DNA of 64,000 nucleotides from Streptococcus mitis 17/34. Its GTDB lineage: Bacteria; Bacillota; Bacilli; Lactobacillales; Streptococcaceae. The stretch is from assembly GCA_000430305.1 (NCBI GenBank), contig ASZZ01000010.1, positions 1-64,000 of the forward strand. Direction: 5' to 3'. The number at the start of each line of letters is the position of its first letter. The stretch's first letter is position 1. Made by a program: the position numbers and the translations under genes. Under the pieces are notes generated by a model. The model saw nothing but the letters and a program-made list of their open reading frames with translations. It made no database searches and was not told where the DNA came from. Below, in pieces: positions 1 to 64,000 of this stretch.

Positions 1-346
1 TCTTTTGCCCACGTCTCAAGGCAATAGCCATATTCTCCTCAATCGTCAAACGAGAAGCTGTTCCCATCTTCGGATCTTGAAAAACACGAGCAATATCCTT
101 GGCTCTCTTTCGTACACTCAGATTTTTAATGGATTTCCCTTCCAACAAAAGGTCCCCTTCGTCCACCGATAGATTGCCAGCCAAGATATTCATCAAAGTA
201 GATTTGCCTGCGCCATTTCCACCAATCACAGAGATAAAATCTCCCTCTTCAACCTCTAAATCTAATCCTTTGAGGACATGGTTTTCATTGACCGTCCCTG
301 CTTCAAATGTCTTGTGAATATTTTCAAGTGTTAACAAGCTTGCCAT
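1..346 (-). CDS. ABC transporter ATP-binding protein, amino-acid type (partial)
   Basis: Only the first ~115 codons are inside the window; the gene runs off the left edge. It starts at ATG 346, preceded by a strong AGGAGG ribosome site. A Walker A motif GGNGAGKST is near residue 40, followed by the Q-loop segment ARVFQDP. The protein should energise the importer formed with the permease (359-1252) and binding protein (1263-2240), 12 nt downstream of the permease. The ATPase, permease and ABC_sub_bind protein set is the TrpXYZ-type family (COG1101/COG4120/COG2984), predicted to import aromatic amino acids. The substrate is inferred from family only. Confidence 0.9.
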   Translation of the reverse strand, partial: MASLLTLENIHKTFEAGTVNENHVLKGLDLEVEEGDFISVIGGNGAGKSTLMNILAGNLSVDEGDLLLEGKSIKNLSVRKRAKDIARVFQDPKMGTASRLTIEENMAIALRRGQK

Positions 347-358
347 AACTTTCTCCTC

Positions 359-1252
359 CTATTCATTTCTCAATTTCAAACCACGAATCCTTAATCTCTT
401 TTGCAACTCTGGTGCAAATAGAACCAAAGCTAACAAGATTGCATTAAAGAGACGAACCATATTTTGATCTAAATTTGGAATTTCATAGATATTTAAAATA
501 ATCAAACGGTAAACAATGGCACCGATTCCGATGGATAACAAGCGACCTCCAATGGTCAAGTCGTGTATCAATACTTCTGCAATAATGACTGCACTCAAGC
601 CAACAACGATGGTTCCTGTCCCAGAAGTCACATCTGAAAATCCATCATTTTGGGCAAATAAGGAACCACATAGGGCAATCAAACCGTTTGAAATCATATA
701 ACCAACAATTTTCATGGTGTCTACATTGACCCCATTGGCCTCACTCATAGGAATATTGTCCCCAGTCGAACGCAAGACCAAGCCAATCTCCGTTTTCATC
801 AAAAGGGTCAATATCAGACAAACAAGTAAGAGACAGGCCAAGCTGAATGAAAAAACAGCTTCTTCAGTTGTCAGCCCCAAGCTAGCCAATTGTTTAAAGA
901 CAGTTGAAGAATCTCCCAAGGAAAGATTGGGCACACTTCCCATGATTTTAATATTGATTGAATAAAGACCTGTCAAGGTCACAATCCCTGTTAAGAGAGC
1001 TGGGATTTTCATCTTGGTGTGGAGCATTCCTGATACAAAACCAGCAATCATACCTGCCAGCAAGGCAAGTAAGGTCGCAATCCAAGGATTTGTCCCTGCC
1101 TGTATCTGTGATACGACGACAGCTGCGCCCAAAGGAAAGGCTCCTTCAGCAGTCATATCCGCAATATCCAAAATACGGAAAGTCAAGTAGACTCCAATAG
1201 CCATAATCGACCATAGCAAACCTTCTGATAAACTAGATAATACAAAACTCAT
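359..1252 (-). CDS. ABC transporter permease, TrpY-like
   Basis: A 297-residue integral membrane protein with about eight or nine hydrophobic segments, starting MSFVLSSLSEGLLWSIMAIG. It belongs to the COG4120 branched-chain-like permease family that pairs with ABC_sub_bind lipoproteins. It would form the transmembrane channel of the importer. The gene begins 10 nt after the binding-protein gene ends and is followed after 12 nt by the ATPase gene, so the three form one operon on the minus strand. The substrate (tryptophan or another aromatic compound) is inference. Confidence 0.88.
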   Translation of the reverse strand: MSFVLSSLSEGLLWSIMAIGVYLTFRILDIADMTAEGAFPLGAAVVVSQIQAGTNPWIATLLALLAGMIAGFVSGMLHTKMKIPALLTGIVTLTGLYSINIKIMGSVPNLSLGDSSTVFKQLASLGLTTEEAVFSFSLACLLLVCLILTLLMKTEIGLVLRSTGDNIPMSEANGVNVDTMKIVGYMISNGLIALCGSLFAQNDGFSDVTSGTGTIVVGLSAVIIAEVLIHDLTIGGRLLSIGIGAIVYRLIILNIYEIPNLDQNMVRLFNAILLALVLFAPELQKRLRIRGLKLRNE

Positions 1253-1262
1253 CTTAAACCTC

Positions 1263-2240
1263 CTATTCCTTGCCCTCTAACTTACTAATATCAATTCCTA
1301 GTGCATCTGCCATTTCTTTATTGGTATGCAATTCCAGTTTTTCAGGTAACTCAACTGCTATATTTTCTGGCTTCTCACCTTTTAAAACACGAATCAACAT
1401 GCGGGCTGTCTGACGTCCCAGTTCTTCATAATTGGTTCCGTAGTTATACAAGCCACCAACCGCAACCATTTCTGTTGAGCCACCAAATACTGGAACCTTG
1501 TGTTTAATAGAAACCTGCTTGACTGTTTCCATGGTTGATGAAATGATATTATCCGTTGGTACAAAAACCATATCCACTTCTGCCATCAAACTCTCTGCTG
1601 CCGCCTTGACATTGTTACTGTCCAAGATTGTTTTTTCAACAACGGTAAAGCCTTTTTCTTCTAGAAGACGCTTAGCTTCATCCTTTTGGACAACTGAGTT
1701 TGGCTCGCTCTGAGTATAGAGGATTCCAATTGTTTTAGCCTTTGGCAACACTTTCTTTATCAAATTGATTTGGGTTGAAATGGCATCTGATGACTGGTCG
1801 CTTGTCCCGGTCACATTGCCCCCAGGGTGTTCTCTTGACTCAACCAACTTGGCACTGACAGGATCTGTTACAGCTGAAAAAATAACCGGTGTCGTTTGTG
1901 TTGTATTAGCCAAGCTCTGAGCAGAAGGCGTTGCAATGGCTAGAACGACATCACTAGATTCTGCTAGTTGCTGGGAAATGGTTTTTAGATTTCGTTGCTC
2001 TCCCTGTGCATTTTGCAAATCAATCTCGATATTCTTCCCTTCAATATAGCCTTGTTTAGCTAGCTCATCCACAAAACCCTCTCTAGTAGCGTCTAAGGAC
2101 TGGTGGGTAATAAACTGCGAAATACCGATACGAAAAACATCTTTTTTCTTATCCGCCTTCAACTGATGCAAACTGATCAGAGAGGTCAAGAGGATCCCCA
2201 CTACCAAGAGGGGTGCTAGTAATTTTCGAACAACTTTCAT
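1263..2240 (-). CDS. ABC transporter substrate-binding protein, TrpX-like (ABC_sub_bind family)
   Basis: A 325-residue exported solute-binding protein. An N-terminal hydrophobic segment (residues ~8-27) acts as signal or anchor; no lipobox Cys is visible, unlike AmiA and AliB. The two-lobed periplasmic-binding fold of PF04392 is recognisable from the FRIGISQF start, the VTDPVSAKLV segment and the FGGSTEMVAVGG stretch. Start ATG 2240 has AGAAGGAGTTTC upstream. Only ~26 bp separate it from a BOX repeat, and no separate promoter is visible there. Transcription probably enters from the leader RNA upstream (2423-2687). It is the first gene of the importer operon. Confidence 0.88.
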   Translation of the reverse strand: MKVVRKLLAPLLVVGILLTSLISLHQLKADKKKDVFRIGISQFITHQSLDATREGFVDELAKQGYIEGKNIEIDLQNAQGEQRNLKTISQQLAESSDVVLAIATPSAQSLANTTQTTPVIFSAVTDPVSAKLVESREHPGGNVTGTSDQSSDAISTQINLIKKVLPKAKTIGILYTQSEPNSVVQKDEAKRLLEEKGFTVVEKTILDSNNVKAAAESLMAEVDMVFVPTDNIISSTMETVKQVSIKHKVPVFGGSTEMVAVGGLYNYGTNYEELGRQTARMLIRVLKGEKPENIAVELPEKLELHTNKEMADALGIDISKLEGKE

Positions 2241-2266
2241 AATGAAACTCCTTCTCAGAAAAGATG

Positions 2267-2418
2267 ATACTCAATGAAAATCAAAGAGCAAACTAGGAAA
2301 CTAGCCGCAGGCTGCTCAAAGCACTGCTTTGAGGTTGTAAATAAGACTGACAGAGTCAGTAACATATACCTACGGCAAGGCGACGTTGACGTGGTTTGAA
2401 GAGATTTTCGAAGAGTAT
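2267..2418 (-). repeat. BOX element, C-B-A on the plus strand
   Basis: The plus strand begins ATACTCAATGAAAATCAAAG (boxC reversed). It continues with one boxB unit (GCTCAAAGCACTGCTTTGAGG ends paired) and ends with boxA (GATTTTCGAAGAGTAT). The element lies between the leader terminator and the importer operon, so it would be part of the 5' untranslated region of any read-through transcript. Confidence 0.92.
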
Positions 2419-2422
2419 AAAA

Positions 2423-2452
2423 CAAAAAACCGCCTAGATAATACCTAAACGG
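2423..2452 (-). terminator. Attenuator-type terminator ahead of the ABC importer
   Basis: On the minus strand CCGTTTAG (2445-2452) pairs with CTAGGCGG (2430-2437), giving 8 bp with G-U pairs, followed by six T residues. Its 5' arm is also complementary to CTAAATGG at 2491-2498, so terminator and antiterminator are mutually exclusive. Confidence 0.75.
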
Positions 2453-2595
2453 ATGCTTGAAATAATCTAACAAGTTACAACTTAGCTAGTCCATTTAGAT
2501 ATTCATCTATATGGACCACAATCAAAAATCTTAGCCACATAGATACAAACAAATTGCTTGAACTGTTTGCATCCATGGTGACATGTCTACAAACA

Positions 2596-2655
2596 CTATC
2601 TAAAGTAGCTAAAGTAAAAGTTTTGATTCATCGTTACAGCTTGTTTCTTATTCAT
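2596..2655 (-). CDS. Possible 19-residue leader peptide, Phe/Tyr-rich
   Basis: The reading frame encodes MNKKQAVTMNQNFYFSYFR. Five of seven residues near its end are aromatic (F-Y-F-S-Y-F). It sits ~30 nt after the predicted transcription start of the leader RNA. The ribosome site is weak (an A-rich run with GAAA), so translation is uncertain. An aromatic-rich peptide ahead of an importer of the aromatic amino-acid type would fit ribosome-mediated attenuation, but it lacks Trp. A second small frame further on reads MSPWMQTVQAICLYLCG and also lacks a clear ribosome site. Confidence 0.35.
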   Translation of the reverse strand: MNKKQAVTMNQNFYFSYFR

Positions 2656-2687
2656 TTCTTTTTCTGCTTTCTTTTTTGATGTTTCCT

Positions 2688-2716
2688 ATCTTACCACCTT
2701 TTTCATCACCTGTCAA
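2688..2716 (-). promoter_or_regulatory. Consensus sigma-A promoter of the leader RNA
   Basis: On the minus strand TTGACA (2711-2716), a 17-nt spacer and TAAGAT (2688-2693). It is one of the best promoter matches in the window and lies just after the ami operon terminator. Confidence 0.8.
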
Positions 2717-2792
2717 GAATATTTCAGAATTTTTTAAAATTTTTCGAAAATTCTTTCAAACTACTTTCAAAGTTTTTCAAATCAGTCCAACA

Positions 2793-2841
2793 AAAAAAGG
2801 TTTATAATTTCCATAAAAATTGACATGGAAATTATAAAACC
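2793..2841 (-). terminator. Terminator of the ami operon
   Basis: A long perfect-looking stem (GGTTTTATAATTTCCAT paired with ATGGAAATTATAAACC) followed by seven T residues on the minus strand, directly after the amiF stop. Confidence 0.9.
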
Positions 2842-2845
2842 ATTA

Positions 2846-3772
2846 TTAGTTTAGTCCTTTTTGATAACGTGCCAATTCGGCTTGGTTCGCCCAAACATAG
2901 TGACCTGGACGGATTTCTACCATGGATGGCTTATCAGTCTCATAGTCGTGTTGACTTGGGTCGTAAACCTTCAAGACCTTCTTACGTTCCAAGATTGGAT
3001 CTGGGATTGGTACCGCTGAAAGTAAAGCTTGAGTATATGGGTGAATTGGATTGTTAAACAATTCTTCTGTTTCTGCAACCTCTACAATAACACCCTTGTA
3101 AATAACTGCGATACGATCTGAAATAAAGCGAACGACCGACAAGTCATGGGCGATGAAGAGATAGGTCAAACCAAGTTCTTTTTGGAATTTTTTGAGCAAG
3201 TTCAAGACTTGGGCACGTACAGAAACGTCCAAGGCTGAAATTGGCTCATCTGCAATAACAAAATCTGGTTGCATGACCAAGGCACGGGCAATACCGATAC
3301 GTTGACGTTGACCACCTGAAAATTCATGAGGATAACGAGTCAAGTGCTCAGCAAGAAGGCCCACTTCACGGATGATATTTTTAACTTTCTCTTTACGTTC
3401 TTCTTCATCCTTAAACAGACGGTGATTGTAAAGACCTTCAGAAATAATATAATCAACAGTCGCACGTTCATTCAAACTTGCTGCAGGGTCTTGGAAAATC
3501 ATCTGGATACGACGAATCAATTCCGCAGCCTGTTCACGCGATTTCTTACCATTAATCTTTTGACCATCAAAAATGATATCACCATTACTTGTATCATTTA
3601 GACCAATGATGGCACGACCAATAGTTGTTTTCCCACTACCTGACTCACCTACAAGCGAGAATGTTTCTCCCTTATTGATAAAGAAGTTGGCATTTTTAAC
3701 CGCGACAAACTTCTTACTTCCTTCACCGAAGGAAATTTCTAAATCTTTGATTTCTACTAATTTTTCAGACAT
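2846..3772 (-). CDS. amiF: Oligopeptide ABC transporter ATPase AmiF
   Basis: 308 residues from ATG 3772, which has AGGAGGAAGG upstream; longer upstream readings lack a ribosome site and overlap amiE. Walker [11 protein letters not shown]-loop [10 protein letters not shown], signature SGGQRQR, Walker B VIADEP and switch H (FIAHDLSVV) are all present, with the oligopeptide-transporter C-terminal tail ([15 protein letters not shown]). With AmiE it powers oligopeptide uptake. It is the last gene of amiACDEF and a terminator follows. In pneumococci this system feeds peptide nutrition and peptide pheromone sensing. Confidence 0.96.
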
Positions 3773-3782
3773 TTCCTTCCTC

Positions 3783-4850
3783 CTAGTCTGCCAGATGGGC
3801 AAATCCCATTTTTTCACGGATCTTATCGTGGAGATTTGCAATCACAGCTGGTTTTTCTACTTTTGGAGCATCCTCATGAAGAAGCCAAGTTTTAGCCCAA
3901 TGTGTCTCCGATACTGAGAATTGAGGGGCTTTTTGTTCGAAGTCAATTTGCATTGCGTAGTCTGAACGCAAGGCAAAGGCATCCCCTTTCAGATCAGTAT
4001 AAAGTGACGGAGGTGTTCCTGGGATTGAGTAAAGATCCCCTTTATCATCAGCAAGCTGAGGCAAGCTAGACAAGAGACTCCATGTATATGGATGGCGAGG
4101 ATCATAGAAGACTTCCTCAACAGTTCCATATTCAACGATTTCTCCTGCATACATAACCGCTACCTTGTCTGCAATACTTGCTACCACACCAAGATCGTGG
4201 GTGATAAAGATTGTTGTGAAGTGATACTCGTTTTGTAATGATTTGAGCAAATCAATAATCTGTGCTTGAATGGTCACATCCAAGGCAGTTGTCGGCTCAT
4301 CACAGATCAAGACATCAGGTCTGCAGGCAAGGGCAATAGCAATAACGATACGTTGACGCATTCCTCCAGAATATTGGAATGGGTATTCATCAAAACGTCT
4401 ATCTGCGTCTGGAATCCCAACCTTATTCATGTAGTCAATGGCCAATTCTTTTGCTTCCTTGGCTGTTTTTCCTTGGTGTTTTACAATAACTTCTGTAATC
4501 TGACTACCAATTGTTTTAATTGGGTCCAAACTAGTCATTGGATCTTGGAAGATAGTCGCAATCTTAGCACCACGAATTTGTTCCCAATCCTTGTGAGAAG
4601 ACAAGGCTGTCAAATCTTGACCACGGTAGTCAATGCTCCCTTGGGCAATACGACCATTTTCTTCGAGCATACCTGTGAAGGTCTTTGTCAAAACAGATTT
4701 CCCTGATCCTGACTCACCTACCAAGGCCAATACTTCACCTTCAACTAGTTCAAGGGAAACGCCGCGAATGGCTGTCAATACTTTGTCACGAACGTCAAAT
4801 TCCACGACAATATCGCGAGCAGTCAAAATTACATTTTTTTCTTTTGTCAT
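3783..4850 (-). CDS. amiE: Oligopeptide ABC transporter ATPase AmiE
   Basis: 355 residues. Walker [11 protein letters not shown]-loop [10 protein letters not shown], signature YSGGMRQR, Walker [12 protein letters not shown] and switch His (ITHDLGVV) are intact. A C-terminal oligopeptide-transporter extension (~residues 240-355) is longer than that of AmiF. It forms the heterodimeric motor with AmiF. It starts 8 nt after amiD ends, and amiF follows after 10 nt, consistent with translational coupling. Confidence 0.96.
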
Positions 4851-4858
4851 TTCTACTC

Positions 4859-5785
4859 CTATCTATGTGTACGTGGATCACTAGCATCCGCTAAGTTTTG
4901 ACCAACTACGAAAAGGGACAAGGATACCAAGACAAGAGTTGTCAATGGAATCCAGAACAAGTAAGCATTAGTTGTTACGTTTTGTGAATAATCCGAAATC
5001 AAACGACCCAAACTTGGTACTGTAATCGGTAATCCAAGACCGAAGAAAGACAAGAAGGCTTCGTATGAGATAAAGCTTGGAAGCATTTGGGTCATCGTTG
5101 TCACAATAACAGATACCAATTGTGGCATGATGTTTTTGGCAACAATCTTCAAGGTTGGTGTTCCCAAAGTACGTGACGCCAAGTTGTATTCCAAATCACG
5201 ATAACGCAAGATTTGAACACGAATCATGAAGGCAATCCCGATCCATGTTGTCACACTCATGGCAAAAATCAGATTCCAGAATCCAGCTCCGATTGAGTAA
5301 GTCAAGACAATGACAATCAAAAGAGATGGGATGTTTGAGATGACGTTATAAACTTCCATCATGACACGGTCAACTGATTTTGAAATCCCCCAAATACCAC
5401 CGACAAAGACACCGATAACCAAGTTAATCACTGTCGCAATCACAGAAATGAGGATAGAGTTACGAGCTCCGAACCAGACACCGTCAAAGAGAGATTTACC
5501 GTTACTGTCAGTACCGAACCAATGCTCTGCATTTGGCTTGATATAACGAGCACTAAAGTCGTTTACCTTGCTGACATCATTGAAATCAAACTTAGAAAAC
5601 ATTGGGTAGATGAAACTCATCAAAATGATAGCTACCAAGATTCCCAACATGACTACAGTTGATTTTTTCTTCATAAACTGTCTAAACACTGAGCCCCAGT
5701 AAGAATAGGCTGGCGCATCAATGGCTTCAGAGGCAAAATCGTCACGTTTTACGAACTGAAATTTTTCTTTATCGATTGTAGACAT
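4859..5785 (-). CDS. amiD: Oligopeptide ABC transporter permease AmiD
   Basis: 308 residues. A short cytoplasmic N-terminus is followed by a first membrane helix at ~40-60 and the BPD_transp_1 domain with five further helices. The EAA loop region reads [20 protein letters not shown]. It forms the channel with AmiC. Its ATG overlaps the last base of amiC (5785), so the pair is probably translationally coupled. Confidence 0.95.
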
Positions 5786-7281
5786 TATTTGCCTCCTTTC
5801 TCAGTCAATTTAATACGTGGGTCAATAATGGTCATCCAAATATCTCCTAAAAGAAGTGAGAAGATAGAAATACATGTAAAGATGAAGACAAGACCTACGA
5901 CCATAGAGTTATTAGATGCTTTTACAGAGTCAATCAACATTTTACCCATACCTGGGAAGGCGAAGACTGTTTCAGTAAGAGTTGCACCACCGATAACCCC
6001 GATAACGGCACCAGGAATTCCTGAAACAAGCGGAACCATGGCATTTTTAAAGATGTGTTTGTTTGAAATTTCTTTTTCAGACAAACCTTTGGCACGAGCA
6101 AAACGTACAAAATCTTGTGATTGCAAGTCAATCATATAACGACGAATCCAAATAGCTGTACCAGGAGCCCCCAATAAACCAAGAATAACTGCTGGTAAAA
6201 CATATGAACGCCAATCTCCAGCACCCAAGATAGGGAATGAATCTGGCAAGCCGATTGAAGATCCAGCCAAACGAACGATATAAACCAAGGCAATTGTTGG
6301 AAGAGCCATCAAGAAGGTCAAAGCTCCTGTTGAGAAGCTATCAATCCAAGTATTCTTGAAGCGAGCCATAGCTGAACCAAGTGGCACAGCAATCGCATAA
6401 GAAATCACCAAACCGATCAATCCAACAACAGCAGAGCTGGCAATCATTGAAGGATATTGGTAGTTACTTTCAGTAGCTGTATAAGGATCATCTTTTCCGT
6501 AGTTGGCTACTTCACGAGAGTCAGCTTGACTAGGCGATTTATAGGTTCTTGAGTAAATATTTACAGAAGAAGTTTTCTTACCTGTTGGGAACTGAACTTG
6601 GGATGTTTTTGTTTGCCCTTGTCCCTGAGTAATAACCTGTAAAACAGGGCTATTAGCATAGGTTGGATAAGAATCACCTAAATTAATGTTCACAAAGTTT
6701 TGATGCACAAATGGGAACTGGCTGTTGAAGTACAAGAGATATTTGTGTTTGGTACCTGAACCAACCAATGACCATCCGATCGCTGGATCATTTTCGAAAC
6801 GAAGGTAACGTTTCAAGTCTGGGTTTTCAGGGTCTTGAATTTTATTAGTATGGTCAATGTCAATCAAGTTAGCATAGAATTTGAAAACACGTTCAAAAAT
6901 CGGGATTTCACGAGTAGCGTAGAATTGGCCACTTTCAGTAAATTCTCCCAGGGTCCAACCATGACCGATTTGTTTGATGTATTTTTCATAGATAGCCTTG
7001 TTGGTGTCATTAGCTTCAACTGTTACAGAAGCATCCATCTGGCTAGCTTTTTCTTGCAATTCCTTGGTATCGTAGTACTCGATATAGCCCATACGCTCAT
7101 AAACGGTATTTTCATAGTTATCACGTTTATCAGCAGTTGTCGCAATCTTGTTATAGTTGGTATCCTGTTTGAAAATCAATTTTCGAGGAACCATTGTATA
7201 GATGATCGTGTAAGTCAAGGTTGTTACTAAAAAGATAGAAACCAATGACCGCAAAACACGCATAAAAATATATTTTTTCAT
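5785..7281 (-). CDS. amiC: Oligopeptide ABC transporter permease AmiC
   Basis: 498 residues. One N-terminal membrane helix (~10-30) is followed by a large extracytoplasmic insertion (~35-270). The permease domain then carries five helices and the EAA loop [20 protein letters not shown]. The long external insert is typical of streptococcal AmiC and OppB-like proteins. The gene starts 66 nt after amiA, a gap large enough for amiA-biased expression, although I see no convincing terminator in it. Confidence 0.95.
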
Positions 7282-7347
7282 ATCATTTCCTTTAAAAATC
7301 CCAAAAGAACCTTCTCCTCATGGAGAGAAAGTTCTATTGAAAATTAT

Positions 7348-9336
7348 TTACTTCACATGACTTGCCAATTCTTTTTGAGCTTTCTCGTTTGACTCAGCCT
7401 TTTCTTTCAACCATTTTTCACGAGCTTTTTCATACTCTTCTTTGATGATTGCTTTTTCACCAACTTCAGTATACTTCAAGTATCCTGCATTTTCACCTTT
7501 AAGACCAGCTACAGAATATGAAGAGCTAAATGGTAGAACCTTTGAAACAAATGAAACGGCTGTTTCTTTAGGAGAAGCCATTACTGGAATTGTCAAAGCA
7601 TTATCAGTCAACCAAGCTTGTGCTACTGCGTATTTTTCATAACGTTTTTGAACATCTTGATTTTCGCTGTTTGCGTCATCAAGTAATTTTCCATAGTCAG
7701 CCAAACCAAGTTTACTTACTACCGATGCATCCGTGTTTTGGTCAATACCAAGGTAAAGGCGAGTGTTTCCTCCCTTGATGACAAACTGATCCAAGAAAGT
7801 AGACGGATCTTGATAGTCAGGGTTCCATCCTGACAATGTATGGATATCCCAGTCTTGCTCTTTAGCTGTTGGAGCACTAAATGAAATTGGTAAAGCTTCT
7901 GCTTGAGTCATTTGTTGCAAATCTACAACAACATTATCTGAACCCAATACTTTTTCAATTGATTGCTTCAATGATTGTACACGGTTTACAACCGCTGTTG
8001 ATTCTTGGATAACCAAGGCATCCAAGTGGATTGGGAATTCAACACCTTCAGCTTGTAGGCTTGATTTAGCTTTAGCAAATGCTTCTTTCGCTTTTTCTTC
8101 ATTGTAGAGACCATTTTGAGAATCTGCTAGAGATACGTTTGACCAAGTAGAAGAATTTGTCTTAGCCAAGCTATCTTGTACCAATTCACCAAATGTTTTC
8201 TTACCAACTTGAAGATTATATGGTGCAAATGTATTACGGATGGCTACTGTAGCTCCATCAGTACCATTTGTTTGAGCTGAATAAGAACTGCGATCTACCG
8301 CAAAGTTCAAGGCTTGACGGAATTCCTTGTTTAACAAGGCTTTCTTAGTAGATGTCTTTTGGGCATCACTTGTCTTAGCAGTGTGGTTATAAGTTGTACG
8401 GCCATAGTTCAAGCTGACAGTTGCAACTCCCGCTCCTGGTTCATTAAAGTAAATGTTATCTTTGAAGTCAGCTGCATATTTTTCATATGTAGAACTTGTA
8501 GGGAAGATACGCGCCTTGCTATATTGACCATCAGCAAAACCTTTGGCAATCACATCTTGGTCCTTACCATCCCAGAAAGTGAACTTAACGTTCTCAATTT
8601 TTACATTTTCTTTGTCCCAGTATGCGTCATTTTTAGCCATCTCGATAGATGATTTTGGAGTTACAGATTTTAAGACAAATGGACCGTTATAAAGAATAGA
8701 GTTAGCATCTGTTGGGGCACCAAAACCTTCCCCTTTTGAAGTTAAGAATTCTTCATTAACCGGCATCAAAACACCACTAGTTGTCTTATCATTCCAGAAA
8801 GTTTCTGGCTGGTTCAAGGTATATTCTAGTGTTTGATCATCAAGTGCTTTTACACCAACGGTTGAAAAATCGCTTGTTTCACCCTTGATGTATGCTTCTA
8901 ATCCCTTAATAGAAGAGCTAACGATTGAAAGTCCTTTTGATTTTCCATCTACGGCGTGTTTCAAACCAGTAACGAAGTCTTTAGCAGTGACAGGAGCGTA
9001 CTCTTCTCCCTCTGCTGTCACCCATTTAGCATCCTTACGGATTTTATAGGTATAAGTCAAACCATCTTTTGAAACTGTCCATGATTCAGCAATAGAAGGA
9101 ACCAGGTTACCGTATTTATCATTAGCCAACAAACCATCTACAGCATTTGTTGTGACGAATGATGTTGAGTCGATATTGCTAACGATATAATCCAAAGTTT
9201 CTGGGTCTGTTTGATAAACATATTGGTAATCTTTTGCTAGTTTAGCATTATTTGAACTAGTGTTTGAACACGCAGCTAGAACTCCTGACGCTAATAAGGT
9301 AGCCCCCGCTACAGCAAGCACTTGACTTTTTTTCAT
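7348..9336 (-). CDS. amiA: Oligopeptide-binding lipoprotein AmiA
   Basis: 662 residues with a lipoprotein signal peptide ending in the lipobox LAAC (Cys ~23) and an SBP_bac_5 solute-binding domain. It captures oligopeptides at the cell surface for AmiCDEF. It is first in the operon, with its own promoter (9373-9401) and ribosome site AAGAGGAG. It is clearly paralogous to the AliB-type protein at 32153-34117: both share DYQYVYxTDPETLDY-like starts and near-identical C-terminal EKWLKEKAESN segments. Confidence 0.96.
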   Translation of the reverse strand: MKKSQVLAVAGATLLASGVLAACSNTSSNNAKLAKDYQYVYQTDPETLDYIVSNIDSTSFVTTNAVDGLLANDKYGNLVPSIAESWTVSKDGLTYTYKIRKDAKWVTAEGEEYAPVTAKDFVTGLKHAVDGKSKGLSIVSSSIKGLEAYIKGETSDFSTVGVKALDDQTLEYTLNQPETFWNDKTTSGVLMPVNEEFLTSKGEGFGAPTDANSILYNGPFVLKSVTPKSSIEMAKNDAYWDKENVKIENVKFTFWDGKDQDVIAKGFADGQYSKARIFPTSSTYEKYAADFKDNIYFNEPGAGVATVSLNYGRTTYNHTAKTSDAQKTSTKKALLNKEFRQALNFAVDRSSYSAQTNGTDGATVAIRNTFAPYNLQVGKKTFGELVQDSLAKTNSSTWSNVSLADSQNGLYNEEKAKEAFAKAKSSLQAEGVEFPIHLDALVIQESTAVVNRVQSLKQSIEKVLGSDNVVVDLQQMTQAEALPISFSAPTAKEQDWDIHTLSGWNPDYQDPSTFLDQFVIKGGNTRLYLGIDQNTDASVVSKLGLADYGKLLDDANSENQDVQKRYEKYAVAQAWLTDNALTIPVMASPKETAVSFVSKVLPFSSSYSVAGLKGENAGYLKYTEVGEKAIIKEEYEKAREKWLKEKAESNEKAQKELASHVK

Positions 9337-9372
9337 TTCTTTACTCCTCTTATAAAGTATAGGTTATTATTA

Positions 9373-9401
9373 ATTATACCATATATTTTAAGATATTTCA
9401 A
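9373..9401 (-). promoter_or_regulatory. amiA promoter
   Basis: Minus strand TTGAAA (9396-9401), 17-nt spacer, TATAAT (9373-9378) with a TGG extended -10. Confidence 0.85.
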
Positions 9402-9462
9402 GAAAAGTAAACGAATTTTCAGAATATTTAGGCTTATTAACACAAAAAATCTGAAAAAGCTA

Positions 9463-9491
9463 TTGACTGAAAATCATTTTCAAGGTATAAT
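9463..9491 (+). promoter_or_regulatory. tRNA-Cys promoter
   Basis: Plus strand TTGACT (9463-9468), 17-nt spacer, TATAAT (9486-9491), 12 nt before the mature tRNA. It is divergent from amiA. Confidence 0.9.
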
Positions 9492-9503
9492 AATAAACGT
9501 TAA

Positions 9504-9574
9504 GGCGGTATAGCCAAGTGGTAAGGCACGGCTCTGCAAAAGCTTGATCGTCGGTTCAAATCCGTCTACCGCCT
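9504..9574 (+). tRNA. tRNA-Cys (GCA)
   Basis: 71 nt. Acceptor arms GGCGGTA and TACCGCC pair fully, and the discriminator is T. A 7-nt anticodon loop CTGCAAA holds the anticodon GCA at 9536-9538. The T-loop reads GGTTCAAATCC. CCA is not encoded. It is a single-gene transcript with its own promoter and terminator. Confidence 0.95.
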
Positions 9575-9609
9575 TCTATAACTTGAATTATCAAGTTACA
9601 AATGAACAG

Positions 9610-9636
9610 AAAGCCCCGTTTGAAGGGCTTTTTTCT
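9610..9636 (+). terminator. Terminator of tRNA-Cys
   Basis: AAAGCCC pairs with GGGCTTT, followed by TTTTCTTTT on the plus strand. Confidence 0.88.
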
Positions 9637-9713
9637 TTTGATAAATACATATAATTTACAAACATTTTGAGTCTGAGTTTCTCGAGGGCACAATTTTCTT
9701 TTGAAAGCAACTG

Positions 9714-9747
9714 AAAAAAGCTTCGTCACGCATGATGACGAAAGCCT
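9714..9747 (-). terminator. Terminator of the CorC-like gene
   Basis: Minus strand GCTTTCGTCA...TGACGAAGC stem followed by TTTTTT, directly after the stop at 9753. Confidence 0.85.
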
Positions 9748-9752
9748 CTAGT

Positions 9753-11084
9753 TTACTCTGTTTCTTCTTCTATTTCAAGTTCTGTGATCTGGACTTTTAC
9801 CTTGGTAACACGTCCATTTTTTACCTTATCATTGGTTAGGATAAGCTGTTTGTTTTGACTGACCAATTCATAGCTGAGTTTCTCAGTCGTTGGAATAGTC
9901 CCAATTCCTGTCAAATAATAACCAGCGATGGTATCAACGTCATCACTTTCTAGTTCAACATCAAAGTAATCATTGAAATCATTGAGATTCATGGTACCTT
10001 GAACAATATAAGTATCTTCTCCGATTTGATGAACTTCGATTTCAGCCCTATCTGTTTCGTCATCAATCTCGCCTACAATTTCCTCTAAGAGGTCTTCTAG
10101 GGTCACCAAACCAGCCATACCACCATATTCATCCAGCAAGATTGCCATTTGTCTTTGAGTATTGCGCAATTCTTTTAGCAAGTCATCTACAAAAATGGTT
10201 TCAGGAACAAAGAGTGGATCTTGTAAGATTCTCTTCCAGACGATATTGTCAAAACCGTCTACAAAAGCTGCCTTAAGAAGACTCTTGGTATGAATGATTC
10301 CAATCACATTGTCCTTATCCCCATCATAAACTGGGATACGGGAAAAGTTTTGTTTTAAAATACTTTGGATAATGGTTTGACTATCATCCTGAATATCAAC
10401 CATGAAGGCATCCGTCCGAGGAACCATGACTTCTCTAGCCATCAATTCGTCCAGTGAAAAAATTCCCTGTAGCATCTCAATTTCGTCAGCATCTAGTGTT
10501 TCTTCACTATTGGTCAGCATGTACTCAATTTCATCACGGGTCATTTTTTCGTCAGCATCATCAAAGGTCATAGGAGTCAAACGACTCAAAAGATTGGTAG
10601 ATGCAGACAAAAGCCAAACAAAGGGACTAACTAGTTTCCCAAGGCCAATAATAACTGGCGCTGTACGAACCGCTAAAGCGTCCTTTAGATTAAGAGCGAT
10701 TCTCTTAGGATACAATTCCCCAAAAACGATGGAAATATAAGTCAAAAATGCTAAAGATAGAAAACTTGCAATAGCATAAGCTGTTTCGCCATTTCCAAGC
10801 CAAGATGCAATTTCTCGTCCCAGAGTTTCTGCCAAACTCGCCCCTGACAAAATCGTAATCAGGGTAATCCCTACTTGAATAGTTGATAAAAAGTGGTTAG
10901 GATTTTCTAGTACCTTCAGCAGACGGATATAGCGTTTATCCCCTTCTTCTGCCTTTTGTTCAACACGCGCACGGTTTAGTGACACCATGGCCATTTCTGT
11001 GGCTGAGAAAAAGGCATTTAATACCGTCAAGATAAACAATAAAACAAATTGTAGCAACAAATTCTGACTACTTGGGTCTTCCAT
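9753..11084 (-). CDS. CNNM/CorC-family membrane protein with CBS domains (HlyC/TlyC-like)
   Basis: 443 residues. An N-terminal CNNM/DUF21 membrane domain with about four helices (~5-190) contains the characteristic FFSATEMAMVSLNRARVE segment. A CBS pair follows (~205-340; MVPRTDAFMVD and LLDEYGGMAGLVTLEDLLEEIVGE), then a CorC_HlyC C-terminal domain (~355-435). The family is linked to Mg2+ and divalent cation efflux; older labels call it haemolysin. It is monocistronic, with an extended -10 at 11117-11125 and a terminator behind it. The transport role is family inference. Confidence 0.9.
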   Translation of the reverse strand: MEDPSSQNLLLQFVLLFILTVLNAFFSATEMAMVSLNRARVEQKAEEGDKRYIRLLKVLENPNHFLSTIQVGITLITILSGASLAETLGREIASWLGNGETAYAIASFLSLAFLTYISIVFGELYPKRIALNLKDALAVRTAPVIIGLGKLVSPFVWLLSASTNLLSRLTPMTFDDADEKMTRDEIEYMLTNSEETLDADEIEMLQGIFSLDELMAREVMVPRTDAFMVDIQDDSQTIIQSILKQNFSRIPVYDGDKDNVIGIIHTKSLLKAAFVDGFDNIVWKRILQDPLFVPETIFVDDLLKELRNTQRQMAILLDEYGGMAGLVTLEDLLEEIVGEIDDETDRAEIEVHQIGEDTYIVQGTMNLNDFNDYFDVELESDDVDTIAGYYLTGIGTIPTTEKLSYELVSQNKQLILTNDKVKNGRVTKVKVQITELEIEEETE

Positions 11085-11116
11085 AGTTCTTCTCCTAAAA
11101 TAGTATCTTATCCTTT

Positions 11117-11125
11117 ATTATATCA
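11117..11125 (-). promoter_or_regulatory. Extended -10 promoter of the CorC-like gene
   Basis: Minus strand TGATATAAT, about 33 nt before the ATG at 11084; no good -35 is visible. Confidence 0.65.
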
Positions 11126-11194
11126 CAAAATTTAATACAGTACATATTATTTTTTATCAGTGTCTATTGTAGTCCTTCTTAAACTAGTAAAATG

Positions 11195-11225
11195 AACTCC
11201 TACATCCACAAGTGATATAGGAGTT
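11195..11225. terminator. Inverted repeat between endA and the CorC-like gene
   Basis: AACTCCTA and TAGGAGTT flank a 15-nt centre. The T-tract on either strand is poor (TTCATTTT on minus), so this is at best a weak terminator after endA. Confidence 0.45.
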
Positions 11226-11236
11226 TATCTTATCTT

Positions 11237-12280
<1,044 letters not shown>

Positions 12281-12288
<8 letters not shown>

Positions 12289-13564
12289 CTTCATCACTTG
12301 CCTCAATCCGCTGAATCTTAGCGCCCAGCTGCGCTAACTTCTCATGGAAACGGTAGTAACCTCTATCCAAGTGAACCAATTTACCAACCACGGTTTCTCC
12401 CTGTGCTACCAAACCTGTCAAAATCAAGGCTGCACTGGCACGAAGGTCAGTTGAAAGAACTTCTGCTCCCTGCAAAGGCTGTCCACCAACAATACGAGCT
12501 GTGTCACGGATAATCTCAGAATGCAAGCCCATGCGACGCATTTCTTCTAGGTGTTGAAAACGATTCTCAAAAACTGTCTCCACCATAGTTGATTCCCCTT
12601 TTGCGACGGTCATCAAGGCTGTAAATTGAGCCTGCATATCTGTTGGAAAACCTGGGTGGGGCAAGGTTTTCACATGGACAGCTTTTAGATTTTCTAGTTG
12701 AGAGCGAACACGAATTCCTTCGTCTTCTTCAATTACTTCAACACCCATTTCAAGCAACTTGGCAATCAAGGGACGGTTGTGCTCCCAGACAGCATCTCGA
12801 ATCAAGACATCACCACCAGTCATGGCAGCAGCTACCATAAAGGTTCCTGCTTCGATACGGTCTTGAACCACATTATGAGTCGTACCGTGAAGTTTCTCAA
12901 CACCAGTAATGGTAATGGTCTCTGTACCAGCACCTTTGACCTTGGCTCCCATTTCATTGAGAAGAATGGCTAGGTCCACAATCTCAGGCTCACGCGCAGC
13001 ATTTTCAATCACTGTCACCCCATCAGCCAGAGTCGCCGCCATCATCAAGTTCTGCGTAGCACCAACACTTGGGAAGTCCATATAGATATGAGCGCCATGT
13101 AAGCGATCAGCCTTAGCTTCGATGTAACCAGCTGTCTGACTAATCTTAGCCCCCATAGCTTCCAGACCTTTCAAATGAAGATCAATAGGGCGGCTACCAA
13201 TCGTACAACCACCTGGCATGGATACCTTAGCATGACCTACACGGGCAAGAATTGGCCCCAAGACAACGATGGATGCGCGCATCTTGCTGACATACTTGTA
13301 AGGAGCTTCCTCTGTGATGTCGCCAGTCGCGTTCACCTCGACAAGATGGGCTTCCTCATCAAAATCTACCTTAGCATTTAAACCACGAACCACCTGATTC
13401 ATAGTGAAAACATCTGACAAGATAGGAACATTCTGTAAGACGGTCTTTCCTTCACTGGCTAGAATAGTCGCTGCCAACAAGGGCAAGACTGCATTCTTTG
13501 CCCCTTCGATCGTAACACTTCCTACCAGACGATTATCGCCACCTTGAACCACAATTTTTTCCAT
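12281..13564 (-). CDS. murA: UDP-N-acetylglucosamine 1-carboxyvinyltransferase (MurA)
   Basis: 427 residues, full length. It transfers enolpyruvate from PEP to UDP-GlcNAc, the first committed step of peptidoglycan synthesis, in the cytoplasm. The catalytic loop [15 protein letters not shown] carries Cys 120, the residue attacked by fosfomycin. The KN pair near the start (EGAKNAVLP) and the C-terminal [10 protein letters not shown] segment are intact. Streptococci have two MurA paralogues; this is the one linked to epuA-endA. It follows the DUF1146 gene by 24 nt. Confidence 0.95.
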
Positions 13565-13587
13565 ACTTATTTCCTTTACATTTGATT

Positions 13588-13818
13588 TTATAATAATCCT
13601 CTAAGCGCTTCCTGCCACAACTGATATAAACTGATAAAGAAAGAACTCAAGATAAAGCCCATTACGATGCTGAAAAGAGCTATCAATAAACGGACTTTTC
13701 TTGTATTCTCAGCTGTCACTTTTAAAACCTTTTCCCATCTAACAAGATCCTTTAAAAGGTAAAAACTCACATAAATAAAGAGCATGTGACTGCTTAGAGT
13801 GAATAATAATTGAACCAT
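13588..13818 (-). CDS. DUF1146 family membrane protein (YwzB-like), leaderless start
   Basis: 76 residues from ATG 13818 ([12 protein letters not shown]). Two membrane helices (~4-22 and ~44-68) are separated by a conserved-looking loop ([10 protein letters not shown]). A longer reading to 13872 would place the -10 hexamer inside the coding region and has no ribosome site, so I reject it. The extended -10 TGGTATAAT ends only 6 nt before the ATG, implying a leaderless mRNA. It heads the operon with murA. Function unknown; the family is common next to cell-wall genes in Firmicutes. Confidence 0.8.
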
Positions 13819-13824
13819 TTGACT

Positions 13825-13833
13825 ATTATACCA
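13825..13833 (-). promoter_or_regulatory. Extended -10 promoter giving a leaderless DUF1146-murA transcript
   Basis: Minus strand TGGTATAAT; the hexamer (13825-13830) is separated from ATG 13818 by six bases. Confidence 0.7.
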
Positions 13834-13875
13834 TCTTCTCTGTTTGTGCGCTAGTTTGGAAACTTCACTCAAAAA

Positions 13876-14895
13876 CTAGGGATTGTTTTTCAAGTAATCA
13901 ATTGCATCTTGTAGGGTTTTAACGGGAACAATTTTCATAGCCGTCTTGATTGTTTTGGCTGCTTCTAGGGCTGTCTGGTAATTGTTTTTCGCATCTGGAT
14001 GCGCTTTTTGTTCTTCTTCGCTAACAGGATTATCAGGGGCAAAGAAAATCGCGGCACCTTCTCTAGCCGAAGCTACAACTTTCTTATCAATACCTCCAAT
14101 GTCCCCCACATTACCATCGCGGTCAATGGTTCCTGTGCCGGCAACGATACGGCCATTACGAAGGCCTGGGTCAGCTATTTGGGTATAGATAGCCAGACTA
14201 AACATGAGACCAGCACTTGGACCGCCAATACCAGCTGTTGAAAAGCGAATTGGGACATCACTGGTCACTTCTGTACGGTCAATTAAGCCGATTCCAATTC
14301 CATTTTTGCCATTTTCCAAGGTGATAATCTTTCCTTCTGCAGACTTGGTTTGCCCATCCTCTTCATAGGTCACCTTGACAGAGTCCCCTAATTTTTGAGA
14401 ATTGACGTAATCAATCAAATCTTTGGAACTGTCAAATGTCTGATCATTGACTGCTGTGACCGTATCAGAGATGTTGAGAATCCCTTTAAAGGTCGAATTA
14501 TCCGTCACAGTCAAGACATAAACACCAAGGTATTTGAGTTCGATATCCTTACCGGCTGTTTTTAGTCCTTGATACTTGGCCATATTTTGCGATGTTTGCA
14601 TGTAGAATTGATTGATTCGCATAAATTCAACATCGGAAGAGCCACCTGTAGTCTCTTGGGCACTACGAATATCTGTGAAAGGCGTCAACCAAGCATAAAT
14701 CATATGGGCTACAGTAGCATGCTGAACACCAACCGTAACGAATTGATAGGCACCAGCTTCCTTATCTTCTGTGTCATTGACTTTGAGGACCTGGCGAATA
14801 TCTTCCGAACCACCTGGAACCTCTATATAGTAAGGCAAGGGTACCACAAAAGCCAAGAAAGTCGCTATCAAGCCGCAATGACGTATAAGGGCCAT

Positions 14896-14912
<17 letters not shown>
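13876..14912 (-). pseudogene. sepM: SepM/YlbL-type PDZ-Lon protease, frameshifted at codon ~15
   Basis: The family start ATG 14912 (GGAGG upstream, overlapping the coaD end) encodes [14 protein letters not shown] and then hits TGA-TAG. Restoring one T at ~14870 (TT to TTT) gives LIATFLAFVVPLPYYIEVPG and a 345-residue protein. The rest is intact: an N-terminal anchor, a PDZ domain (~125-200), and an S16 peptidase with GPSAGLM (catalytic Ser) and GIDKKVVAS (catalytic Lys). SepM is a surface protease; in S. mutans it trims the competence pheromone. A restart at ATG 14895 (MALIRHCG) is in frame but has no ribosome site. A sequencing error is the likely cause. Confidence 0.85.
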
Positions 14913-15912
<1,000 letters not shown>

Positions 15913-15919
15913 ACCGTTT

Positions 15920-15928
15920 ATTATACCA
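15920..15928 (-). promoter_or_regulatory. Extended -10 promoter giving leaderless rsmD mRNA
   Basis: Minus strand TGGTATAAT, followed by seven bases and then ATG 15912. Confidence 0.7.
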
Positions 15929-15944
15929 AATTATGGGCGAAAAG

Positions 15945-15971
15945 AGAAAGAAAACCGAACCTTGCGGTTCG
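15945..15971 (-). terminator. asnA terminator
   Basis: Minus strand CGAACC GCAA GGTTCG then GTTTTCTTT, right after the asnA stop. Confidence 0.85.
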
Positions 15972-15976
15972 ATTCT

Positions 15977-16969
15977 CTATAAAATATTTTCGTAAGTATC
16001 GCGGACTTCTTGAGGCCAAACACTTGTTTGCACTTCTCCGATATGTTTCTTGCGAAGTAAGAACATGGCCATACGAGATTGTCCAATTCCTCCACCGATT
16101 GTCAATGGGAATAGGCCATTCAACAAAGCCTTATGCCATTCCAATTCCAAGCGGTCTTCATCACCAGTGATTTCTACCTGACGACGAAGGGTTTCTTCAT
16201 CTACACGGATTCCCATAGAGGACAACTCAAAGGCTCCACCTAAAGATTCATTCCAGACAAGAATATCACCATTTAGACCCTTGTAGCCATTTTCAGACTC
16301 ACTTGTCCAGTCATCGTAATCGGGTGCACGTCCATCGTGCGGTTTACCGTCTGACAATTCCCCACCGATACCAATCAAGAAGACTGCTCCAAATTCTTTA
16401 CAGATGGCATTTTCACGTTCTTTCGGTGTCAAGTCTGGGTAGCGTTCTACCAACTCTTCTGTATGGATGAAAGTGATTTGTTTTGGCAAAATTGATTCGA
16501 TATCATAGCGGGCTTCAACAGCTAGCTCAGTCAGGCGAATAGCCTTGTAAATCTTCTCAACAGTTTCTTTTAGGTAAGCAATGTTACGTTGGCCATTTGG
16601 AATGACCTTTTCCCAGTCCCACTGATCAACATAAACAGAGTGGGTCGCATCCAGCGAGTCTTCGTCTGGACGAAGGGCCTTCATGTGAACAAAGAGACCT
16701 TCACCCTCACCGAAACCAAAGCGGGCCAAGGTATGGCGTTTCCATTTAGCAAGTGAGTGCACCACTTCATAAGTAGCATCAGGGATTTGGAGAACCTTGA
16801 CCGATACGGCATTCTCCACACCTGATAAGTTGTCCTGCATCCCATCACCGACCTTACTCAAGATGGGACCTTGCACTTCGACAACTTCTAGCTTATCTTT
16901 CAAATACTGGGTAAAAGTGTTTTTGACAAAAGAAATTTCTTCTTGTTGATGGATAAAACTTTTCTTCAT
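15977..16969 (-). CDS. asnA: Aspartate-ammonia ligase AsnA
   Basis: 330 residues, the normal length for ammonia-dependent asparagine synthetase A. It makes Asn from Asp, ammonia and ATP in the cytoplasm. The class II tRNA-synthetase-like fold shows in [16 protein letters not shown], the [22 protein letters not shown] region and the C-terminal [14 protein letters not shown] motif. The start has GAGGAG upstream. It is monocistronic, with a TATAAT at ~40 nt before the ATG and a terminator behind. No Asn T-box is seen in the short leader. Confidence 0.95.
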
Positions 16970-17035
16970 AAACTACTCCTCAAAAATTAATTAAAAGCAT
17001 TATACACCTATTTCCAAGAAAAGGAAAGAGCAAAT

Positions 17036-17068
17036 ATAAAAAAATCAGTGCTCCTTCGAACACTGATG
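17036..17068 (-). terminator. Terminator of the Bax-inhibitor-type gene
   Basis: Minus strand ATCAGTG...CACTGAT followed by seven T residues. Confidence 0.9.
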
Positions 17069-17079
17069 TCATGAATCTT

Positions 17080-17762
17080 TTAGTCATTGCGACCGAAGAT
17101 ACGTAGAATACTTAGGAAAAGATTGATAAAATCAAGATAGATACTGAGAGCCATTGACACAACCCAACCTGTCGCCACACGACCTTGTGATTGTTCATAT
17201 GCGAGACGAATTCTTTGGTTGTCCCAAGCAATCAACCCTGAGAAGACCAAAACCATGGCTACGCTAATCATATAATCAAAGAAGCCACTAGCTAAGAAAA
17301 TATTAACTACCATGGCAATCAACAAACCGATTAGAGCTGCATCATAGCTCGACCAATTCCACTCAAGTCTTTCTTAGTGAATATGCCAACTGCCGCCATG
17401 ACAAAGAAGAGAAGGGCGCTTGATACAAAGGCAGATAAAACTGTACCTGGAGTATAGAAGGCCACCACAAAACTGAGGGTAAAGCCGTTTAAAACGGAGT
17501 AAAGTAAAAATACTGGAAGAGCCGCTGGACTATTCTTTAAGGCCATGTTACTAGCAACGAAGACTAGTGCTAGCTCTGCAAAGGTTGCGATGGTCAACCA
17601 GAGACGCCCCTGCATCAAAAAGTAAACCAACTGAGACTGAAAAACAGTCAACATGAGACCAGATACCAAGGCGGATAATCCGATTCCCAGACCAACAAAA
17701 GCATAGACCTTAGCGTAAAATTGATTAAGACCTGTACGACCTTGTATAATAGTATGATTCAT
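17080..17762 (-). pseudogene. Bax inhibitor-1/YccA family membrane protein, frameshifted as sequenced
   Basis: The first frame covers residues 1-~139 (start MNHTIIQGRTGLNQFYAKVY) and stops after GIGRAMMQL. The second begins [16 protein letters not shown] and runs to the normal C-terminus [12 protein letters not shown]. Restoring one base near 17342 (ATG-TAT-GCA) gives [14 protein letters not shown] and 227 residues with seven membrane helices. The family covers Ca2+-leak and stress-related membrane proteins; the bacterial role is unclear. The extended -10 TGTTATAAT and a proper ribosome site precede the start. Sequencing error is likely. Confidence 0.87.
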
Positions 17763-17817
17763 CCTTGTCTCCTTTTCTATGAATATCTTTCCTTGATTAT
17801 AACAAAGAAAGTTAAAA

Positions 17818-18561
17818 TTAGCTTAAATGAAAAATCAAAATACCTGCTGCAACTGCAACATTCAGACTCTCGGCCTGACCCTTCATGCTAATATGGACCA
17901 ACTGGTCTGCACTTTCAGCCATGAGGGGACTAATTCCTTGACCCTCATTTCCCATGACCAAGACAAACTGATCTAAATGAGGCAAGTCACGATAATCTTT
18001 AGAATCCTTGGAAAGAGTGGTTGCCAGCACAGGGATACCAGCCTTTTTAGCTTCCTCGAGAAGTGCTTGGCTTGACATCCGATAAATAGGCAAATGAAAA
18101 TGACTGCCTTGCATAGAACGTAGGGTCTTGAGACTATAGATGTCTGCCGACTTATCTGAAACAATCACTCCTGTAAAGCCTGCTGCATCCGCAGTTCGAA
18201 TGATAGTTCCCACATTACCAGGATCTTGCACATCTTCCAAAAACAAGAACTTTCCCTGACTCAAATCAGCTTGTCCTACTTCTTCTTCTTTTTGAACCAC
18301 CGCAACAATTCCCTGTGGAGTCTGAGAATCCGCCAAATCCAGCAAAATATCCTCTGACACCCAGACAGTTTGCGGAAAAGTAGTTAACTGATCTCGGTAA
18401 TTTTCTAAGGCAAAGATTTTCTCAATCGTCACTCCAGCTTGAACAGCTTCTTCAAACAAGTGCCAGCCTTCAATCAAATAGGCAGACTTGCGGTATTTTT
18501 TTTGGTGTAATTTCTTGGCATTTTTTACCACAGAATTGGCTTTTGAGGTTATAATAGTCAT
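17818..18561 (-). CDS. SpoU/TrmH-family RNA 2'-O-methyltransferase
   Basis: 247 residues from ATG 18561 (MTIITSKANSVVKNAKK). An N-terminal RNA-binding substrate domain (~1-100) precedes the SPOUT knot, with conserved motifs NVGTIIRTADAAG (motif 1), LVMGNEGQGIS (motif 2) and ISMKGQAESLNVAVAAGI (motif 3). It methylates a ribose 2'-OH in rRNA or tRNA; the exact site is unknown. The ATG is 6 nt after TGTTATAAT, so a leaderless mRNA is predicted. An upstream start at 18579 would lie upstream of the -10. It is divergent from the acylphosphatase gene. Confidence 0.9.
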   Translation of the reverse strand: MTIITSKANSVVKNAKKLHQKKYRKSAYLIEGWHLFEEAVQAGVTIEKIFALENYRDQLTTFPQTVWVSEDILLDLADSQTPQGIVAVVQKEEEVGQADLSQGKFLFLEDVQDPGNVGTIIRTADAAGFTGVIVSDKSADIYSLKTLRSMQGSHFHLPIYRMSSQALLEEAKKAGIPVLATTLSKDSKDYRDLPHLDQFVLVMGNEGQGISPLMAESADQLVHISMKGQAESLNVAVAAGILIFHLS

Positions 18562-18567
18562 AGAAAT

Positions 18568-18576
18568 ATTATAACA
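18568..18576 (-). promoter_or_regulatory. Extended -10 promoter giving leaderless methyltransferase mRNA
   Basis: Minus strand TGTTATAAT, six bases, then ATG 18561. Confidence 0.7.
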
Positions 18577-18594
18577 CAATCAAAGGGGTTTGGT

Positions 18595-18873
18595 ATGCAA
18601 AAGGTTAGAATGATTGCCCAAGGTAGGGTGCAGGGAGTCGGTTTTCGTTGGGGTGTTTACAGCCTAGCACTTGAAATCGGTGGCATCACAGGTCGAGTAT
18701 GGAATAACGACGATGGCACAGTGGAAATCTTAGCCCAAGCAGACTCATCTGCTGTCATGGCGAAATTTATCCAAGAAATTCGAAAAGGACCAACTCCTTT
18801 TTCAAAAGTCAGCTACTTAGATGTCAAACTGAGCAACTTTCCTCCCTACCCTGACTTCAAAATCGCAAATTAG
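18595..18873 (+). CDS. Acylphosphatase
   Basis: 92 residues, typical length. It hydrolyses acyl phosphates. The catalytic signature GRVQGVGFRWGV holds the phosphate-binding Arg, and the catalytic Asn lies in GRVWNNDDGTVE. The ribosome site is AAAGGGG. It is transcribed divergently from the methyltransferase gene and lies 77 nt before yidC2, in the same direction. Confidence 0.92.
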   Translation: MQKVRMIAQGRVQGVGFRWGVYSLALEIGGITGRVWNNDDGTVEILAQADSSAVMAKFIQEIRKGPTPFSKVSYLDVKLSNFPPYPDFKIAN

Positions 18874-18950
18874 GTCTCTAGAACTATTGTATATTTTGTA
18901 AAAAAACAGTAGAATAGAAAGGTATAATTTTTAAAGAAGGAATAAAAACA

Positions 18951-19876
18951 GTGAAATCTATTAAACGTTTTGCACTCTCGGCTATGGGAGTGGCTATGTT
19001 GCTTGTCTTGACTGGCTGTGTTAGCGTCGATAAAGCAACGGGACAACCTACAGGATTGATTTGGAATACTATCGGAGCGCCTATGGCTGAAGCTATCAAG
19101 TACTTCGCTACTGATAAAGGTCTAGGATTTGGTATGGCTATCATTATCGTAACCATTATCGTACGCTTGATTATCTTGCCACTTGGTATCTACCAATCAT
19201 GGAAGGCAACGCTTCACTCTGAAAAGATGAACGCCCTCAAGCACGTCCTTGAACCACACCAAACACGTCTCAAGGAAGCAACAACTCAAGAAGAAAAACT
19301 CGAAGCCCAACAAGCTCTCTTTGCCGCTCAAAAAGAACACGGCATCAGCATGTTTGGTGGTGTAGGATGTTTCCCTATCCTCCTTCAAACGCCTTTCTTC
19401 TCTGCTATCTACTTTGCTGCCCAACATACTGAAGGGGTTGCTCAAGCAAGCTACCTAGGCATTCCTCTAGGTTCTCCAAGTATGATTTTGGTTGCCTGCG
19501 CTGGTGTCCTTTACTATCTTCAATCGCTCCTTTCACTTCACGGAGTAGAAGATGAAATGCAAAGAGAACAAATCAAGAAAATGATTTACATGAGCCACTC
19601 ATGATTGTTGTCTTCTCCCTATTCTCACCAGCTAGTGTTACACTTTACTGGGTTGTCGGTGGTTTCATGATGATTCTCCAACAGTTCATCGTCAATTATA
19701 TCGTCCGTCCAAAACTTCGCAAAAAAGTCCGTGAAGAATTGGCGAAAAATCCACCAAAAGCAAATGCCTTCTCAACGCCAAGCGGACGAAAAGACGTTAC
19801 TCCTGAACAACCAACTGCTATCACAAGCAAGAAAAAACACAAAAATCGCAACGCTGGAAAACAACGTTCGAGATAA
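18951..19876 (+). pseudogene. yidC2: Membrane insertase YidC2 (OxaA-type lipoprotein), frameshifted as sequenced
   Basis: A GTG start at 18951 with AAGAAGG upstream. The signal peptide ends in the lipobox LTGC. The frame continues through the insertase core to IKKMIYMSHS and stops; the rest (MIVVFSLFSPASVTLYWVVGG onward) is one frame away. Adding a C at ~19595 (AGCC to AGCCC, Ser-Pro-Leu) restores 308 residues. The basic C-terminal tail (KKKHKNRNAGKQRSR) marks the YidC2 type, which binds ribosomes for co-translational insertion. I infer a base-calling error. A terminator follows at 19881. Confidence 0.88.
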
Positions 19877-19880
19877 GAAG

Positions 19881-19915
19881 AAAAAAGGCTTAGCTGGTTT
19901 GCTAAGTCTTTTTTT
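19881..19915 (+). terminator. yidC2 terminator
   Basis: GGCTTAGC...GCTAAGTC stem followed by seven T residues. Confidence 0.9.
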
Positions 19916-19922
19916 GCAAGTC

Positions 19923-20026
19923 ATACTCTTCGAAAATCTCTTCAAACCACGTCAGCTTCGCCTTGCCGTACTCAAGTACAGCCTGCGGCTAGTTTCCTAG
20001 TTTGCTCTTTGATTTTCATTGAGTAT
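19923..20026 (+). repeat. BOX element A-C (no boxB)
   Basis: boxA (ATACTCTTCGAAAATC...) is joined directly to boxC (CCTGCGGCTAG...GAGTAT) through GCCGTACTCAAGTAC. It lies between the convergent genes yidC2 and pflA. The same junction occurs in the BOX at 48334. Confidence 0.92.
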
Positions 20027-20027
20027 C

Positions 20028-20053
20028 AAAAGCCCGATGTTTCCATCAGGCTT
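20028..20053 (-). terminator. pflA terminator
   Basis: Minus strand AAGCCTGATG GAAA CATCGGGCTT followed by TT; abuts the BOX. Confidence 0.75.
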
Positions 20054-20058
20054 CTTTA

Positions 20059-20853
20059 TTATCCATGTACACGTTTCATATAGTCTTGATAACTTTCGGT
20101 ATCCATGAGCTTTTTAGCGTTTTTCACGCGATCTGCTGTTGGTGGTTTGACTCCTTCAAGTGAATATGGGATCCCCAATTCACGCCATTTGAACTCACCC
20201 ATGGTGTGATAAGGAAGGATTTCAAACTTATCAACATTTTTAAGGGTCTTGACGAACTTACCAAGTTCAATCAAATCATCGTCTCTATCTGTCAAACCTG
20301 GAACTAGCACGTGGCGAATCCAGACAGGTTTTCCAATATCTGATAGATACTGGGCACAGGCCAAGATGTTTTTATTGGTTTGGCTAGTAACAATCTTATG
20401 CTGTTCTTCGTTGATTTCCTTGATATCCAAGAGAACCAAGTCAGTGACAGCCATGAGTTTGTCAAACTTTTCAAGGTAACGTGGTTTATTACGGAAAGGA
20501 AGGGCACAGGTGTCCAAGGTACAGTGGATTCCTTGTTCCTTAGCTTTGGTGAAGAGGGCAATCAAGAAATCAATCTGCAAGAGAGCTTCCCCCCCACTAA
20601 CTGTAATACCACCCTTATTTCCCCAGAAACCGCGGTAGCGCAAGGCCTCTGTCAAGACATCATCTACTGTCCGTTCACGTGATTTATTGGACTCCATAGC
20701 CCAAGTGTCCGGGTTGTGGCAATACTGGCAACGCATGTGACAGCCCTGCAAAAAGACAATAAAGCGAATACCAGGCCCATCTACCGAACCAAAGCTTTCT
20801 GTCGAATGCACCATTCCTGTCACTTGTCCATAATCAATTGTTTCTTCAGACAT
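20059..20853 (-). CDS. pflA: Pyruvate formate-lyase activating enzyme
   Basis: 264 residues. Radical-SAM protein with the CX3CX2C cluster motif (Cys 38, 42, 45 in GCHMRCQYCHNPD) and the GGE-type SAM motif (TVSGGEALLQ). It generates the glycyl radical on pyruvate formate-lyase for anaerobic mixed-acid fermentation. The start ATG 20853 follows AAGGAAGG. An extended -10 (TGATATAAT, ~20891-20899) drives it, and a cre-like palindrome (20867-20881) lies in the 5' leader, so CcpA control is likely. Confidence 0.93.
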   Translation of the reverse strand: MSEETIDYGQVTGMVHSTESFGSVDGPGIRFIVFLQGCHMRCQYCHNPDTWAMESNKSRERTVDDVLTEALRYRGFWGNKGGITVSGGEALLQIDFLIALFTKAKEQGIHCTLDTCALPFRNKPRYLEKFDKLMAVTDLVLLDIKEINEEQHKIVTSQTNKNILACAQYLSDIGKPVWIRHVLVPGLTDRDDDLIELGKFVKTLKNVDKFEILPYHTMGEFKWRELGIPYSLEGVKPPTADRVKNAKKLMDTESYQDYMKRVHG

Positions 20854-20866
20854 ATCGTTACCTTCC

Positions 20867-20881
20867 TTGAAAACGTTTTAT
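20867..20881. promoter_or_regulatory. cre-like CcpA site in the pflA leader
   Basis: TTGAAAACGTTTTAT matches the streptococcal cre consensus WTGWAARCGYTWWCW at 14 of 15 positions. It lies just downstream of the predicted transcription start. Confidence 0.7.
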
Positions 20882-20978
20882 AGTTTTATTATATCACGAC
20901 TTGAAGGAAAAACAAGATTTTTGCCTATTTTTTAGAAAGCAATCTGTTTTTCAATTTCATTTTCAATTACTTATCATT

Positions 20979-22229
20979 TTATTCTTCAAAATCAAAGCCA
21001 TACAAGGTTGCAAAATAGTCCTCAGGGCGCTCTGCACGGCGGATTTGGCGAGCTTTGCCTTCTTCGGTATAGAGGATTTCCGCAGAACGTAATTTGGCAT
21101 TATACTGGTAGCCCATTGAAAAACCGTGGGCACCTGTATCATGAATTACCAGCAAATCACCGATTTCTGTATGAGGTAACTCGCGATTCACTGCAAATTT
21201 ATCATTGTTTTCACAGAGTGAACCGACCACATCTACTACCTCAGATGCTCCTTCTGGACGAGTTATGTTGGTAATATGGTGGTAGGCTCCATACATGGCT
21301 GGACGCATAAGGTTGACTGCTGATGCATCCACACCTAGATAGGTACGGTAGGTTGTCTTCTTATGAGTGACTCTTGTGACCAAAGCACCGTGAGGTGCCA
21401 ACATAAAACGACCCAATTCGGTGAAAATCTTGACCTCACCAAGACCTGCTGGCGTAAGAACCTCTTCATACACCTTACGAACTCCCTCACCAATCAAGGC
21501 GATATCGTTCGGCTCCTGGTCTGGACGATAATTGACACCAATACCGCCAGAAAGATTGATAAAGTCTAGCGAAATGCTTAATTTTTCCTTGATTTCAACA
21601 GCCAATTCAAAGAGCTGACGCGCCAACTCTGGATAATAGAGATGGGTCACCGTATTGGATGCTAGGAAGGAGTGAATCCCAAACGTCTTGGCTCCTTTTT
21701 CCTTCAAGATAGCAAAGGCTTCAAAAAGCTGGTCCTTAGTCATACCAAACTTGGCTTCTCCAGGATTGTCCATAATGTCTGTCCCCAGTTCAAAAACACC
21801 GCCTGGATTGTAACGACAAGAGATGATTTCTGGAATGCCTGCTGCACGCTCCAGATGTTCAATATCTTCAAAGGCATCCAAGTTAATGGTCGCACCTAAT
21901 TCACGCGCATAGGCATATTCCTTATCTGGCGTGTTGTTAGAAGAGAACATAATCTCAGAACCAGGGAAATCTAGTTTATGACTCATCAAAAGCTCTACGT
22001 AACTAGAGCAGTCCACACCACAGCCTTCCTCTTGGAGAATTTTCAAAATAGCTGGTGTTGGAGTAGCCTTAACTGCAAAATATTCCTTAAAGCCCTTGTT
22101 CCACGAAAAGGCTTGGTTGACGGCTCTTGCCTTCTCACGAATCCCCTTCTCATCATACAAGTGCAAGGGGGTCGGGAACTCGGCAACAATCGCTTCTAAC
22201 TCTTCTTTATTGATAAATGGTGTTTTCAT
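20979..22229 (-). CDS. lysA: Diaminopimelate decarboxylase LysA
   Basis: 416 residues. Fold-type III PLP enzyme converting meso-diaminopimelate to L-lysine. The PLP lysine is K54 in YFAVKATPTP, the phosphate-binding glycine loop lies in NLSGGIG and the active-site Cys in GSLCENND. Lysine is also the peptidoglycan cross-bridge residue of these bacteria. Start ATG 22229 has AGAAGGAAG. It follows purR after a terminator, so it is probably a separate unit. The closing stretch 20854-20978 holds only the pflA promoter and no clear terminator for lysA. Confidence 0.93.
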   Translation of the reverse strand: MKTPFINKEELEAIVAEFPTPLHLYDEKGIREKARAVNQAFSWNKGFKEYFAVKATPTPAILKILQEEGCGVDCSSYVELLMSHKLDFPGSEIMFSSNNTPDKEYAYARELGATINLDAFEDIEHLERAAGIPEIISCRYNPGGVFELGTDIMDNPGEAKFGMTKDQLFEAFAILKEKGAKTFGIHSFLASNTVTHLYYPELARQLFELAVEIKEKLSISLDFINLSGGIGVNYRPDQEPNDIALIGEGVRKVYEEVLTPAGLGEVKIFTELGRFMLAPHGALVTRVTHKKTTYRTYLGVDASAVNLMRPAMYGAYHHITNITRPEGASEVVDVVGSLCENNDKFAVNRELPHTEIGDLLVIHDTGAHGFSMGYQYNAKLRSAEILYTEEGKARQIRRAERPEDYFATLYGFDFEE

Positions 22230-22256
22230 AAGCTTCCTTCTATTCTATTTGCAAAG

Positions 22257-22283
22257 AAAGGCTGGGACAATTGTTCCAACCTT
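22257..22283 (-). terminator. purR terminator
   Basis: Minus strand AAAGGTTGGAACAATTGTCCCAGCCTTT, a near-perfect stem, followed by CTTT. Confidence 0.75.
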
Positions 22284-22295
22284 TAGTTCTATCTC

Positions 22296-23123
22296 TTATT
22301 TATCTTCGTCAAAGATATTGCCAACCTCAACATCGATGGCTTGGTTCTTGACATCAATATTGGTTACCTTCAAGAGTGACTTGTAGTCAAATTGCTTTTC
22401 ACGTTCTTCTTGGGCATTGTCCGCAAAGACGGCTACACCTGCTAATTCTGAATCAAACTCACGCAAAAGGCTGATCATCCCATTGACCGTTCCGCCACCT
22501 TTCAAGAAATCATCCACAATCAAGACACGGCTGCCTGCCTTGAGACTGCGTTTTGAAAGGAACATTTTCTCAATACGATCACCACTTGAACCGGATACAT
22601 AGTTGACGCTGACTGTTGAACCTTCGGTAATTTTCAAGTCACGGCGCACAATGACAAAAGGAACATTGAGGACATTGGCAACTGCATTTGCAAGTGGCAC
22701 ACCCTTGGTCGCTACTGTCATAACCGCGTCAATTTTTTGGTCCATAAAGCTCTTGGCAATAATGCGGCCAATATTTTTCAAGATAGCTGGTGTGCTAAGC
22801 AAATCTGATAAGTAGATATAGCCACCAGGCAAGATACGGTCACTTTCTGACAACTTAGCACGCAAGTCCTCAACCATTTCCTTGGCATCGTGGCTTGAGA
22901 TTGATGGTGTGAAGATGACACCTCCACCAGCCCCAGTAACTGTCTGGATGTGGCCGATTTCAATTTCCTCAAAGGCACGTTTGATAATCACGATATCTTC
23001 TGAGATGGATGATTTAGCAGATTCATACTTTTCAGCAAAAGTATTAAGACTAGTTAGTTTATAAGGATTATTAATCAAATAGTTGGAAATGACAACCATC
23101 CGATCACTTCTTCTTAATTTCAT
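22296..23123 (-). CDS. purR: Purine operon regulator PurR
   Basis: 275 residues from ATG 23123 (MKLRRSDRMVVISNYL). An N-terminal winged-helix domain (~1-75) precedes a phosphoribosyltransferase-like domain with the PRPP loop RVLIVDDFLKGGGT. In lactic acid bacteria this PurR binds PurBox sites and activates purine biosynthesis genes in response to PRPP. Two PurBox-like motifs lie just upstream (23182-23219), suggesting autoregulation. An upstream in-frame ATG (23141) lacks a ribosome site. Confidence 0.92.
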   Translation of the reverse strand: MKLRRSDRMVVISNYLINNPYKLTSLNTFAEKYESAKSSISEDIVIIKRAFEEIEIGHIQTVTGAGGGVIFTPSISSHDAKEMVEDLRAKLSESDRILPGGYIYLSDLLSTPAILKNIGRIIAKSFMDQKIDAVMTVATKGVPLANAVANVLNVPFVIVRRDLKITEGSTVSVNYVSGSSGDRIEKMFLSKRSLKAGSRVLIVDDFLKGGGTVNGMISLLREFDSELAGVAVFADNAQEEREKQFDYKSLLKVTNIDVKNQAIDVEVGNIFDEDK

Positions 23124-23161
23124 TTCTATTTCCCATTTCATTTAATTTTGATATTTTATCC

Positions 23162-23170
23162 ATTATACCA
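23162..23170 (-). promoter_or_regulatory. purR extended -10
   Basis: Minus strand TGGTATAAT. The upstream TTCGTT at -35 position lies inside the terminator stem. Confidence 0.65.
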
Positions 23171-23181
23171 TATTCACATAA

Positions 23182-23219
23182 AAAAACGAACATTCTTATC
23201 CTAAAAAATGCTCGTTTTT
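23182..23219 (-). terminator. Terminator of the cbf/rmuC unit overlapping two inverted PurBox-like motifs
   Basis: Minus strand ACGAGCATT pairs with AATGTTCGT, followed by TTTTTT. On the plus strand 23182-23194 reads AAAAACGAACATT, 12 of 13 to the PurBox AWWWCCGAACWWT; the opposite arm matches 11 of 13. Confidence 0.7.
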
Positions 23220-23228
23220 CTTAAATTA

Positions 23229-24170
23229 TTAATCTAAATCTGGTTTATAGAAGGAACGATTGTCCATAGCGAAGATTTTATTGGTCATCTCTCCCTTATC
23301 CACCAAAGCCAGAGCTGTTGACATCATCATCATGCTAGCATCCAGATTGTCAATCATATGGATAATCTCTGCCTCCATGATACGTGGACGAACCGGACTT
23401 CCATACTCTAGTAAGCCGTGGTGACTGAGGATAACGTGGCGGAGCAGAATGACTTCTTCCTTGGTGTCATCGATTCCAAGCTCCATAACTGTCTTAGTAA
23501 TTTCACTATCAATCAGAGCGATATGTCCAAGGAGATTGCCTCGCACTGTATACTCCGTCTGGTCTGGTCCCGTCAACTCGATAACTTTGGCCAAGTCATG
23601 TAGCATAATTCCTGCATAGAGCAGGCTCTTATTGAGCTGAGGATAAATCTCGCTAATGGCATCGGCCAAGCGCACCATGGTCGCCGTATGATAGGCTAAA
23701 CCCGTTTCAAAGGCATGATGGTTGGTCTTGGCAGCTGGATAAGAGTAAAATTCCTTATCATACTTGGTGTAGAGCTTTCGGACAATCCGTTGCCAAACAG
23801 GATTTTCAATTTTAAAAATCATTTGCGCCATATAGTCACGGATTTCCTTGACATCAACTGGCGACTTGACCTTGAAATCAGCTGGATCATTAGGTTCGCC
23901 AGGTTGAGGCAAGCGTAGGGTGATTTGATTGACCTGAGGGGTGTTGTTATAAACTTCTCGGCGCCCTTTCATGTGAACAACCTTACCTGCGGTAAAGGCC
24001 TCAACGTTATGAGGTTGGGCATCCCAGAGTTTCCCTTCAATCTCGCCACTATCATCTTGGAAGGTAAAGGCCAGGTAGTTTTTCCCAGCTCGTGTCTGTC
24101 TCAAATCAGCTGACTTGATTAGGTAAAATCCTTCAAACAGCTCATCTTTTTTCATGTGACTAATCTTCAT
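23229..24170 (-). CDS. 3'-5' exoribonuclease YhaM family (Cbf1-like)
   Basis: 313 residues. An N-terminal OB-fold nucleic-acid binding domain (~15-100) is followed by an HD phosphohydrolase domain with HHAFETGLAYHT and HDLAKV metal ligands. The family degrades RNA (and some DNA) 3' to 5' and in pneumococcus acts on small RNAs. Start ATG 24170 overlaps the 3' end of rmuC by 11 nt; a second ATG at 24155 is possible. Coupled with rmuC and the upstream thiN-rpe-rsgA-ksgA group in one long minus-strand run. Confidence 0.9.
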   Translation of the reverse strand: MKISHMKKDELFEGFYLIKSADLRQTRAGKNYLAFTFQDDSGEIEGKLWDAQPHNVEAFTAGKVVHMKGRREVYNNTPQVNQITLRLPQPGEPNDPADFKVKSPVDVKEIRDYMAQMIFKIENPVWQRIVRKLYTKYDKEFYSYPAAKTNHHAFETGLAYHTATMVRLADAISEIYPQLNKSLLYAGIMLHDLAKVIELTGPDQTEYTVRGNLLGHIALIDSEITKTVMELGIDDTKEEVILLRHVILSHHGLLEYGSPVRPRIMEAEIIHMIDNLDASMMMMSTALALVDKGEMTNKIFAMDNRSFYKPDLD

Positions 24171-25416
24171 ATTCTTCCTCATCTTCTTGGAAATGGAGTA
24201 GATCAAGCGCAGGCTCACCTTCTGATAACTCAATGTGACGGAGCGTTCGCTCGATAGCTGTAGTGCGACGGTTTAATAATTCATCAATATTGCCAGAGGC
24301 ATGTTGAAGATGTTTTTGTGCCTTGACCAGAATGCCACCAAACTTGCCAAACTCGGTCTTGACACTAGCAAGGGTCTTACTGATATGGTCGGCACTCTTT
24401 TGGATATTGAGGGTTTTGAAGCCAACTGATAGGGAATTAAGCAGGGCTGACAGGGTACTAGGTCCAGCGACAATAATCTGCTCCTCCCGCCTCAAATCAT
24501 CAAAGAAGATCGGATTGCGGACGATTTCTGAGTAGAGTCCCTCTGTCGGAACAAACAAGACTCCAAAATTGGTTGTCCGAGGTGGTGTTATGTACTTGTT
24601 CCTGATATCCTTGGCAAAGCGCTTGACGCTTGCTAAGAGTGACTTACGACAGCGTTCGATTTCGTCCTTATCGCCTGCTTCATAAGCTTCTTCTAAGCGG
24701 TAATAATCTGCCAGTGGAAACTTGGAGTCAATCGGCAGGTAGACATATTCCTGGTCGCCTTGCCCAGGTAACTTGATGGCATACTCTACTCGCTCACTAG
24801 AATTTTCAACCGTTGCAAATTCTCGTTCATACTGGGCAGGGGTCATGATGTCTTCAATAATCTGCCCCAGTTGCAATTCGCCCAGAATCCCTCGCGTCTT
24901 GGTTCCAGAGAGAACCTTATTAAGAGCACCGACATCACGGGCAACTGTCTGCATTTCTCCCAGACCACGATTGACCGACTCCAATTGCTTGGAAACTGTC
25001 TCGAAGGAAGCTTGCAAGCGCGTCTGCAAGGTCTTTTCTAACTTTTCCTCGACCGTTTGGCGCATTTGTTCCAAACGTTGCTCGTTTGATTCCTGCAAGG
25101 CTTGGAGGCGTTGGTCTGTCTTGTCTCTGGTTTGGAGGAGATTATCTGTCATTTCTTGACGGACCTGAGTCAGACCTTGGTGCAATTCCATTCGCACTTC
25201 TTGCAAACGGTCACTGACAGCCACTTCCAAATCTTTTTGATCTAACTGATTGGCTTGTCTGGCTTGTTCAAAACGGTAATCCAACTGGTCTGACAGATGA
25301 TCTGCCTGATCCTCCAAGCTCTTGGTCAGATGTTTTTCCTGTTTATCCTGCCTCTGCCAAATCAGAAAGAGTCCAGCTAGGTTGGCAATTAATAATAGTA
25401 GTAATACAGTCTCCAT
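24160..25416 (-). CDS. rmuC: RmuC-family DNA recombination protein
   Basis: 418 residues from ATG 25416 (METVLLLLLIANL) with AGGAGGTAGG upstream. One N-terminal membrane helix (~3-20), a long coiled-coil, Gln/Glu-rich (~25-150), then the RmuC domain (~155-355) with YVYLPIDSKFPLADYYRLEE and LFVPTEGLYSEIVRNP. The family limits inversions at short inverted repeats in E. coli; the fold resembles a PD-(D/E)XK nuclease. Its ATG immediately follows the thiN stop. Confidence 0.9.
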   Translation of the reverse strand: METVLLLLLIANLAGLFLIWQRQDKQEKHLTKSLEDQADHLSDQLDYRFEQARQANQLDQKDLEVAVSDRLQEVRMELHQGLTQVRQEMTDNLLQTRDKTDQRLQALQESNEQRLEQMRQTVEEKLEKTLQTRLQASFETVSKQLESVNRGLGEMQTVARDVGALNKVLSGTKTRGILGELQLGQIIEDIMTPAQYEREFATVENSSERVEYAIKLPGQGDQEYVYLPIDSKFPLADYYRLEEAYEAGDKDEIERCRKSLLASVKRFAKDIRNKYITPPRTTNFGVLFVPTEGLYSEIVRNPIFFDDLRREEQIIVAGPSTLSALLNSLSVGFKTLNIQKSADHISKTLASVKTEFGKFGGILVKAQKHLQHASGNIDELLNRRTTAIERTLRHIELSEGEPALDLLHFQEDEEEYED

Positions 25417-25417
25417 C

Positions 25418-26080
25418 CTACCTCCTGTCCTTGCTATGCAAGACAACCACATAGCCATCTGGGCAAGTCACCGACACTTCCCTATCTATATATTCGTTAG
25501 AAGCGTACACTTTTTTAAAGAAAAAATTTTCCTCTGTCAACTCATACTTGGCACCAAGAATTGTCAGCTGGCTATCCCGAACTGGCATAAAGGCTAGATA
25601 GTCGTAGTCTGAACGCGGTTCAAGCTGACTGGTTCCTTCTGAACAATAGGCAATCAAATTTTGCCCGTCCTCAATCGCTATCTGACGCATATAAGGTGCC
25701 AGCTTGGGATTGCTAGGCAGAAAGACATTGGCTAACATATGGTCAATACGACCACCAAGAGCCCCGAAAATAGTGACCTGGACCTGAGGATTTTTCTCAA
25801 AAATAGTCAAGAGAGCCAATTCCAAATCGGTATCATCCTTTTCTGGTCGGGCTTGGACAAAATACTGGGCACGTTTTTGAATCACCTGTCGCTCTTCTTC
25901 GGTTACAGAATCAAAATCCCCAACTGCTAGGGCGAGAGGCAGATTTTCTTCCAAGACCCAAAGCGATCCTCGATCCACACCGACAAAGAAATCAAAATCC
26001 GTCCGATAATGACCACGGTCTCCGCCTGCAAAAACGGCAACCCTAGTCCAGTTGTTTTCTGAGAGTTTGTACTCGCTCAT
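25418..26080 (-). CDS. thiN: Thiamine pyrophosphokinase
   Basis: 220 residues from ATG 26080 (AAGGGAG upstream), overlapping the rpe end by 38 nt. It converts thiamine and ATP to thiamine diphosphate. Conserved blocks are VAVFAGGDRG, VGVDRGSLWVLE, AVGDFDSV, EKDDTDLELAL and IFGALGGRIDHMLANVFL. A longer start at 26101 is possible but less well spaced. No TPP riboswitch is seen, as expected inside an operon. Confidence 0.9.
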   Translation of the reverse strand: MSEYKLSENNWTRVAVFAGGDRGHYRTDFDFFVGVDRGSLWVLEENLPLALAVGDFDSVTEEERQVIQKRAQYFVQARPEKDDTDLELALLTIFEKNPQVQVTIFGALGGRIDHMLANVFLPSNPKLAPYMRQIAIEDGQNLIAYCSEGTSQLEPRSDYDYLAFMPVRDSQLTILGAKYELTEENFFFKKVYASNEYIDREVSVTCPDGYVVVLHSKDRR

Positions 26081-26699
26081 TGACATCTCCCTTAAAGACA
26101 TAGGAACCTGCTACAAAAACGGTCGCACCAGCTTCTTTAGCCTGAGCAATAGTTTGATCATCAATCCCGCCATCGACTTCAATTTCAAAGTTCAAGCCTT
26201 TTTCCTCACGAAGGGCAACCAACTCACGAACCTTATCCATAGTTTCAGGTAGAAAGGCTTGTCCACCAAAGCCAGGGTTAACCGTCATGACCAAGACTTG
26301 ATCAACAAGATGAAGGACGTGCTTGATAGCCTCAACAGGCGTACCAGGATTGATAACAACCGAAGGTTTGACACCAAGCGAACGAATCTTTTGGAGGGCT
26401 CCATGGATATGAGGCGTTGCTTCAACATGGATGCTGATGATATCTGCCCCTGCACGCGCAAAATCTTCTAAATGATGCTCAGGGTTTGACACCATCAAGT
26501 GGCAGTCAAAGACCATCTTGCTATGAGGGCGAAGAGCTTCGACCACACCTGCACCAAAACTGATTTGTGGTACAAAGTGACCGTCCATGATATCGATATG
26601 GGCATACTCTGCCCCCGTTGCTTCTAGGCGTTTGATTTCACGTTCAAAGTTGGCATAATCCGCTGCCAGAATTGACGGAGCAATCTTGTATTGAGACAT
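26043..26699 (-). CDS. rpe: Ribulose-phosphate 3-epimerase
   Basis: 218 residues from ATG 26699 (MSQYKIAPSILAADYANF) with AAGGAGAAACC upstream. TIM-barrel epimerase of the pentose phosphate pathway. Metal ligands lie in HIDIMDGHFVP and FDCHLMV; catalytic Asp is in EIEVDGGIDD; VNPGFGGQ binds the phosphate. An apparent 356-residue extension upstream is only a shadow of rsgA. It follows rsgA by 10 nt. Confidence 0.95.
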   Translation of the reverse strand: MSQYKIAPSILAADYANFEREIKRLEATGAEYAHIDIMDGHFVPQISFGAGVVEALRPHSKMVFDCHLMVSNPEHHLEDFARAGADIISIHVEATPHIHGALQKIRSLGVKPSVVINPGTPVEAIKHVLHLVDQVLVMTVNPGFGGQAFLPETMDKVRELVALREEKGLNFEIEVDGGIDDQTIAQAKEAGATVFVAGSYVFKGDVNERVQTLRKQLD

Positions 26700-26709
26700 A
26701 GGTTTCTCC

Positions 26710-27587
26710 TTATTTTGGAATTTTTTTGCTGACTTTTTTATAGGTTTCTCTGCGATTTTCAATTTCACTGAGGAATTGCAGGTAATTATCAAAACGGAAG
26801 GACGCAATGGTACCTTCTTCAACAGCTGGCTTGACAGCACACGATGGCTCATGGGTATGGGTACAGCTACGGAATTTGCAGTCTCGGCTGACACTAGCAA
26901 TCTCTGGGAAGGCCTGATTGAGGTCTTCAGCCGTTGATACTTCATAGTCCAGCGATGAGAATCCTGGCGTGTCTGCAATTTTACCCCCATTGAGGTTGTA
27001 AAAACTAACAGCTCGAGTGGTATGACGTCCGCGACCCAGACTGTCTGAGATCTCTCCTGTTTCAAGATTGAGATCCGGTGCAATTTTATTGAGAAGAGTT
27101 GATTTTCCAACACCTGTCTGCCCCATAAAGACCGTCACTTTTCCTGTTAACAAAGGCAGGAGTTCCTCCTTACTGGTCACAAAATCGTAACCAATAGCAC
27201 CATAGGTTTGTTGGTAAAAATCCAATTCTGACCGATCTTCCAGCAAGTCCATTTTGGAAATATAGACAATGGGATGGATGCCCTTATGTTCCAAAAGAAC
27301 CAAGAAACGATCCAGCAAATTGCTGTTGAAGTCCGGTTCCTTGACGGACATGATTACTACAGCCTGGTCAATATTGACAATAGGCGGACGGACCAGACTG
27401 TTTTTCCGTTCGTGAATCTTGAGGATATAGCCCTCTGAATTTTCCTCGGCAGAAAAATCTACCCAATCCCCAACGTAGGAGTATGGCCTTTTTTACGGAA
27501 ATTCCCACGCGCGCGTGTTTGATAAACCTGACCATCACTCTCCACATAGTAGAACCCAGCCAAGGCTTTAATGATTTGTCCCTGCAT
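26710..27587 (-). pseudogene. rsgA: Ribosome small-subunit GTPase RsgA, frameshifted as sequenced
   Basis: From ATG 27587 the reading [20 protein letters not shown]... runs to RKKGHTP and then leaves frame. Adding one C at ~27480 (CCC to CC) restores [13 protein letters not shown] and 292 residues. The remaining frame is intact: an OB-fold N-terminus, circularly permuted GTPase ([26 protein letters not shown]) and a zinc finger ([14 protein letters not shown]). RsgA checks 30S subunit maturation. It lies 1 nt after ksgA, another 30S maturation factor. I infer a base error. Confidence 0.9.
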
Positions 27588-27588
27588 C

Positions 27589-28461
27589 TTAGAGCCCTTG
27601 TCCTTTAAGCGCATCTGCTAGGCTGGCAAACTCTGCCAAGCTGAGAGCTTCCCCACGAACACTCGGTGACAAACCTGCTTGGTCCAAGGCCTTGGTCAGC
27701 TTGTCCTTGACCTCTTCAGTCTTACCAAAGTAACCTGTCAAGTTGTTCCACAAGGTCTTACGGCGATGGGTGAAACTTGCCTTGGAAACCTTAAAGAAGA
27801 AGTTCTCGTCTTCCACTGCTACGGCTGGTTCTGGACGACGCACCATTTTCAAAATGGCTGAGTCCACGTTTGGTGCTGGCACAAAGACCGTACGCGGCAC
27901 GATAAAGGCAACCTTGGCTGTCATGTAGTACTGAACCGCAATCGACAGGCTACCGTAAGCCTTGGTGTTAGGTTGAGCTGAGATACGATCCGCCACTTCT
28001 TTTTGCATCATGACCACAAACTCACTAAAAGGAATGCCACTCTCTATCAAGTGCATGAGAATAGGCGTCGTGATATAGTAAGGCAAGTTAGCTACTACCT
28101 TGATTGGCAGGTCAGGATTTTTGAAATTCTGGATATGTTGCGCCAAATCGACCTTGAGAATGTCCTCGTTAACCACTGTTACATTGTCAAAATCACGTAG
28201 GGTATCTGCCAGAATCGGCACCAAACGGTGGTCAATCTCAAAGGCCATGACTTGAGCCGCACGCTCAGCCAGAAACTCTGTCAAGGCACCAATCCCTGGC
28301 CCGATTTCGATAACATTAACCTGGTCATCAATTTCAGCCGTATCCACAATTTTTTGAAGGATATTAGTATCCGTCAAGAAATTTTGCCCGAAGGACTTTT
28401 TAAAGGTAAAACCGTGACGCTCCAGCACTGCCTTGGTCACGCTATAATCTGCAATTCTCAT
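27589..28461 (-). CDS. ksgA: 16S rRNA adenine dimethyltransferase KsgA/RsmA
   Basis: 290 residues. It dimethylates A1518 and A1519 of 16S rRNA. SAM motif [16 protein letters not shown], motif [12 protein letters not shown] and the C-terminal rRNA-binding helical domain are present. Start ATG 28461 follows a normal leader with AAAGAGAA, unlike the leaderless rRNA enzymes elsewhere in the window. It is followed at once by rsgA. Confidence 0.95.
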
Positions 28462-28525
28462 CTATTCTCTTTTCTATTATCTGTTACTACTATTGTAACA
28501 CATTCCCCTTACATTTGGGGTCTGC

Positions 28526-29092
28526 TTAGCTGTTCTCATAAGATTTCATGGTTTCTTCCACTTCTGCCAAGGTAACCCCAAACAACTCTAGGCGTTTGAG
28601 GAGTTGCTTGCCGTTGGAATAACCAATTCGGAGAGCTTCTCCTAGATATTCTCGTCGCTTACGGCTATCTGCTCCTGCTAGAAAACCAAGGCGAATCAAG
28701 TCGCTACGACTGATATCAAACTGACTCTCATGTTCAAATTGTTCTGTCACCTGAGCGAGAGCCGTTTTCAGATCTTCATAGCTGGCATGCTCAATTCCCA
28801 GAGACCGTCCCTTGGTTTTGGACTTGGGAACAGCTTCATCTCGCTTGAGGAAGGCGTGCTGAACTGTTGGAATGGCCGTCATGATCATGCGACGAATCCG
28901 CTCCCCATTAAAATCTGGATCTGTAAAGACGATGACTCCATGGCGTTGATGTAGACGCTGAATCCGCTCTATATCCTGGTCATTGATGGCAGAACCTCGA
29001 GTCTCATAAGTCTCTACCTCGAAATAACGTTTGAGATTTGCCGTATCATCGCGACCTTCGACCACGATGACTTGGGAAATTTTTTCTTTCAT
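28526..29092 (-). CDS. rnmV: Ribonuclease M5
   Basis: 188 residues. Toprim nuclease (VVEGRDDTANLKRYF, then TDPDFNGERIR) that matures the ends of 5S rRNA with help of ribosomal protein L18. The start codon overlaps the tatD stop (TAATG), so the two genes are coupled. A C-terminal DUF4093-type helical part (~100-188) is complete. Confidence 0.93.
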   Translation of the reverse strand: MKEKISQVIVVEGRDDTANLKRYFEVETYETRGSAINDQDIERIQRLHQRHGVIVFTDPDFNGERIRRMIMTAIPTVQHAFLKRDEAVPKSKTKGRSLGIEHASYEDLKTALAQVTEQFEHESQFDISRSDLIRLGFLAGADSRKRREYLGEALRIGYSNGKQLLKRLELFGVTLAEVEETMKSYENS

Positions 29093-29865
29093 TACTTGCT
29101 GTCCAATCCAAAAATGCGCTCTGCATTTGCAGTCGTTACCGCCGCTAGCTCTTCTGTCGTCATACCACGCAAATCCGCGATAAAATCTACTACATAGCGA
29201 GTATAGGCTGTTTTGTTTTCGCGACCACGTTTAGGAACAGGAGCCAAATAAGGCGCATCCGTTTCCACCAAAATCTTGTCCAAAGGAAGTTCTCTAGACG
29301 CCTCTTGGATATCGGTTGCCTTCTTGAAAGTCACCACTCCTGAAAAGGAAATGGTCATGCCAAGCGCGACAAACTTCTCTGCCCATTCAAGTGTTCCTGA
29401 GAAAGAATGCATGATACCACCACAAGGACCAACGCCCTCGCTCTTGATAATCTCATAGGTATCTTCCAGCGCATCACGGGTATGGACCACAAAAGGCAAA
29501 TCCAAGTCCTTAGATAACTGAATCTGACGGCGAAAAACCTGCTCCTGCACTTCCTTAGGCGATGTCATCCAATGATAATCCAAGCCAATTTCACCTAAAG
29601 CCACAACCTTGGGATGTTTTAGTTTTTCAAGCAAGTAAGTTTCGACCTCGTCTGTGTAAGTCCCTGCTTCCGTCGGATGCCAGCCAATCGTCGCATAGAG
29701 TTGGTCATATTCATCCACCAACTCCAAAGCACGCTCAATCGTCGGTTCATCAAAACCAACAATATTCATCTGTGTCACACCCATCTCAGCAGCCAAGGCA
29801 ATTTCTTCTGCCTCACGACCCGCAAATTCTTCTACATTCAAGTGTGTATGTGTATCAAAAATCAT
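29092..29865 (-). CDS. tatD: TatD-family metal-dependent DNase
   Basis: 257 residues. TIM-barrel metallohydrolase with the N-terminal DTHTHLN motif, ALGEIGLDYHW, PFVVHTRDA, HSFSG and ETDAPYLAP, which supply the two-metal site. The bacterial family has 3'-5' DNase activity. It opens the tatD-rnmV-ksgA-rsgA-rpe-thiN-rmuC group. A TATAAT with TGG extension lies ~35 nt before the ATG. Confidence 0.93.
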   Translation of the reverse strand: MIFDTHTHLNVEEFAGREAEEIALAAEMGVTQMNIVGFDEPTIERALELVDEYDQLYATIGWHPTEAGTYTDEVETYLLEKLKHPKVVALGEIGLDYHWMTSPKEVQEQVFRRQIQLSKDLDLPFVVHTRDALEDTYEIIKSEGVGPCGGIMHSFSGTLEWAEKFVALGMTISFSGVVTFKKATDIQEASRELPLDKILVETDAPYLAPVPKRGRENKTAYTRYVVDFIADLRGMTTEELAAVTTANAERIFGLDSK

Positions 29866-29956
29866 CTCTTCTAACCTCGTTTTCTATCTTCTATTATACC
29901 AAAAACTACCCTCTCTCCTCATCTGTAAAAAATATTCTAAAATCCATCGTCGTCTC

Positions 29957-29985
29957 TTGACGCTATTTTTTCAAAGCAGTATAAT
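29957..29985 (+). promoter_or_regulatory. Promoter of the KimA-like permease
   Basis: TTGACG (29957-29962), 17-nt spacer, TATAAT (29980-29985). Confidence 0.85.
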
Positions 29986-30020
29986 AGCACTTATTGAAAT
30001 TTTCAGAAAAGGAAATGACC

Positions 30021-31865
30021 ATGTTTACAAAATTAAAACAGACCTTTATCGGTCGTCCTCTTAAGTCCTTAACAGAAGGCGAGGGAGGTCTGCTAGGAAA
30101 AATGCAGGCCTTAGCCATGTTGTCAAGCGACGCTCTATCTTCCATTGCCTATGGACCTGAGCAAGTAGTCCTCGTCTTGGCTAGCCTCTCTCCACTTGCT
30201 ATATGGTGGAGCCTCCCTATCGGCCTTTTTGTCCTCCTACTCCTGGCCAGTCTGACTGTTTCCTACCGTCAAATCATCCACGCCTATCCTCAAGGAGGAG
30301 GGGCCTATATGGTTACTCGAGAAAATCTATCGCCCGAGCTAGGCTTGATTGCTGGAGGCAGTCTGCTGGTTGACTACATGCTGACTGTGGCGGTATCGGT
30401 ATCGTCTGGAGCTGACGCTATCACAGCAGCCCTCCCTGCCCTCCACCCTTATAACCTCCACATCTCCATTTTTCTAGTTTGCTTGCTCATGCTCTTGAAC
30501 TTACGGGGGTTAAAAGAATCTGCCAGCTCACTGATGATTCCTGTCTATCTCTTTATCATCAGTACTGTCTTTCTCTTGCTCTATGGAATCTTTCAACTAG
30601 TAACTGGTTCTCTCAGCTATCAGGCAACTTCTCCTATCGGGCATGCTGTACCGAGTCTGTCTATCGTTCTCATTCTAAGAGCCTTTACCAGTGGTTCTGC
30701 CTCTCTGACAGGGGTTGAAGCTATTTCAAATGCCGTTCCCTTTTTCAAGGCTCCAAAAGAAAAAAATGCCGCTCAAACCTTGACCATTATGTCACTGATT
30801 TTAGGATTTCTTTTTGCTGGTATTACCTTCCTAAACTACTGGATGGGGATTATGCCTCAACACGGAGAAACTATTCTTTCACAGATGGCTCAAGGCATAC
30901 TTGGTAATTCCTTCTTAGGTCACCTTGGCTATTATACCTTCCAATTCTCCACAGCCTTGATTTTGGCCGTAGCAGCAAATACTGGCTTTTCAGCCTTTCC
31001 TATGCTGGCTTATAATATGGCTAAAAACAAATACATGCCTCACCTCTTTATGGAAAAAGGAGACCGCCTAGGCTACTCCAATGGAATTTTAACTCTTGCA
31101 TTTGGGGCTATGATTCTTCTTCTCATTTTTAATGGCAATACCGAACGTTTGATCCCCCTTTATACTATAGGGGTCTTCGTGCCCTTTGCCCTTTCTCAGA
31201 CTGGGATGATTCGCCATTGGAAAAAAGAAAAAGGGGCAAATTTCTTAAAACCTGCCCTTGCCAATATCCTTGGGGCTATCATTTGCTACGCTATCGTGCT
31301 GATCCTGCTCTTTTTCCGTCTCAGTGATATCTGGCCTTTCTTCCCGATTATTCTCGTACTCACCCTACTTTTCTTGGCCATTCACAGTCATTACCAAAAA
31401 GTGGCCCAACAACTGCGTCTCTATGAAGGAATCGAAAAACGTACCTACGATGGCAATCTGGTTCTCGTCCTCGTAGGAAATGTCACCCGTGTAAGCGTTG
31501 GAGCTATTAACTACGCCCAAAGTATCGGAGACGAAGTCTTAGCCATGCACATTTCTACTAAGGAAACAGCAGAAAAAGACCAGGAAATTCTCCAAGAATT
31601 TGCCGATTACTTCCCAACCATTACTCTGAAAAATATCAAGACCAGCTACCGTGACATCATCACGCCTACTGTCAAGTATGTCAAACGTATTTCCGAGGAT
31701 GCCCAGAAAAAGAACTATACAGTCACTGTCCTCGTTCCCCAGTTTATCCCTAATAAACCTTGGCAAAATATCCTGCACAATCAGATGAGCCTCAAACTAA
31801 AATACGCCCTTCGTTGGCACCAAGACATCATTGTTGCTAGCTATTCCTATCACTTAAAAGAATAA
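30021..31865 (+). CDS. APC-superfamily permease, KimA (YdaO)-like
   Basis: 614 residues from ATG 30021 (MFTKLKQTFIGRPLKS; AAAGGA upstream). About twelve membrane helices (~35-450) with LSSDALSSIAYGPEQ and YPQGGGAYMVTRENL, the APC/KUP-like signature. A cytoplasmic C-terminal domain (~460-614, NLVLVLVGNVTRVSVGAINYA...) resembles that of B. subtilis KimA, a high-affinity K+ importer controlled by c-di-AMP. Databases often call it an amino acid permease; K+ uptake is my inference from architecture. The leader is only ~30 nt, so no c-di-AMP riboswitch is present. Monocistronic. Confidence 0.82.
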   Translation: MFTKLKQTFIGRPLKSLTEGEGGLLGKMQALAMLSSDALSSIAYGPEQVVLVLASLSPLAIWWSLPIGLFVLLLLASLTVSYRQIIHAYPQGGGAYMVTRENLSPELGLIAGGSLLVDYMLTVAVSVSSGADAITAALPALHPYNLHISIFLVCLLMLLNLRGLKESASSLMIPVYLFIISTVFLLLYGIFQLVTGSLSYQATSPIGHAVPSLSIVLILRAFTSGSASLTGVEAISNAVPFFKAPKEKNAAQTLTIMSLILGFLFAGITFLNYWMGIMPQHGETILSQMAQGILGNSFLGHLGYYTFQFSTALILAVAANTGFSAFPMLAYNMAKNKYMPHLFMEKGDRLGYSNGILTLAFGAMILLLIFNGNTERLIPLYTIGVFVPFALSQTGMIRHWKKEKGANFLKPALANILGAIICYAIVLILLFFRLSDIWPFFPIILVLTLLFLAIHSHYQKVAQQLRLYEGIEKRTYDGNLVLVLVGNVTRVSVGAINYAQSIGDEVLAMHISTKETAEKDQEILQEFADYFPTITLKNIKTSYRDIITPTVKYVKRISEDAQKKNYTVTVLVPQFIPNKPWQNILHNQMSLKLKYALRWHQDIIVASYSYHLKE

Positions 31866-31867
31866 AG

Positions 31868-31911
31868 AAAAGGCCCTACCAGAACCAAAAAGCTCTGGTA
31901 AGGCCTTTTTC
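31868..31911 (+). terminator. Terminator of the KimA-like gene
   Basis: AAGGCC-TACCAGA...TCTGGTA-GGCCTTTTTC. Confidence 0.92.
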
Positions 31912-31931
31912 TGAATCCATCCACTATGCTT

Positions 31932-32128
31932 ATACTCAATGAAAATCAAAGAGCAAACTAGGAAGCTAGCCGCAGGCTGCTCAAAGCACTGCTTTGAGGT
32001 TGTAGATGAAACTGACGAAGTCAGCTCAAAACACTGTTTTGAGGTTGTGGATAGAACTGACGAAGTCAGTAACTATACCTACGGTAAGGCAACGCTGACG
32101 TGGTTTGAAGAGATTTTCGAAGAGTATT
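31932..32128 (-). repeat. BOX element C-B-B-A on the plus strand
   Basis: boxC, two boxB units (each built on CTCAAA(A/G)CACTG(C/T)TTTGAGG), then boxA ending GAAGAGTAT. It lies between the convergent KimA-like and aliB genes. A 63-codon open frame inside it is just the repeat. Confidence 0.93.
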
Positions 32129-32152
32129 AACTGAAAAGCATGACTAGAAATA

Positions 32153-34117
32153 TTATTGAATGTGGTTAGCTAAATCTTCCTGAGCTTTTTTATTTGACTC
32201 AGCTTTTTCTTTTAGCCATTTTTCATAGAGTTCTTGGTACTGTTTAGCAGTTACTGGCTCTTTTTGCAATTCAACATATTTATAGTTGTCTGCATTTCCC
32301 TTATGGCCCACAAATGAGAATGGGCCTGTAAACGGTACAGTCTTACGGAAGATTGGGTTGGCTCCACCACTTTGAACTGGTAAGAACAAGGCGCTATCTG
32401 TCAACCAAGCTTGGGCTTCAGCATATTTTTCATAGCGGGCTTGAGTATCTGTGATTTCAGCGTCGGCCTCATCCAAGAGTTTCTTGTAGTCAGAAAGACC
32501 AATCTTGTCCTTCACTTCCTTGTCTTTTTCTTCAGACAAGCCCATATTTTTCAACTGAGAACCTGTCTCTGGATCTAGGATCGCTAGGTAAGTCTTAGGA
32601 TCTGAGTAGTCTCCACCCCATCCTGAGATGTCGATGTCGTAGTCTTTTTGTTCTGCTGTATCTGCAAAGTAGGTTGCCTGGTCTTTTTCATCCGGAGATA
32701 GTTGGATAACATCGATAACAACATTCTCCTTACCAAGGGTCGCTTCTACTGTTTGTTTGAAAGAACCAGCCTGTTGCACATCTAACTTAGCAGTCTGGTC
32801 AACTGGCATATCCAAATGAATTGGGAAAGTTACTCCCTGAGCTTGCAGGCTTTCTTTGGCCTTAGCAAATTTCTCTTTGGCCTTGTCAGGGTTCAAGAAG
32901 GCTTGCTTACCATCATTTAGGTTGATATTTGCCCAATCTTTACCATAGTTGACAATTTTTTCATTGACAATATCACCGAAGTTCTTATCGCCAACTTGGA
33001 CAAAGTTACTTGGTGTAATCGTGTTACGCAAGATACGGTCTGCTCCATCTTCACCATTTGTCTGCGCCGCATAGGCATGACGGTCAAAGGCAAAGTTGAT
33101 AGCCTGACGGAAATCTTTATTTTGCATAGCTACACGTGAATCTGTCTTTTCCTTGTCAGACTGTTTCATAGTCTGCTTGTAGCTTTGACGATTGACGTTG
33201 AAAAGATAGTAGAAAGTAACTGAGTTTTGTGGTGTATAGGTAATCTTGTCTTCATTTCCCTTCTTGAGTTCAGCAAAGACTGAACTTGTTGGGAAAATAC
33301 GACCATCTGTATAGTTGCCTTCCAAGAATCCTCTTGCAATGCTGTCTTGGTCAGATCCGTCAAAGAAAGAGAGTTTCACTTTCTCGATTTTCACATTGTC
33401 CTTATCCCAGTAATTAGGATTTTTGTCAAACTCAATCAAAGATTTTGATGTGAAAGACTTAAACAAGTAAGGACCATTTGACAAGATACTTGATGGTGTC
33501 ACACTTCCAAAGTCATCCCCCTTAGACTTCAAGAAGGCTTCATTTACAGGACTAAGAATACTTGCTGTTGTTTTAGAGTTCCAATAAGTTTCAGGTTGGT
33601 TGAGGGTGTATTGTAGCGTGTAATCATCCACTGCCTTCACACCAACAGTTCCAAAATCGGATGTTTTCCCTTCAACATAGTCAGCTAGACCCTTAATAGA
33701 GTCTTGTACCAAGTACAAGTTTTCAGCTTTTTTATCAGCAGCATACTTAAGACCAGTCACAAAGTCATGAGCCGTTACATCCGCATACTCTTCTCCTTCA
33801 GAAGTATACCATTTAGCCCCCTGACGGATTTTATAAGTGTAAGTCAAGCCATCTTTTGACACAGTCCATGACTCAGCCATAGAAGGAATGAGATTGCCAT
33901 ACTGGTCATTTTCCAACAAACCATCAATCAAGTTGGTTGTGATACTAGATGTAGAGTCTCGGGTAGAGGTAATATAATCCAAGGTATCTGGGTTATTGAC
34001 AAAGATATAAGAGTAAGTCTTGTCAGCATTACTTGATTGAGATGATCCACACGCTGCTAGAGCTAGACCTGCTGTCAAAGCCATAGCTCCAAACAGCATA
34101 ACTTTTGATTTCTTCAT
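32153..34117 (-). CDS. aliB: Oligopeptide-binding lipoprotein, AliB-like
   Basis: 654 residues. Lipoprotein signal ending LAAC (Cys ~23) and SBP_bac_5 domain. It is an accessory peptide receptor that in pneumococci delivers peptides to AmiCDEF, since no permease or ATPase genes accompany it here. Strong similarity to AmiA (7348-9336) through the whole length. A TATAAT at 34150-34155 (minus) with a weak -35 precedes it, and AATGGAGAATAATC holds the ribosome site. AliA versus AliB assignment is from memory of the family. Confidence 0.85.
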   Translation of the reverse strand: MKKSKVMLFGAMALTAGLALAACGSSQSSNADKTYSYIFVNNPDTLDYITSTRDSTSSITTNLIDGLLENDQYGNLIPSMAESWTVSKDGLTYTYKIRQGAKWYTSEGEEYADVTAHDFVTGLKYAADKKAENLYLVQDSIKGLADYVEGKTSDFGTVGVKAVDDYTLQYTLNQPETYWNSKTTASILSPVNEAFLKSKGDDFGSVTPSSILSNGPYLFKSFTSKSLIEFDKNPNYWDKDNVKIEKVKLSFFDGSDQDSIARGFLEGNYTDGRIFPTSSVFAELKKGNEDKITYTPQNSVTFYYLFNVNRQSYKQTMKQSDKEKTDSRVAMQNKDFRQAINFAFDRHAYAAQTNGEDGADRILRNTITPSNFVQVGDKNFGDIVNEKIVNYGKDWANINLNDGKQAFLNPDKAKEKFAKAKESLQAQGVTFPIHLDMPVDQTAKLDVQQAGSFKQTVEATLGKENVVIDVIQLSPDEKDQATYFADTAEQKDYDIDISGWGGDYSDPKTYLAILDPETGSQLKNMGLSEEKDKEVKDKIGLSDYKKLLDEADAEITDTQARYEKYAEAQAWLTDSALFLPVQSGGANPIFRKTVPFTGPFSFVGHKGNADNYKYVELQKEPVTAKQYQELYEKWLKEKAESNKKAQEDLANHIQ

Positions 34118-34203
34118 GATTATTCTCCATTTTTTACAGTATGTGAAATATTATACACCATTTGAGCAAAAATATAAAGCCTTTTGAACATTTTTACAAA
34201 AAT

Positions 34204-34237
34204 AAAAATCAGTAGACTCGAGTTCCTACTGATTTTT
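34204..34237. terminator. rpmH terminator (bidirectional stem)
   Basis: AAAAATCAGTAG and CTACTGATTTTT arms with T-runs on both sides. Confidence 0.88.
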
Positions 34238-34254
34238 GATATAGTTCGTTTGGA

Positions 34255-34389
34255 TTATGCAGCCAAAACTTTGCGTCCTTTACGACGACGAGCTGCCAAT
34301 ACGCGACGACCGTTTTTAGTTGACATACGGTTACGGAATCCGTGTTTGCGCGCACGACGAAGTTTACTTGGTTGATAAGTACGTTTCAC
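34255..34389 (-). CDS. rpmH: 50S ribosomal protein L34
   Basis: 44 residues starting at GTG 34389 with a strong AGGAGG site 8 nt upstream. The sequence begins [20 protein letters not shown] and ends [11 protein letters not shown], the universal L34 pattern. It is a very basic protein of the large subunit near the tunnel. In many bacteria rpmH precedes rnpA at the origin; here it stands alone between aliB and an aminotransferase gene, with its own consensus promoter and terminator. Confidence 0.96.
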
Positions 34390-34463
34390 GATGAATACCT
34401 CCTCATAGATTTTGTATTCGTTTAGCCGGCTATAAAGTGATCAGTTACTAAACATACTTTACT

Positions 34464-34492
34464 ATTCTATCTGATTCTTTCACTTTTGTCAA
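34464..34492 (-). promoter_or_regulatory. rpmH promoter
   Basis: Minus strand TTGACA (34487-34492), 17-nt spacer, TAGAAT (34464-34469). Confidence 0.88.
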
Positions 34493-34543
34493 TAGCTCTA
34501 GGCAAATGTTTCCAGCTTTTTAACGCTTTTTCTGATGTAAGCC

Positions 34544-35758
34544 CTATCTACGATACTGTTTCAAGAAACGAGTCATCTTTTCTTGGATTTGGGCCAGCTC
34601 ATCAACACGAGGAAGGTAAACGATACGGAAGTGGTCTGGTTCCTTCCAGTTAAAACCACGACCATGAACCAAGAGAACCTTTTCCTGCTTCAAGAAATCA
34701 AGGACAAACTGTTCATCATCATCAATGCGGTACATATCGCGGTCGATTTTAGGGAAGATATAGAGTCCAGCCTTGGGTTTAACGGCAGACAAACCTGGAA
34801 TATCTTGAATAGCATTGTAAATGAAATTTCTTTGCTCGTAGATTCGTCCACCAGGAAGGAGCAGTTCATCAACAGATTGGTGGCCACCCAAGGAAGTTTG
34901 TACGACTTGTTGGGCCAAAACGTTAGAGCAAAGGCGCATATTGGACAACATATTGAGCCCTTCGATATAGCCTTTAACGTGTGTCTTAGGACCAGACAGG
35001 ACCATCCAACCCACACGGAAACCAGCAATACGGTGAGATTTTGACAGACCATTCATGCTGACACAGAAGACATCTGGTGCCAAGCTAGCCACAGGCGTAT
35101 GCACATGCCCATCCATGACCATGCGGTCATAGATTTCATCCGCAAAGATAATCAAATCATTTTGACGGGCAATCTCAATAATCTCCAGCAAGAGTTCTTT
35201 AGGATAAAGGGCTCCAGTTGGGTTATTTGGATTGATAAGGACGATTGCCTTAGTATTGGAAGTGATTTTTGACTTGATATCGTCAATATCTGGGTACCAT
35301 TCTGCAGCTTCATCACAGATGTAGTGAACAGCATTTCCCCCAGCTAGGCTGACAGCAGCTGTCCAAAGAGGATAGTCTGGCATAGGCACCAAAACCTCGT
35401 CTCCATTATCCAAAAGCCCCTGCATGGACATAACAATCAGCTCACTGACACCATTTCCAAGGTAAATATCATCAATATCTACGTTTGGGAATTTCTTTAA
35501 TTGGCAATACTGCATGATGGCCTTACGGGCTGAGAAAATCCCTTTAGAGTCAGAATACCCTTCACTATCACGCGCATTCATAATCAAGTCATGAATGACC
35601 TCGTCTGGCGCTGTAAAGCCAAATTCTGCTGGATTTCCTGTATTTAGACGTAAAATCTTTTCTCCATTTGCTCGCATCCGCATGGCTTCTTCCAAAACAG
35701 GGCCACGGATATCATAAGCAACATGCTCTAACTTACTAGACTTGTTATATTCTTTCAT
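34544..35758 (-). CDS. Class I aminotransferase, AlaA/AlaT-like
   Basis: 404 residues, fold-type I PLP enzyme. Substrate-binding LNTGNPAEFGF, NNPTGALYP, ADEIYDRM and the PLP lysine in NGLSKSHRIAGFRVGWM are intact. The closest family is the glutamate-pyruvate (alanine) aminotransferases; precise amino-acid specificity cannot be read from sequence. It has no operon partner; rpmH follows with its own promoter. Confidence 0.88.
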   Translation of the reverse strand: MKEYNKSSKLEHVAYDIRGPVLEEAMRMRANGEKILRLNTGNPAEFGFTAPDEVIHDLIMNARDSEGYSDSKGIFSARKAIMQYCQLKKFPNVDIDDIYLGNGVSELIVMSMQGLLDNGDEVLVPMPDYPLWTAAVSLAGGNAVHYICDEAAEWYPDIDDIKSKITSNTKAIVLINPNNPTGALYPKELLLEIIEIARQNDLIIFADEIYDRMVMDGHVHTPVASLAPDVFCVSMNGLSKSHRIAGFRVGWMVLSGPKTHVKGYIEGLNMLSNMRLCSNVLAQQVVQTSLGGHQSVDELLLPGGRIYEQRNFIYNAIQDIPGLSAVKPKAGLYIFPKIDRDMYRIDDDEQFVLDFLKQEKVLLVHGRGFNWKEPDHFRIVYLPRVDELAQIQEKMTRFLKQYRR

Positions 35759-35849
35759 CTTGTTTCCTCAATTCATCAGGATAGTAACATTATACCACTA
35801 GAAAGAGAATGCGACAAGTTTGCTGAAATGTGTTACTAGATTCGTATAG

Positions 35850-35873
35850 AAAAAAACCTCACTAAAAGCGAGG
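35850..35873 (-). terminator. Terminator of the small membrane protein gene
   Basis: Minus strand CCTCGCTTTTAGTGAGG followed by seven T residues. Confidence 0.88.
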
Positions 35874-35913
35874 TCGAGACAATGGTGATAGCGGGTATTT
35901 TGCCGAAGACACA

Positions 35914-36217
35914 TCACATACCAAAAGATAAACCTAGAAAAAGCAGGCCTAGAAAAGAGTCATAGAGAAGATTGAACATGAGGAAAAGCCCCCATATCAT
36001 CAAGTAATCCCAGCGATCACTTCTTTTTGCAACTAGGAATAATATCAGATGGTAGAGTAGGTGAAAGACTAAAAAGCCAATAAAACCTGGATAGAGAAGC
36101 GGAATTAGCTTCTCTAATTGCCAGATCATAATCACTTCTATCAAGACCGAAGCTAGGATGATTCCATAATAAAGGAAATTTGATTTTTTTTGTTTCTTGA
36201 AAAGAGTTTTTCATCAT
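35914..36217 (-). pseudogene. Small membrane protein of unknown function, frameshifted as sequenced
   Basis: ATG 36217 (GGGGAGGAAG upstream) begins MMKNSFQETKKIKFP. The frame then turns hydrophilic and stops, while a second frame continues as a membrane helix (GIILASVLIEVIMIW) into LEKLIPLLYPGFIGFLVFHL and two more helices. Removing one T from CCTTTATT (near 36172) joins them into ~100 residues with about three to four membrane helices. I do not recognise a function. It is divergent from the universal stress protein gene. The indel is probably an artefact. Confidence 0.65.
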
Positions 36218-36378
36218 TCTTCCTCCCCTCACTTCTTTCCTACTATCCTTTCTTTGATTTCATCATATATTTATATAGTTTTTAAGTGCTAACATTCTTT
36301 TGAAAAATACTTTTTTTGCTTTACTTCTATAGTGAAAAGGTTTACAATTATGGTAAGAAAATTTCAGGAGGTTTCATT

Positions 36379-36831
36379 ATGGCACAACGTTACCAAAATA
36401 TTATGGTCGCAATCGATGGTTCTAAGGAAGCGGACTTGGCTTTTGTCAAGGGAGTTCATTCTGCTCTACGAAACGACGCTAAACTCACCATCGCTCATGT
36501 CATTGACACACGCGCACTCCAAAACGTATCCACCTTTGATGCTGAAGTTTACGAACAACTCCAAGTCGACGCTGAAAGTCTGATGAAAGAGTACGAAAAA
36601 CGTGCGAAAGATGCTGGTGTGACAGATGTTCATATCGTCATTGAAATGGGAAATCCAAAGACCCTCTTGGCACGTACTATTCCAGATGCTGAGGAAGTGG
36701 ACCTCATCCTCGTTGGCGCAACCGGTCTCAACGCCTTTGAACGCCTCTTGGTCGGATCTTCATCTGAATACATTCTCCGCCATGCTAAGGTCGATTTGCT
36801 GGTTGTGAGAGAACAAGAAAAAACCTTATAA
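36379..36831 (+). CDS. Universal stress protein, UspA family
   Basis: 150 residues from ATG 36379 (MAQRYQNIMVAIDGSKEAD; AGGAGG upstream). Single USP domain with the ATP-binding C-terminal motif GATGLNAFERLLVGSSSEYILRHA (G-2x-G-9x-GS type), so it is of the nucleotide-binding class. Cytoplasmic stress-survival role by family. A possible TACAAT -10 lies at ~36345. Terminator at 36838. Confidence 0.92.
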   Translation: MAQRYQNIMVAIDGSKEADLAFVKGVHSALRNDAKLTIAHVIDTRALQNVSTFDAEVYEQLQVDAESLMKEYEKRAKDAGVTDVHIVIEMGNPKTLLARTIPDAEEVDLILVGATGLNAFERLLVGSSSEYILRHAKVDLLVVREQEKTL

Positions 36832-36837
36832 TCATGA

Positions 36838-36867
36838 AGAAAAGGAGCTCAGCGCTCCTTTTTGTTT
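36838..36867 (+). terminator. usp terminator
   Basis: AAAGGAGC TCA GCGCTCCTTTTT. Confidence 0.88.
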
Positions 36868-36874
36868 ACTATTT

Positions 36875-37024
36875 ATACTCTTCGAAAATCTCTTCAAACC
36901 ACGTCAACGTCGCCTTGCCGTAGGTATGTTACTGACTTCGTCAGTTCTATCTGCAACCTCAAAGCAGTGCTTTGAGCAGCCTGCGGCTAGTTTCCTAGTT
37001 TGCTCTTTGATTTTCATTGAGTAT
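36875..37024 (+). repeat. BOX element A-B-C, overlapping the 3' end of the HAD gene
   Basis: boxA at ATACTCTTCGAAAATC, one boxB, boxC ending TTTTCATTGAGTAT. Its last 11 bases encode the final codons and stop of the minus-strand HAD gene (stop at 37014-37016). Confidence 0.93.
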
Positions 37025-38405
37025 TATTTCTCTCTTTATGGCGTTCATAAGCCTTGAGCTGGCGCTGCAGTTCCTTTTTAATAGCAGGTTCTGGAGCATA
37101 TTTTTCTTCCCAATCGTCTGGCTTTAAGATTTTGTGGGTCACTGGATCAAAATGGGCCTTGCCATCTGGGAAAATTTTCCCCATATTAGCCTGATGGACA
37201 ATGTCAAAAATACGTTCTGGGTCCACCCCCATCAAGACAAAACTGCCATAAGTAAAGTAAAGCGTGTCAATTAAGGCATCCACCTGCCCTACCAAATCTT
37301 GCTGAGCAGGTGTCTTCTTGGCTACCTTATCTGCTGCCTTATCAAGGGCCTGATGAAGTTGCGATAGAGCTTGGCCAAAGTCCTCTTCCGAAGGACTGGC
37401 AGCTCGAACAAACTCCACCAATTCTTCTATTTTAAAGCCAGCCCTATGGGTTGCACCTTCTAAATCCCAAGCTCGAGGCTCTTCTTGGGTCCGTTCATCC
37501 ATCATGTGGTGGAAGGTCTTGACCTTATTGAAATGATAGTCACGGCTGACAAAGACTTTTTCTGAAGCCAGAACACCAAAATGTTCCAAGGCCTTGTGGA
37601 TTCCGTCTTGCTGATTGCTGGCTGTGATATGCTTGGCCACTTCCTTAACACTGCTACTACCATTTCCCATAGCAACGGACATACCGACACCAGCCAGCAT
37701 TTCAAGGTCGTTATCCGAGTCACCAAAGGCCATGACTTGGTTGAGGTCAAAGCCATATTCCTTCCCAACTCGGCGAATACCTTCCAATTTTGAATTTCCT
37801 TGATTGATGACATCCGCAGCAAAAGGATTGCTACGTGTCAATTTCAAATCTTCAAAATCAGCTGCCGCCTTCTCAGATTCTTCTGGCGTCATCAGCATCA
37901 AGACTTGATAGATAGGCTGATTCATCAGATTAAGCAGGTCTTCTTCCTTTTGGGGGACAACCTTGCTGACCATACGATTAAAGGAATGACTCACTGTCCG
38001 AGTTAAAACTGAGGGAACGAAGCGACTAATTCGTTGGGAAAAAGAACCCAAACCAAAGGACATGATTTTAGAACCCAACATGGCATCCTTGGTCCCTAGG
38101 GCAATCTCCTTACCCTCTTTTTTAGCATAAGTAATTAGATGACGCAAATGTAACTTGGAAATTGGGCTCGTGAACAAGACTCTTTCCTTATTAAAGATAT
38201 ACTGGCCATTGTAGGTTACCGCAAAGTCCAGATCCAAATCGTCCATCAATTCCTTAACAAAAAAAGGTCCTCTACCTGTCGCTACGCCAACCAGTACCCC
38301 TTGCTCTTTGACAATTTTAATCGCGTCCTTAGTGGATTTCAAAACACTCTTGCGATCGTTAACCAAGGTTCCATCGATATCAAAAAAAACAGCTTTGACT
38401 TCCAT
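37014..38405 (-). CDS. HAD phosphatase (Cof type) fused to a MazG-like NTP-pyrophosphatase domain
   Basis: 463 residues from ATG 38405. Residues ~1-270 are a Cof/IIB HAD hydrolase: FFDIDGTLVND (nucleophile Asp), VATGRGP, and FGDSDNDLEML. Residues ~295-460 form an all-alpha domain with acidic helices (GFKIEELVEFV, VDALIDTLYFTYG) and KAHFDPVTHKILKPDDW, resembling MazG/PRA-PH-type pyrophosphohydrolases. The combination suggests a nucleotide-sanitising enzyme, but the substrate is unknown. The last residues (TQ-stop) are encoded by the BOX at 36875. Divergent from asparaginase. Confidence 0.85.
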   Translation of the reverse strand: MEVKAVFFDIDGTLVNDRKSVLKSTKDAIKIVKEQGVLVGVATGRGPFFVKELMDDLDLDFAVTYNGQYIFNKERVLFTSPISKLHLRHLITYAKKEGKEIALGTKDAMLGSKIMSFGLGSFSQRISRFVPSVLTRTVSHSFNRMVSKVVPQKEEDLLNLMNQPIYQVLMLMTPEESEKAAADFEDLKLTRSNPFAADVINQGNSKLEGIRRVGKEYGFDLNQVMAFGDSDNDLEMLAGVGMSVAMGNGSSSVKEVAKHITASNQQDGIHKALEHFGVLASEKVFVSRDYHFNKVKTFHHMMDERTQEEPRAWDLEGATHRAGFKIEELVEFVRAASPSEEDFGQALSQLHQALDKAADKVAKKTPAQQDLVGQVDALIDTLYFTYGSFVLMGVDPERIFDIVHQANMGKIFPDGKAHFDPVTHKILKPDDWEEKYAPEPAIKKELQRQLKAYERHKERNNTQ

Positions 38406-38470
38406 CCTATCCCAATCTCCCCTTTTGTGATACAATGATTATACCACATTTCAGAAAGAGTGAGTAAATC

Positions 38471-39433
38471 ATGCCTAAGAAAATCCTTGTTTTACATACG
38501 GGTGGAACTATTTCCATGCAAGCCGATGCTTCTGGCGCTGTTGTAACGAGTTCAGATAATCCCATGAACCATGTGTCCAATCCCCTCGAAGGAATCCAAG
38601 TCCACGCCCTAGACTTTTTTAACCTGCCAAGCCCCCATATCAAACCCAAGCATATGCTGGCCCTCTACAAAAAAATCAAAGAGGAAGTTGCTAACTACGA
38701 TGGGGTGGTGATCACACACGGGACCGATACTTTAGAGGAAACAGCCTATTTCCTTGACACCATGGAAGTTCCCCACATGCCTATCGTACTAACAGGGGCC
38801 ATGCGCAGCTCCAACGAACTCGGTAGTGACGGTGTTTATAATTATCTGAGTGCTTTAAGGGTGGCTAGCGATGACAGGGCTGCGGACAAAGGAGTTTTGG
38901 TCGTTATGAACGATGAAATCCACGCTGCCAAGTATGTTACTAAAACACATACGACCAACGTCAGCACCTTCCAGACCCCTACTCACGGGCCACTTGGTCT
39001 GATTATGAAACACGAAATCCTCTACTTTAAAACAGCTGAGCCCCGTGTCCGCTTTGACCTCGATCACATACAAGGATTAGTCCCTATCATCTCAGCTTAT
39101 GCTGGTATGACAGATGAGCTGATTGATATGCTGGATTTGGAACAATTGGACGGTTTGATTATCCAAGCCTTCGGAGCTGGTAATATTCCCAAAGAAACGG
39201 CTCAAAAATTAGAAAGCCTTCTACAAAAAGGAATCCCAGTCGCCCTGGTTTCACGATGCTTTAACGGTATTGCAGAACCTGTCTATGCCTACCAAGGTGG
39301 GGGCGTGCAGTTGCAAAAATCTGGTGTCTTCTTTGTTAAAGAACTCAACGCCCAAAAAGCCCGCTTGAAACTCCTCATCGCCCTCAATGCCGGATTAACA
39401 GGGCAAGCCTTAAAAGACTATATGGAAGGCTAA
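38471..39433 (+). CDS. Type I L-asparaginase
   Basis: 320 residues. Catalytic Thr in LHTGGTISM and the second triad segment VVITHGTDTLEETAYF are present; SSNELGSDG follows. It hydrolyses Asn to Asp and ammonia in the cytoplasm (no signal peptide). Start ATG 38471 follows AAAGAGTGAG. The stop codon TAA shares its last base with the start of the BOX at 39433. The promoter region is shared with the HAD gene (38406-38470). Confidence 0.93.
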   Translation: MPKKILVLHTGGTISMQADASGAVVTSSDNPMNHVSNPLEGIQVHALDFFNLPSPHIKPKHMLALYKKIKEEVANYDGVVITHGTDTLEETAYFLDTMEVPHMPIVLTGAMRSSNELGSDGVYNYLSALRVASDDRAADKGVLVVMNDEIHAAKYVTKTHTTNVSTFQTPTHGPLGLIMKHEILYFKTAEPRVRFDLDHIQGLVPIISAYAGMTDELIDMLDLEQLDGLIIQAFGAGNIPKETAQKLESLLQKGIPVALVSRCFNGIAEPVYAYQGGGVQLQKSGVFFVKELNAQKARLKLLIALNAGLTGQALKDYMEG

Positions 39434-39584
39434 TACTCTTCGAAAATCTCTTCAAACTATGTCAGCGTCGCCTTACAGTATGTATGGTTACTGACTGTGT
39501 CAGTTCTATCTACAACCTCAAAGCAGTGCTTGGAGTAACCTGCGGCTAGCTTCCTAGTTTGCTCTTTGATTTTCATTGCATATA
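39433..39584 (+). repeat. BOX element A-B-C, degenerate
   Basis: boxA ATACTCTTCGAAAATC, boxB with substitutions (CTGTGTCAG, CTTGGAG), boxC ending TTTTCATTGCATAT in place of GAGTAT. It lies between the convergent genes for asparaginase and ccpA. Confidence 0.9.
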
Positions 39585-39602
39585 ACTCCTTCTCTAGAAA
39601 AC

Positions 39603-39634
39603 AAAATCAGGAAATCTTCACGATTCCCTGATTT
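39603..39634 (-). terminator. ccpA terminator
   Basis: Minus strand AATCAGG-AATC...GATT-CCTGATT followed by TTGTTTT. Confidence 0.85.
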
Positions 39635-39637
39635 TTT

Positions 39638-40648
39638 CTATTTCCGTTTTCGTGTTGAACGACGTTCTGTCAAACCATGAGGTAAGAGAACTTCACGTTC
39701 TTCCAACTCTTCCTTGTGCATAATCTTAGTCAACATACGCATACTAATAGCACCAAGGTCATAAAGAGGTTGGGCAATAGTTGTCAAGTTTGGACGGGTA
39801 AAACGTGAGATTTGTGAATCATCACTAGTAATGATTTCAAACTCTTCCGGTACTGATACACCGTGGTCAGCCAAACCATTCAAGACACCTGCAGCCAATT
39901 CATCACCGGTTACAACTGCTGCAGTTGCGTTTGATGAAATTAAACGCTCTGCCAAGGCATAGCCATCTTCATAAGTGTATTTAGACTCAAATACCAATCC
40001 TTCGCTATAAGAAATACCTGCTTTTTTCAAGGCTTCCTTGTAGCCAACCAAACGAACCTTACCATTGATATCATCCACCAGTGGACCGCTAACAAAAGCA
40101 ATGCGTTCATTTTCTTTAGCAAGGTAGGTCACTGCGTCAATCGTAGCTTGTTTATAGTCAATATTAACACTTGGAAGTTGGTGTTCTACATCTACTGTTC
40201 CCGCAAGAACAACTGGTGTTCGAGATCGAGAAAACTCTGAACGAATTTTTTCAGTCAAGTGGTAACCCATAAAGATGATACCATCCACTTGCTTAGAAAA
40301 CAGTGTATTGACAACTGAAACTTCCTTGTCATCATCCTCATCACTGTTAGCAAGGACGATATTATACTTGTACATTTCAGCGATATCATCAATCCCCTTA
40401 GCAAGCGTTGAGAAATAACCATTAGTGATATTTGGGATCACGACACCGACAGTGGTTGTCTTTTTACTTGCAAGACCACGCGCTACGGCATTTGGACGGT
40501 AATCCAAACGATCAATCACCTCAAGCACTTTTTTACGAGTATTCTCTTTTACATTTTTATTGCCATTAACTACACGGCTAACCGTCGCCATTGAAACCCC
40601 TGCTTCACGGGCGACATCATAAATCGTTACTGTATCGTCTGTATTCAT
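39638..40648 (-). CDS. ccpA: Catabolite control protein A
   Basis: 336 residues, LacI/GalR family. The N-terminal helix-turn-helix VTIYDVAREAGVSMATVSRVVNG and hinge helix (RPNAVARGLA) are followed by a periplasmic-binding-like effector domain (~60-330). With HPr(Ser-P) it binds cre sites and mediates carbon catabolite control. A cre-like site sits inside its own promoter (40747-40760), and others lie at manL and pflA in this window. Confidence 0.96.
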   Translation of the reverse strand: MNTDDTVTIYDVAREAGVSMATVSRVVNGNKNVKENTRKKVLEVIDRLDYRPNAVARGLASKKTTTVGVVIPNITNGYFSTLAKGIDDIAEMYKYNIVLANSDEDDDKEVSVVNTLFSKQVDGIIFMGYHLTEKIRSEFSRSRTPVVLAGTVDVEHQLPSVNIDYKQATIDAVTYLAKENERIAFVSGPLVDDINGKVRLVGYKEALKKAGISYSEGLVFESKYTYEDGYALAERLISSNATAAVVTGDELAAGVLNGLADHGVSVPEEFEIITSDDSQISRFTRPNLTTIAQPLYDLGAISMRMLTKIMHKEELEEREVLLPHGLTERRSTRKRK

Positions 40649-40732
40649 TCCATTTCCTTTCTATATCATACCTCACGAGACTCCAAAAAAGAGACGGTAT
40701 GAAAATTTCGTTTTCATGATTCTACTTATTCC

Positions 40733-40761
40733 ATTTTATCACTATTTGTAAACACTTTCAA
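40733..40761 (-). promoter_or_regulatory. ccpA promoter with embedded cre-like site
   Basis: Minus strand TTGAAA (40756-40761), 17-nt spacer, TAAAAT (40733-40738). The spacer and -35 hold TGAAAGTGTTTACA (40747-40760), one base from a canonical cre. About 85 nt of leader follow. Confidence 0.78.
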
Positions 40762-40831
40762 GCATTTTTTGAAGATTGTTTGAAAAAAATTTCATAGAAA
40801 ACTATGTTTATGAAGAAAAAATCGCCTTTTC

Positions 40832-40860
40832 TTGATTTTTAATCCTATTTGCTGTATGAT
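40832..40860 (+). promoter_or_regulatory. Promoter of the DUF960 gene
   Basis: TTGATT (40832-40837), 17-nt spacer, TATGAT (40855-40860). Confidence 0.8.
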
Positions 40861-40885
40861 AAGGGAAAAGAAAGGGGGCAGAGAT

Positions 40886-41203
40886 ATGGCTTTTACCAAT
40901 ACCCAGATGCGGTCGGCTAGTTTTGGCATTGTTACCAGCTTGCCTGATGATGTCATTGACTCTTTTTGGTATATCATCGACCATTTCTTAAAAAATGTCT
41001 TTGAATTGGAAGAAGAACTCGAATTTCAATTGCTCAATAACCAAGGAAAAATTACCTTCCACTTCTCAAGTCAACACCTCCCTACAGCCATTGATTTTGA
41101 CTTCAACCATCCCTTTGACCCTCTTTATCCGCCAAGAGTACTGGTTTTAGACATGGATGGTAGAGAAACTATCCTTCTCCCAGAAGAAAATGACCTATTT
41201 TAA
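40886..41203 (+). CDS. DUF960 family protein
   Basis: 105 residues from ATG 40886 (MAFTNTQMRSASFGIVTSLP) with AAAGGGGG upstream. A small soluble, acidic protein with a conserved-looking VIDSFWYIIDHFLKN helix; DUF960 members are confined to Firmicutes and have no known function. Divergent from ccpA and convergent with sulD. Any longer start would begin at the -35 hexamer. Confidence 0.8.
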   Translation: MAFTNTQMRSASFGIVTSLPDDVIDSFWYIIDHFLKNVFELEEELEFQLLNNQGKITFHFSSQHLPTAIDFDFNHPFDPLYPPRVLVLDMDGRETILLPEENDLF

Positions 41204-41245
41204 AAACTCTAGCCTTCAGTTACATGACTGAAAACTAGAGTTTTT
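41202..41245. terminator. Bidirectional terminator between DUF960 gene and sulD
   Basis: AAAACTCTAG...CTAGAGTTTT with a nested TTCAGT/ACTGAA stem and T-runs on both strands. Confidence 0.88.
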
Positions 41246-42058
41246 CTATTTTTTCAAAGCATCATACAAGTTGCGAATAGGTTGCTTTAATGTCGGATGG
41301 ATAAAATGAGGCGCAATTTCTTGTAGAGACTCAAGAACAAAAAGGCGTTCTGCTATGTAAGGATGGGGCAAGATGAGGTCGTCTGTATAAATGACCTGGT
41401 CCTCCACAAAGAGCAAGTCCAAATCAATCAAACGAGGTCCCCAATGCACTTCTCTCACCCGTCCCATCTCTTCCTCAATAGCCAACAATGTTTCTAATAA
41501 GACTGGTGCTGGTAGCCAAGTCTCTACTTCAATCACTTGATTTGCAAAGCTATCCTGCTCCACTCCACCCCAAGGCTCCGTCGCTAAGACACTGGACTCT
41601 TTGAGAATATGAATGCCACGAGCTCGCATCTTCTCAATGGCTTGCTCCAAATTGGCTGGCTTATCTCCCATGTTACTTCCTAGGGCGATAAAGGCTCGCT
41701 GCTTACGGCGATGGATGGTTACTGAGCAAGTATCTAATGGCAAATGCACTGGTGCCCAAGGTTTTTTCAGTTCCAACTTAATTTCTTGGACAAGAGGATA
41801 GGTCTCAAAAGTACGTTCTACCAATTTGTAAGCTACCGTTTCAATCAAATCCTCAGTGCTTTCCTGAAACCATGTCAACCACTGCTGACACAGTTCTCCG
41901 TAATGGACAGAGGCTGTTAAATCCAATTCTGTAGCCGCCTTGGTCATATCATAGGATAGGATGGCTGAAACGACAAACTTCTGCCCCAATTCTTTCTCAC
42001 TAGGGAAAAGACCATGGTAGGCAAAAATTTCCAAATCTTTAATCTGCAGTTGATCCAT
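41246..42058 (-). CDS. sulD: SulD: bifunctional dihydroneopterin aldolase / hydroxymethyl-dihydropterin pyrophosphokinase
   Basis: 270 residues in two domains. FolB-like aldolase (~1-118, [21 protein letters not shown]) and FolK-like kinase (~120-270, [40 protein letters not shown]). It catalyses two consecutive steps to dihydropteroate precursors. It belongs with sulA-B-C upstream, but a hairpin and a BOX separate it from folE. Confidence 0.94.
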
Positions 42059-42075
42059 AACTAGTCCTTTCTAGA

Positions 42076-42103
42076 AAAATCCGCTTCAAGCGGATTCTTT
42101 TTA
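42076..42103. terminator. Terminator-like hairpin between folE and sulD
   Basis: AAAAATCCGCTT C AAGCGGATT CTTTTT; on the minus strand the stem is followed by TTTTTC. It directly abuts the BOX. Confidence 0.7.
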
Positions 42104-42218
42104 TAGTCAATGAAAATCAAAGTGCAAACTAGGAAGCTAGCCGCAGGATGCTCAAAACACTGTTTTGAGGTTGCAGATGGAAGCTGACGTGGTTTGAATT
42201 TGATTTTCGAAGAGTATT
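42104..42218 (-). repeat. BOX element C-(partial B)-A on the plus strand
   Basis: Begins with a variant ATAGTCAATGAAAATC, carries half of a boxB unit (CTCAAAACACTGTTTTGAGG) and ends GATTTTCGAAGAGTAT. Its outer end overlaps the folE stop codon (42217-42219). Confidence 0.88.
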
Positions 42219-42771
42219 ATAGTCCCATTAAACGATAAGCCTGATCTCGTAGGTCCTTATCTGTTTCAAATAGACCTCTAGCTACTGTCGTCAAGGTTGC
42301 AGTGCCTGGTTTTCTGACACCACGCATGCTCATACACATATGTTCTGCCTCAATGACAACAAAGGCTCCCTTAGCACCCAGATATTCCATCAAGGCATCG
42401 GCCACTTCGATATTCAAACGTTCTTGAATTTGTGGTTTCTTAGAATAAACTTCAACCGTACGGGCTAGCTTAGACAAGCCCGCCACACGACCATCTGGAA
42501 TGTAGGCAATATGCGCTTTCCCATAAAATGGCAAAAAGTGGTGTTCACACATGGTGTGGAAAAAGATATCCTTTTCTACCACCATATTATCGTCGATAAT
42601 CTCAAAGGATTTTGACAAATGTTCCTCCGCTGTTTGACCAAGACCTGAAAAAATCTCTTGGTACATACGGGCTACACGAGCAGGTGTTTCCTGCAAGCCC
42701 TCGCGATTAACGTCCTCTCCTACAGCCTCGATAATCATTTTTACAGCTGCTTCAATCTTTTGTTTATCCAT
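42217..42771 (-). CDS. folE: GTP cyclohydrolase I (SulC)
   Basis: 184 residues, the usual size. GTP to 7,8-dihydroneopterin triphosphate, first step of folate synthesis. Zinc ligands lie in [17 protein letters not shown] and in [13 protein letters not shown] and GVRKPG are conserved. Its ATG overlaps the folC end by 8 nt, so translation is coupled. The stop codon touches a BOX element. Confidence 0.95.
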
Positions 42772-44073
42772 TCTCGTTTTTCCTCTCCATCAGATAGGCT
42801 CTCACTTGGCTCAAGAAATACAAGGAACCTGTGACAATCCTAACTGTTTGTTTCTCTTCTTTTTTATCTGTAAATTTCTGCTCTAGAAAATCCTGCCAAC
42901 CTTGGTAGCTGAGATTTCTAGACTTAGCTGCCTCTTTCAGCACGCTTTCATCAGTCGCCCGACTATCGTCAAAATGTGTCAGAGTAAGCTCGGTATCTGG
43001 CATGGTCCCCAGCAAGTCCAACATATCCTCCAAGGCCTTGGTTTTGATGCAGGTAAAGAGGATTTCCTTATGATAATCCGCAAAGCGTTCTTGTAAGGTT
43101 GCCAATAAAGTCTTGATAGCATGGGGATTATGGGCTCCATCCAAAATCATCAAGGGTTCCCTTGACACAATCTCCAAACGCCCAGGCCAACTTGTTTCTT
43201 CCAAGGCTTGAGCAATCAAGGTATTACCTGGTAGCTCTCGTCCTTCTTCTTGACAAAAAGTATCAAGTAAAGCTATAGCCATCCCTGCATTCTCTATCTG
43301 GTGCAAACCAATCAAACCAGTCTGGAAGCGACCTTGTCTGACAGCACTTGCATAGTCAAAAATTTCTCCTGTCACCACACTCTTTTGATGACTGACCTGA
43401 TAATCTCTCTCATATCGTATTCTCGACGCATTTTTAGTTGCCGCAATAGAGTCAATCACAGCTAGCGCTTCTGGAGCAATGCGACCTGTTACCAAAGGAA
43501 TTCTTTGTTTGACAATGCCCGCTTTCTGCTCTGCTATGGCTTCCAAGGTGTTACCAAGTAGGGCTACATGATCCAGTCCAATGGTTGTAATTCCTGTTAA
43601 AATCGGCTGACAAACATTGGTGCTATCCAAAAGCCCGCCCATGCCCACTTCCATGATGGCCACATCTACTTGCTCTGCGGCAAAGTAATCATAGGCTATA
43701 GCTGTGATAATCTCAAACTCGGTTGTCCCCTGCAAATTGGCAATCGCTTCCCCCTCAATCAAAGACTGATAGTCTGCCATGAGGCTTCTAGTCTCGCTTC
43801 TGGGATAGATTCCCCATTGATGCTAATCTGATCCGTATAGTGAAGGAGATAGGGCGAGCTGAATACCCCAACTCTCAGGCCTAGCTTTTCCAGCAGATTT
43901 TTCAAAAAAGCAATGGTCGAACCCTTACCATTGGTCCCTCCGATATGGATGACCTTGAGTTTGAGATGGGGATTGCCACGCAAAGCTAACAGTTCCACCA
44001 TGCGTTCCAAGCCAAAATTCGGTTGGTCCGTCCGATAGTTGGCAATCCACTGATTGTTTTGAATTTCTTTCAT
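42764..44073 (-). pseudogene. folC: Folylpolyglutamate/dihydrofolate synthase (SulB), frameshifted as sequenced
   Basis: The first frame (44073 down to ~43784) holds the ATP loop HIGGTNGKGST and runs to IPEARLEA; one C is then missing near 43783 (CCC to CC). The second frame resumes at LMADYQSLIEGE and contains MEVGMGGLLDSTN, GLDHVALLGNT, RLEIV and LDGAHNPHA. Restored length is 436 residues. It adds glutamate to dihydropteroate and folates. It lies 1 nt after sulA and overlaps folE. A sequencing error is the likely explanation. Confidence 0.9.
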
Positions 44074-44074
44074 C

Positions 44075-45058
<984 letters not shown>

Positions 45059-45070
45059 CTATTTTACCAT

Positions 45071-45106
45071 AAAAAGAAAAAGATGGACACGATTGCATTC
45101 ATCTTT
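45071..45106 (-). terminator. Terminator of the CPBP protease gene
   Basis: Minus strand AAAGATG...CATCTTT followed by TTCTTTTT; long loop. Confidence 0.65.
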
Positions 45107-45144
45107 CCCTAGTAGAAAGAGATTGGTTCCTACATGAAAACTTT

Positions 45145-45852
45145 CTAAACAGAAATCCCTAATGTCCGACTCATAATCACCACAAGAGCCAACAAACAGA
45201 AAGCCTCCCCATTCACAATCATGTGAAGCAAGATAGACATTTCCAAACGTTGGGTCTTGTAAGCCGTCCAAGATAGAACGATCGACATACCTCCATAAAT
45301 CAATAAAGAAGGTAAATTACTTGGTTGATGCAATAAAGCAAACACAATCGTACCAACTACAAATCCCAAGTTCTCCTTGCCTCGGAAAATCTTTTTAGGA
45401 ATAATCCCACGGCACAAGATTTCCTCACAAATCGGAGCAAGCAAGGCTAGCAAGAAGAAACTGGAAATCAGAGAACTATGCTGAACCATATCGTTAATCT
45501 GAGACTGATTACTTGTTGTCGTCTCATTTGACAGTTGCAATAAAATGGAACCAAGTATATTTGACCCGATAATGACTAAATAACTCAAGCCCAAACGTGC
45601 CAAATCCTTAGCTCTAAAAAAAGAAAAATTAAAACTTGCTAATTGCGTTTTACGAGCTCCAATGATAAATAGTGCCAGAAGCACAATTGAAATACCAGCA
45701 ACTATCAGCCCTGACTGTAACAGTGGTACTTGATGTAAAGCTAAAATTGCAGTAACTGCTAAAGGAATCTGATATAAAATTGTCGCTAACAAAAAGACCA
45801 AAAGCCAACCTGCACGATTCAACAATTCTTTCCACATATTTTTCTCTTTCAT
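45145..45852 (-). CDS. CPBP-family intramembrane metalloprotease (CAAX-like)
   Basis: 235 residues, about seven or eight membrane helices. The ABI/CAAX motifs are complete: EEILCRG (EExxxR), FALLH and HMIVN. Family members act in prenyl-protein processing, bacteriocin immunity or maturation; no bacteriocin genes are nearby, so the role here is open. The start is ATG 45852, with GTG 45855 just before it. It lies between the purine permease terminator and sulA. Confidence 0.85.
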   Translation of the reverse strand: MKEKNMWKELLNRAGWLLVFLLATILYQIPLAVTAILALHQVPLLQSGLIVAGISIVLLALFIIGARKTQLASFNFSFFRAKDLARLGLSYLVIIGSNILGSILLQLSNETTTSNQSQINDMVQHSSLISSFFLLALLAPICEEILCRGIIPKKIFRGKENLGFVVGTIVFALLHQPSNLPSLLIYGGMSIVLSWTAYKTQRLEMSILLHMIVNGEAFCLLALVVIMSRTLGISV

Positions 45853-45871
45853 CACCTATCTCATTTGTATT

Positions 45872-45893
45872 AAAAAAGGGGGAAAATCCCCTG
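45872..45893 (-). terminator. Purine permease terminator
   Basis: Minus strand AGGGGATTTTCCCCCT followed by TTTTT. Confidence 0.88.
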
Positions 45894-45903
45894 GGTAATT
45901 CTG

Positions 45904-47322
45904 TTATAAGGCCATGCTGATGTAGTTAAGGATAAACAAGGCATCCAAAATCCAAATCATGACATGAACATCTTTAGCTTGACCTTTGACAAGCTTAGTC
46001 AAAGTGTAAGTCAAGAAACCAACTGCAATCCCTTGAGTGATAGAGTAGCTGAATCCCATAAAGATAGATGTGAAGAAGGCAGGAACTGCTTCAGACATAT
46101 CATCCCAATGGATATTTTTCAAGCTAGCCAACATCATAATCCCAACGATAATCAAGATTGGAGCTGTAGCGGCTGTTGGTACGATCGCTAGAAGTGGGCT
46201 AAAGAAGCTTGAAATTGCAAAACAGATTGCCACAACCAAGGCTGTCAAACCAGTACGTCCACCTGCACCGATACCAGCAGCAGACTCAACATAAGTCGTT
46301 ACGTTTGAAGTACCTGCGATGGCACCAATTGAAGTACCAATCAAGTCAGAGTAAAGAGCCTTGTCTAACTTAGCTGATTGATGATTTTCACCATTTGTCG
46401 CTACAATACCAACTTTTTCACCTGTACCGATCAAGGTACCAATCGTGTCAAAAATATCTGTCAATGAGAAGGCAAGAATGGCCATCAGAGTTTCAGGCAA
46501 GCGCGCTGTATCTGAAATCAAAGCTCCTAAACCTTCTGAACCAAGAGCTGCACCAAAGACTGTCTTCAAATCTTCAAAGGCTGCACCAACATGGTTATTA
46601 GCAAAATCGATACTAGACAAATCTACCAAACCAACTGCGATAGCAAGAACAGTTGTTGTCAAGATAGAGAGGATAATTCCCCCTTTAATCCCTTTGATGA
46701 CAAAGAAGATCGTAATGGCAAGTCCTGCAAGAGCCACCAAAACAGCTGGATTATTAAAGCTGACCAAGCCTGGAACTGCTGAAGCATTTGCTGTAATCGC
46801 TGCTTGAGCTTTATCAGCCCCTTCTCCTGCAACCGTGTAGTTCCCTGGATCAATAGAGAATTTCAAAAGTCCAGCATTCTTAATTCCCACGTAGGCAAGA
46901 AAGACACCGATACCAGCTGAGATAGCTGAGCGAAGGGCATTTGGAATCGATTCAATGATCATTTTACGAACATTTGTCAAGGTAATAATCAATGAGATGA
47001 CCCCACAAATGAAGACCATAGCCAAGGCTTCTTGCCATGAATAACCAAGTCCAAATACGACTGTAAAGGTAAAGAAGGCATTGAGTCCCATACCTGGCGC
47101 TTGAGCGTATGGCAGGTTAGCATAGAAGGCCATCATCAAGGTACCAGCAACTGCACCGATAATCGTTGCAAGGAAGACACCCTGAGCAGGCATTCCTGTT
47201 TGCGAAAGAATTTGTGGGTTTACAAAGAGAATATAGCTCATTGCAAAGAAAGTTGTTAAACCAGCGAGAACCTCTGTACGAACGTCTGTACCGTTCTCTT
47301 TTAGTTTAAATAATTTGTCCAT
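45904..47322 (-). CDS. NCS2/AzgA-type purine permease
   Basis: 472 residues from ATG 47322 (AAAGGAGATTG upstream). About 13 membrane helices; LTTFFAMSYILFVNPQIL and the QAPGMGLNAFF segment mark the AzgA/PbuG/PbuO group (hypoxanthine, guanine or adenine uptake). TSNVTTYVESAAGIGAGGRTG is the conserved substrate region. A PurBox-like motif at the transcription start supports a purine substrate and PurR control. No guanine riboswitch is visible. Confidence 0.9.
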   Translation of the reverse strand: MDKLFKLKENGTDVRTEVLAGLTTFFAMSYILFVNPQILSQTGMPAQGVFLATIIGAVAGTLMMAFYANLPYAQAPGMGLNAFFTFTVVFGLGYSWQEALAMVFICGVISLIITLTNVRKMIIESIPNALRSAISAGIGVFLAYVGIKNAGLLKFSIDPGNYTVAGEGADKAQAAITANASAVPGLVSFNNPAVLVALAGLAITIFFVIKGIKGGIILSILTTTVLAIAVGLVDLSSIDFANNHVGAAFEDLKTVFGAALGSEGLGALISDTARLPETLMAILAFSLTDIFDTIGTLIGTGEKVGIVATNGENHQSAKLDKALYSDLIGTSIGAIAGTSNVTTYVESAAGIGAGGRTGLTALVVAICFAISSFFSPLLAIVPTAATAPILIIVGIMMLASLKNIHWDDMSEAVPAFFTSIFMGFSYSITQGIAVGFLTYTLTKLVKGQAKDVHVMIWILDALFILNYISMAL

Positions 47323-47340
47323 TATCAATCTCCTTTTAAT

Positions 47341-47388
47341 TTTTACGAACAATAATAGAATTATATCATTTATCATTCACTTTTTCAA
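47341..47388 (-). promoter_or_regulatory. Purine permease promoter with PurBox-like motif
   Basis: Minus strand TTGAAA (47383-47388), 17-nt spacer, TATAAT (47360-47365). On the plus strand 47341-47353 reads TTTTACGAACAAT, 11 of 13 to the PurBox, lying over the predicted start of transcription. Confidence 0.7.
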
Positions 47389-47511
47389 TATCTTTGTTTG
47401 ATTTATTTAAGAATTTGATGAAATTTCATTTTTTGTTTCGAATCTGCTTTTCTGCCTGCTTTCTGTTATAATAGTAGACATCTTATCTGAAAAGACACTA
47501 GAAAGGTCCCT

Positions 47512-48324
47512 ATGACGAAAAAAATTATTGCTGTTGACCTGGATGGAACCCTGCTCAACTCAGACAGTCAAATTTCTGACTTTACCAAAGAAACCATTAA
47601 AAAAGTTTCTGAAAAAGGCCATCAGGTTATTATTACGACAGGTCGCCCTTACCGTATGTCAAAAGATTTTTACCGTGAGCTAGGCTTAGACACTCCTATG
47701 ATTAACTTCAACGGTTCCCTCACTCATTTACCAGACCAAGTTTGGGACTTTGAAAAGTGTTTGACCGTAGACAAAAAATATCTGCTAGATATGGTTCGAC
47801 GTTCAGAGGATATTCAAGCCGATTTTATCGCTGGAGAATATCGTAAAAAATTCTACATTACAAACCCTAATGAAGAAATTGCCAATCCCAAACTATTTGG
47901 TGTAGAAGCTTTCCAGCCTGAAAATCAATTTCAACCTGAATTGGTGACCAAGGATCCTAACTGTATTCTGTTGCAAACCAGAGCCAGTGACAAGTATGCT
48001 TTGGCAAAAGAAATGAACGCCTTCTACCAGCATCAATTGTCTATCAATACTTGGGGTGGTCCGCTCAATATCCTTGAGTGTACCCCAAAAGGTGTCAACA
48101 AGGCCTTTGCTTTAGATTACTTGCTCAAGGTAATGAATCGTGATAAAAAGGATTTGATTGCCTTTGGAGATGAACACAATGATACCGAAATGCTCGCTTT
48201 TGCTGGGAAGGGCTATGCAATGAAAAATGCCAACCCAGAGCTACTCCCTTATGCCGATGAGCAAATTTCTCTGACCAATGACCAAGACGGGGTTGCCAAA
48301 ACCCTGCAAGACTTATTCTTATAG
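47512..48324 (+). CDS. Cof-type HAD phosphatase
   Basis: 270 residues, full length. HAD motifs I (VDLDGTLLNSD), II (ITTGRP), III (Lys in TPKGVNK) and IV (FGDEHNDTEML) with a C2B cap. A sugar-phosphate or flavin-type phosphatase by family; substrate unknown. A TGTTATAAT extended -10 lies ~40 nt upstream. It is divergent from the purine permease and followed by a BOX. Confidence 0.88.
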   Translation: MTKKIIAVDLDGTLLNSDSQISDFTKETIKKVSEKGHQVIITTGRPYRMSKDFYRELGLDTPMINFNGSLTHLPDQVWDFEKCLTVDKKYLLDMVRRSEDIQADFIAGEYRKKFYITNPNEEIANPKLFGVEAFQPENQFQPELVTKDPNCILLQTRASDKYALAKEMNAFYQHQLSINTWGGPLNILECTPKGVNKAFALDYLLKVMNRDKKDLIAFGDEHNDTEMLAFAGKGYAMKNANPELLPYADEQISLTNDQDGVAKTLQDLFL

Positions 48325-48333
48325 CCTATACTG

Positions 48334-48437
48334 ATACTCAATGAAAATCAAAGAGCAAACTAGGAAGCTAGTCGTAGGCAGTACTTGAGTACGGCAAGGC
48401 GAAGCTGACGTGGTTTGAAGAGATTTTCGAAGAGTAT
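48334..48437 (-). repeat. BOX element C-A on the plus strand (no boxB)
   Basis: boxC and boxA joined through AGTACTTGAGTACGGC, the reverse of the junction in the 19923 element. Lies 10 nt after the Cof phosphatase stop. Confidence 0.92.
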
Positions 48438-48457
48438 GACCAGCTTGCAAGCTGGTC
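48438..48457. terminator. Palindromic hairpin after the BOX
   Basis: GACCAGCTTGCAAGCTGGTC, a perfect palindrome followed by TTTGTGCTCTTTT on the plus strand; may terminate the phosphatase transcript. Confidence 0.6.
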
Positions 48458-48522
48458 TTTGTGCTCTTTTCACAGTCTAATCAACCAGTTAATCGATTGT
48501 TCTATTTTTTACCTCCAAAACC

Positions 48523-48551
48523 TTGGAAAAGGCTTTCTTTTTTGATATACT
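48523..48551 (+). promoter_or_regulatory. adhP promoter
   Basis: TTGGAA (48523-48528), 17-nt spacer, TATACT (48546-48551). The leader to the ATG is ~95 nt. Confidence 0.7.
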
Positions 48552-48653
48552 TCACATATAAATACAAGAGAGCTCGTCACACTCGACTCTGTTGAAACAT
48601 AATCAATCCAGTCCTGTTGTCCCTGTTCTCGGCCAATATCAAGGAGGATAGCT

Positions 48654-49673
48654 ATGAAAGCTGTTGTTGTAAATCCAGAAAGCACTGGTGTTGCTGTTGA
48701 AGAAAAAGTACTCCGTCCACTTGAAACTGGAGAAGCACTTGTAGAGATTGAATACTGTGGTGTTTGCCACACTGACCTCCACGTTGCCCATGGTGACTTT
48801 GGTCAAGTACCAGGACGTGTTTTAGGACACGAAGGTGTTGGTATCGTTAAGGAAATTGCTCCAGATGTTAAAAGCCTTAAAGTTGGCGACCGTGTCAGCG
48901 TTGCTTGGTTCTTTGAAGGATGTGGTACTTGCGAATACTGTACAACTGGCCGTGAAACTCTTTGCCGGACAGTAAAAAATGCTGGCTACTCAGTAGACGG
49001 TGGTATGGCTGAACAATGTATCGTAACTGCAGACTATGCTGTTAAAGTTCCTGACGGACTTGATCCAGCCCAAGCTTCTTCTATCACATGTGCTGGTGTA
49101 ACGACCTATAAAGCTATTAAAGAAGCAAAAGTTGAACCTGGCCAATGGGTTGTTCTTTACGGTGCTGGTGGACTTGGTAACCTAGCAGTTCAATATGCTA
49201 AAAAAGTATTCAATGCTCATGTCATCGCAGTTGATATCAATAACGACAAACTTGCCCTTGCAAAAGAAGTCGGTGCTGATATCGTTATTAACGGACTAGA
49301 AGTTGAAGATGTACCTGGACTCATCAAGGAAAAAACAAATGGAGGTGCTCACTCAGCTGTCGTAACTGCTGTATCTAAAGTTGCCTTCAACCAGGCTGTT
49401 GACTCAGTTCGTGCTGGCGGTCGCGTCGTCGCTGTTGGTCTTCCTTCTGAAATGATGGAACTCAGTATCGTCAAAACCGTTTTAGATGGAATCCAAGTCA
49501 TCGGTTCTCTTGTTGGAACTCGTAAAGACTTGGAAGAAGCCTTCCAATTCGGTGCAGAAGGTTTGGTAGTTCCAGTTGTTCAAAAACGTCCAGTGGAAGA
49601 TGCTGTAGCCATTTTCGACGAAATGGAAAAAGGTCAAATCCAAGGACGTATGGTACTCGACTTCACCCACTAA
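48654..49673 (+). CDS. adhP: Zinc-dependent alcohol dehydrogenase
   Basis: 339 residues, medium-chain dehydrogenase. Catalytic zinc ligands CGVCHTDLH and LGHEGVG, structural-zinc cysteines in CGTCEYC...TLC, and NAD-binding [14 protein letters not shown] with acidic residue VDINNDK. Converts acetaldehyde or other aldehydes to alcohols with NADH. AGGAGGATAGCT precedes the ATG. Monocistronic with a terminator. Confidence 0.94.
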
Positions 49674-49692
49674 TCTAATAGAAACCTATTTC

Positions 49693-49720
49693 AAAAGTTG
49701 GAATGCGCTTCCAACTTTTT
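49693..49720 (+). terminator. adhP terminator
   Basis: AAAAGTTGGAA TGCGC TTCCAACTTTTT. Confidence 0.92.
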
Positions 49721-49816
49721 ATATTAAATTTTTAAATAGGGATTAAAAAAATTCCTCAAAAACTTAATATATCAACATTTATGAAGAAAGCCTTTTTATT
49801 TTTTTATGCTAAATAG

Positions 49817-49845
49817 TTGATTTTTATATGAAAACGGTTTATACT
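49817..49845 (+). promoter_or_regulatory. manL promoter with cre-like spacer
   Basis: TTGATT (49817-49822), 17-nt spacer, TATACT (49840-49845). ATGAAAACGGTTTATA (49828-49843) fills the spacer and matches the cre consensus at about 13 of 15 positions. Confidence 0.72.
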
Positions 49846-49907
49846 AATCTAGTCTTAAAGTTTTCTTAAACAATGAGCACAACATTTTATAAGGAGGAAT
49901 GACAATA

Positions 49908-50897
49908 ATGAGTATCGGAATCATTATTGCGAGCCACGGTGAATTCGCTGCAGGTATTCATCAATCAGGATCTATGATTTTTGGTGAACAAGAAAAGGTT
50001 CAAGTTGTAACCTTTATGCCAAATGAAGGTCCAGATGACCTATATGCTAAATTTAACAATGCTGTGGCTGCATTTGACGCAGAAGATGAGGTGCTAGTTT
50101 TGGCTGACCTTTGGAGTGGTTCTCCATTCAACCAAGCTAGTCGCGTGATGGGAGAAAATCCTGAGCGTAAATTTGCCATCATCACAGGACTTAACTTACC
50201 GATGTTAATCCAAGCCTATACAGAGCGCCTCATGGACGCTACTGCAGGTGTGGAAAAAGTCGCTGCGAATATTATCAAAGAAGCCAAAGATGGCATCAAA
50301 GCTCTTCCAGAAGAGCTCAACCCAGTTGAGGAAGTGGCAAGCGCCGCAGCTGCTCCAGTTGCCCAAGCCGCTATTCCAGAAGGAACTGTCATCGGAGATG
50401 GAAAACTCAAAATCAACCTTGCTCGCCTGGACACTCGTCTACTTCACGGTCAGGTTGCAACTGCTTGGACTCCAGATTCAAAAGCAGACCGTATCATCGT
50501 TGCTTCAGATAACGTTGCCAACGACGATCTTCGTAAAGAATTGATTAAACAAGCAGCTCCTAACGGAGTAAGAGCCAATGTTGTACCAATCCAAAAATTG
50601 ATTGAGGTTTCAAAAGACCCACGTTTTGGAGAAACACATGCCCTTATCTTGTTTGAAACACCTCAAGACGCTCTTCGTGCCATCGAAGGTGGCGTGCCAA
50701 TCAAGACACTTAACGTAGGATCAATGGCTCACTCAACAGGTAAAACAATGATTAACAATGTTTTGTCTATGGACAAAGAAGATGTTGCTACATTTGAAAA
50801 AATGCGTGACCTTGGTGTTGAATTTGACGTACGTAAAGTGCCAAACGACACCAAAAAAGATTTGTTTGACTTGATTAACAAAGCCAACGTTCAATAA
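49908..50897 (+). CDS. manL: PTS mannose/glucose EIIAB (ManL)
   Basis: 329 residues from ATG 49908; AAGGAGG is well spaced for it, and too close to the alternative ATG 49899. EIIA domain (~1-130) with phospho-His 10 in ASHGEF; an Ala/Pro-rich linker (~140-160); EIIB domain (~165-329) with its active His in [15 protein letters not shown]. Main glucose/mannose uptake system and a global sugar sensor in streptococci. First gene of manLMN. Confidence 0.96.
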
Positions 50898-50971
50898 TAG
50901 ACATTAAGCTATCGAAGAATACTAAGAAAATTTTTCACTTTATTATACTTAAATAGAAAAGGAATAAAACC

Positions 50972-51784
50972 ATGTCAGATATTTCAATTATTTCTGCTGT
51001 CTTGGTTGTAGTTGTTGCCTTCCTTGCAGGTCTTGAAGGTATCCTCGACCAATTCCAATTCCATCAACCAATCGTCGCATGTACCCTTATCGGACTTGCA
51101 ACTGGTAACCTCGAAGCAGGGGTTATGCTTGGTGGATCACTTCAAATGATCGCCCTTGGTTGGGCAAACATCGGAGCTGCCGTAGCTCCTGACGCTGCTC
51201 TTGCATCTGTTGCCGCAGCAATCATCTTGATCAAAGGTGGTAACTTTACTACTGAAGGTATCGCCGTTGCAACAGCAACAGCTATTCCTCTTGCCGTAGC
51301 TGGACTTTTCTTGACAATGATTGTTCGTACAATCTCAGTTGGTTTGGTTCACACTGCTGATGCTGCTGCTAAAGAAGGAAATATTGCGGCTGTTGAGCGT
51401 GCTCACTTTATCGCACTTCTTCTTCAAGGTCTTCGTATTGCTATCCCTGCAGCCTTCCTTATCGCTATCCCTGCTTCTGCCGTTCAAGACGCTCTTAAAT
51501 TGATGCCAGACTGGTTGAACGGTGGTATGGCTGTTGGTGGTGCTATGGTCGTTGCCGTTGGTTACGCTATGGTTATCAACATGATGGCAACTCGTGAAGT
51601 ATGGCCATTCTTCGCAATCGGTTTTGCTTTTGCTGCAATTTCTCAATTGACTTTGATTGCCCTTGGTGTAGTCGGTGTTGCCCTTGCCTTCATCTACCTT
51701 AACCTTTCAAAACAAGGTGGTAACGGTGGCGGCGGAGCTGCAACTTCTAACGACCCAATCGGTGATATCCTAGAAGACTACTAG
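50972..51784 (+). CDS. manM: PTS mannose EIIC (ManM)
   Basis: 270 residues. Hydrophobic EIIC subunit of the mannose family with GLEGILDQFQFHQPIVACTLIG and GGSLQMIALGW. Forms the transmembrane sugar channel with ManN and is also the receptor for class IIa bacteriocins in related genera. Codon use is strongly biased, as expected of a highly expressed gene. 74 nt after manL. Confidence 0.95.
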   Translation: MSDISIISAVLVVVVAFLAGLEGILDQFQFHQPIVACTLIGLATGNLEAGVMLGGSLQMIALGWANIGAAVAPDAALASVAAAIILIKGGNFTTEGIAVATATAIPLAVAGLFLTMIVRTISVGLVHTADAAAKEGNIAAVERAHFIALLLQGLRIAIPAAFLIAIPASAVQDALKLMPDWLNGGMAVGGAMVVAVGYAMVINMMATREVWPFFAIGFAFAAISQLTLIALGVVGVALAFIYLNLSKQGGNGGGGAATSNDPIGDILEDY

Positions 51785-51798
51785 AAAGGGGAACAATC

Positions 51799-52710
51799 AT
51801 GACTGAAAAACTTCAATTATCAAAATCAGATCGTAAAAAAGTTTGGTGGCGTTCACAATTCCTTCAAGGTTCTTGGAACTACGAGCGTATGCAAAACTTG
51901 GGTTGGGCTTACTCATTGATTCCAGCTATCAAAAAATTGTACACTACTAAAGAAGACCAAGCTGCTGCTCTTGAGCGTCACCTTGAGTTCTTCAACACTC
52001 ACCCATACGTAGCTGCTCCTATCATGGGGGTTACTCTTGCACTTGAAGAAGAACGTGCTAACGGTGTTGAAATCGACGACGCTGCTATCCAAGGGGTTAA
52101 AATCGGTATGATGGGACCTCTTGCAGGTATCGGTGACCCAGTATTCTGGTTTACAGTTCGTCCTATCCTTGGAGCTCTTGGTGCATCACTTGCTGCATCT
52201 GGTAACTTGGTTGGTCCACTTCTCTTCTTCTTCGGATGGAATGCGATCCGTATGGCCTTCCTATGGTACACACAAGAGTTTGGTTACAAAGCTGGATCTG
52301 AAATCACTAAAGACATGTCTGGTGGTATTTTGAAAGACATCACTAAAGGTGCTTCTATCCTTGGTATGTTCATCCTTGCTGTTCTTGTACAACGTTGGGT
52401 ATCTATCAACTTCACTGTTAACCTTCCAGGTAAACAATTGGCTGAAGGTGCCTACATCAACTTCCCAGAAGGACCTGTATCAGGTGCTGAATTGAAAGGT
52501 ATCCTTGGTCAAGCACTTGGTGGATTGAGCCTAGATAAGATTCAACCACAAACTCTTCAAGGTCAGTTGAATTCATTGATTCCAGGATTGATGGGACTTC
52601 TCCTTACTTTCCTTTGCATGTGGTTGCTTAAGAAAAAAGTATCACCAATCTCAATCATCCTTGCACTCTTTGCAGTAGGTATCGCAGCTCGTTTCTTCGG
52701 TATCATGTAA
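51799..52710 (+). CDS. manN: PTS mannose EIID (ManN)
   Basis: 303 residues. EIID family signature NYERMQNLGWAYSLIPAIKKLY and GPLAGIGDPVFWFTVRPI. Membrane subunit that completes the sugar channel. AAAGGGGAAC is the ribosome site; 14 nt after manM. Terminator follows. Confidence 0.95.
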   Translation: MTEKLQLSKSDRKKVWWRSQFLQGSWNYERMQNLGWAYSLIPAIKKLYTTKEDQAAALERHLEFFNTHPYVAAPIMGVTLALEEERANGVEIDDAAIQGVKIGMMGPLAGIGDPVFWFTVRPILGALGASLAASGNLVGPLLFFFGWNAIRMAFLWYTQEFGYKAGSEITKDMSGGILKDITKGASILGMFILAVLVQRWVSINFTVNLPGKQLAEGAYINFPEGPVSGAELKGILGQALGGLSLDKIQPQTLQGQLNSLIPGLMGLLLTFLCMWLLKKKVSPISIILALFAVGIAARFFGIM

Positions 52711-52721
52711 TCAAGCAACTT

Positions 52722-52756
52722 AAAAGGAACCAGGTTCTAAGCCTGATTCCTTTTTT
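52722..52756 (+). terminator. manLMN terminator
   Basis: AAAGGAACCAGG...CCTGATTCCTTTTTT. The final T-run is only 9 nt from the convergent pepC stop, so it may serve both genes. Confidence 0.9.
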
Positions 52757-52764
52757 CTATGCTT

Positions 52765-54099
52765 TTATTTTGCCAAGGCTCCCATTGGATCCCATGGTGC
52801 AAGCACAATTGGTTCTGCTTCATAGGCAGCTTGTTCTTCGGTTGTTAACAATTCTTTACGGACAACGATTTGATATGTGTATTCGTCCATCCAAGCGTCT
52901 GAGGCAACAAAATAACCATCTGTACCGACCTTGTCTCCCCATGAGTTTTCAACCTTCCACTTGGTTGACTTCCCATTTTCGTCAAAATCAACACCTGTCA
53001 AGACCATAGCGTGGGTCATTAAGCTTTCGCTGTAGTCCAAACGTCCAGCCTTGTCTTGAGTGAGTTTAATGTCCATGCTTGATTCAAAGTCATAAACATC
53101 TGTCGCAAGAATTCCAGCTTTTCGGTTGCTAAGCTGACCAACATCAGAACCAAACCAAACAGTCTCACCTGTTTGCATTTGAGCAATCGCCAATTCTTTC
53201 AAGCGCTCCATCGGTACGTTGATGTAGCGAACTGCACGGCTACCAACCACATTTCCCAACATTTCAACTGTGTAAGATTGGCCGTAAGGCTTGTCAGCAG
53301 TTGGAGCATTGATAACAGAAACGTAATCTTCTAGAGGAAGATTGACATATTTCTTATAAAATTCCTGTGGTGTAATACCCTTTTCGCTTTGATAGTTGTT
53401 ATCCTTATCACGATAAGCAAAGTCAAATTTACGTGGTGGAAGGCCTAGTGACATAGCAAGGAAATTAAAGATTTCTTGCAAGAGGTCTTCTTTCTTAGCT
53501 TGAACAGTCGCTTGATCTGCGCCAGAAGCAAGCAAATCACGCAAGATTTGGGCATCTTGACGAAGCAATTTGTTAAGGATTGCATTTAGCTCACGGCTAC
53601 TGCTAGATGAAACGGACTCAGGATAAACAGACTTGGGAACAACACCGTATTTTTCAAAGAGAGAAACGACCATATCCCATTGACCTCCATCTTGTTGAGG
53701 TGTTTGAAGTAGGAATTTAACCTTACGGCTTGTCAAGTCTTGGTCTGCAGTCGCAATGACTTGCTCCAAGAACCAGTTTGATTTCTCATACTTGTCCCAG
53801 AAGAAAGTATGGGCCTGTGACAACTCAAAATTTTCCAGTTTGTATTGAGAGATGAGTTTGTGGCGGAAGGTGTTAAGGGCTGCAAACATCCAGCAACGAC
53901 CAGAAGCCTTCTGGTTGGTTACCTTGTCCTTGGTCAAATCCAATGAAAAAACAGGGGTATTGTCTACATGGCTTTGGCGACGTTCTAGAGCTGCAAAAAT
54001 TCCGTTGTGGCTAGCAGCATTTTCAATCGCTTGGTATTTTACATTTGCTTCATAATTGGCAAATAGTTTATCAGTAAATGATTCTTGAATCGCGTTCAT
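52765..54099 (-). CDS. pepC: Aminopeptidase C (bleomycin hydrolase family)
   Basis: 444 residues. Papain-like cysteine peptidase C1B: catalytic Cys 69 in KASGRCWMFAALN, His in LMTHAMVLTGVD, Asn in VENSWGDKVG. Hexameric cytoplasmic aminopeptidase releasing N-terminal residues from imported peptides, complementary to the Ami system. Good promoter (TTGCTT-16-TATAAT) and AAAGGAGG ribosome site. Confidence 0.95.
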   Translation of the reverse strand: MNAIQESFTDKLFANYEANVKYQAIENAASHNGIFAALERRQSHVDNTPVFSLDLTKDKVTNQKASGRCWMFAALNTFRHKLISQYKLENFELSQAHTFFWDKYEKSNWFLEQVIATADQDLTSRKVKFLLQTPQQDGGQWDMVVSLFEKYGVVPKSVYPESVSSSSSRELNAILNKLLRQDAQILRDLLASGADQATVQAKKEDLLQEIFNFLAMSLGLPPRKFDFAYRDKDNNYQSEKGITPQEFYKKYVNLPLEDYVSVINAPTADKPYGQSYTVEMLGNVVGSRAVRYINVPMERLKELAIAQMQTGETVWFGSDVGQLSNRKAGILATDVYDFESSMDIKLTQDKAGRLDYSESLMTHAMVLTGVDFDENGKSTKWKVENSWGDKVGTDGYFVASDAWMDEYTYQIVVRKELLTTEEQAAYEAEPIVLAPWDPMGALAK

Positions 54100-54125
54100 A
54101 GATTCCTCCTTTTATTCTACAGTCT

Positions 54126-54153
54126 ATTATAACTCTTTTCACAAAGGAAGCAA
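54126..54153 (-). promoter_or_regulatory. pepC promoter
   Basis: Minus strand TTGCTT (54148-54153), 16-nt spacer, TATAAT (54126-54131). Confidence 0.78.
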
Positions 54154-54164
54154 CTGAAAAACAT

Positions 54165-54194
54165 AAAAGGCAAGGACATTGTCCCTCACCTTTT
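54165..54194 (-). terminator. Terminator of the rsuA-like gene
   Basis: Minus strand AAAAGG..AGGGAC AAT GTCCTT.GCCTTTT, T-rich after the stem. Confidence 0.75.
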
Positions 54195-54210
54195 TCAAAT
54201 TTAAACTAAA

Positions 54211-54933
54211 TTAAGCAATATTAGCACGGAGATCTTCTAATTCTTCCTTGGTCAAGCGACGCCATTCTCCTCGCTGCAAGTTCTCATCTAAAACTAAAGT
54301 TCCCATAGTCAAACGTTGCAAGTCTACTACTTCCTTGCCACAGTAGCCCACCATACGCTTGATCTGATGAAACTTCCCTTCTGCAATGGTCACACGGATT
54401 TGACTCTGATTCTTTTCTGCATCTGTGGAAAGAATCTCCAGTCTAGCGGACTGACAGGTAAAGTCTTTGAGCGGAATACCCTCAGCAAATATCTCCACAT
54501 CTTCTTGAGTCATCACTCCCTTGACCAGAGCCAGATAGGTCTTATCCACATGACGCTTGGGGGAAAGAAGAGCATGTGCAAGCTGACCATCATTGGTCAA
54601 GAGCAAAAGACCATGCGTGTCAATATCCAAGCGTCCTACTGGGAAAACTTCCTTGGTCCGAGCAATATCATCCAGCAAGTCCAACACGGTTCTGTGCTTG
54701 GGATCCTCAGTCGCTGAAATAACTCCTTGGGGCTTGTTCATCATATAGTAAACAAACTCCTCGTACTCCAGCACTTGCCCATCAAAGCGAATCTCATCTC
54801 TTTCTTCATCAATCTGCAATTTAGCTGATTTTTCTTTTTTACCATTTACCGTCACACGCCCAGCCTTGAGCAAGTTTTTGACCTCTGTCCGACTCCCTAC
54901 AGCGCAGGCAACTAAAAATTTATCTAATCTCAT
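54211..54933 (-). CDS. RsuA-family 16S rRNA pseudouridine synthase
   Basis: 240 residues. N-terminal S4 RNA-binding domain (~1-48, MRLDKFLVACAVGSRTEVKNLL) and the pseudouridine synthase core with catalytic Asp in GRLDIDTHGLLLLTNDG. RsuA makes pseudouridine 516 in E. coli 16S rRNA; the site here is assumed. ATG 54933 is 6 nt after TGATATAAT with no ribosome site, so a leaderless mRNA is predicted. Confidence 0.9.
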   Translation of the reverse strand: MRLDKFLVACAVGSRTEVKNLLKAGRVTVNGKKEKSAKLQIDEERDEIRFDGQVLEYEEFVYYMMNKPQGVISATEDPKHRTVLDLLDDIARTKEVFPVGRLDIDTHGLLLLTNDGQLAHALLSPKRHVDKTYLALVKGVMTQEDVEIFAEGIPLKDFTCQSARLEILSTDAEKNQSQIRVTIAEGKFHQIKRMVGYCGKEVVDLQRLTMGTLVLDENLQRGEWRRLTKEELEDLRANIA

Positions 54934-54939
54934 AGAACT

Positions 54940-54948
54940 ATTATATCA
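54940..54948 (-). promoter_or_regulatory. Extended -10 promoter giving leaderless rsuA-like mRNA
   Basis: Minus strand TGATATAAT, six bases, then ATG 54933. Confidence 0.7.
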
Positions 54949-54993
54949 TACTCAAAAGGGGGCTGGCTCAATGACCAACCTCCTTTTCGTTTC

Positions 54994-55190
54994 ATACTCT
55001 TCAAAAATCTCTTCAAACCGCGTCAAAGTCGCCTTGCCGTAGGTATATGTAACTGACTTCGTCAGTTCTATCCACAACCTCAAAACAGTGTTTTGAGCTG
55101 ACTTCGTCAGTTTTATCTGCAACCTCAAAGATGTACTTTAAGCAGACTGCGGCTAGTTTCCTAGTTTGCTCTTTGATTTTCATTGAGTAT
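54994..55190 (+). repeat. BOX element A-B-B-C
   Basis: boxA (ATACTCTTCAAAAATC), two boxB units (CTCAAAACAGTGTTTTGAG and a diverged CTCAAAGATGTACTTTAAG), boxC ending TTTTCATTGAGTAT. Fills most of the 270-bp gap between the rsuA-like gene and the GlsB-like gene. Confidence 0.93.
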
Positions 55191-55203
55191 CAGATTTAAG
55201 AAA

Positions 55204-55434
55204 TTAACTTCCTCGTCTCCAGAAAATCGCTAAGACAATCATGGAACCTAGTACTGCCGGAATAATGGAAGTTCCTGCTATTATCGGTCCCCAAGTCCCA
55301 AAAAGCAAGTGGCCTATAAAGGCACCAATCCAGCCTAGAAACATTTTCCCAAAGCAACCCATGCGTTCTCCACGATTGGTCAGAGTACCTGCTAAAAATC
55401 CCACTAGGAGACCAACGAACATACTTCCTATCAT
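55204..55434 (-). CDS. GlsB/YeaQ/YmgE family small membrane protein
   Basis: 76 residues from ATG 55434 with AGGAGCC upstream. Three hydrophobic segments with glycine-rich GLLVGFLAGTL and GWIGAFIGHLLFG, the typical transglycosylase-associated family pattern. Often induced under stress in Firmicutes; function unknown. It starts 9 nt after pepS ends, so it is probably in that operon. Confidence 0.82.
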   Translation of the reverse strand: MIGSMFVGLLVGFLAGTLTNRGERMGCFGKMFLGWIGAFIGHLLFGTWGPIIAGTSIIPAVLGSMIVLAIFWRRGS

Positions 55435-55443
55435 CTTGGCTCC

Positions 55444-56686
55444 TTAATTTGCCCAATTCCCATTACGGAAAAGAGGTACTCGCGTTCCATCCTCACGGAT
55501 ACCATCGATATCCATTCGACTAGACCCAATCATAAAGTCCACGTGAACATCTGAACGGTTAAGCCCTGCAGCTTCAAGCTCTTCTTCGCTCATCTCTGCA
55601 CCACCAACGACGCTAGTCGCATAGGCAGCACCGATGGCCAAGTGATTTGAAGCATTTTCATCAAAAAGGGTGTTAAAGAAGGTAATACCTGACTGAGAAA
55701 TTGGACTTGGATCTGGTACCAAGGCACATTCACCTAAGGCACGCGCACCCACATTTTCAAAGACAAGGTCTTTCATGACCTGATCACCCTTCTCAGCAGT
55801 AATGTCTACGATTTGTCCATCCTTGAAGGTTACCTTAATGCCTTCAATGATGTTGCCATTATAACTAAGCGGTTTTGTAGAAGTGACATAACCAGCTGCG
55901 CGACGGAAGTCTGGTGCTGTGAAAACTTCCTCTGTCGGCATATTTGGTAAGAATCCTTCTCCTTGCGCATTGATAGCACCAGCTGATTCCCAAACATGGT
56001 TCTTAGGTAAGCCAAGTGTCAAATCTGTCCCTGGAGCTGTGTAGTGAAGGGCTGAAAATTGCTCTTTATTAAGCATATCTGCCTTGCTCTTAAGAATGGC
56101 TGCGTGTTCTTCCCAAGCCTTAACAGGATCTTCTTCATAGACACGGCAAGTTTTGAAGATTTGGTCCCAAAGAAGATCGACTGCTTCTTCATCGCTCGCA
56201 GCATTTGGAAAGACTTTTTTAGCCCATTCAAGTCCAGCAGCGGCTGCTACAGTCCAGCTAACCTTGTTGGATTGCGTTGCGATACGCATTGGCTTCATGG
56301 CAAGTCCCATAGCTTTAGCAGAAGCTGAAAGCTTGTCAGCGTCCACTCCATTCAAGGCACCTGGGTCAGAAGAACGAACCCCAAGACGGCTAGCCTTATT
56401 CTCCAAGAGATAGTTCATCTCAGCAATCTTGTATTCTGGCACATTGTCCAGACGCTCCATCGGCGCGTGGAGGAACTTCTCACGGTTGATCACATCATCT
56501 GTCCACTGAACAATAACCTCATGTGCACCCAAAGCATAAGCTTCTTTCACGATTAAATGAGCCAACTCGCGTTGCTCCACATCAATAGAGAGAGCCAAAG
56601 TGTGACCAGGTTGCACGTTGATTCCATTCGCAACCAATAATTTCGCATATTTTTCTAGATTTTCTTTTAAAATTTGGTAAAACCAT
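55444..56686 (-). pseudogene. pepS: M29 aminopeptidase PepS, frameshifted as sequenced
   Basis: ATG 56686 begins MVLPNFK; an extra A (AAAA for AAA, 56665-56668) shifts the frame. Removing it restores ENLEKYAKLLVANGINVQPG and a 413-residue protein, the family length. The body is intact, with metal-ligand segments GLPKNHVWESAGAINAQGEGF, LGECALV, and HLAIGAAYATSV and the C-terminal HVDFMIGSSRMDIDGI. Metallo-aminopeptidase releasing mainly aromatic and basic N-terminal residues. A TTG restart at 56637 could yield a truncated product. Likely base error. Confidence 0.88.
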
Positions 56687-56707
56687 TCTATTTTTCCTTT
56701 TCTATTT

Positions 56708-56860
56708 TTATTTTTCTTTCAAAGCAGAAAATAATCCTGCCAAAGTAATAGCACCTGACAAGAGTGCTGTCGATAGAAGAATTGTCTGATCAGCAAGTTC
56801 TAATTGATACTCAAACACCTTCTCAGCCGGCTTGTCTTCCGCAAAAATTCTTAGTTTCAT
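56708..56860 (-). CDS. Hypothetical 50-residue protein with one membrane helix
   Basis: ATG 56860 with AGAGGGAAAAAG upstream; encodes a polypeptide starting MKLRIFAEDKPAEKVFEYQL and ending GLFSALKEK. An acidic, possibly beta-hairpin N-terminal half and a hydrophobic C-terminal half (~28-46, ILLSTALLSGAITLAGLF). It fits the 18-nt gap after polC and before pepS with a proper ribosome site, so I consider it real. Function unknown. Confidence 0.72.
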   Translation of the reverse strand: MKLRIFAEDKPAEKVFEYQLELADQTILLSTALLSGAITLAGLFSALKEK

Positions 56861-56878
56861 CTTTTTCCCTCTAAAACC

Positions 56879-59800
56879 TTAAAACAACTCATCAAACAAA
56901 CTCAACTGGTTATCCTCTGGCATATTGCCGAGAATCCCCATTTCATCCATCTTTTCAACCAAGGTAGATGAGAGGCCACCGCGTTTTCGTAGTTCTGTTT
57001 TGGAGAGGAATTCTCCCTCTTCACGCGCTCGCACCAGTTGCTTGGCAACGTTCTCTCCCAGACCATCCATTGCTACAAATGGCGGGATGAGAGTGTCACC
57101 ATCGATGAGGAACTCTGTCGCCTGACTACGGTAGAGATCGAGTTTGCCAAACTTGAAACCACGTTCCCACATTTCATTGACAATCTCAAGAGTTGTATAG
57201 AGGTCAATTTCCACATTAGAGGCTTCATTGTTCTTCCGTTTTTCAGAGATTTCTTCCATTCTGCGCTTGATGGCATCCAAACCTGCACCCATGGTCTTGA
57301 TATCAAAGGCTTGGCACGGATTGAGAAGTAAGCACAGTAGTAATAAATGGGATGGTGAACCTTGAAGTAGGCCACACGCAAGGCCATCATAACGTAAGCT
57401 GCCGCATGGGCTTTAGGGAACATATACTTGATTTTCCCACAGGACTCGATATACCACTCTGGCACCTTGTTGGCTTCATGGCTTCGATGTAGCCATTTCG
57501 CTCCTCTTCAGAAATCTTCAGCCACAAGCCCTTACGTACCCGTTCCATGATGGTAAAGGCCATCTTAGGTTCGAGACCAGCATGCATGAGGTAAACCATG
57601 ATGTCGTCTCGACAACCAATAACGGTTGATAGGTCAGCAATCCCTTGCTTAATCAAATCTTGGGCATTGCCCAGCCAAACGTCAGTACCGTGGGACAACC
57701 CTGACAGCTGAAGCAACTCCGCAAAGGTCGTCGGATGCGTCTCGTCTACCATTCCACGTACAAAGTTGGTTCCAAACTCTGGAATCCCCAGCATCCCCGT
57801 CGGCGTTCCGATTTGTTCAGGAGTCACCCCTAGCACATCAGTCCCAGAAAATAGGGCCATCACGCCTTCATCATCCATAGGAATTTCATTAGGATCAATC
57901 CCAGACAAGTCCTGCAGTTTCCGGATCATGGTCGGATCATCATGTCCCAGTACATCAAGTTTGAGGACGTTCTCATCGATATCGTGGAAGTTAAAGTGAG
58001 TCGTCTGCCATTCAGCCGTCACATCATCTGCTGGATACTGGACAGGCGTAAAGTCGTAAACATCCATGTAGTTCGGAATAACAACAATCCCCCCGGGTGT
58101 TGTCCCGTTGTCCGCTTGACACCAGCCGCACCTTGGGCGAGGCGTTCCACCTCTGCATCACGATAAAACTTGCCATAGTCTCTCTCGTATCCCTTGACAA
58201 AGCCATAGGCAGTCTTAGCAGCTACCGTACCAACCGTTCCCGCACGGAAGGCATATTCCTCACCAAAGATATCACGCACATCCAAGTGGGCGCTAGGCTG
58301 ATCTTCTCCCGAGAAGTTCAAGTCAATATCGGGAACCTTGTCCCCATCAAAACCGAGGAAGGTCTCAAACGGAATATCCTGCCCATTTTTACTGAGTTTA
58401 TGACCACAGTTTGGACAGTCCTTATTGGGCATATCAAAACCTGAACCATAAGAACCATCGGTGATAAATTCGCTGTACTGACACTGACCACAGACATAGT
58501 GTGGAGAGAGAGGATTAACCTCCGTAATCCCAATCATGGTCGCAACAAAACTGGACCCAACAGACCCACGAGAACCAACCAAGTAGCCCCGTTCATTGGA
58601 ACGTTGTACCAGCATCTGAGAAGCCAGATAAATCACGGCAAAGCCATTCCCCAGAATAGAGGTTAGTTCTTTTTCAATCCGCAAATCAACGATATCTGGC
58701 AACGGATTTCCATAAATCTCAAAAGCCTTCTTATAGGTCAATTCAGCGACCGTTTCTTCAGCCTTGTCGATGAAAGGCGTGTACAAGTCACCTTTTACAA
58801 CCTCAACAGGCTCAAAGATTTCTGCCAAGGCATTGGTATTTTCAATAACCAGTTTCCGAGCCAGTTCCTCGCCTAAGAAAGCAAATTCGTCCAACATCTC
58901 ATTGGTCGTTCTAAAATGAGCCTTGGGAAGAGGAGCTGGTTGGGCATGTTCACCATGACCAATAGTTCGGTTAATCATCGCCCCCTGTCCCAAACTACGG
59001 ACGATAATTTCACGATAAATTTCTTCTTCCGGTTCGATATAGTGGACATTCCCCGTAGCCAAAACGGGCTTGCCAAGGCGTTCTCCAACCTCTATCAAAC
59101 TCTTGATAATAGTCTGGAGTTCTTCCATATCCTTGACCTGCTCCTTAGCAATCAAGGGAGCATAGATAGCCGGTGGCATGACCTCGATAAAGTCATAATA
59201 CTTGGCCACCTCAACCGCCGCATCCACACCTTGGGAAACGACTGCATCAAAAACTTCACCTTCTGCACAAGCTGATCCTAAAATCAAGCCTTCCCGATGG
59301 GCATCTAGAACCGTTCTCGGAATCCGTGGAACCCCTTCAAAGTACTTGGTATTAGACAGAGAAACCAGTTTAAAGATATTCTTTAGACCTACCTGATTCT
59401 TAACATAAATGGTCGCATGCTTGATTCGAGCTTTTTTATAAGAATCTGGACTGATTAGATCGATATTGAGTCTAGCCAGATTGGTCACACCATGTTTTTC
59501 TGCCACCTCTTTGATAAAAATGAAAAGCAGACGACCAGTAGCTTCCGCATCGTAGTTGGCCATGTGGTGATGTTCCAAAGCCACACCAAAACGCTTGGTC
59601 AAAGGCCCCAAACCATGACGTTTATATTCAGGATAGAGGTTTCTAGCAAACTCCAGTGTATCGATAACTGGCTGGCTAATCTTAGGCAGACCATGACGCT
59701 CATAGTTAGCATTCATAAAGCCAACGTCAAAGGTGGCATTGTGAGCAACTAAGACTGTATCCTTGCAAAATTCTTGAAATTCTTGCAAAACTTGTTCCAG

Positions 59801-61268
59801 TGGTTTGGCATTTTTGACATGATCATCTGTAATTCCAGTCAACTCCGTGGTAAAGGCTGACAAGGGATGCCCAGGATTGATAAATTCATCAAATTCAGCA
59901 ATGACATTCCCCTTGTACATCTTAGAAGCCGCAACCTGAATCAAGTCATTATAGATGGCTGATAGACCCGTCGTTTCCACGTCAAAGACAACGTAGGTCG
60001 CTTCTGATAAGTCCATCTCCACTTCGTTGTAAACGATAGGAACCCGGTCCTCCACAATATTGGCTTCCATTCCATAGATCAGCTGGATTCCCGCTTTCTT
60101 GGCTGCCTTGTAGCCGTGTGGGAAGGATTGAACATTCCCGTGATCGGTGATAGCAACCGCCTTGTGTCCCCACTTAGCAGCTGTCGCAACAATTTCTTCA
60201 ACCTCTGGTAGAGCATCCATGGTCGACATATTGGTATGGGCATGAAACTCAACCCGACGCTCACCTTCTGCCATCAAATCTTTCCGCTCATAGTGAACAA
60301 CTTCCTGCACATCCTGCACGTTCATAGTCAAATCGCGTGTGAAGTTATTCATCTCCACATTCCCACGTACTCGGAGCCAAGAATTCTTCTTGATGAGGTC
60401 AAATTTCTGAGCCTCTTCCTCATTTTTAACCCACTTTTGCATAGAAAAACTTGAAGTGTAGTCCGTCATTTTAAAGTTGATCAAAACACGACCTGTTCTA
60501 GTCACTTTTTGCTCTACATCAAAAACAACCCCTTCAAAGACCAAACGATTTTCCTCCGTCGTCACTTCGATCATAGGAGTAATCTCCGCCTTGTCCAGCT
60601 TGGGTTTAGCTGCAGCTTTTTTGACTTGAAAATCAAAGGCTGGCTTGTCTTCTACTGGAGGAGGTGCCATCTGTTCCAATTGCTCCATAGCACGGAGCGC
60701 TTCCTCATTAGCAGCTTGAACAATCTGCTCATTTTCAGCATGAAAGGCCTCTTTCTGCTCTTGGGTCAGCACATCATTCTTCTCTACTTGACAGTTAAAA
60801 GTAGGAAAGCCAAATTTTTTCAAGTTGTTTGGCTAAATTAGGAAGATGATTTTTCTTAAAATGTTCCTTATCAATGGCTTCTGAGCCTTCAATAAAGAGT
60901 TGATTGCCCTCAGCACGAACTTTCAGATTTTGATAAAGGGACTTAAAACCTTGACTAGCACATGGCCCTTCAGAAAAAGCCTCTTTATAATATGCTTGTA
61001 AGAGTTGATTTGAAAATTCTTGAGACAGAGCCTTGATTTCGAAAATAGCTTTATTGCCTGTCTTAGAAAATTCCTTACTCAAGCCCTTCTTTAATTCTAA
61101 AAAGATTTCAATCGGTAAAATATTAGAAAATACGAAATGAAACTCCCATACCTTACTAATTTTATGAACCACAACTCGCTCAATATCAGCCTGTGATAAA
61201 GCAGGATCCTGTCTCATTTCAGCAGGCATCCCCAGTTGATTCATCAAAATTTCAAAACTATTTGACAT
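56879..61268 (-). pseudogene. polC: DNA polymerase III alpha subunit PolC, four frameshifts as sequenced
   Basis: Gram-positive replicative polymerase. Start ATG 61268 (GAGGAAAATGA upstream). Order: N-terminal domain, OB-fold (~240-330), PHP part ([17 protein letters not shown]), DEDDh exonuclease ([12 protein letters not shown]), second PHP part, and polymerase core with [12 protein letters not shown] and [10 protein letters not shown]. Breaks: extra A in a six-A run (60815-60820); lost G in a G-run (58089-58094); lost base near 57474; lost G near 57310. Correcting all four gives exactly 1463 codons plus stop. PolC is essential, so these are almost certainly sequence errors. Confidence 0.92.
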
Positions 61269-61295
61269 TCATTTTCCTCACATTATTCTCCTACT

Positions 61296-61304
61296 ATTTT
61301 ACCA
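61296..61304 (-). promoter_or_regulatory. polC extended -10
   Basis: Minus strand TGGTAAAAT with TTAGAA 17 nt upstream; 27 nt before ATG 61268. Confidence 0.6.
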
Positions 61305-61324
61305 TATTTAGAGGTATTTTCTAA

Positions 61325-61355
61325 AGACAAAAGGAAGCCACTAAGTGACTTCCTT
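61325..61355 (-). terminator. fusA terminator
   Basis: Minus strand AAGGAAG-CACTTAGTG-CTTCCTT followed by TTGTCTTT. Confidence 0.88.
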
Positions 61356-61371
61356 CTAGAGTGAGGACAGA

Positions 61372-63453
61372 TTAGTCTTCACCTTTGTTTTTCTTAATGA
61401 TTTCTTCTTGTACTGACTTAGGTACATCTTCGTAGTGGTCAAATACCATCATGAATGTACCACGTCCTTGAGATGCAGAACGAAGAACTGTTGCGTAACC
61501 GAACATTTCAGCAAGTGGAACGTAAGCACGAACGATTTGGCTGTTACCGTGTGCTTCCATACCATCAACACGTCCACGACGAGCAGTTACGTGACCCATA
61601 ACATCACCAAGGTTTTCTTCTGGAACAGTGATTGTTACAAGCATCATTGGTTCAAGGATAGCTGGTTGTGCTGATTTAGCAGCTTCTTTAAGGGCAAGTG
61701 AAGCCGCGATCTTGAAGGCAGTTTCAGATGAGTCGACATCGTGGTATGAACCATCGTAAAGCTTAGCTTTAACGTCAACCATTGGGTAACCTGCAAGAAC
61801 ACCGTTAGCCATAGATTCTACCAAACCTTTTTCAACCGCTGGGATAAATTCACGAGGAACCACACCACCGACGATTGCGTTTTCGAATTCGAATCCTTTA
61901 CCTTCTTCGTTTGGAGTAAATTCAATCCATACATCACCGAATTGACCTTTACCACCAGACTGACGTTTGAAGAATCCACGTGCTTGAGTAGAAGCGCGGA
62001 ATGTTTCACGGTAAGATACTTGAGGAGCACCTACGTTTGCTTCAACTTTGAACTCACGACGCATACGGTCAACAAGGACATCAAGGTGAAGCTCACCCAT
62101 ACCAGAGATAACTGTTTCACCAGTTTCAACGTTTGTTTCAACGCGGAATGTTGGATCTTCTTCAGCCAATTTTTGAAGAGCGATACCCATCTTGTCTTGG
62201 TCAGCTTTAGATTTTGGCTCAACCATCAATTGGATAACTGGTTCTGGAACGTTGATTGACTCAAGGATGATTTTAGCTTTTTCATCTGTCAATGAGTCAC
62301 CAGTTGTAGTATCTTTCAAACCAACGGCAGCAGCGATATCACCTGAGTAAACAGTATCAATTTCTTGACGGCTGTTAGCGTGCATTTGAAGGATACGTCC
62401 GATACGTTCACGTTTACCTTTAGAAGTGTTCAATACGTATGAACCTGATTGAAGCACACCTGAGTAAACACGGAAGAATGTCAAACGACCTACGAATGGG
62501 TCTGTCATGATCTTGAAGGCAAGAGCTGCAAATGGCTCTTCATCAGATGCTGGACGAGTTTCTTCTTCATCTGTATCTGGGTTGATACCTTTGATCGCTG
62601 GGATGTCAAGTGGGCTTGGAAGGTAGTCGATAACTGCATCAAGCATCAATTGAACACCTTTATTCTTGAAGGCAGAACCACACAATACTGGGAAGAATTC
62701 AACGTTGATAGTCGCTTTACGGATACCAGCTTTCAATTCTTCATTAGTGATTTCTTCACCTTCGAGGTATTTCATCATCAATTCTTCGTCAGTTTCAGCA
62801 ACTGCTTCAACCAATTTTTCACGGTATTCTTGTGCTTGGTCAAGGTATTCAGCTGGAATATCTTCTTCAAGGATATCTGTACCAAGGTCGTTAGTATAGA
62901 TTTCAGCTTTCATCTTGATCAAGTCAATGATACCACGGAAGTCATCTTCAGAACCGATCGGCAATTGGATTGGGTGTGCATTTGCTTGAAGACGATCGTG
63001 AAGTGTGCTTACAGAGTAAAGGAAGTCAGCACCGATTTTGTCCATTTTGTTAGCAAATACGATACGTGGAACTCCGTACTCAGTTGCTTGACGCCAAACT
63101 GTTTCAGTTTGAGGTTCAACACCTGATTGTGAGTCAAGAACGGTAACCGCACCATCCAATACACGAAGAGAACGTTGTACTTCGATTGTGAAGTCCACGT
63201 GTCCTGGTGTGTCGATGATGTTTACGCGGTGGTTGTTCCATTGAGCTGTTGTCGCAGCAGATGTGATAGTGATACCACGTTCTTGCTCTTGCTCCATCCA
63301 GTCCATTTGTGACGCACCTTCGTGAGTTTCACCGATTTTGTGGATTTTACCAGTGTAGTAAAGAATACGCTCAGTAGTTGTTGTTTTACCAGCATCGACG
63401 TGAGCCATGATACCGATATTACGAGTTTTTTCAAGTGAAAATTCGCGTGCCAT
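61372..63453 (-). CDS. fusA: Elongation factor G
   Basis: 693 residues, full length. GTPase domain: [15 protein letters not shown] (G1), DTPGHVDFT (G3), NKMDKIGAD (G4). Domains II-V follow, including [14 protein letters not shown] and the [14 protein letters not shown] loop. Drives translocation on the ribosome and recycling. Own extended -10 (63492-63500) in addition to possible read-through from rpsG. Confidence 0.97.
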
Positions 63454-63491
63454 GAGGTTTGTTTCTCCTATTTATTTTTAATTTCTATTCT

Positions 63492-63500
63492 ATTATAACA
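63492..63500 (-). promoter_or_regulatory. fusA extended -10
   Basis: Minus strand TGTTATAAT, ~40 nt before ATG 63453, immediately after a terminator stem. Confidence 0.75.
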
Positions 63501-63507
63501 CGATTTT

Positions 63508-63536
63508 AATAAAAACGGATAGGCAGGACCTACCCG
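63508..63536 (-). terminator. Terminator in the rpsG-fusA gap
   Basis: Minus strand CGGGTAGG TCCTG CCTATCCG followed by TTTTTATT. Confidence 0.85.
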
Positions 63537-63564
63537 TTCTCAATCTTTTCATGCTATTGTTGGT

Positions 63565-63590
63565 TTCAACTTGTAGATTTACAAGTTGAA
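63565..63590. other. Perfect hairpin in the rpsG-fusA untranslated region
   Basis: TTCAACTTGTA GATT TACAAGTTGAA, 11-bp stem with no T-tract. A second stem (CGGCTAA...TTAGCCCG) lies at about 63598-63622. The remaining gap to rpsG holds nothing I recognise. Confidence 0.6.
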
Positions 63591-63732
63591 TTGAACTCGG
63601 GCTAAAGTTAATTAGCCGATTTGAGCCGGAACGGGATGCTGTGTGAAAAAGATAAACTTCCTTGTATTCGTCGAATACTGCGTCAGTTTCCTATTTCCAC
63701 CTTGCATCCTTACCGTTCCTAGCATCATGATT

Positions 63733-64000
<268 letters not shown>

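Follow-up and report, generated by a model that had tools for sequence, protein, structure and literature searches.

A conserved leader RNA ahead of aromatic amino acid import and synthesis genes in Lactobacillales is probably a Phe/Tyr leader-peptide attenuator

The window analyzed here, a stretch of 64,000 nucleotides from Streptococcus mitis 17/34, carries on its minus strand an RNA of about 260 nt that runs from a promoter to a terminator ahead of the trpXYZ importer genes, and the question raised by this locus is what such an RNA senses, if it is a switch at all. A regulatory signal in streptococci has reportedly been described by Panina et al. A sequence-only reading of the window had proposed an untranslated leader in which a terminator and an antiterminator exclude each other or, alternatively, a free-standing sRNA. 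We found that the promoter and the intrinsic terminator were both present as proposed (Table 1), with a predicted transcription start near 2681. The same was true of the 8-pair complementarity between CTAAATGG (2498-2491) and CCGTTTAG (2452-2445), in which one pair is G-U, and of the hairpin 2516-2489 that holds CTAAATGG. Furthermore, the RNA (2682-2424) folded better than 200/200 dinucleotide shuffles (z -4.83). The proposed length of the leader thus held, but its untranslated nature did not, since a 19-codon ORF lies at 2655-2596(-), about 26 nt downstream of the predicted start. Upstream of related leaders, a promoter-like pair was found in 169 of the 173 distinct regions, compared to 28/173 after shuffling, and the end of the -10 element preceded the ATG by a median of 33 nt.

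Table 1. Coordinates of the leader RNA, its pairing segments and the neighboring features in the window
Feature	Position	Strand	Remark
Promoter TTGACA-17-TAAGAT	2688..2716	-	10/12 matches, TG preceding the -10
Leader ORF MNKKQAVTMNQNFYFSYFR*	2596..2655	-	19 codons; counterpart in 180/180 loci
Segment 1: last leader codons and stop, 5' strand of P1	2596..2613	-	P1 compensatory changes
Hairpin P2, within P1	2564..2595	-	99.7% of cells paired
Segment 2: 3' strand of P1, alternative partner of segment 3	2531..2545	-	
Segment 3: 5' arm of hairpin 3:4	2505..2516	-	
Segment 4: 3' arm of hairpin 3:4, alternative partner of segment 5	2489..2500	-	
Intrinsic terminator (segments 5 and 6) with T run	2424..2452	-	stem 2452-2430: 10 pairs, 3-nt loop, TTTTTT
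End of dispersed repeat (BOX of the sequence-only reading)	2387..2417	-	between terminator and trpX; outside the switch
trpX, substrate-binding protein, Tyr at pocket position	1263..2240	-	PF04392
trpY, permease	359..1252	-	PF02653
trpZ, ATP-binding subunit, cut by window edge	1..346	-	named by eye and position

The leader ORF of the window ends in Phe-Tyr-Phe-Ser-Tyr-Phe-Arg-stop, and a Phe/Tyr-ended counterpart was present in all 180 loci compared, the window included. These loci are a non-random sample in which near relatives are counted many times: 90 are streptococcal (window included) and were taken from the genomes matched by BLASTN, the weakest and a few valid matches being omitted, while the other 90 comprise the 30 best matches to the Rfam family RF02863 and 60 hand-picked from the listed RF02863 matches. 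Taking as start codon the in-frame ATG with the best Shine-Dalgarno (SD) score, we found that 178/180 loci have one whose anti-SD duplex reaches -4 kcal/mol or lower; the remaining two also have an ORF. In the 178 loci that are in register (147 distinct leader ORFs), codons -3, -1 and 0 always specified Phe or Tyr, as did codon -4 in 176 and codon -5 in 155 of them, whereas codon -2 was Ser/Gly in 178/178 and codon +1 was Arg in 177/178. Phe and Tyr interchange among the leaders, and synonymous codons vary as well. Two loci, L046 and L088, were out of register, in L088 through one extra T, and the leader ORF is present in both.

Phe and Tyr made up 26.6% of the residues in 175 distinct leaders (drawn from 242 once the named loci were added); eight proteins encoded in the window gave 7.8%. 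Of the 3,306 leader residues, only 2 were Trp. When all six frames of the window were scanned, 4 of 6,379 stops followed eight residues with at least five Phe/Tyr. A short ORF with a ribosome-binding site near the transcript start and rich in the relevant codons is what an attenuator would need, and this is what the locus offers, although the SD duplex of the window (-7.2 kcal/mol) is weaker than in many relatives, where it reaches about -16. As a side observation, the leader stop is replaced by a sense codon in ten loci (L076, L161, L163, L164, L178, L181, L189, L192, L193 and L194); these leaders end three codons later (..FRSCL*, ..FRRCL* or ..FRWCL*), and the peptide frame is kept.

We then analyzed the helices in an alignment of 58 of the 77 distinct streptococcal sequences. 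Paired cells amounted to 99.6% for P1 (1:2), 99.7% for P2, 83.0% for 3:4 and 94.0% for the terminator stem, with 59.0% for one additional terminator pair. For the terminated fold as a whole, 93.9% of cells were paired and 19/48 pairs were changed on both sides; this count and the covariation score each exceeded 500/500 shuffles. One P1 pair uses the middle base of codon -1, and it is A-U in 36 sequences and U-A or U-G in 20, as Phe replaces Tyr at this codon. The pairing between 2445-2452 and 2491-2498, for which covariation had been named as supporting evidence, belongs to the alternative helix 4:5. This antiterminator helix was paired in 98.7% of cells, its covariation score was above 500/500 shuffles, and double-sided changes occurred in 3 of its pairs, a number equalled by 1/500 shuffles. 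Outside Streptococcus, the segments of a locus paired better with each other in 4:5 than the cross-locus mean in 69/79 loci (Wilcoxon p 9e-11, relatedness ignored), and they ranked within the best 10% of partners in just 24/79 loci.

Terminator and antiterminator are thus mutually exclusive, as in an attenuator: helices 4:5, 3:4 and 5:6 share strands, and they covary. The terminator/antiterminator core of the sequence-only reading is in good agreement with these data, but that reading had missed the leader peptide and segments 1 and 2, which together turn the layout into a six-segment attenuator. The putative regulatory Phe/Tyr codons overlap segment 1, the first pairing segment. Two loci depart from the common arrangement, namely the clostridial L238, in which GCCACATAG and CTATGTGGC occur in turn along segments 3 to 6, and the streptococcal L048, which has an extra hairpin-like stretch between P1 and hairpin 3:4.

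Helix 2:3, the proposed link between the leader peptide and helix 4:5, is complementary and was 88.2% paired in the 58 streptococcal sequences, in which its covariation did not rise above that of shuffles. In 109/140 loci, no more than 5% of shuffles paired as well, and the helix is short in one streptococcal clade (L091-L098). When segment 1 was masked in equilibrium folding, the mean upstream pairing of segment 5 rose only weakly, from 0.45 to 0.52; it increased by more than 0.1 in 54 of the 162 loci and decreased in 18. For the window, with the RNA extended through segment 5 but not yet through segment 6, the antiterminator came out as the optimal fold even when segment 1 was left free; if the switch operates as proposed, it must depend on the order and kinetics of folding during transcription. 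Given the small shift upon masking, equilibrium folding was set aside as a proof of the switch.

Turning to the genes that this RNA precedes, we recorded the first of nine reference genes downstream of each of the 180 loci. It was trpX in 153, aroE in 19, aroF in 3, pheA in 2 and aroC in 1, and none was found in 2; in most of the streptococcal loci, trpX and trpY lie downstream on the same strand. Among the 90 streptococcal loci, trpX came first in 89, as anticipated for a cis-acting leader of the aromatic-type importer, and the sole locus without a downstream reference gene, L073, could be a remnant or a rearrangement. The ami genes lie upstream in close relatives only, and the RNA therefore belongs with the importer and not with ami. 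An sRNA of the ami operon is likewise not supported, as the RNA is present in 8-kb loci from other streptococcal groups in which ami genes are missing. Between amiF and the promoter of the window there is an inverted repeat (2792-2847), which could be the amiF/ami terminator. The repeat located between the terminator and trpX is a copy of a dispersed repeat, called a BOX in the sequence-only reading; its end has 7 matches within the window (2387-2417, 19924-19954, 32096-32126, 36876-36906, 39434-39464, 48406-48436 and 54995-55025), and in the relative L031 the terminator runs straight into trpX without it.

By NCBIfam, the TrpX of the window scored 333 bits against NF041285, below the cut-off of 390. 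Among single examples of the biosynthetic genes, DAHP synthase, AroE and AroC scored over their curated cut-offs; for prephenate dehydrogenase and dehydratase, the top-scoring model was the expected one but the score lay below its cut-off. Additionally, tandem trpX-like genes follow the leader in most of L049-L090, and in L171 the element is followed by a long ORF (1016 aa or more) resembling, judged by eye, an amino-acid ABC transporter with repeated binding domains.

The binding pocket offered a further view of what these importers may carry. According to PMC6816091, the position held by Gln-284 in SP1069, whose ligand is Trp, is occupied by Tyr-279 in CD0873, which binds Tyr, and by Tyr-262 in VC_1101, which binds Phe. 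The TrpX of the window has Tyr at this specificity position, and Ser at the one corresponding to the Tyr-specific Glu-263 of CD0873; Glu was found there in 1/144 distinct proteins behind Phe/Tyr leaders. Counting distinct proteins of 251-419 aa above the score limit, with fused and cut ORFs excluded, the pocket residue was Tyr/Phe in 144/144 first and 41/41 second, tandem binding proteins behind Phe/Tyr leaders, and Gln in 20/20 trpX paralogs behind the Trp-codon leaders of RF04312, counts that are not independent events because the agreement follows paralog clades. The trpX paralog of the same genome that lies directly behind a T-box also has Gln. Across paralog clades, the apparent match between pocket and codons is striking. 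Leader codons would thus track the importer pocket (Phe/Tyr or Trp), which may aid the annotation of proteins that are all now named TrpX. As is typical for an attenuator, the targets would serve the amino acids encoded in the leader: trpX, aroE, aroF, aroC and pheA lie downstream, and the pocket residues predict Phe/Tyr transport.

The element is widespread. By BLASTN, the region matched 101/197 Streptococcus genomes, with a core at about positions 100-228 of the query. RF02863 matched 215/395 genomes of the order, which is Lactobacillales judging from the named relatives, 98/395 over the cut-off and 52/80 genera, and it had no match in 14 control genomes. A model of our own, R1, built from 21 non-streptococcal rows and applied under strict filters to a thin sample, matched 4/398 genomes of the phylum. 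Three belong to the order, among them the genome of the window, and the fourth lies outside it; in this last one (L323), a leader MNYINNFNLKIQIFFNNHFR* precedes a gene that by eye resembles one for a sodium symporter. Named loci with the element include those of S. mitis, S. suis, S. parasanguinis, Enterococcus, Tetragenococcus and Vagococcus. It accompanies aroF-pheA-tyrA in Aliicoccus persicus, and the same leader precedes aroF-aroB-aroC in Enterococcus lactis (L245). Of 119 named stretches matching the leader pattern, 80 were examined and 65 of these had trp or aro reference genes; the remaining 15 comprised 4 clostridial stretches with other transporters, 2 that had been cut too short and 9 chance matches without a credible leader. 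Outside Lactobacillales, the element was seen in clostridial loci before sodium symporters (L256, PF00209; L238 and L271, by eye) and before a PF05525 carrier (L239).

Taken together, these comparisons make it highly likely that the RNA is a transcription attenuator that senses the supply of Phe and Tyr through the translating ribosome. With ample Phe/Tyr, the ribosome would complete the leader ORF and depart, 1:2, 3:4 and 5:6 would form, and the terminator 5:6 would halt transcription ahead of trpXYZ. With scarce Phe/Tyr, we infer that the ribosome would stall on the Phe/Tyr codons and mask segment 1. Segment 2 would then pair with segment 3, the freed segment 4 would pair with segment 5, and in the absence of the terminator, transcription would read through and the importer would be made.

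An alternative that uses the same ORF is arrest by the nascent peptide: the chain [FY][FY]F[SG][YF]FR would itself stall the ribosome, the trigger being not hungry codons but a free aromatic amino acid or a different signal. The near invariance of Ser/Gly at codon -2 and of Arg at codon +1 fits this idea, as does the sequence QLNN ahead of the motif in many non-streptococcal leaders. However, the last codons sit in P1, which is in itself a constraint on them, the ORF extends three codons beyond Arg in some loci, and Phe and Tyr interchange, and we therefore regard such an arrest as unlikely. Should the motif with its stop nevertheless be a sensor, which is unlikely, the nascent chain would arrest according to aromatic supply inside the ribosome. 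The motif and its Trp-coded counterpart (WQ[SN]W) would then make up an aromatic regulon general to Lactobacillales, with peptide, codons and mRNA helix having coevolved as a single device.

A metabolite riboswitch, in which P1-P2 would directly bind an aromatic amino acid or a precursor and thereby set the terminator, has in its favor the high conservation of the P1/P2 core and the published proposal for the gbs2033 element of S. agalactiae (PMC4448216). We consider it very unlikely, since what is conserved in this strand is the last part of an ORF, kept in frame and preceded by a ribosome site in 180/180 loci. Codons for Phe and Tyr replace each other in it, and a sister element carries Trp codons at the same place; in addition, no known class was matched. 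In this respect the sequence-only reading, which had recognized no riboswitch class, was right: no Rfam family reached its gathering score in the region. It had also argued against a T-box, and there is no RF00230 match in 2240-2860 at E values up to 10. Finally, the terminated leader could act mainly in trans as an sRNA, as the detection of E. faecium sRNA_2410 by RNA-seq and Northern blot might suggest (PMC5593968). But a terminated leader would yield the same bands, the antiterminator covaries, and the position in cis before importer or aro genes is constant; because of this constant position, the free-standing sRNA once put forward for the window loses ground, and we hold a role mainly in trans to be extremely improbable. 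Attenuation by a ribosome on the leader peptide remains the preferred reading.

How does this RNA relate to existing records? In a permissive search, the window matched RF02863 (sRNA_2410) over positions 1-196 of the 196 of the model, with 56.0 bits against a gathering score of 61 (E 2e-8). It is thus akin to this family yet below the curated cut-off; the prospect that a known family would be hit came half true, the match being clear but 5 bits short. The source of RF02863, PMC5593968, describes E. faecium sRNA_2410 as a 195-nt RNA with two transcripts on Northern blots, and assigns no mechanism to it in its available text. RF02863 shares the RNA core with the window, the end of the leader ORF included, but it is filed as an sRNA, and a leader peptide does not appear in that same text. 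The second record is PMC4448216, which in 2015 reported cis elements of 195 and 270 nt in S. agalactiae. They lie ahead of two paralogous operons, gbs1262-1260 and gbs2033-2031, a single start gives rise to both short and long transcripts, and a putative riboswitch was proposed. There, the gbs2033 element is described as conserved in Lactobacillales and as also preceding aroFBC-tyrA of E. faecium, and the word 'peptide' is absent from the main text. Judging from place, paralogy, targets and range, the present element is very probably the gbs2033 element. Both stand before one of two paralogous ABC operons and before aro genes, the difference being its interpretation as a riboswitch in the available text of PMC4448216.

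The RNA itself was thus already known, and what appears to be new is the leader peptide, the joining of the RF02863 and gbs2033 records and the match between pocket and codons. Among the papers listed by searches of an open-access library, we recognized none on a Phe/Tyr leader peptide for this element, and the available portions of PMC2494555 and PMC6431027 hold nothing on it. Our reading links two records without a mechanism and offers a testable one for both: the first is a family of sRNAs in Rfam, the second very probably the riboswitch suspected in S. agalactiae.

A sister element of similar design is RF04312, the trpB motif, to which the window itself matched weakly (29.1 bits, below the gathering score of 59). 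RF04312 matched 24/98 Streptococcus genomes, and in the loci read (20/20, L325-L344) an SD-led leader with two Trp codons (WQSW/WQNW) precedes a trpX paralog. Like the window, it thus combines a leader ORF, a hairpin and a terminator before a trpX-trpY operon (20/20), but it differs in its two Trp codons and in the Gln (Trp-type) pocket. RF04312 likewise has the appearance of a leader-peptide attenuator, and it is probably of the gbs1262 type.

In enterobacteria, the pheA, pheST and his attenuators consist of a leader peptide rich in the regulated amino acid, followed by alternating helices that end in a terminator. The present element resembles the his attenuator in its six-segment layout, with no kinship claimed, and it differs from all three in being found in Lactobacillales, in its mixed Phe/Tyr codons and in preceding genes for both import and synthesis. 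Leader-peptide attenuators have also been predicted in Firmicutes for histidine genes (PMC2965389, PMC9413887), that is, for another amino acid. The uORFC-13-1 motif (PMC8632094), with a run of Phe codons before aroF, is likewise a predicted leader-peptide attenuator; in the available text it comes from Acholeplasma and environmental sequences only. The paralogous importer of S. suis, trpX, is controlled by attenuation through a Trp T-box (PMC9382623), which, as described there, binds tRNA directly and works without a leader peptide. In the genome of the window, RF00230 has 10 matches, of which 3 exceed the cut-off. One match lies immediately upstream of the paralogous trpX, and this second trpX operon (L129, L200) is thus preceded by a T-box, which has the GGUGGUACCGCG motif. 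Overall, our data suggest that leaders sensing the translating ribosome may control the uptake and synthesis of aromatic amino acids in many lactic acid bacteria, in which T-boxes are the more familiar device.
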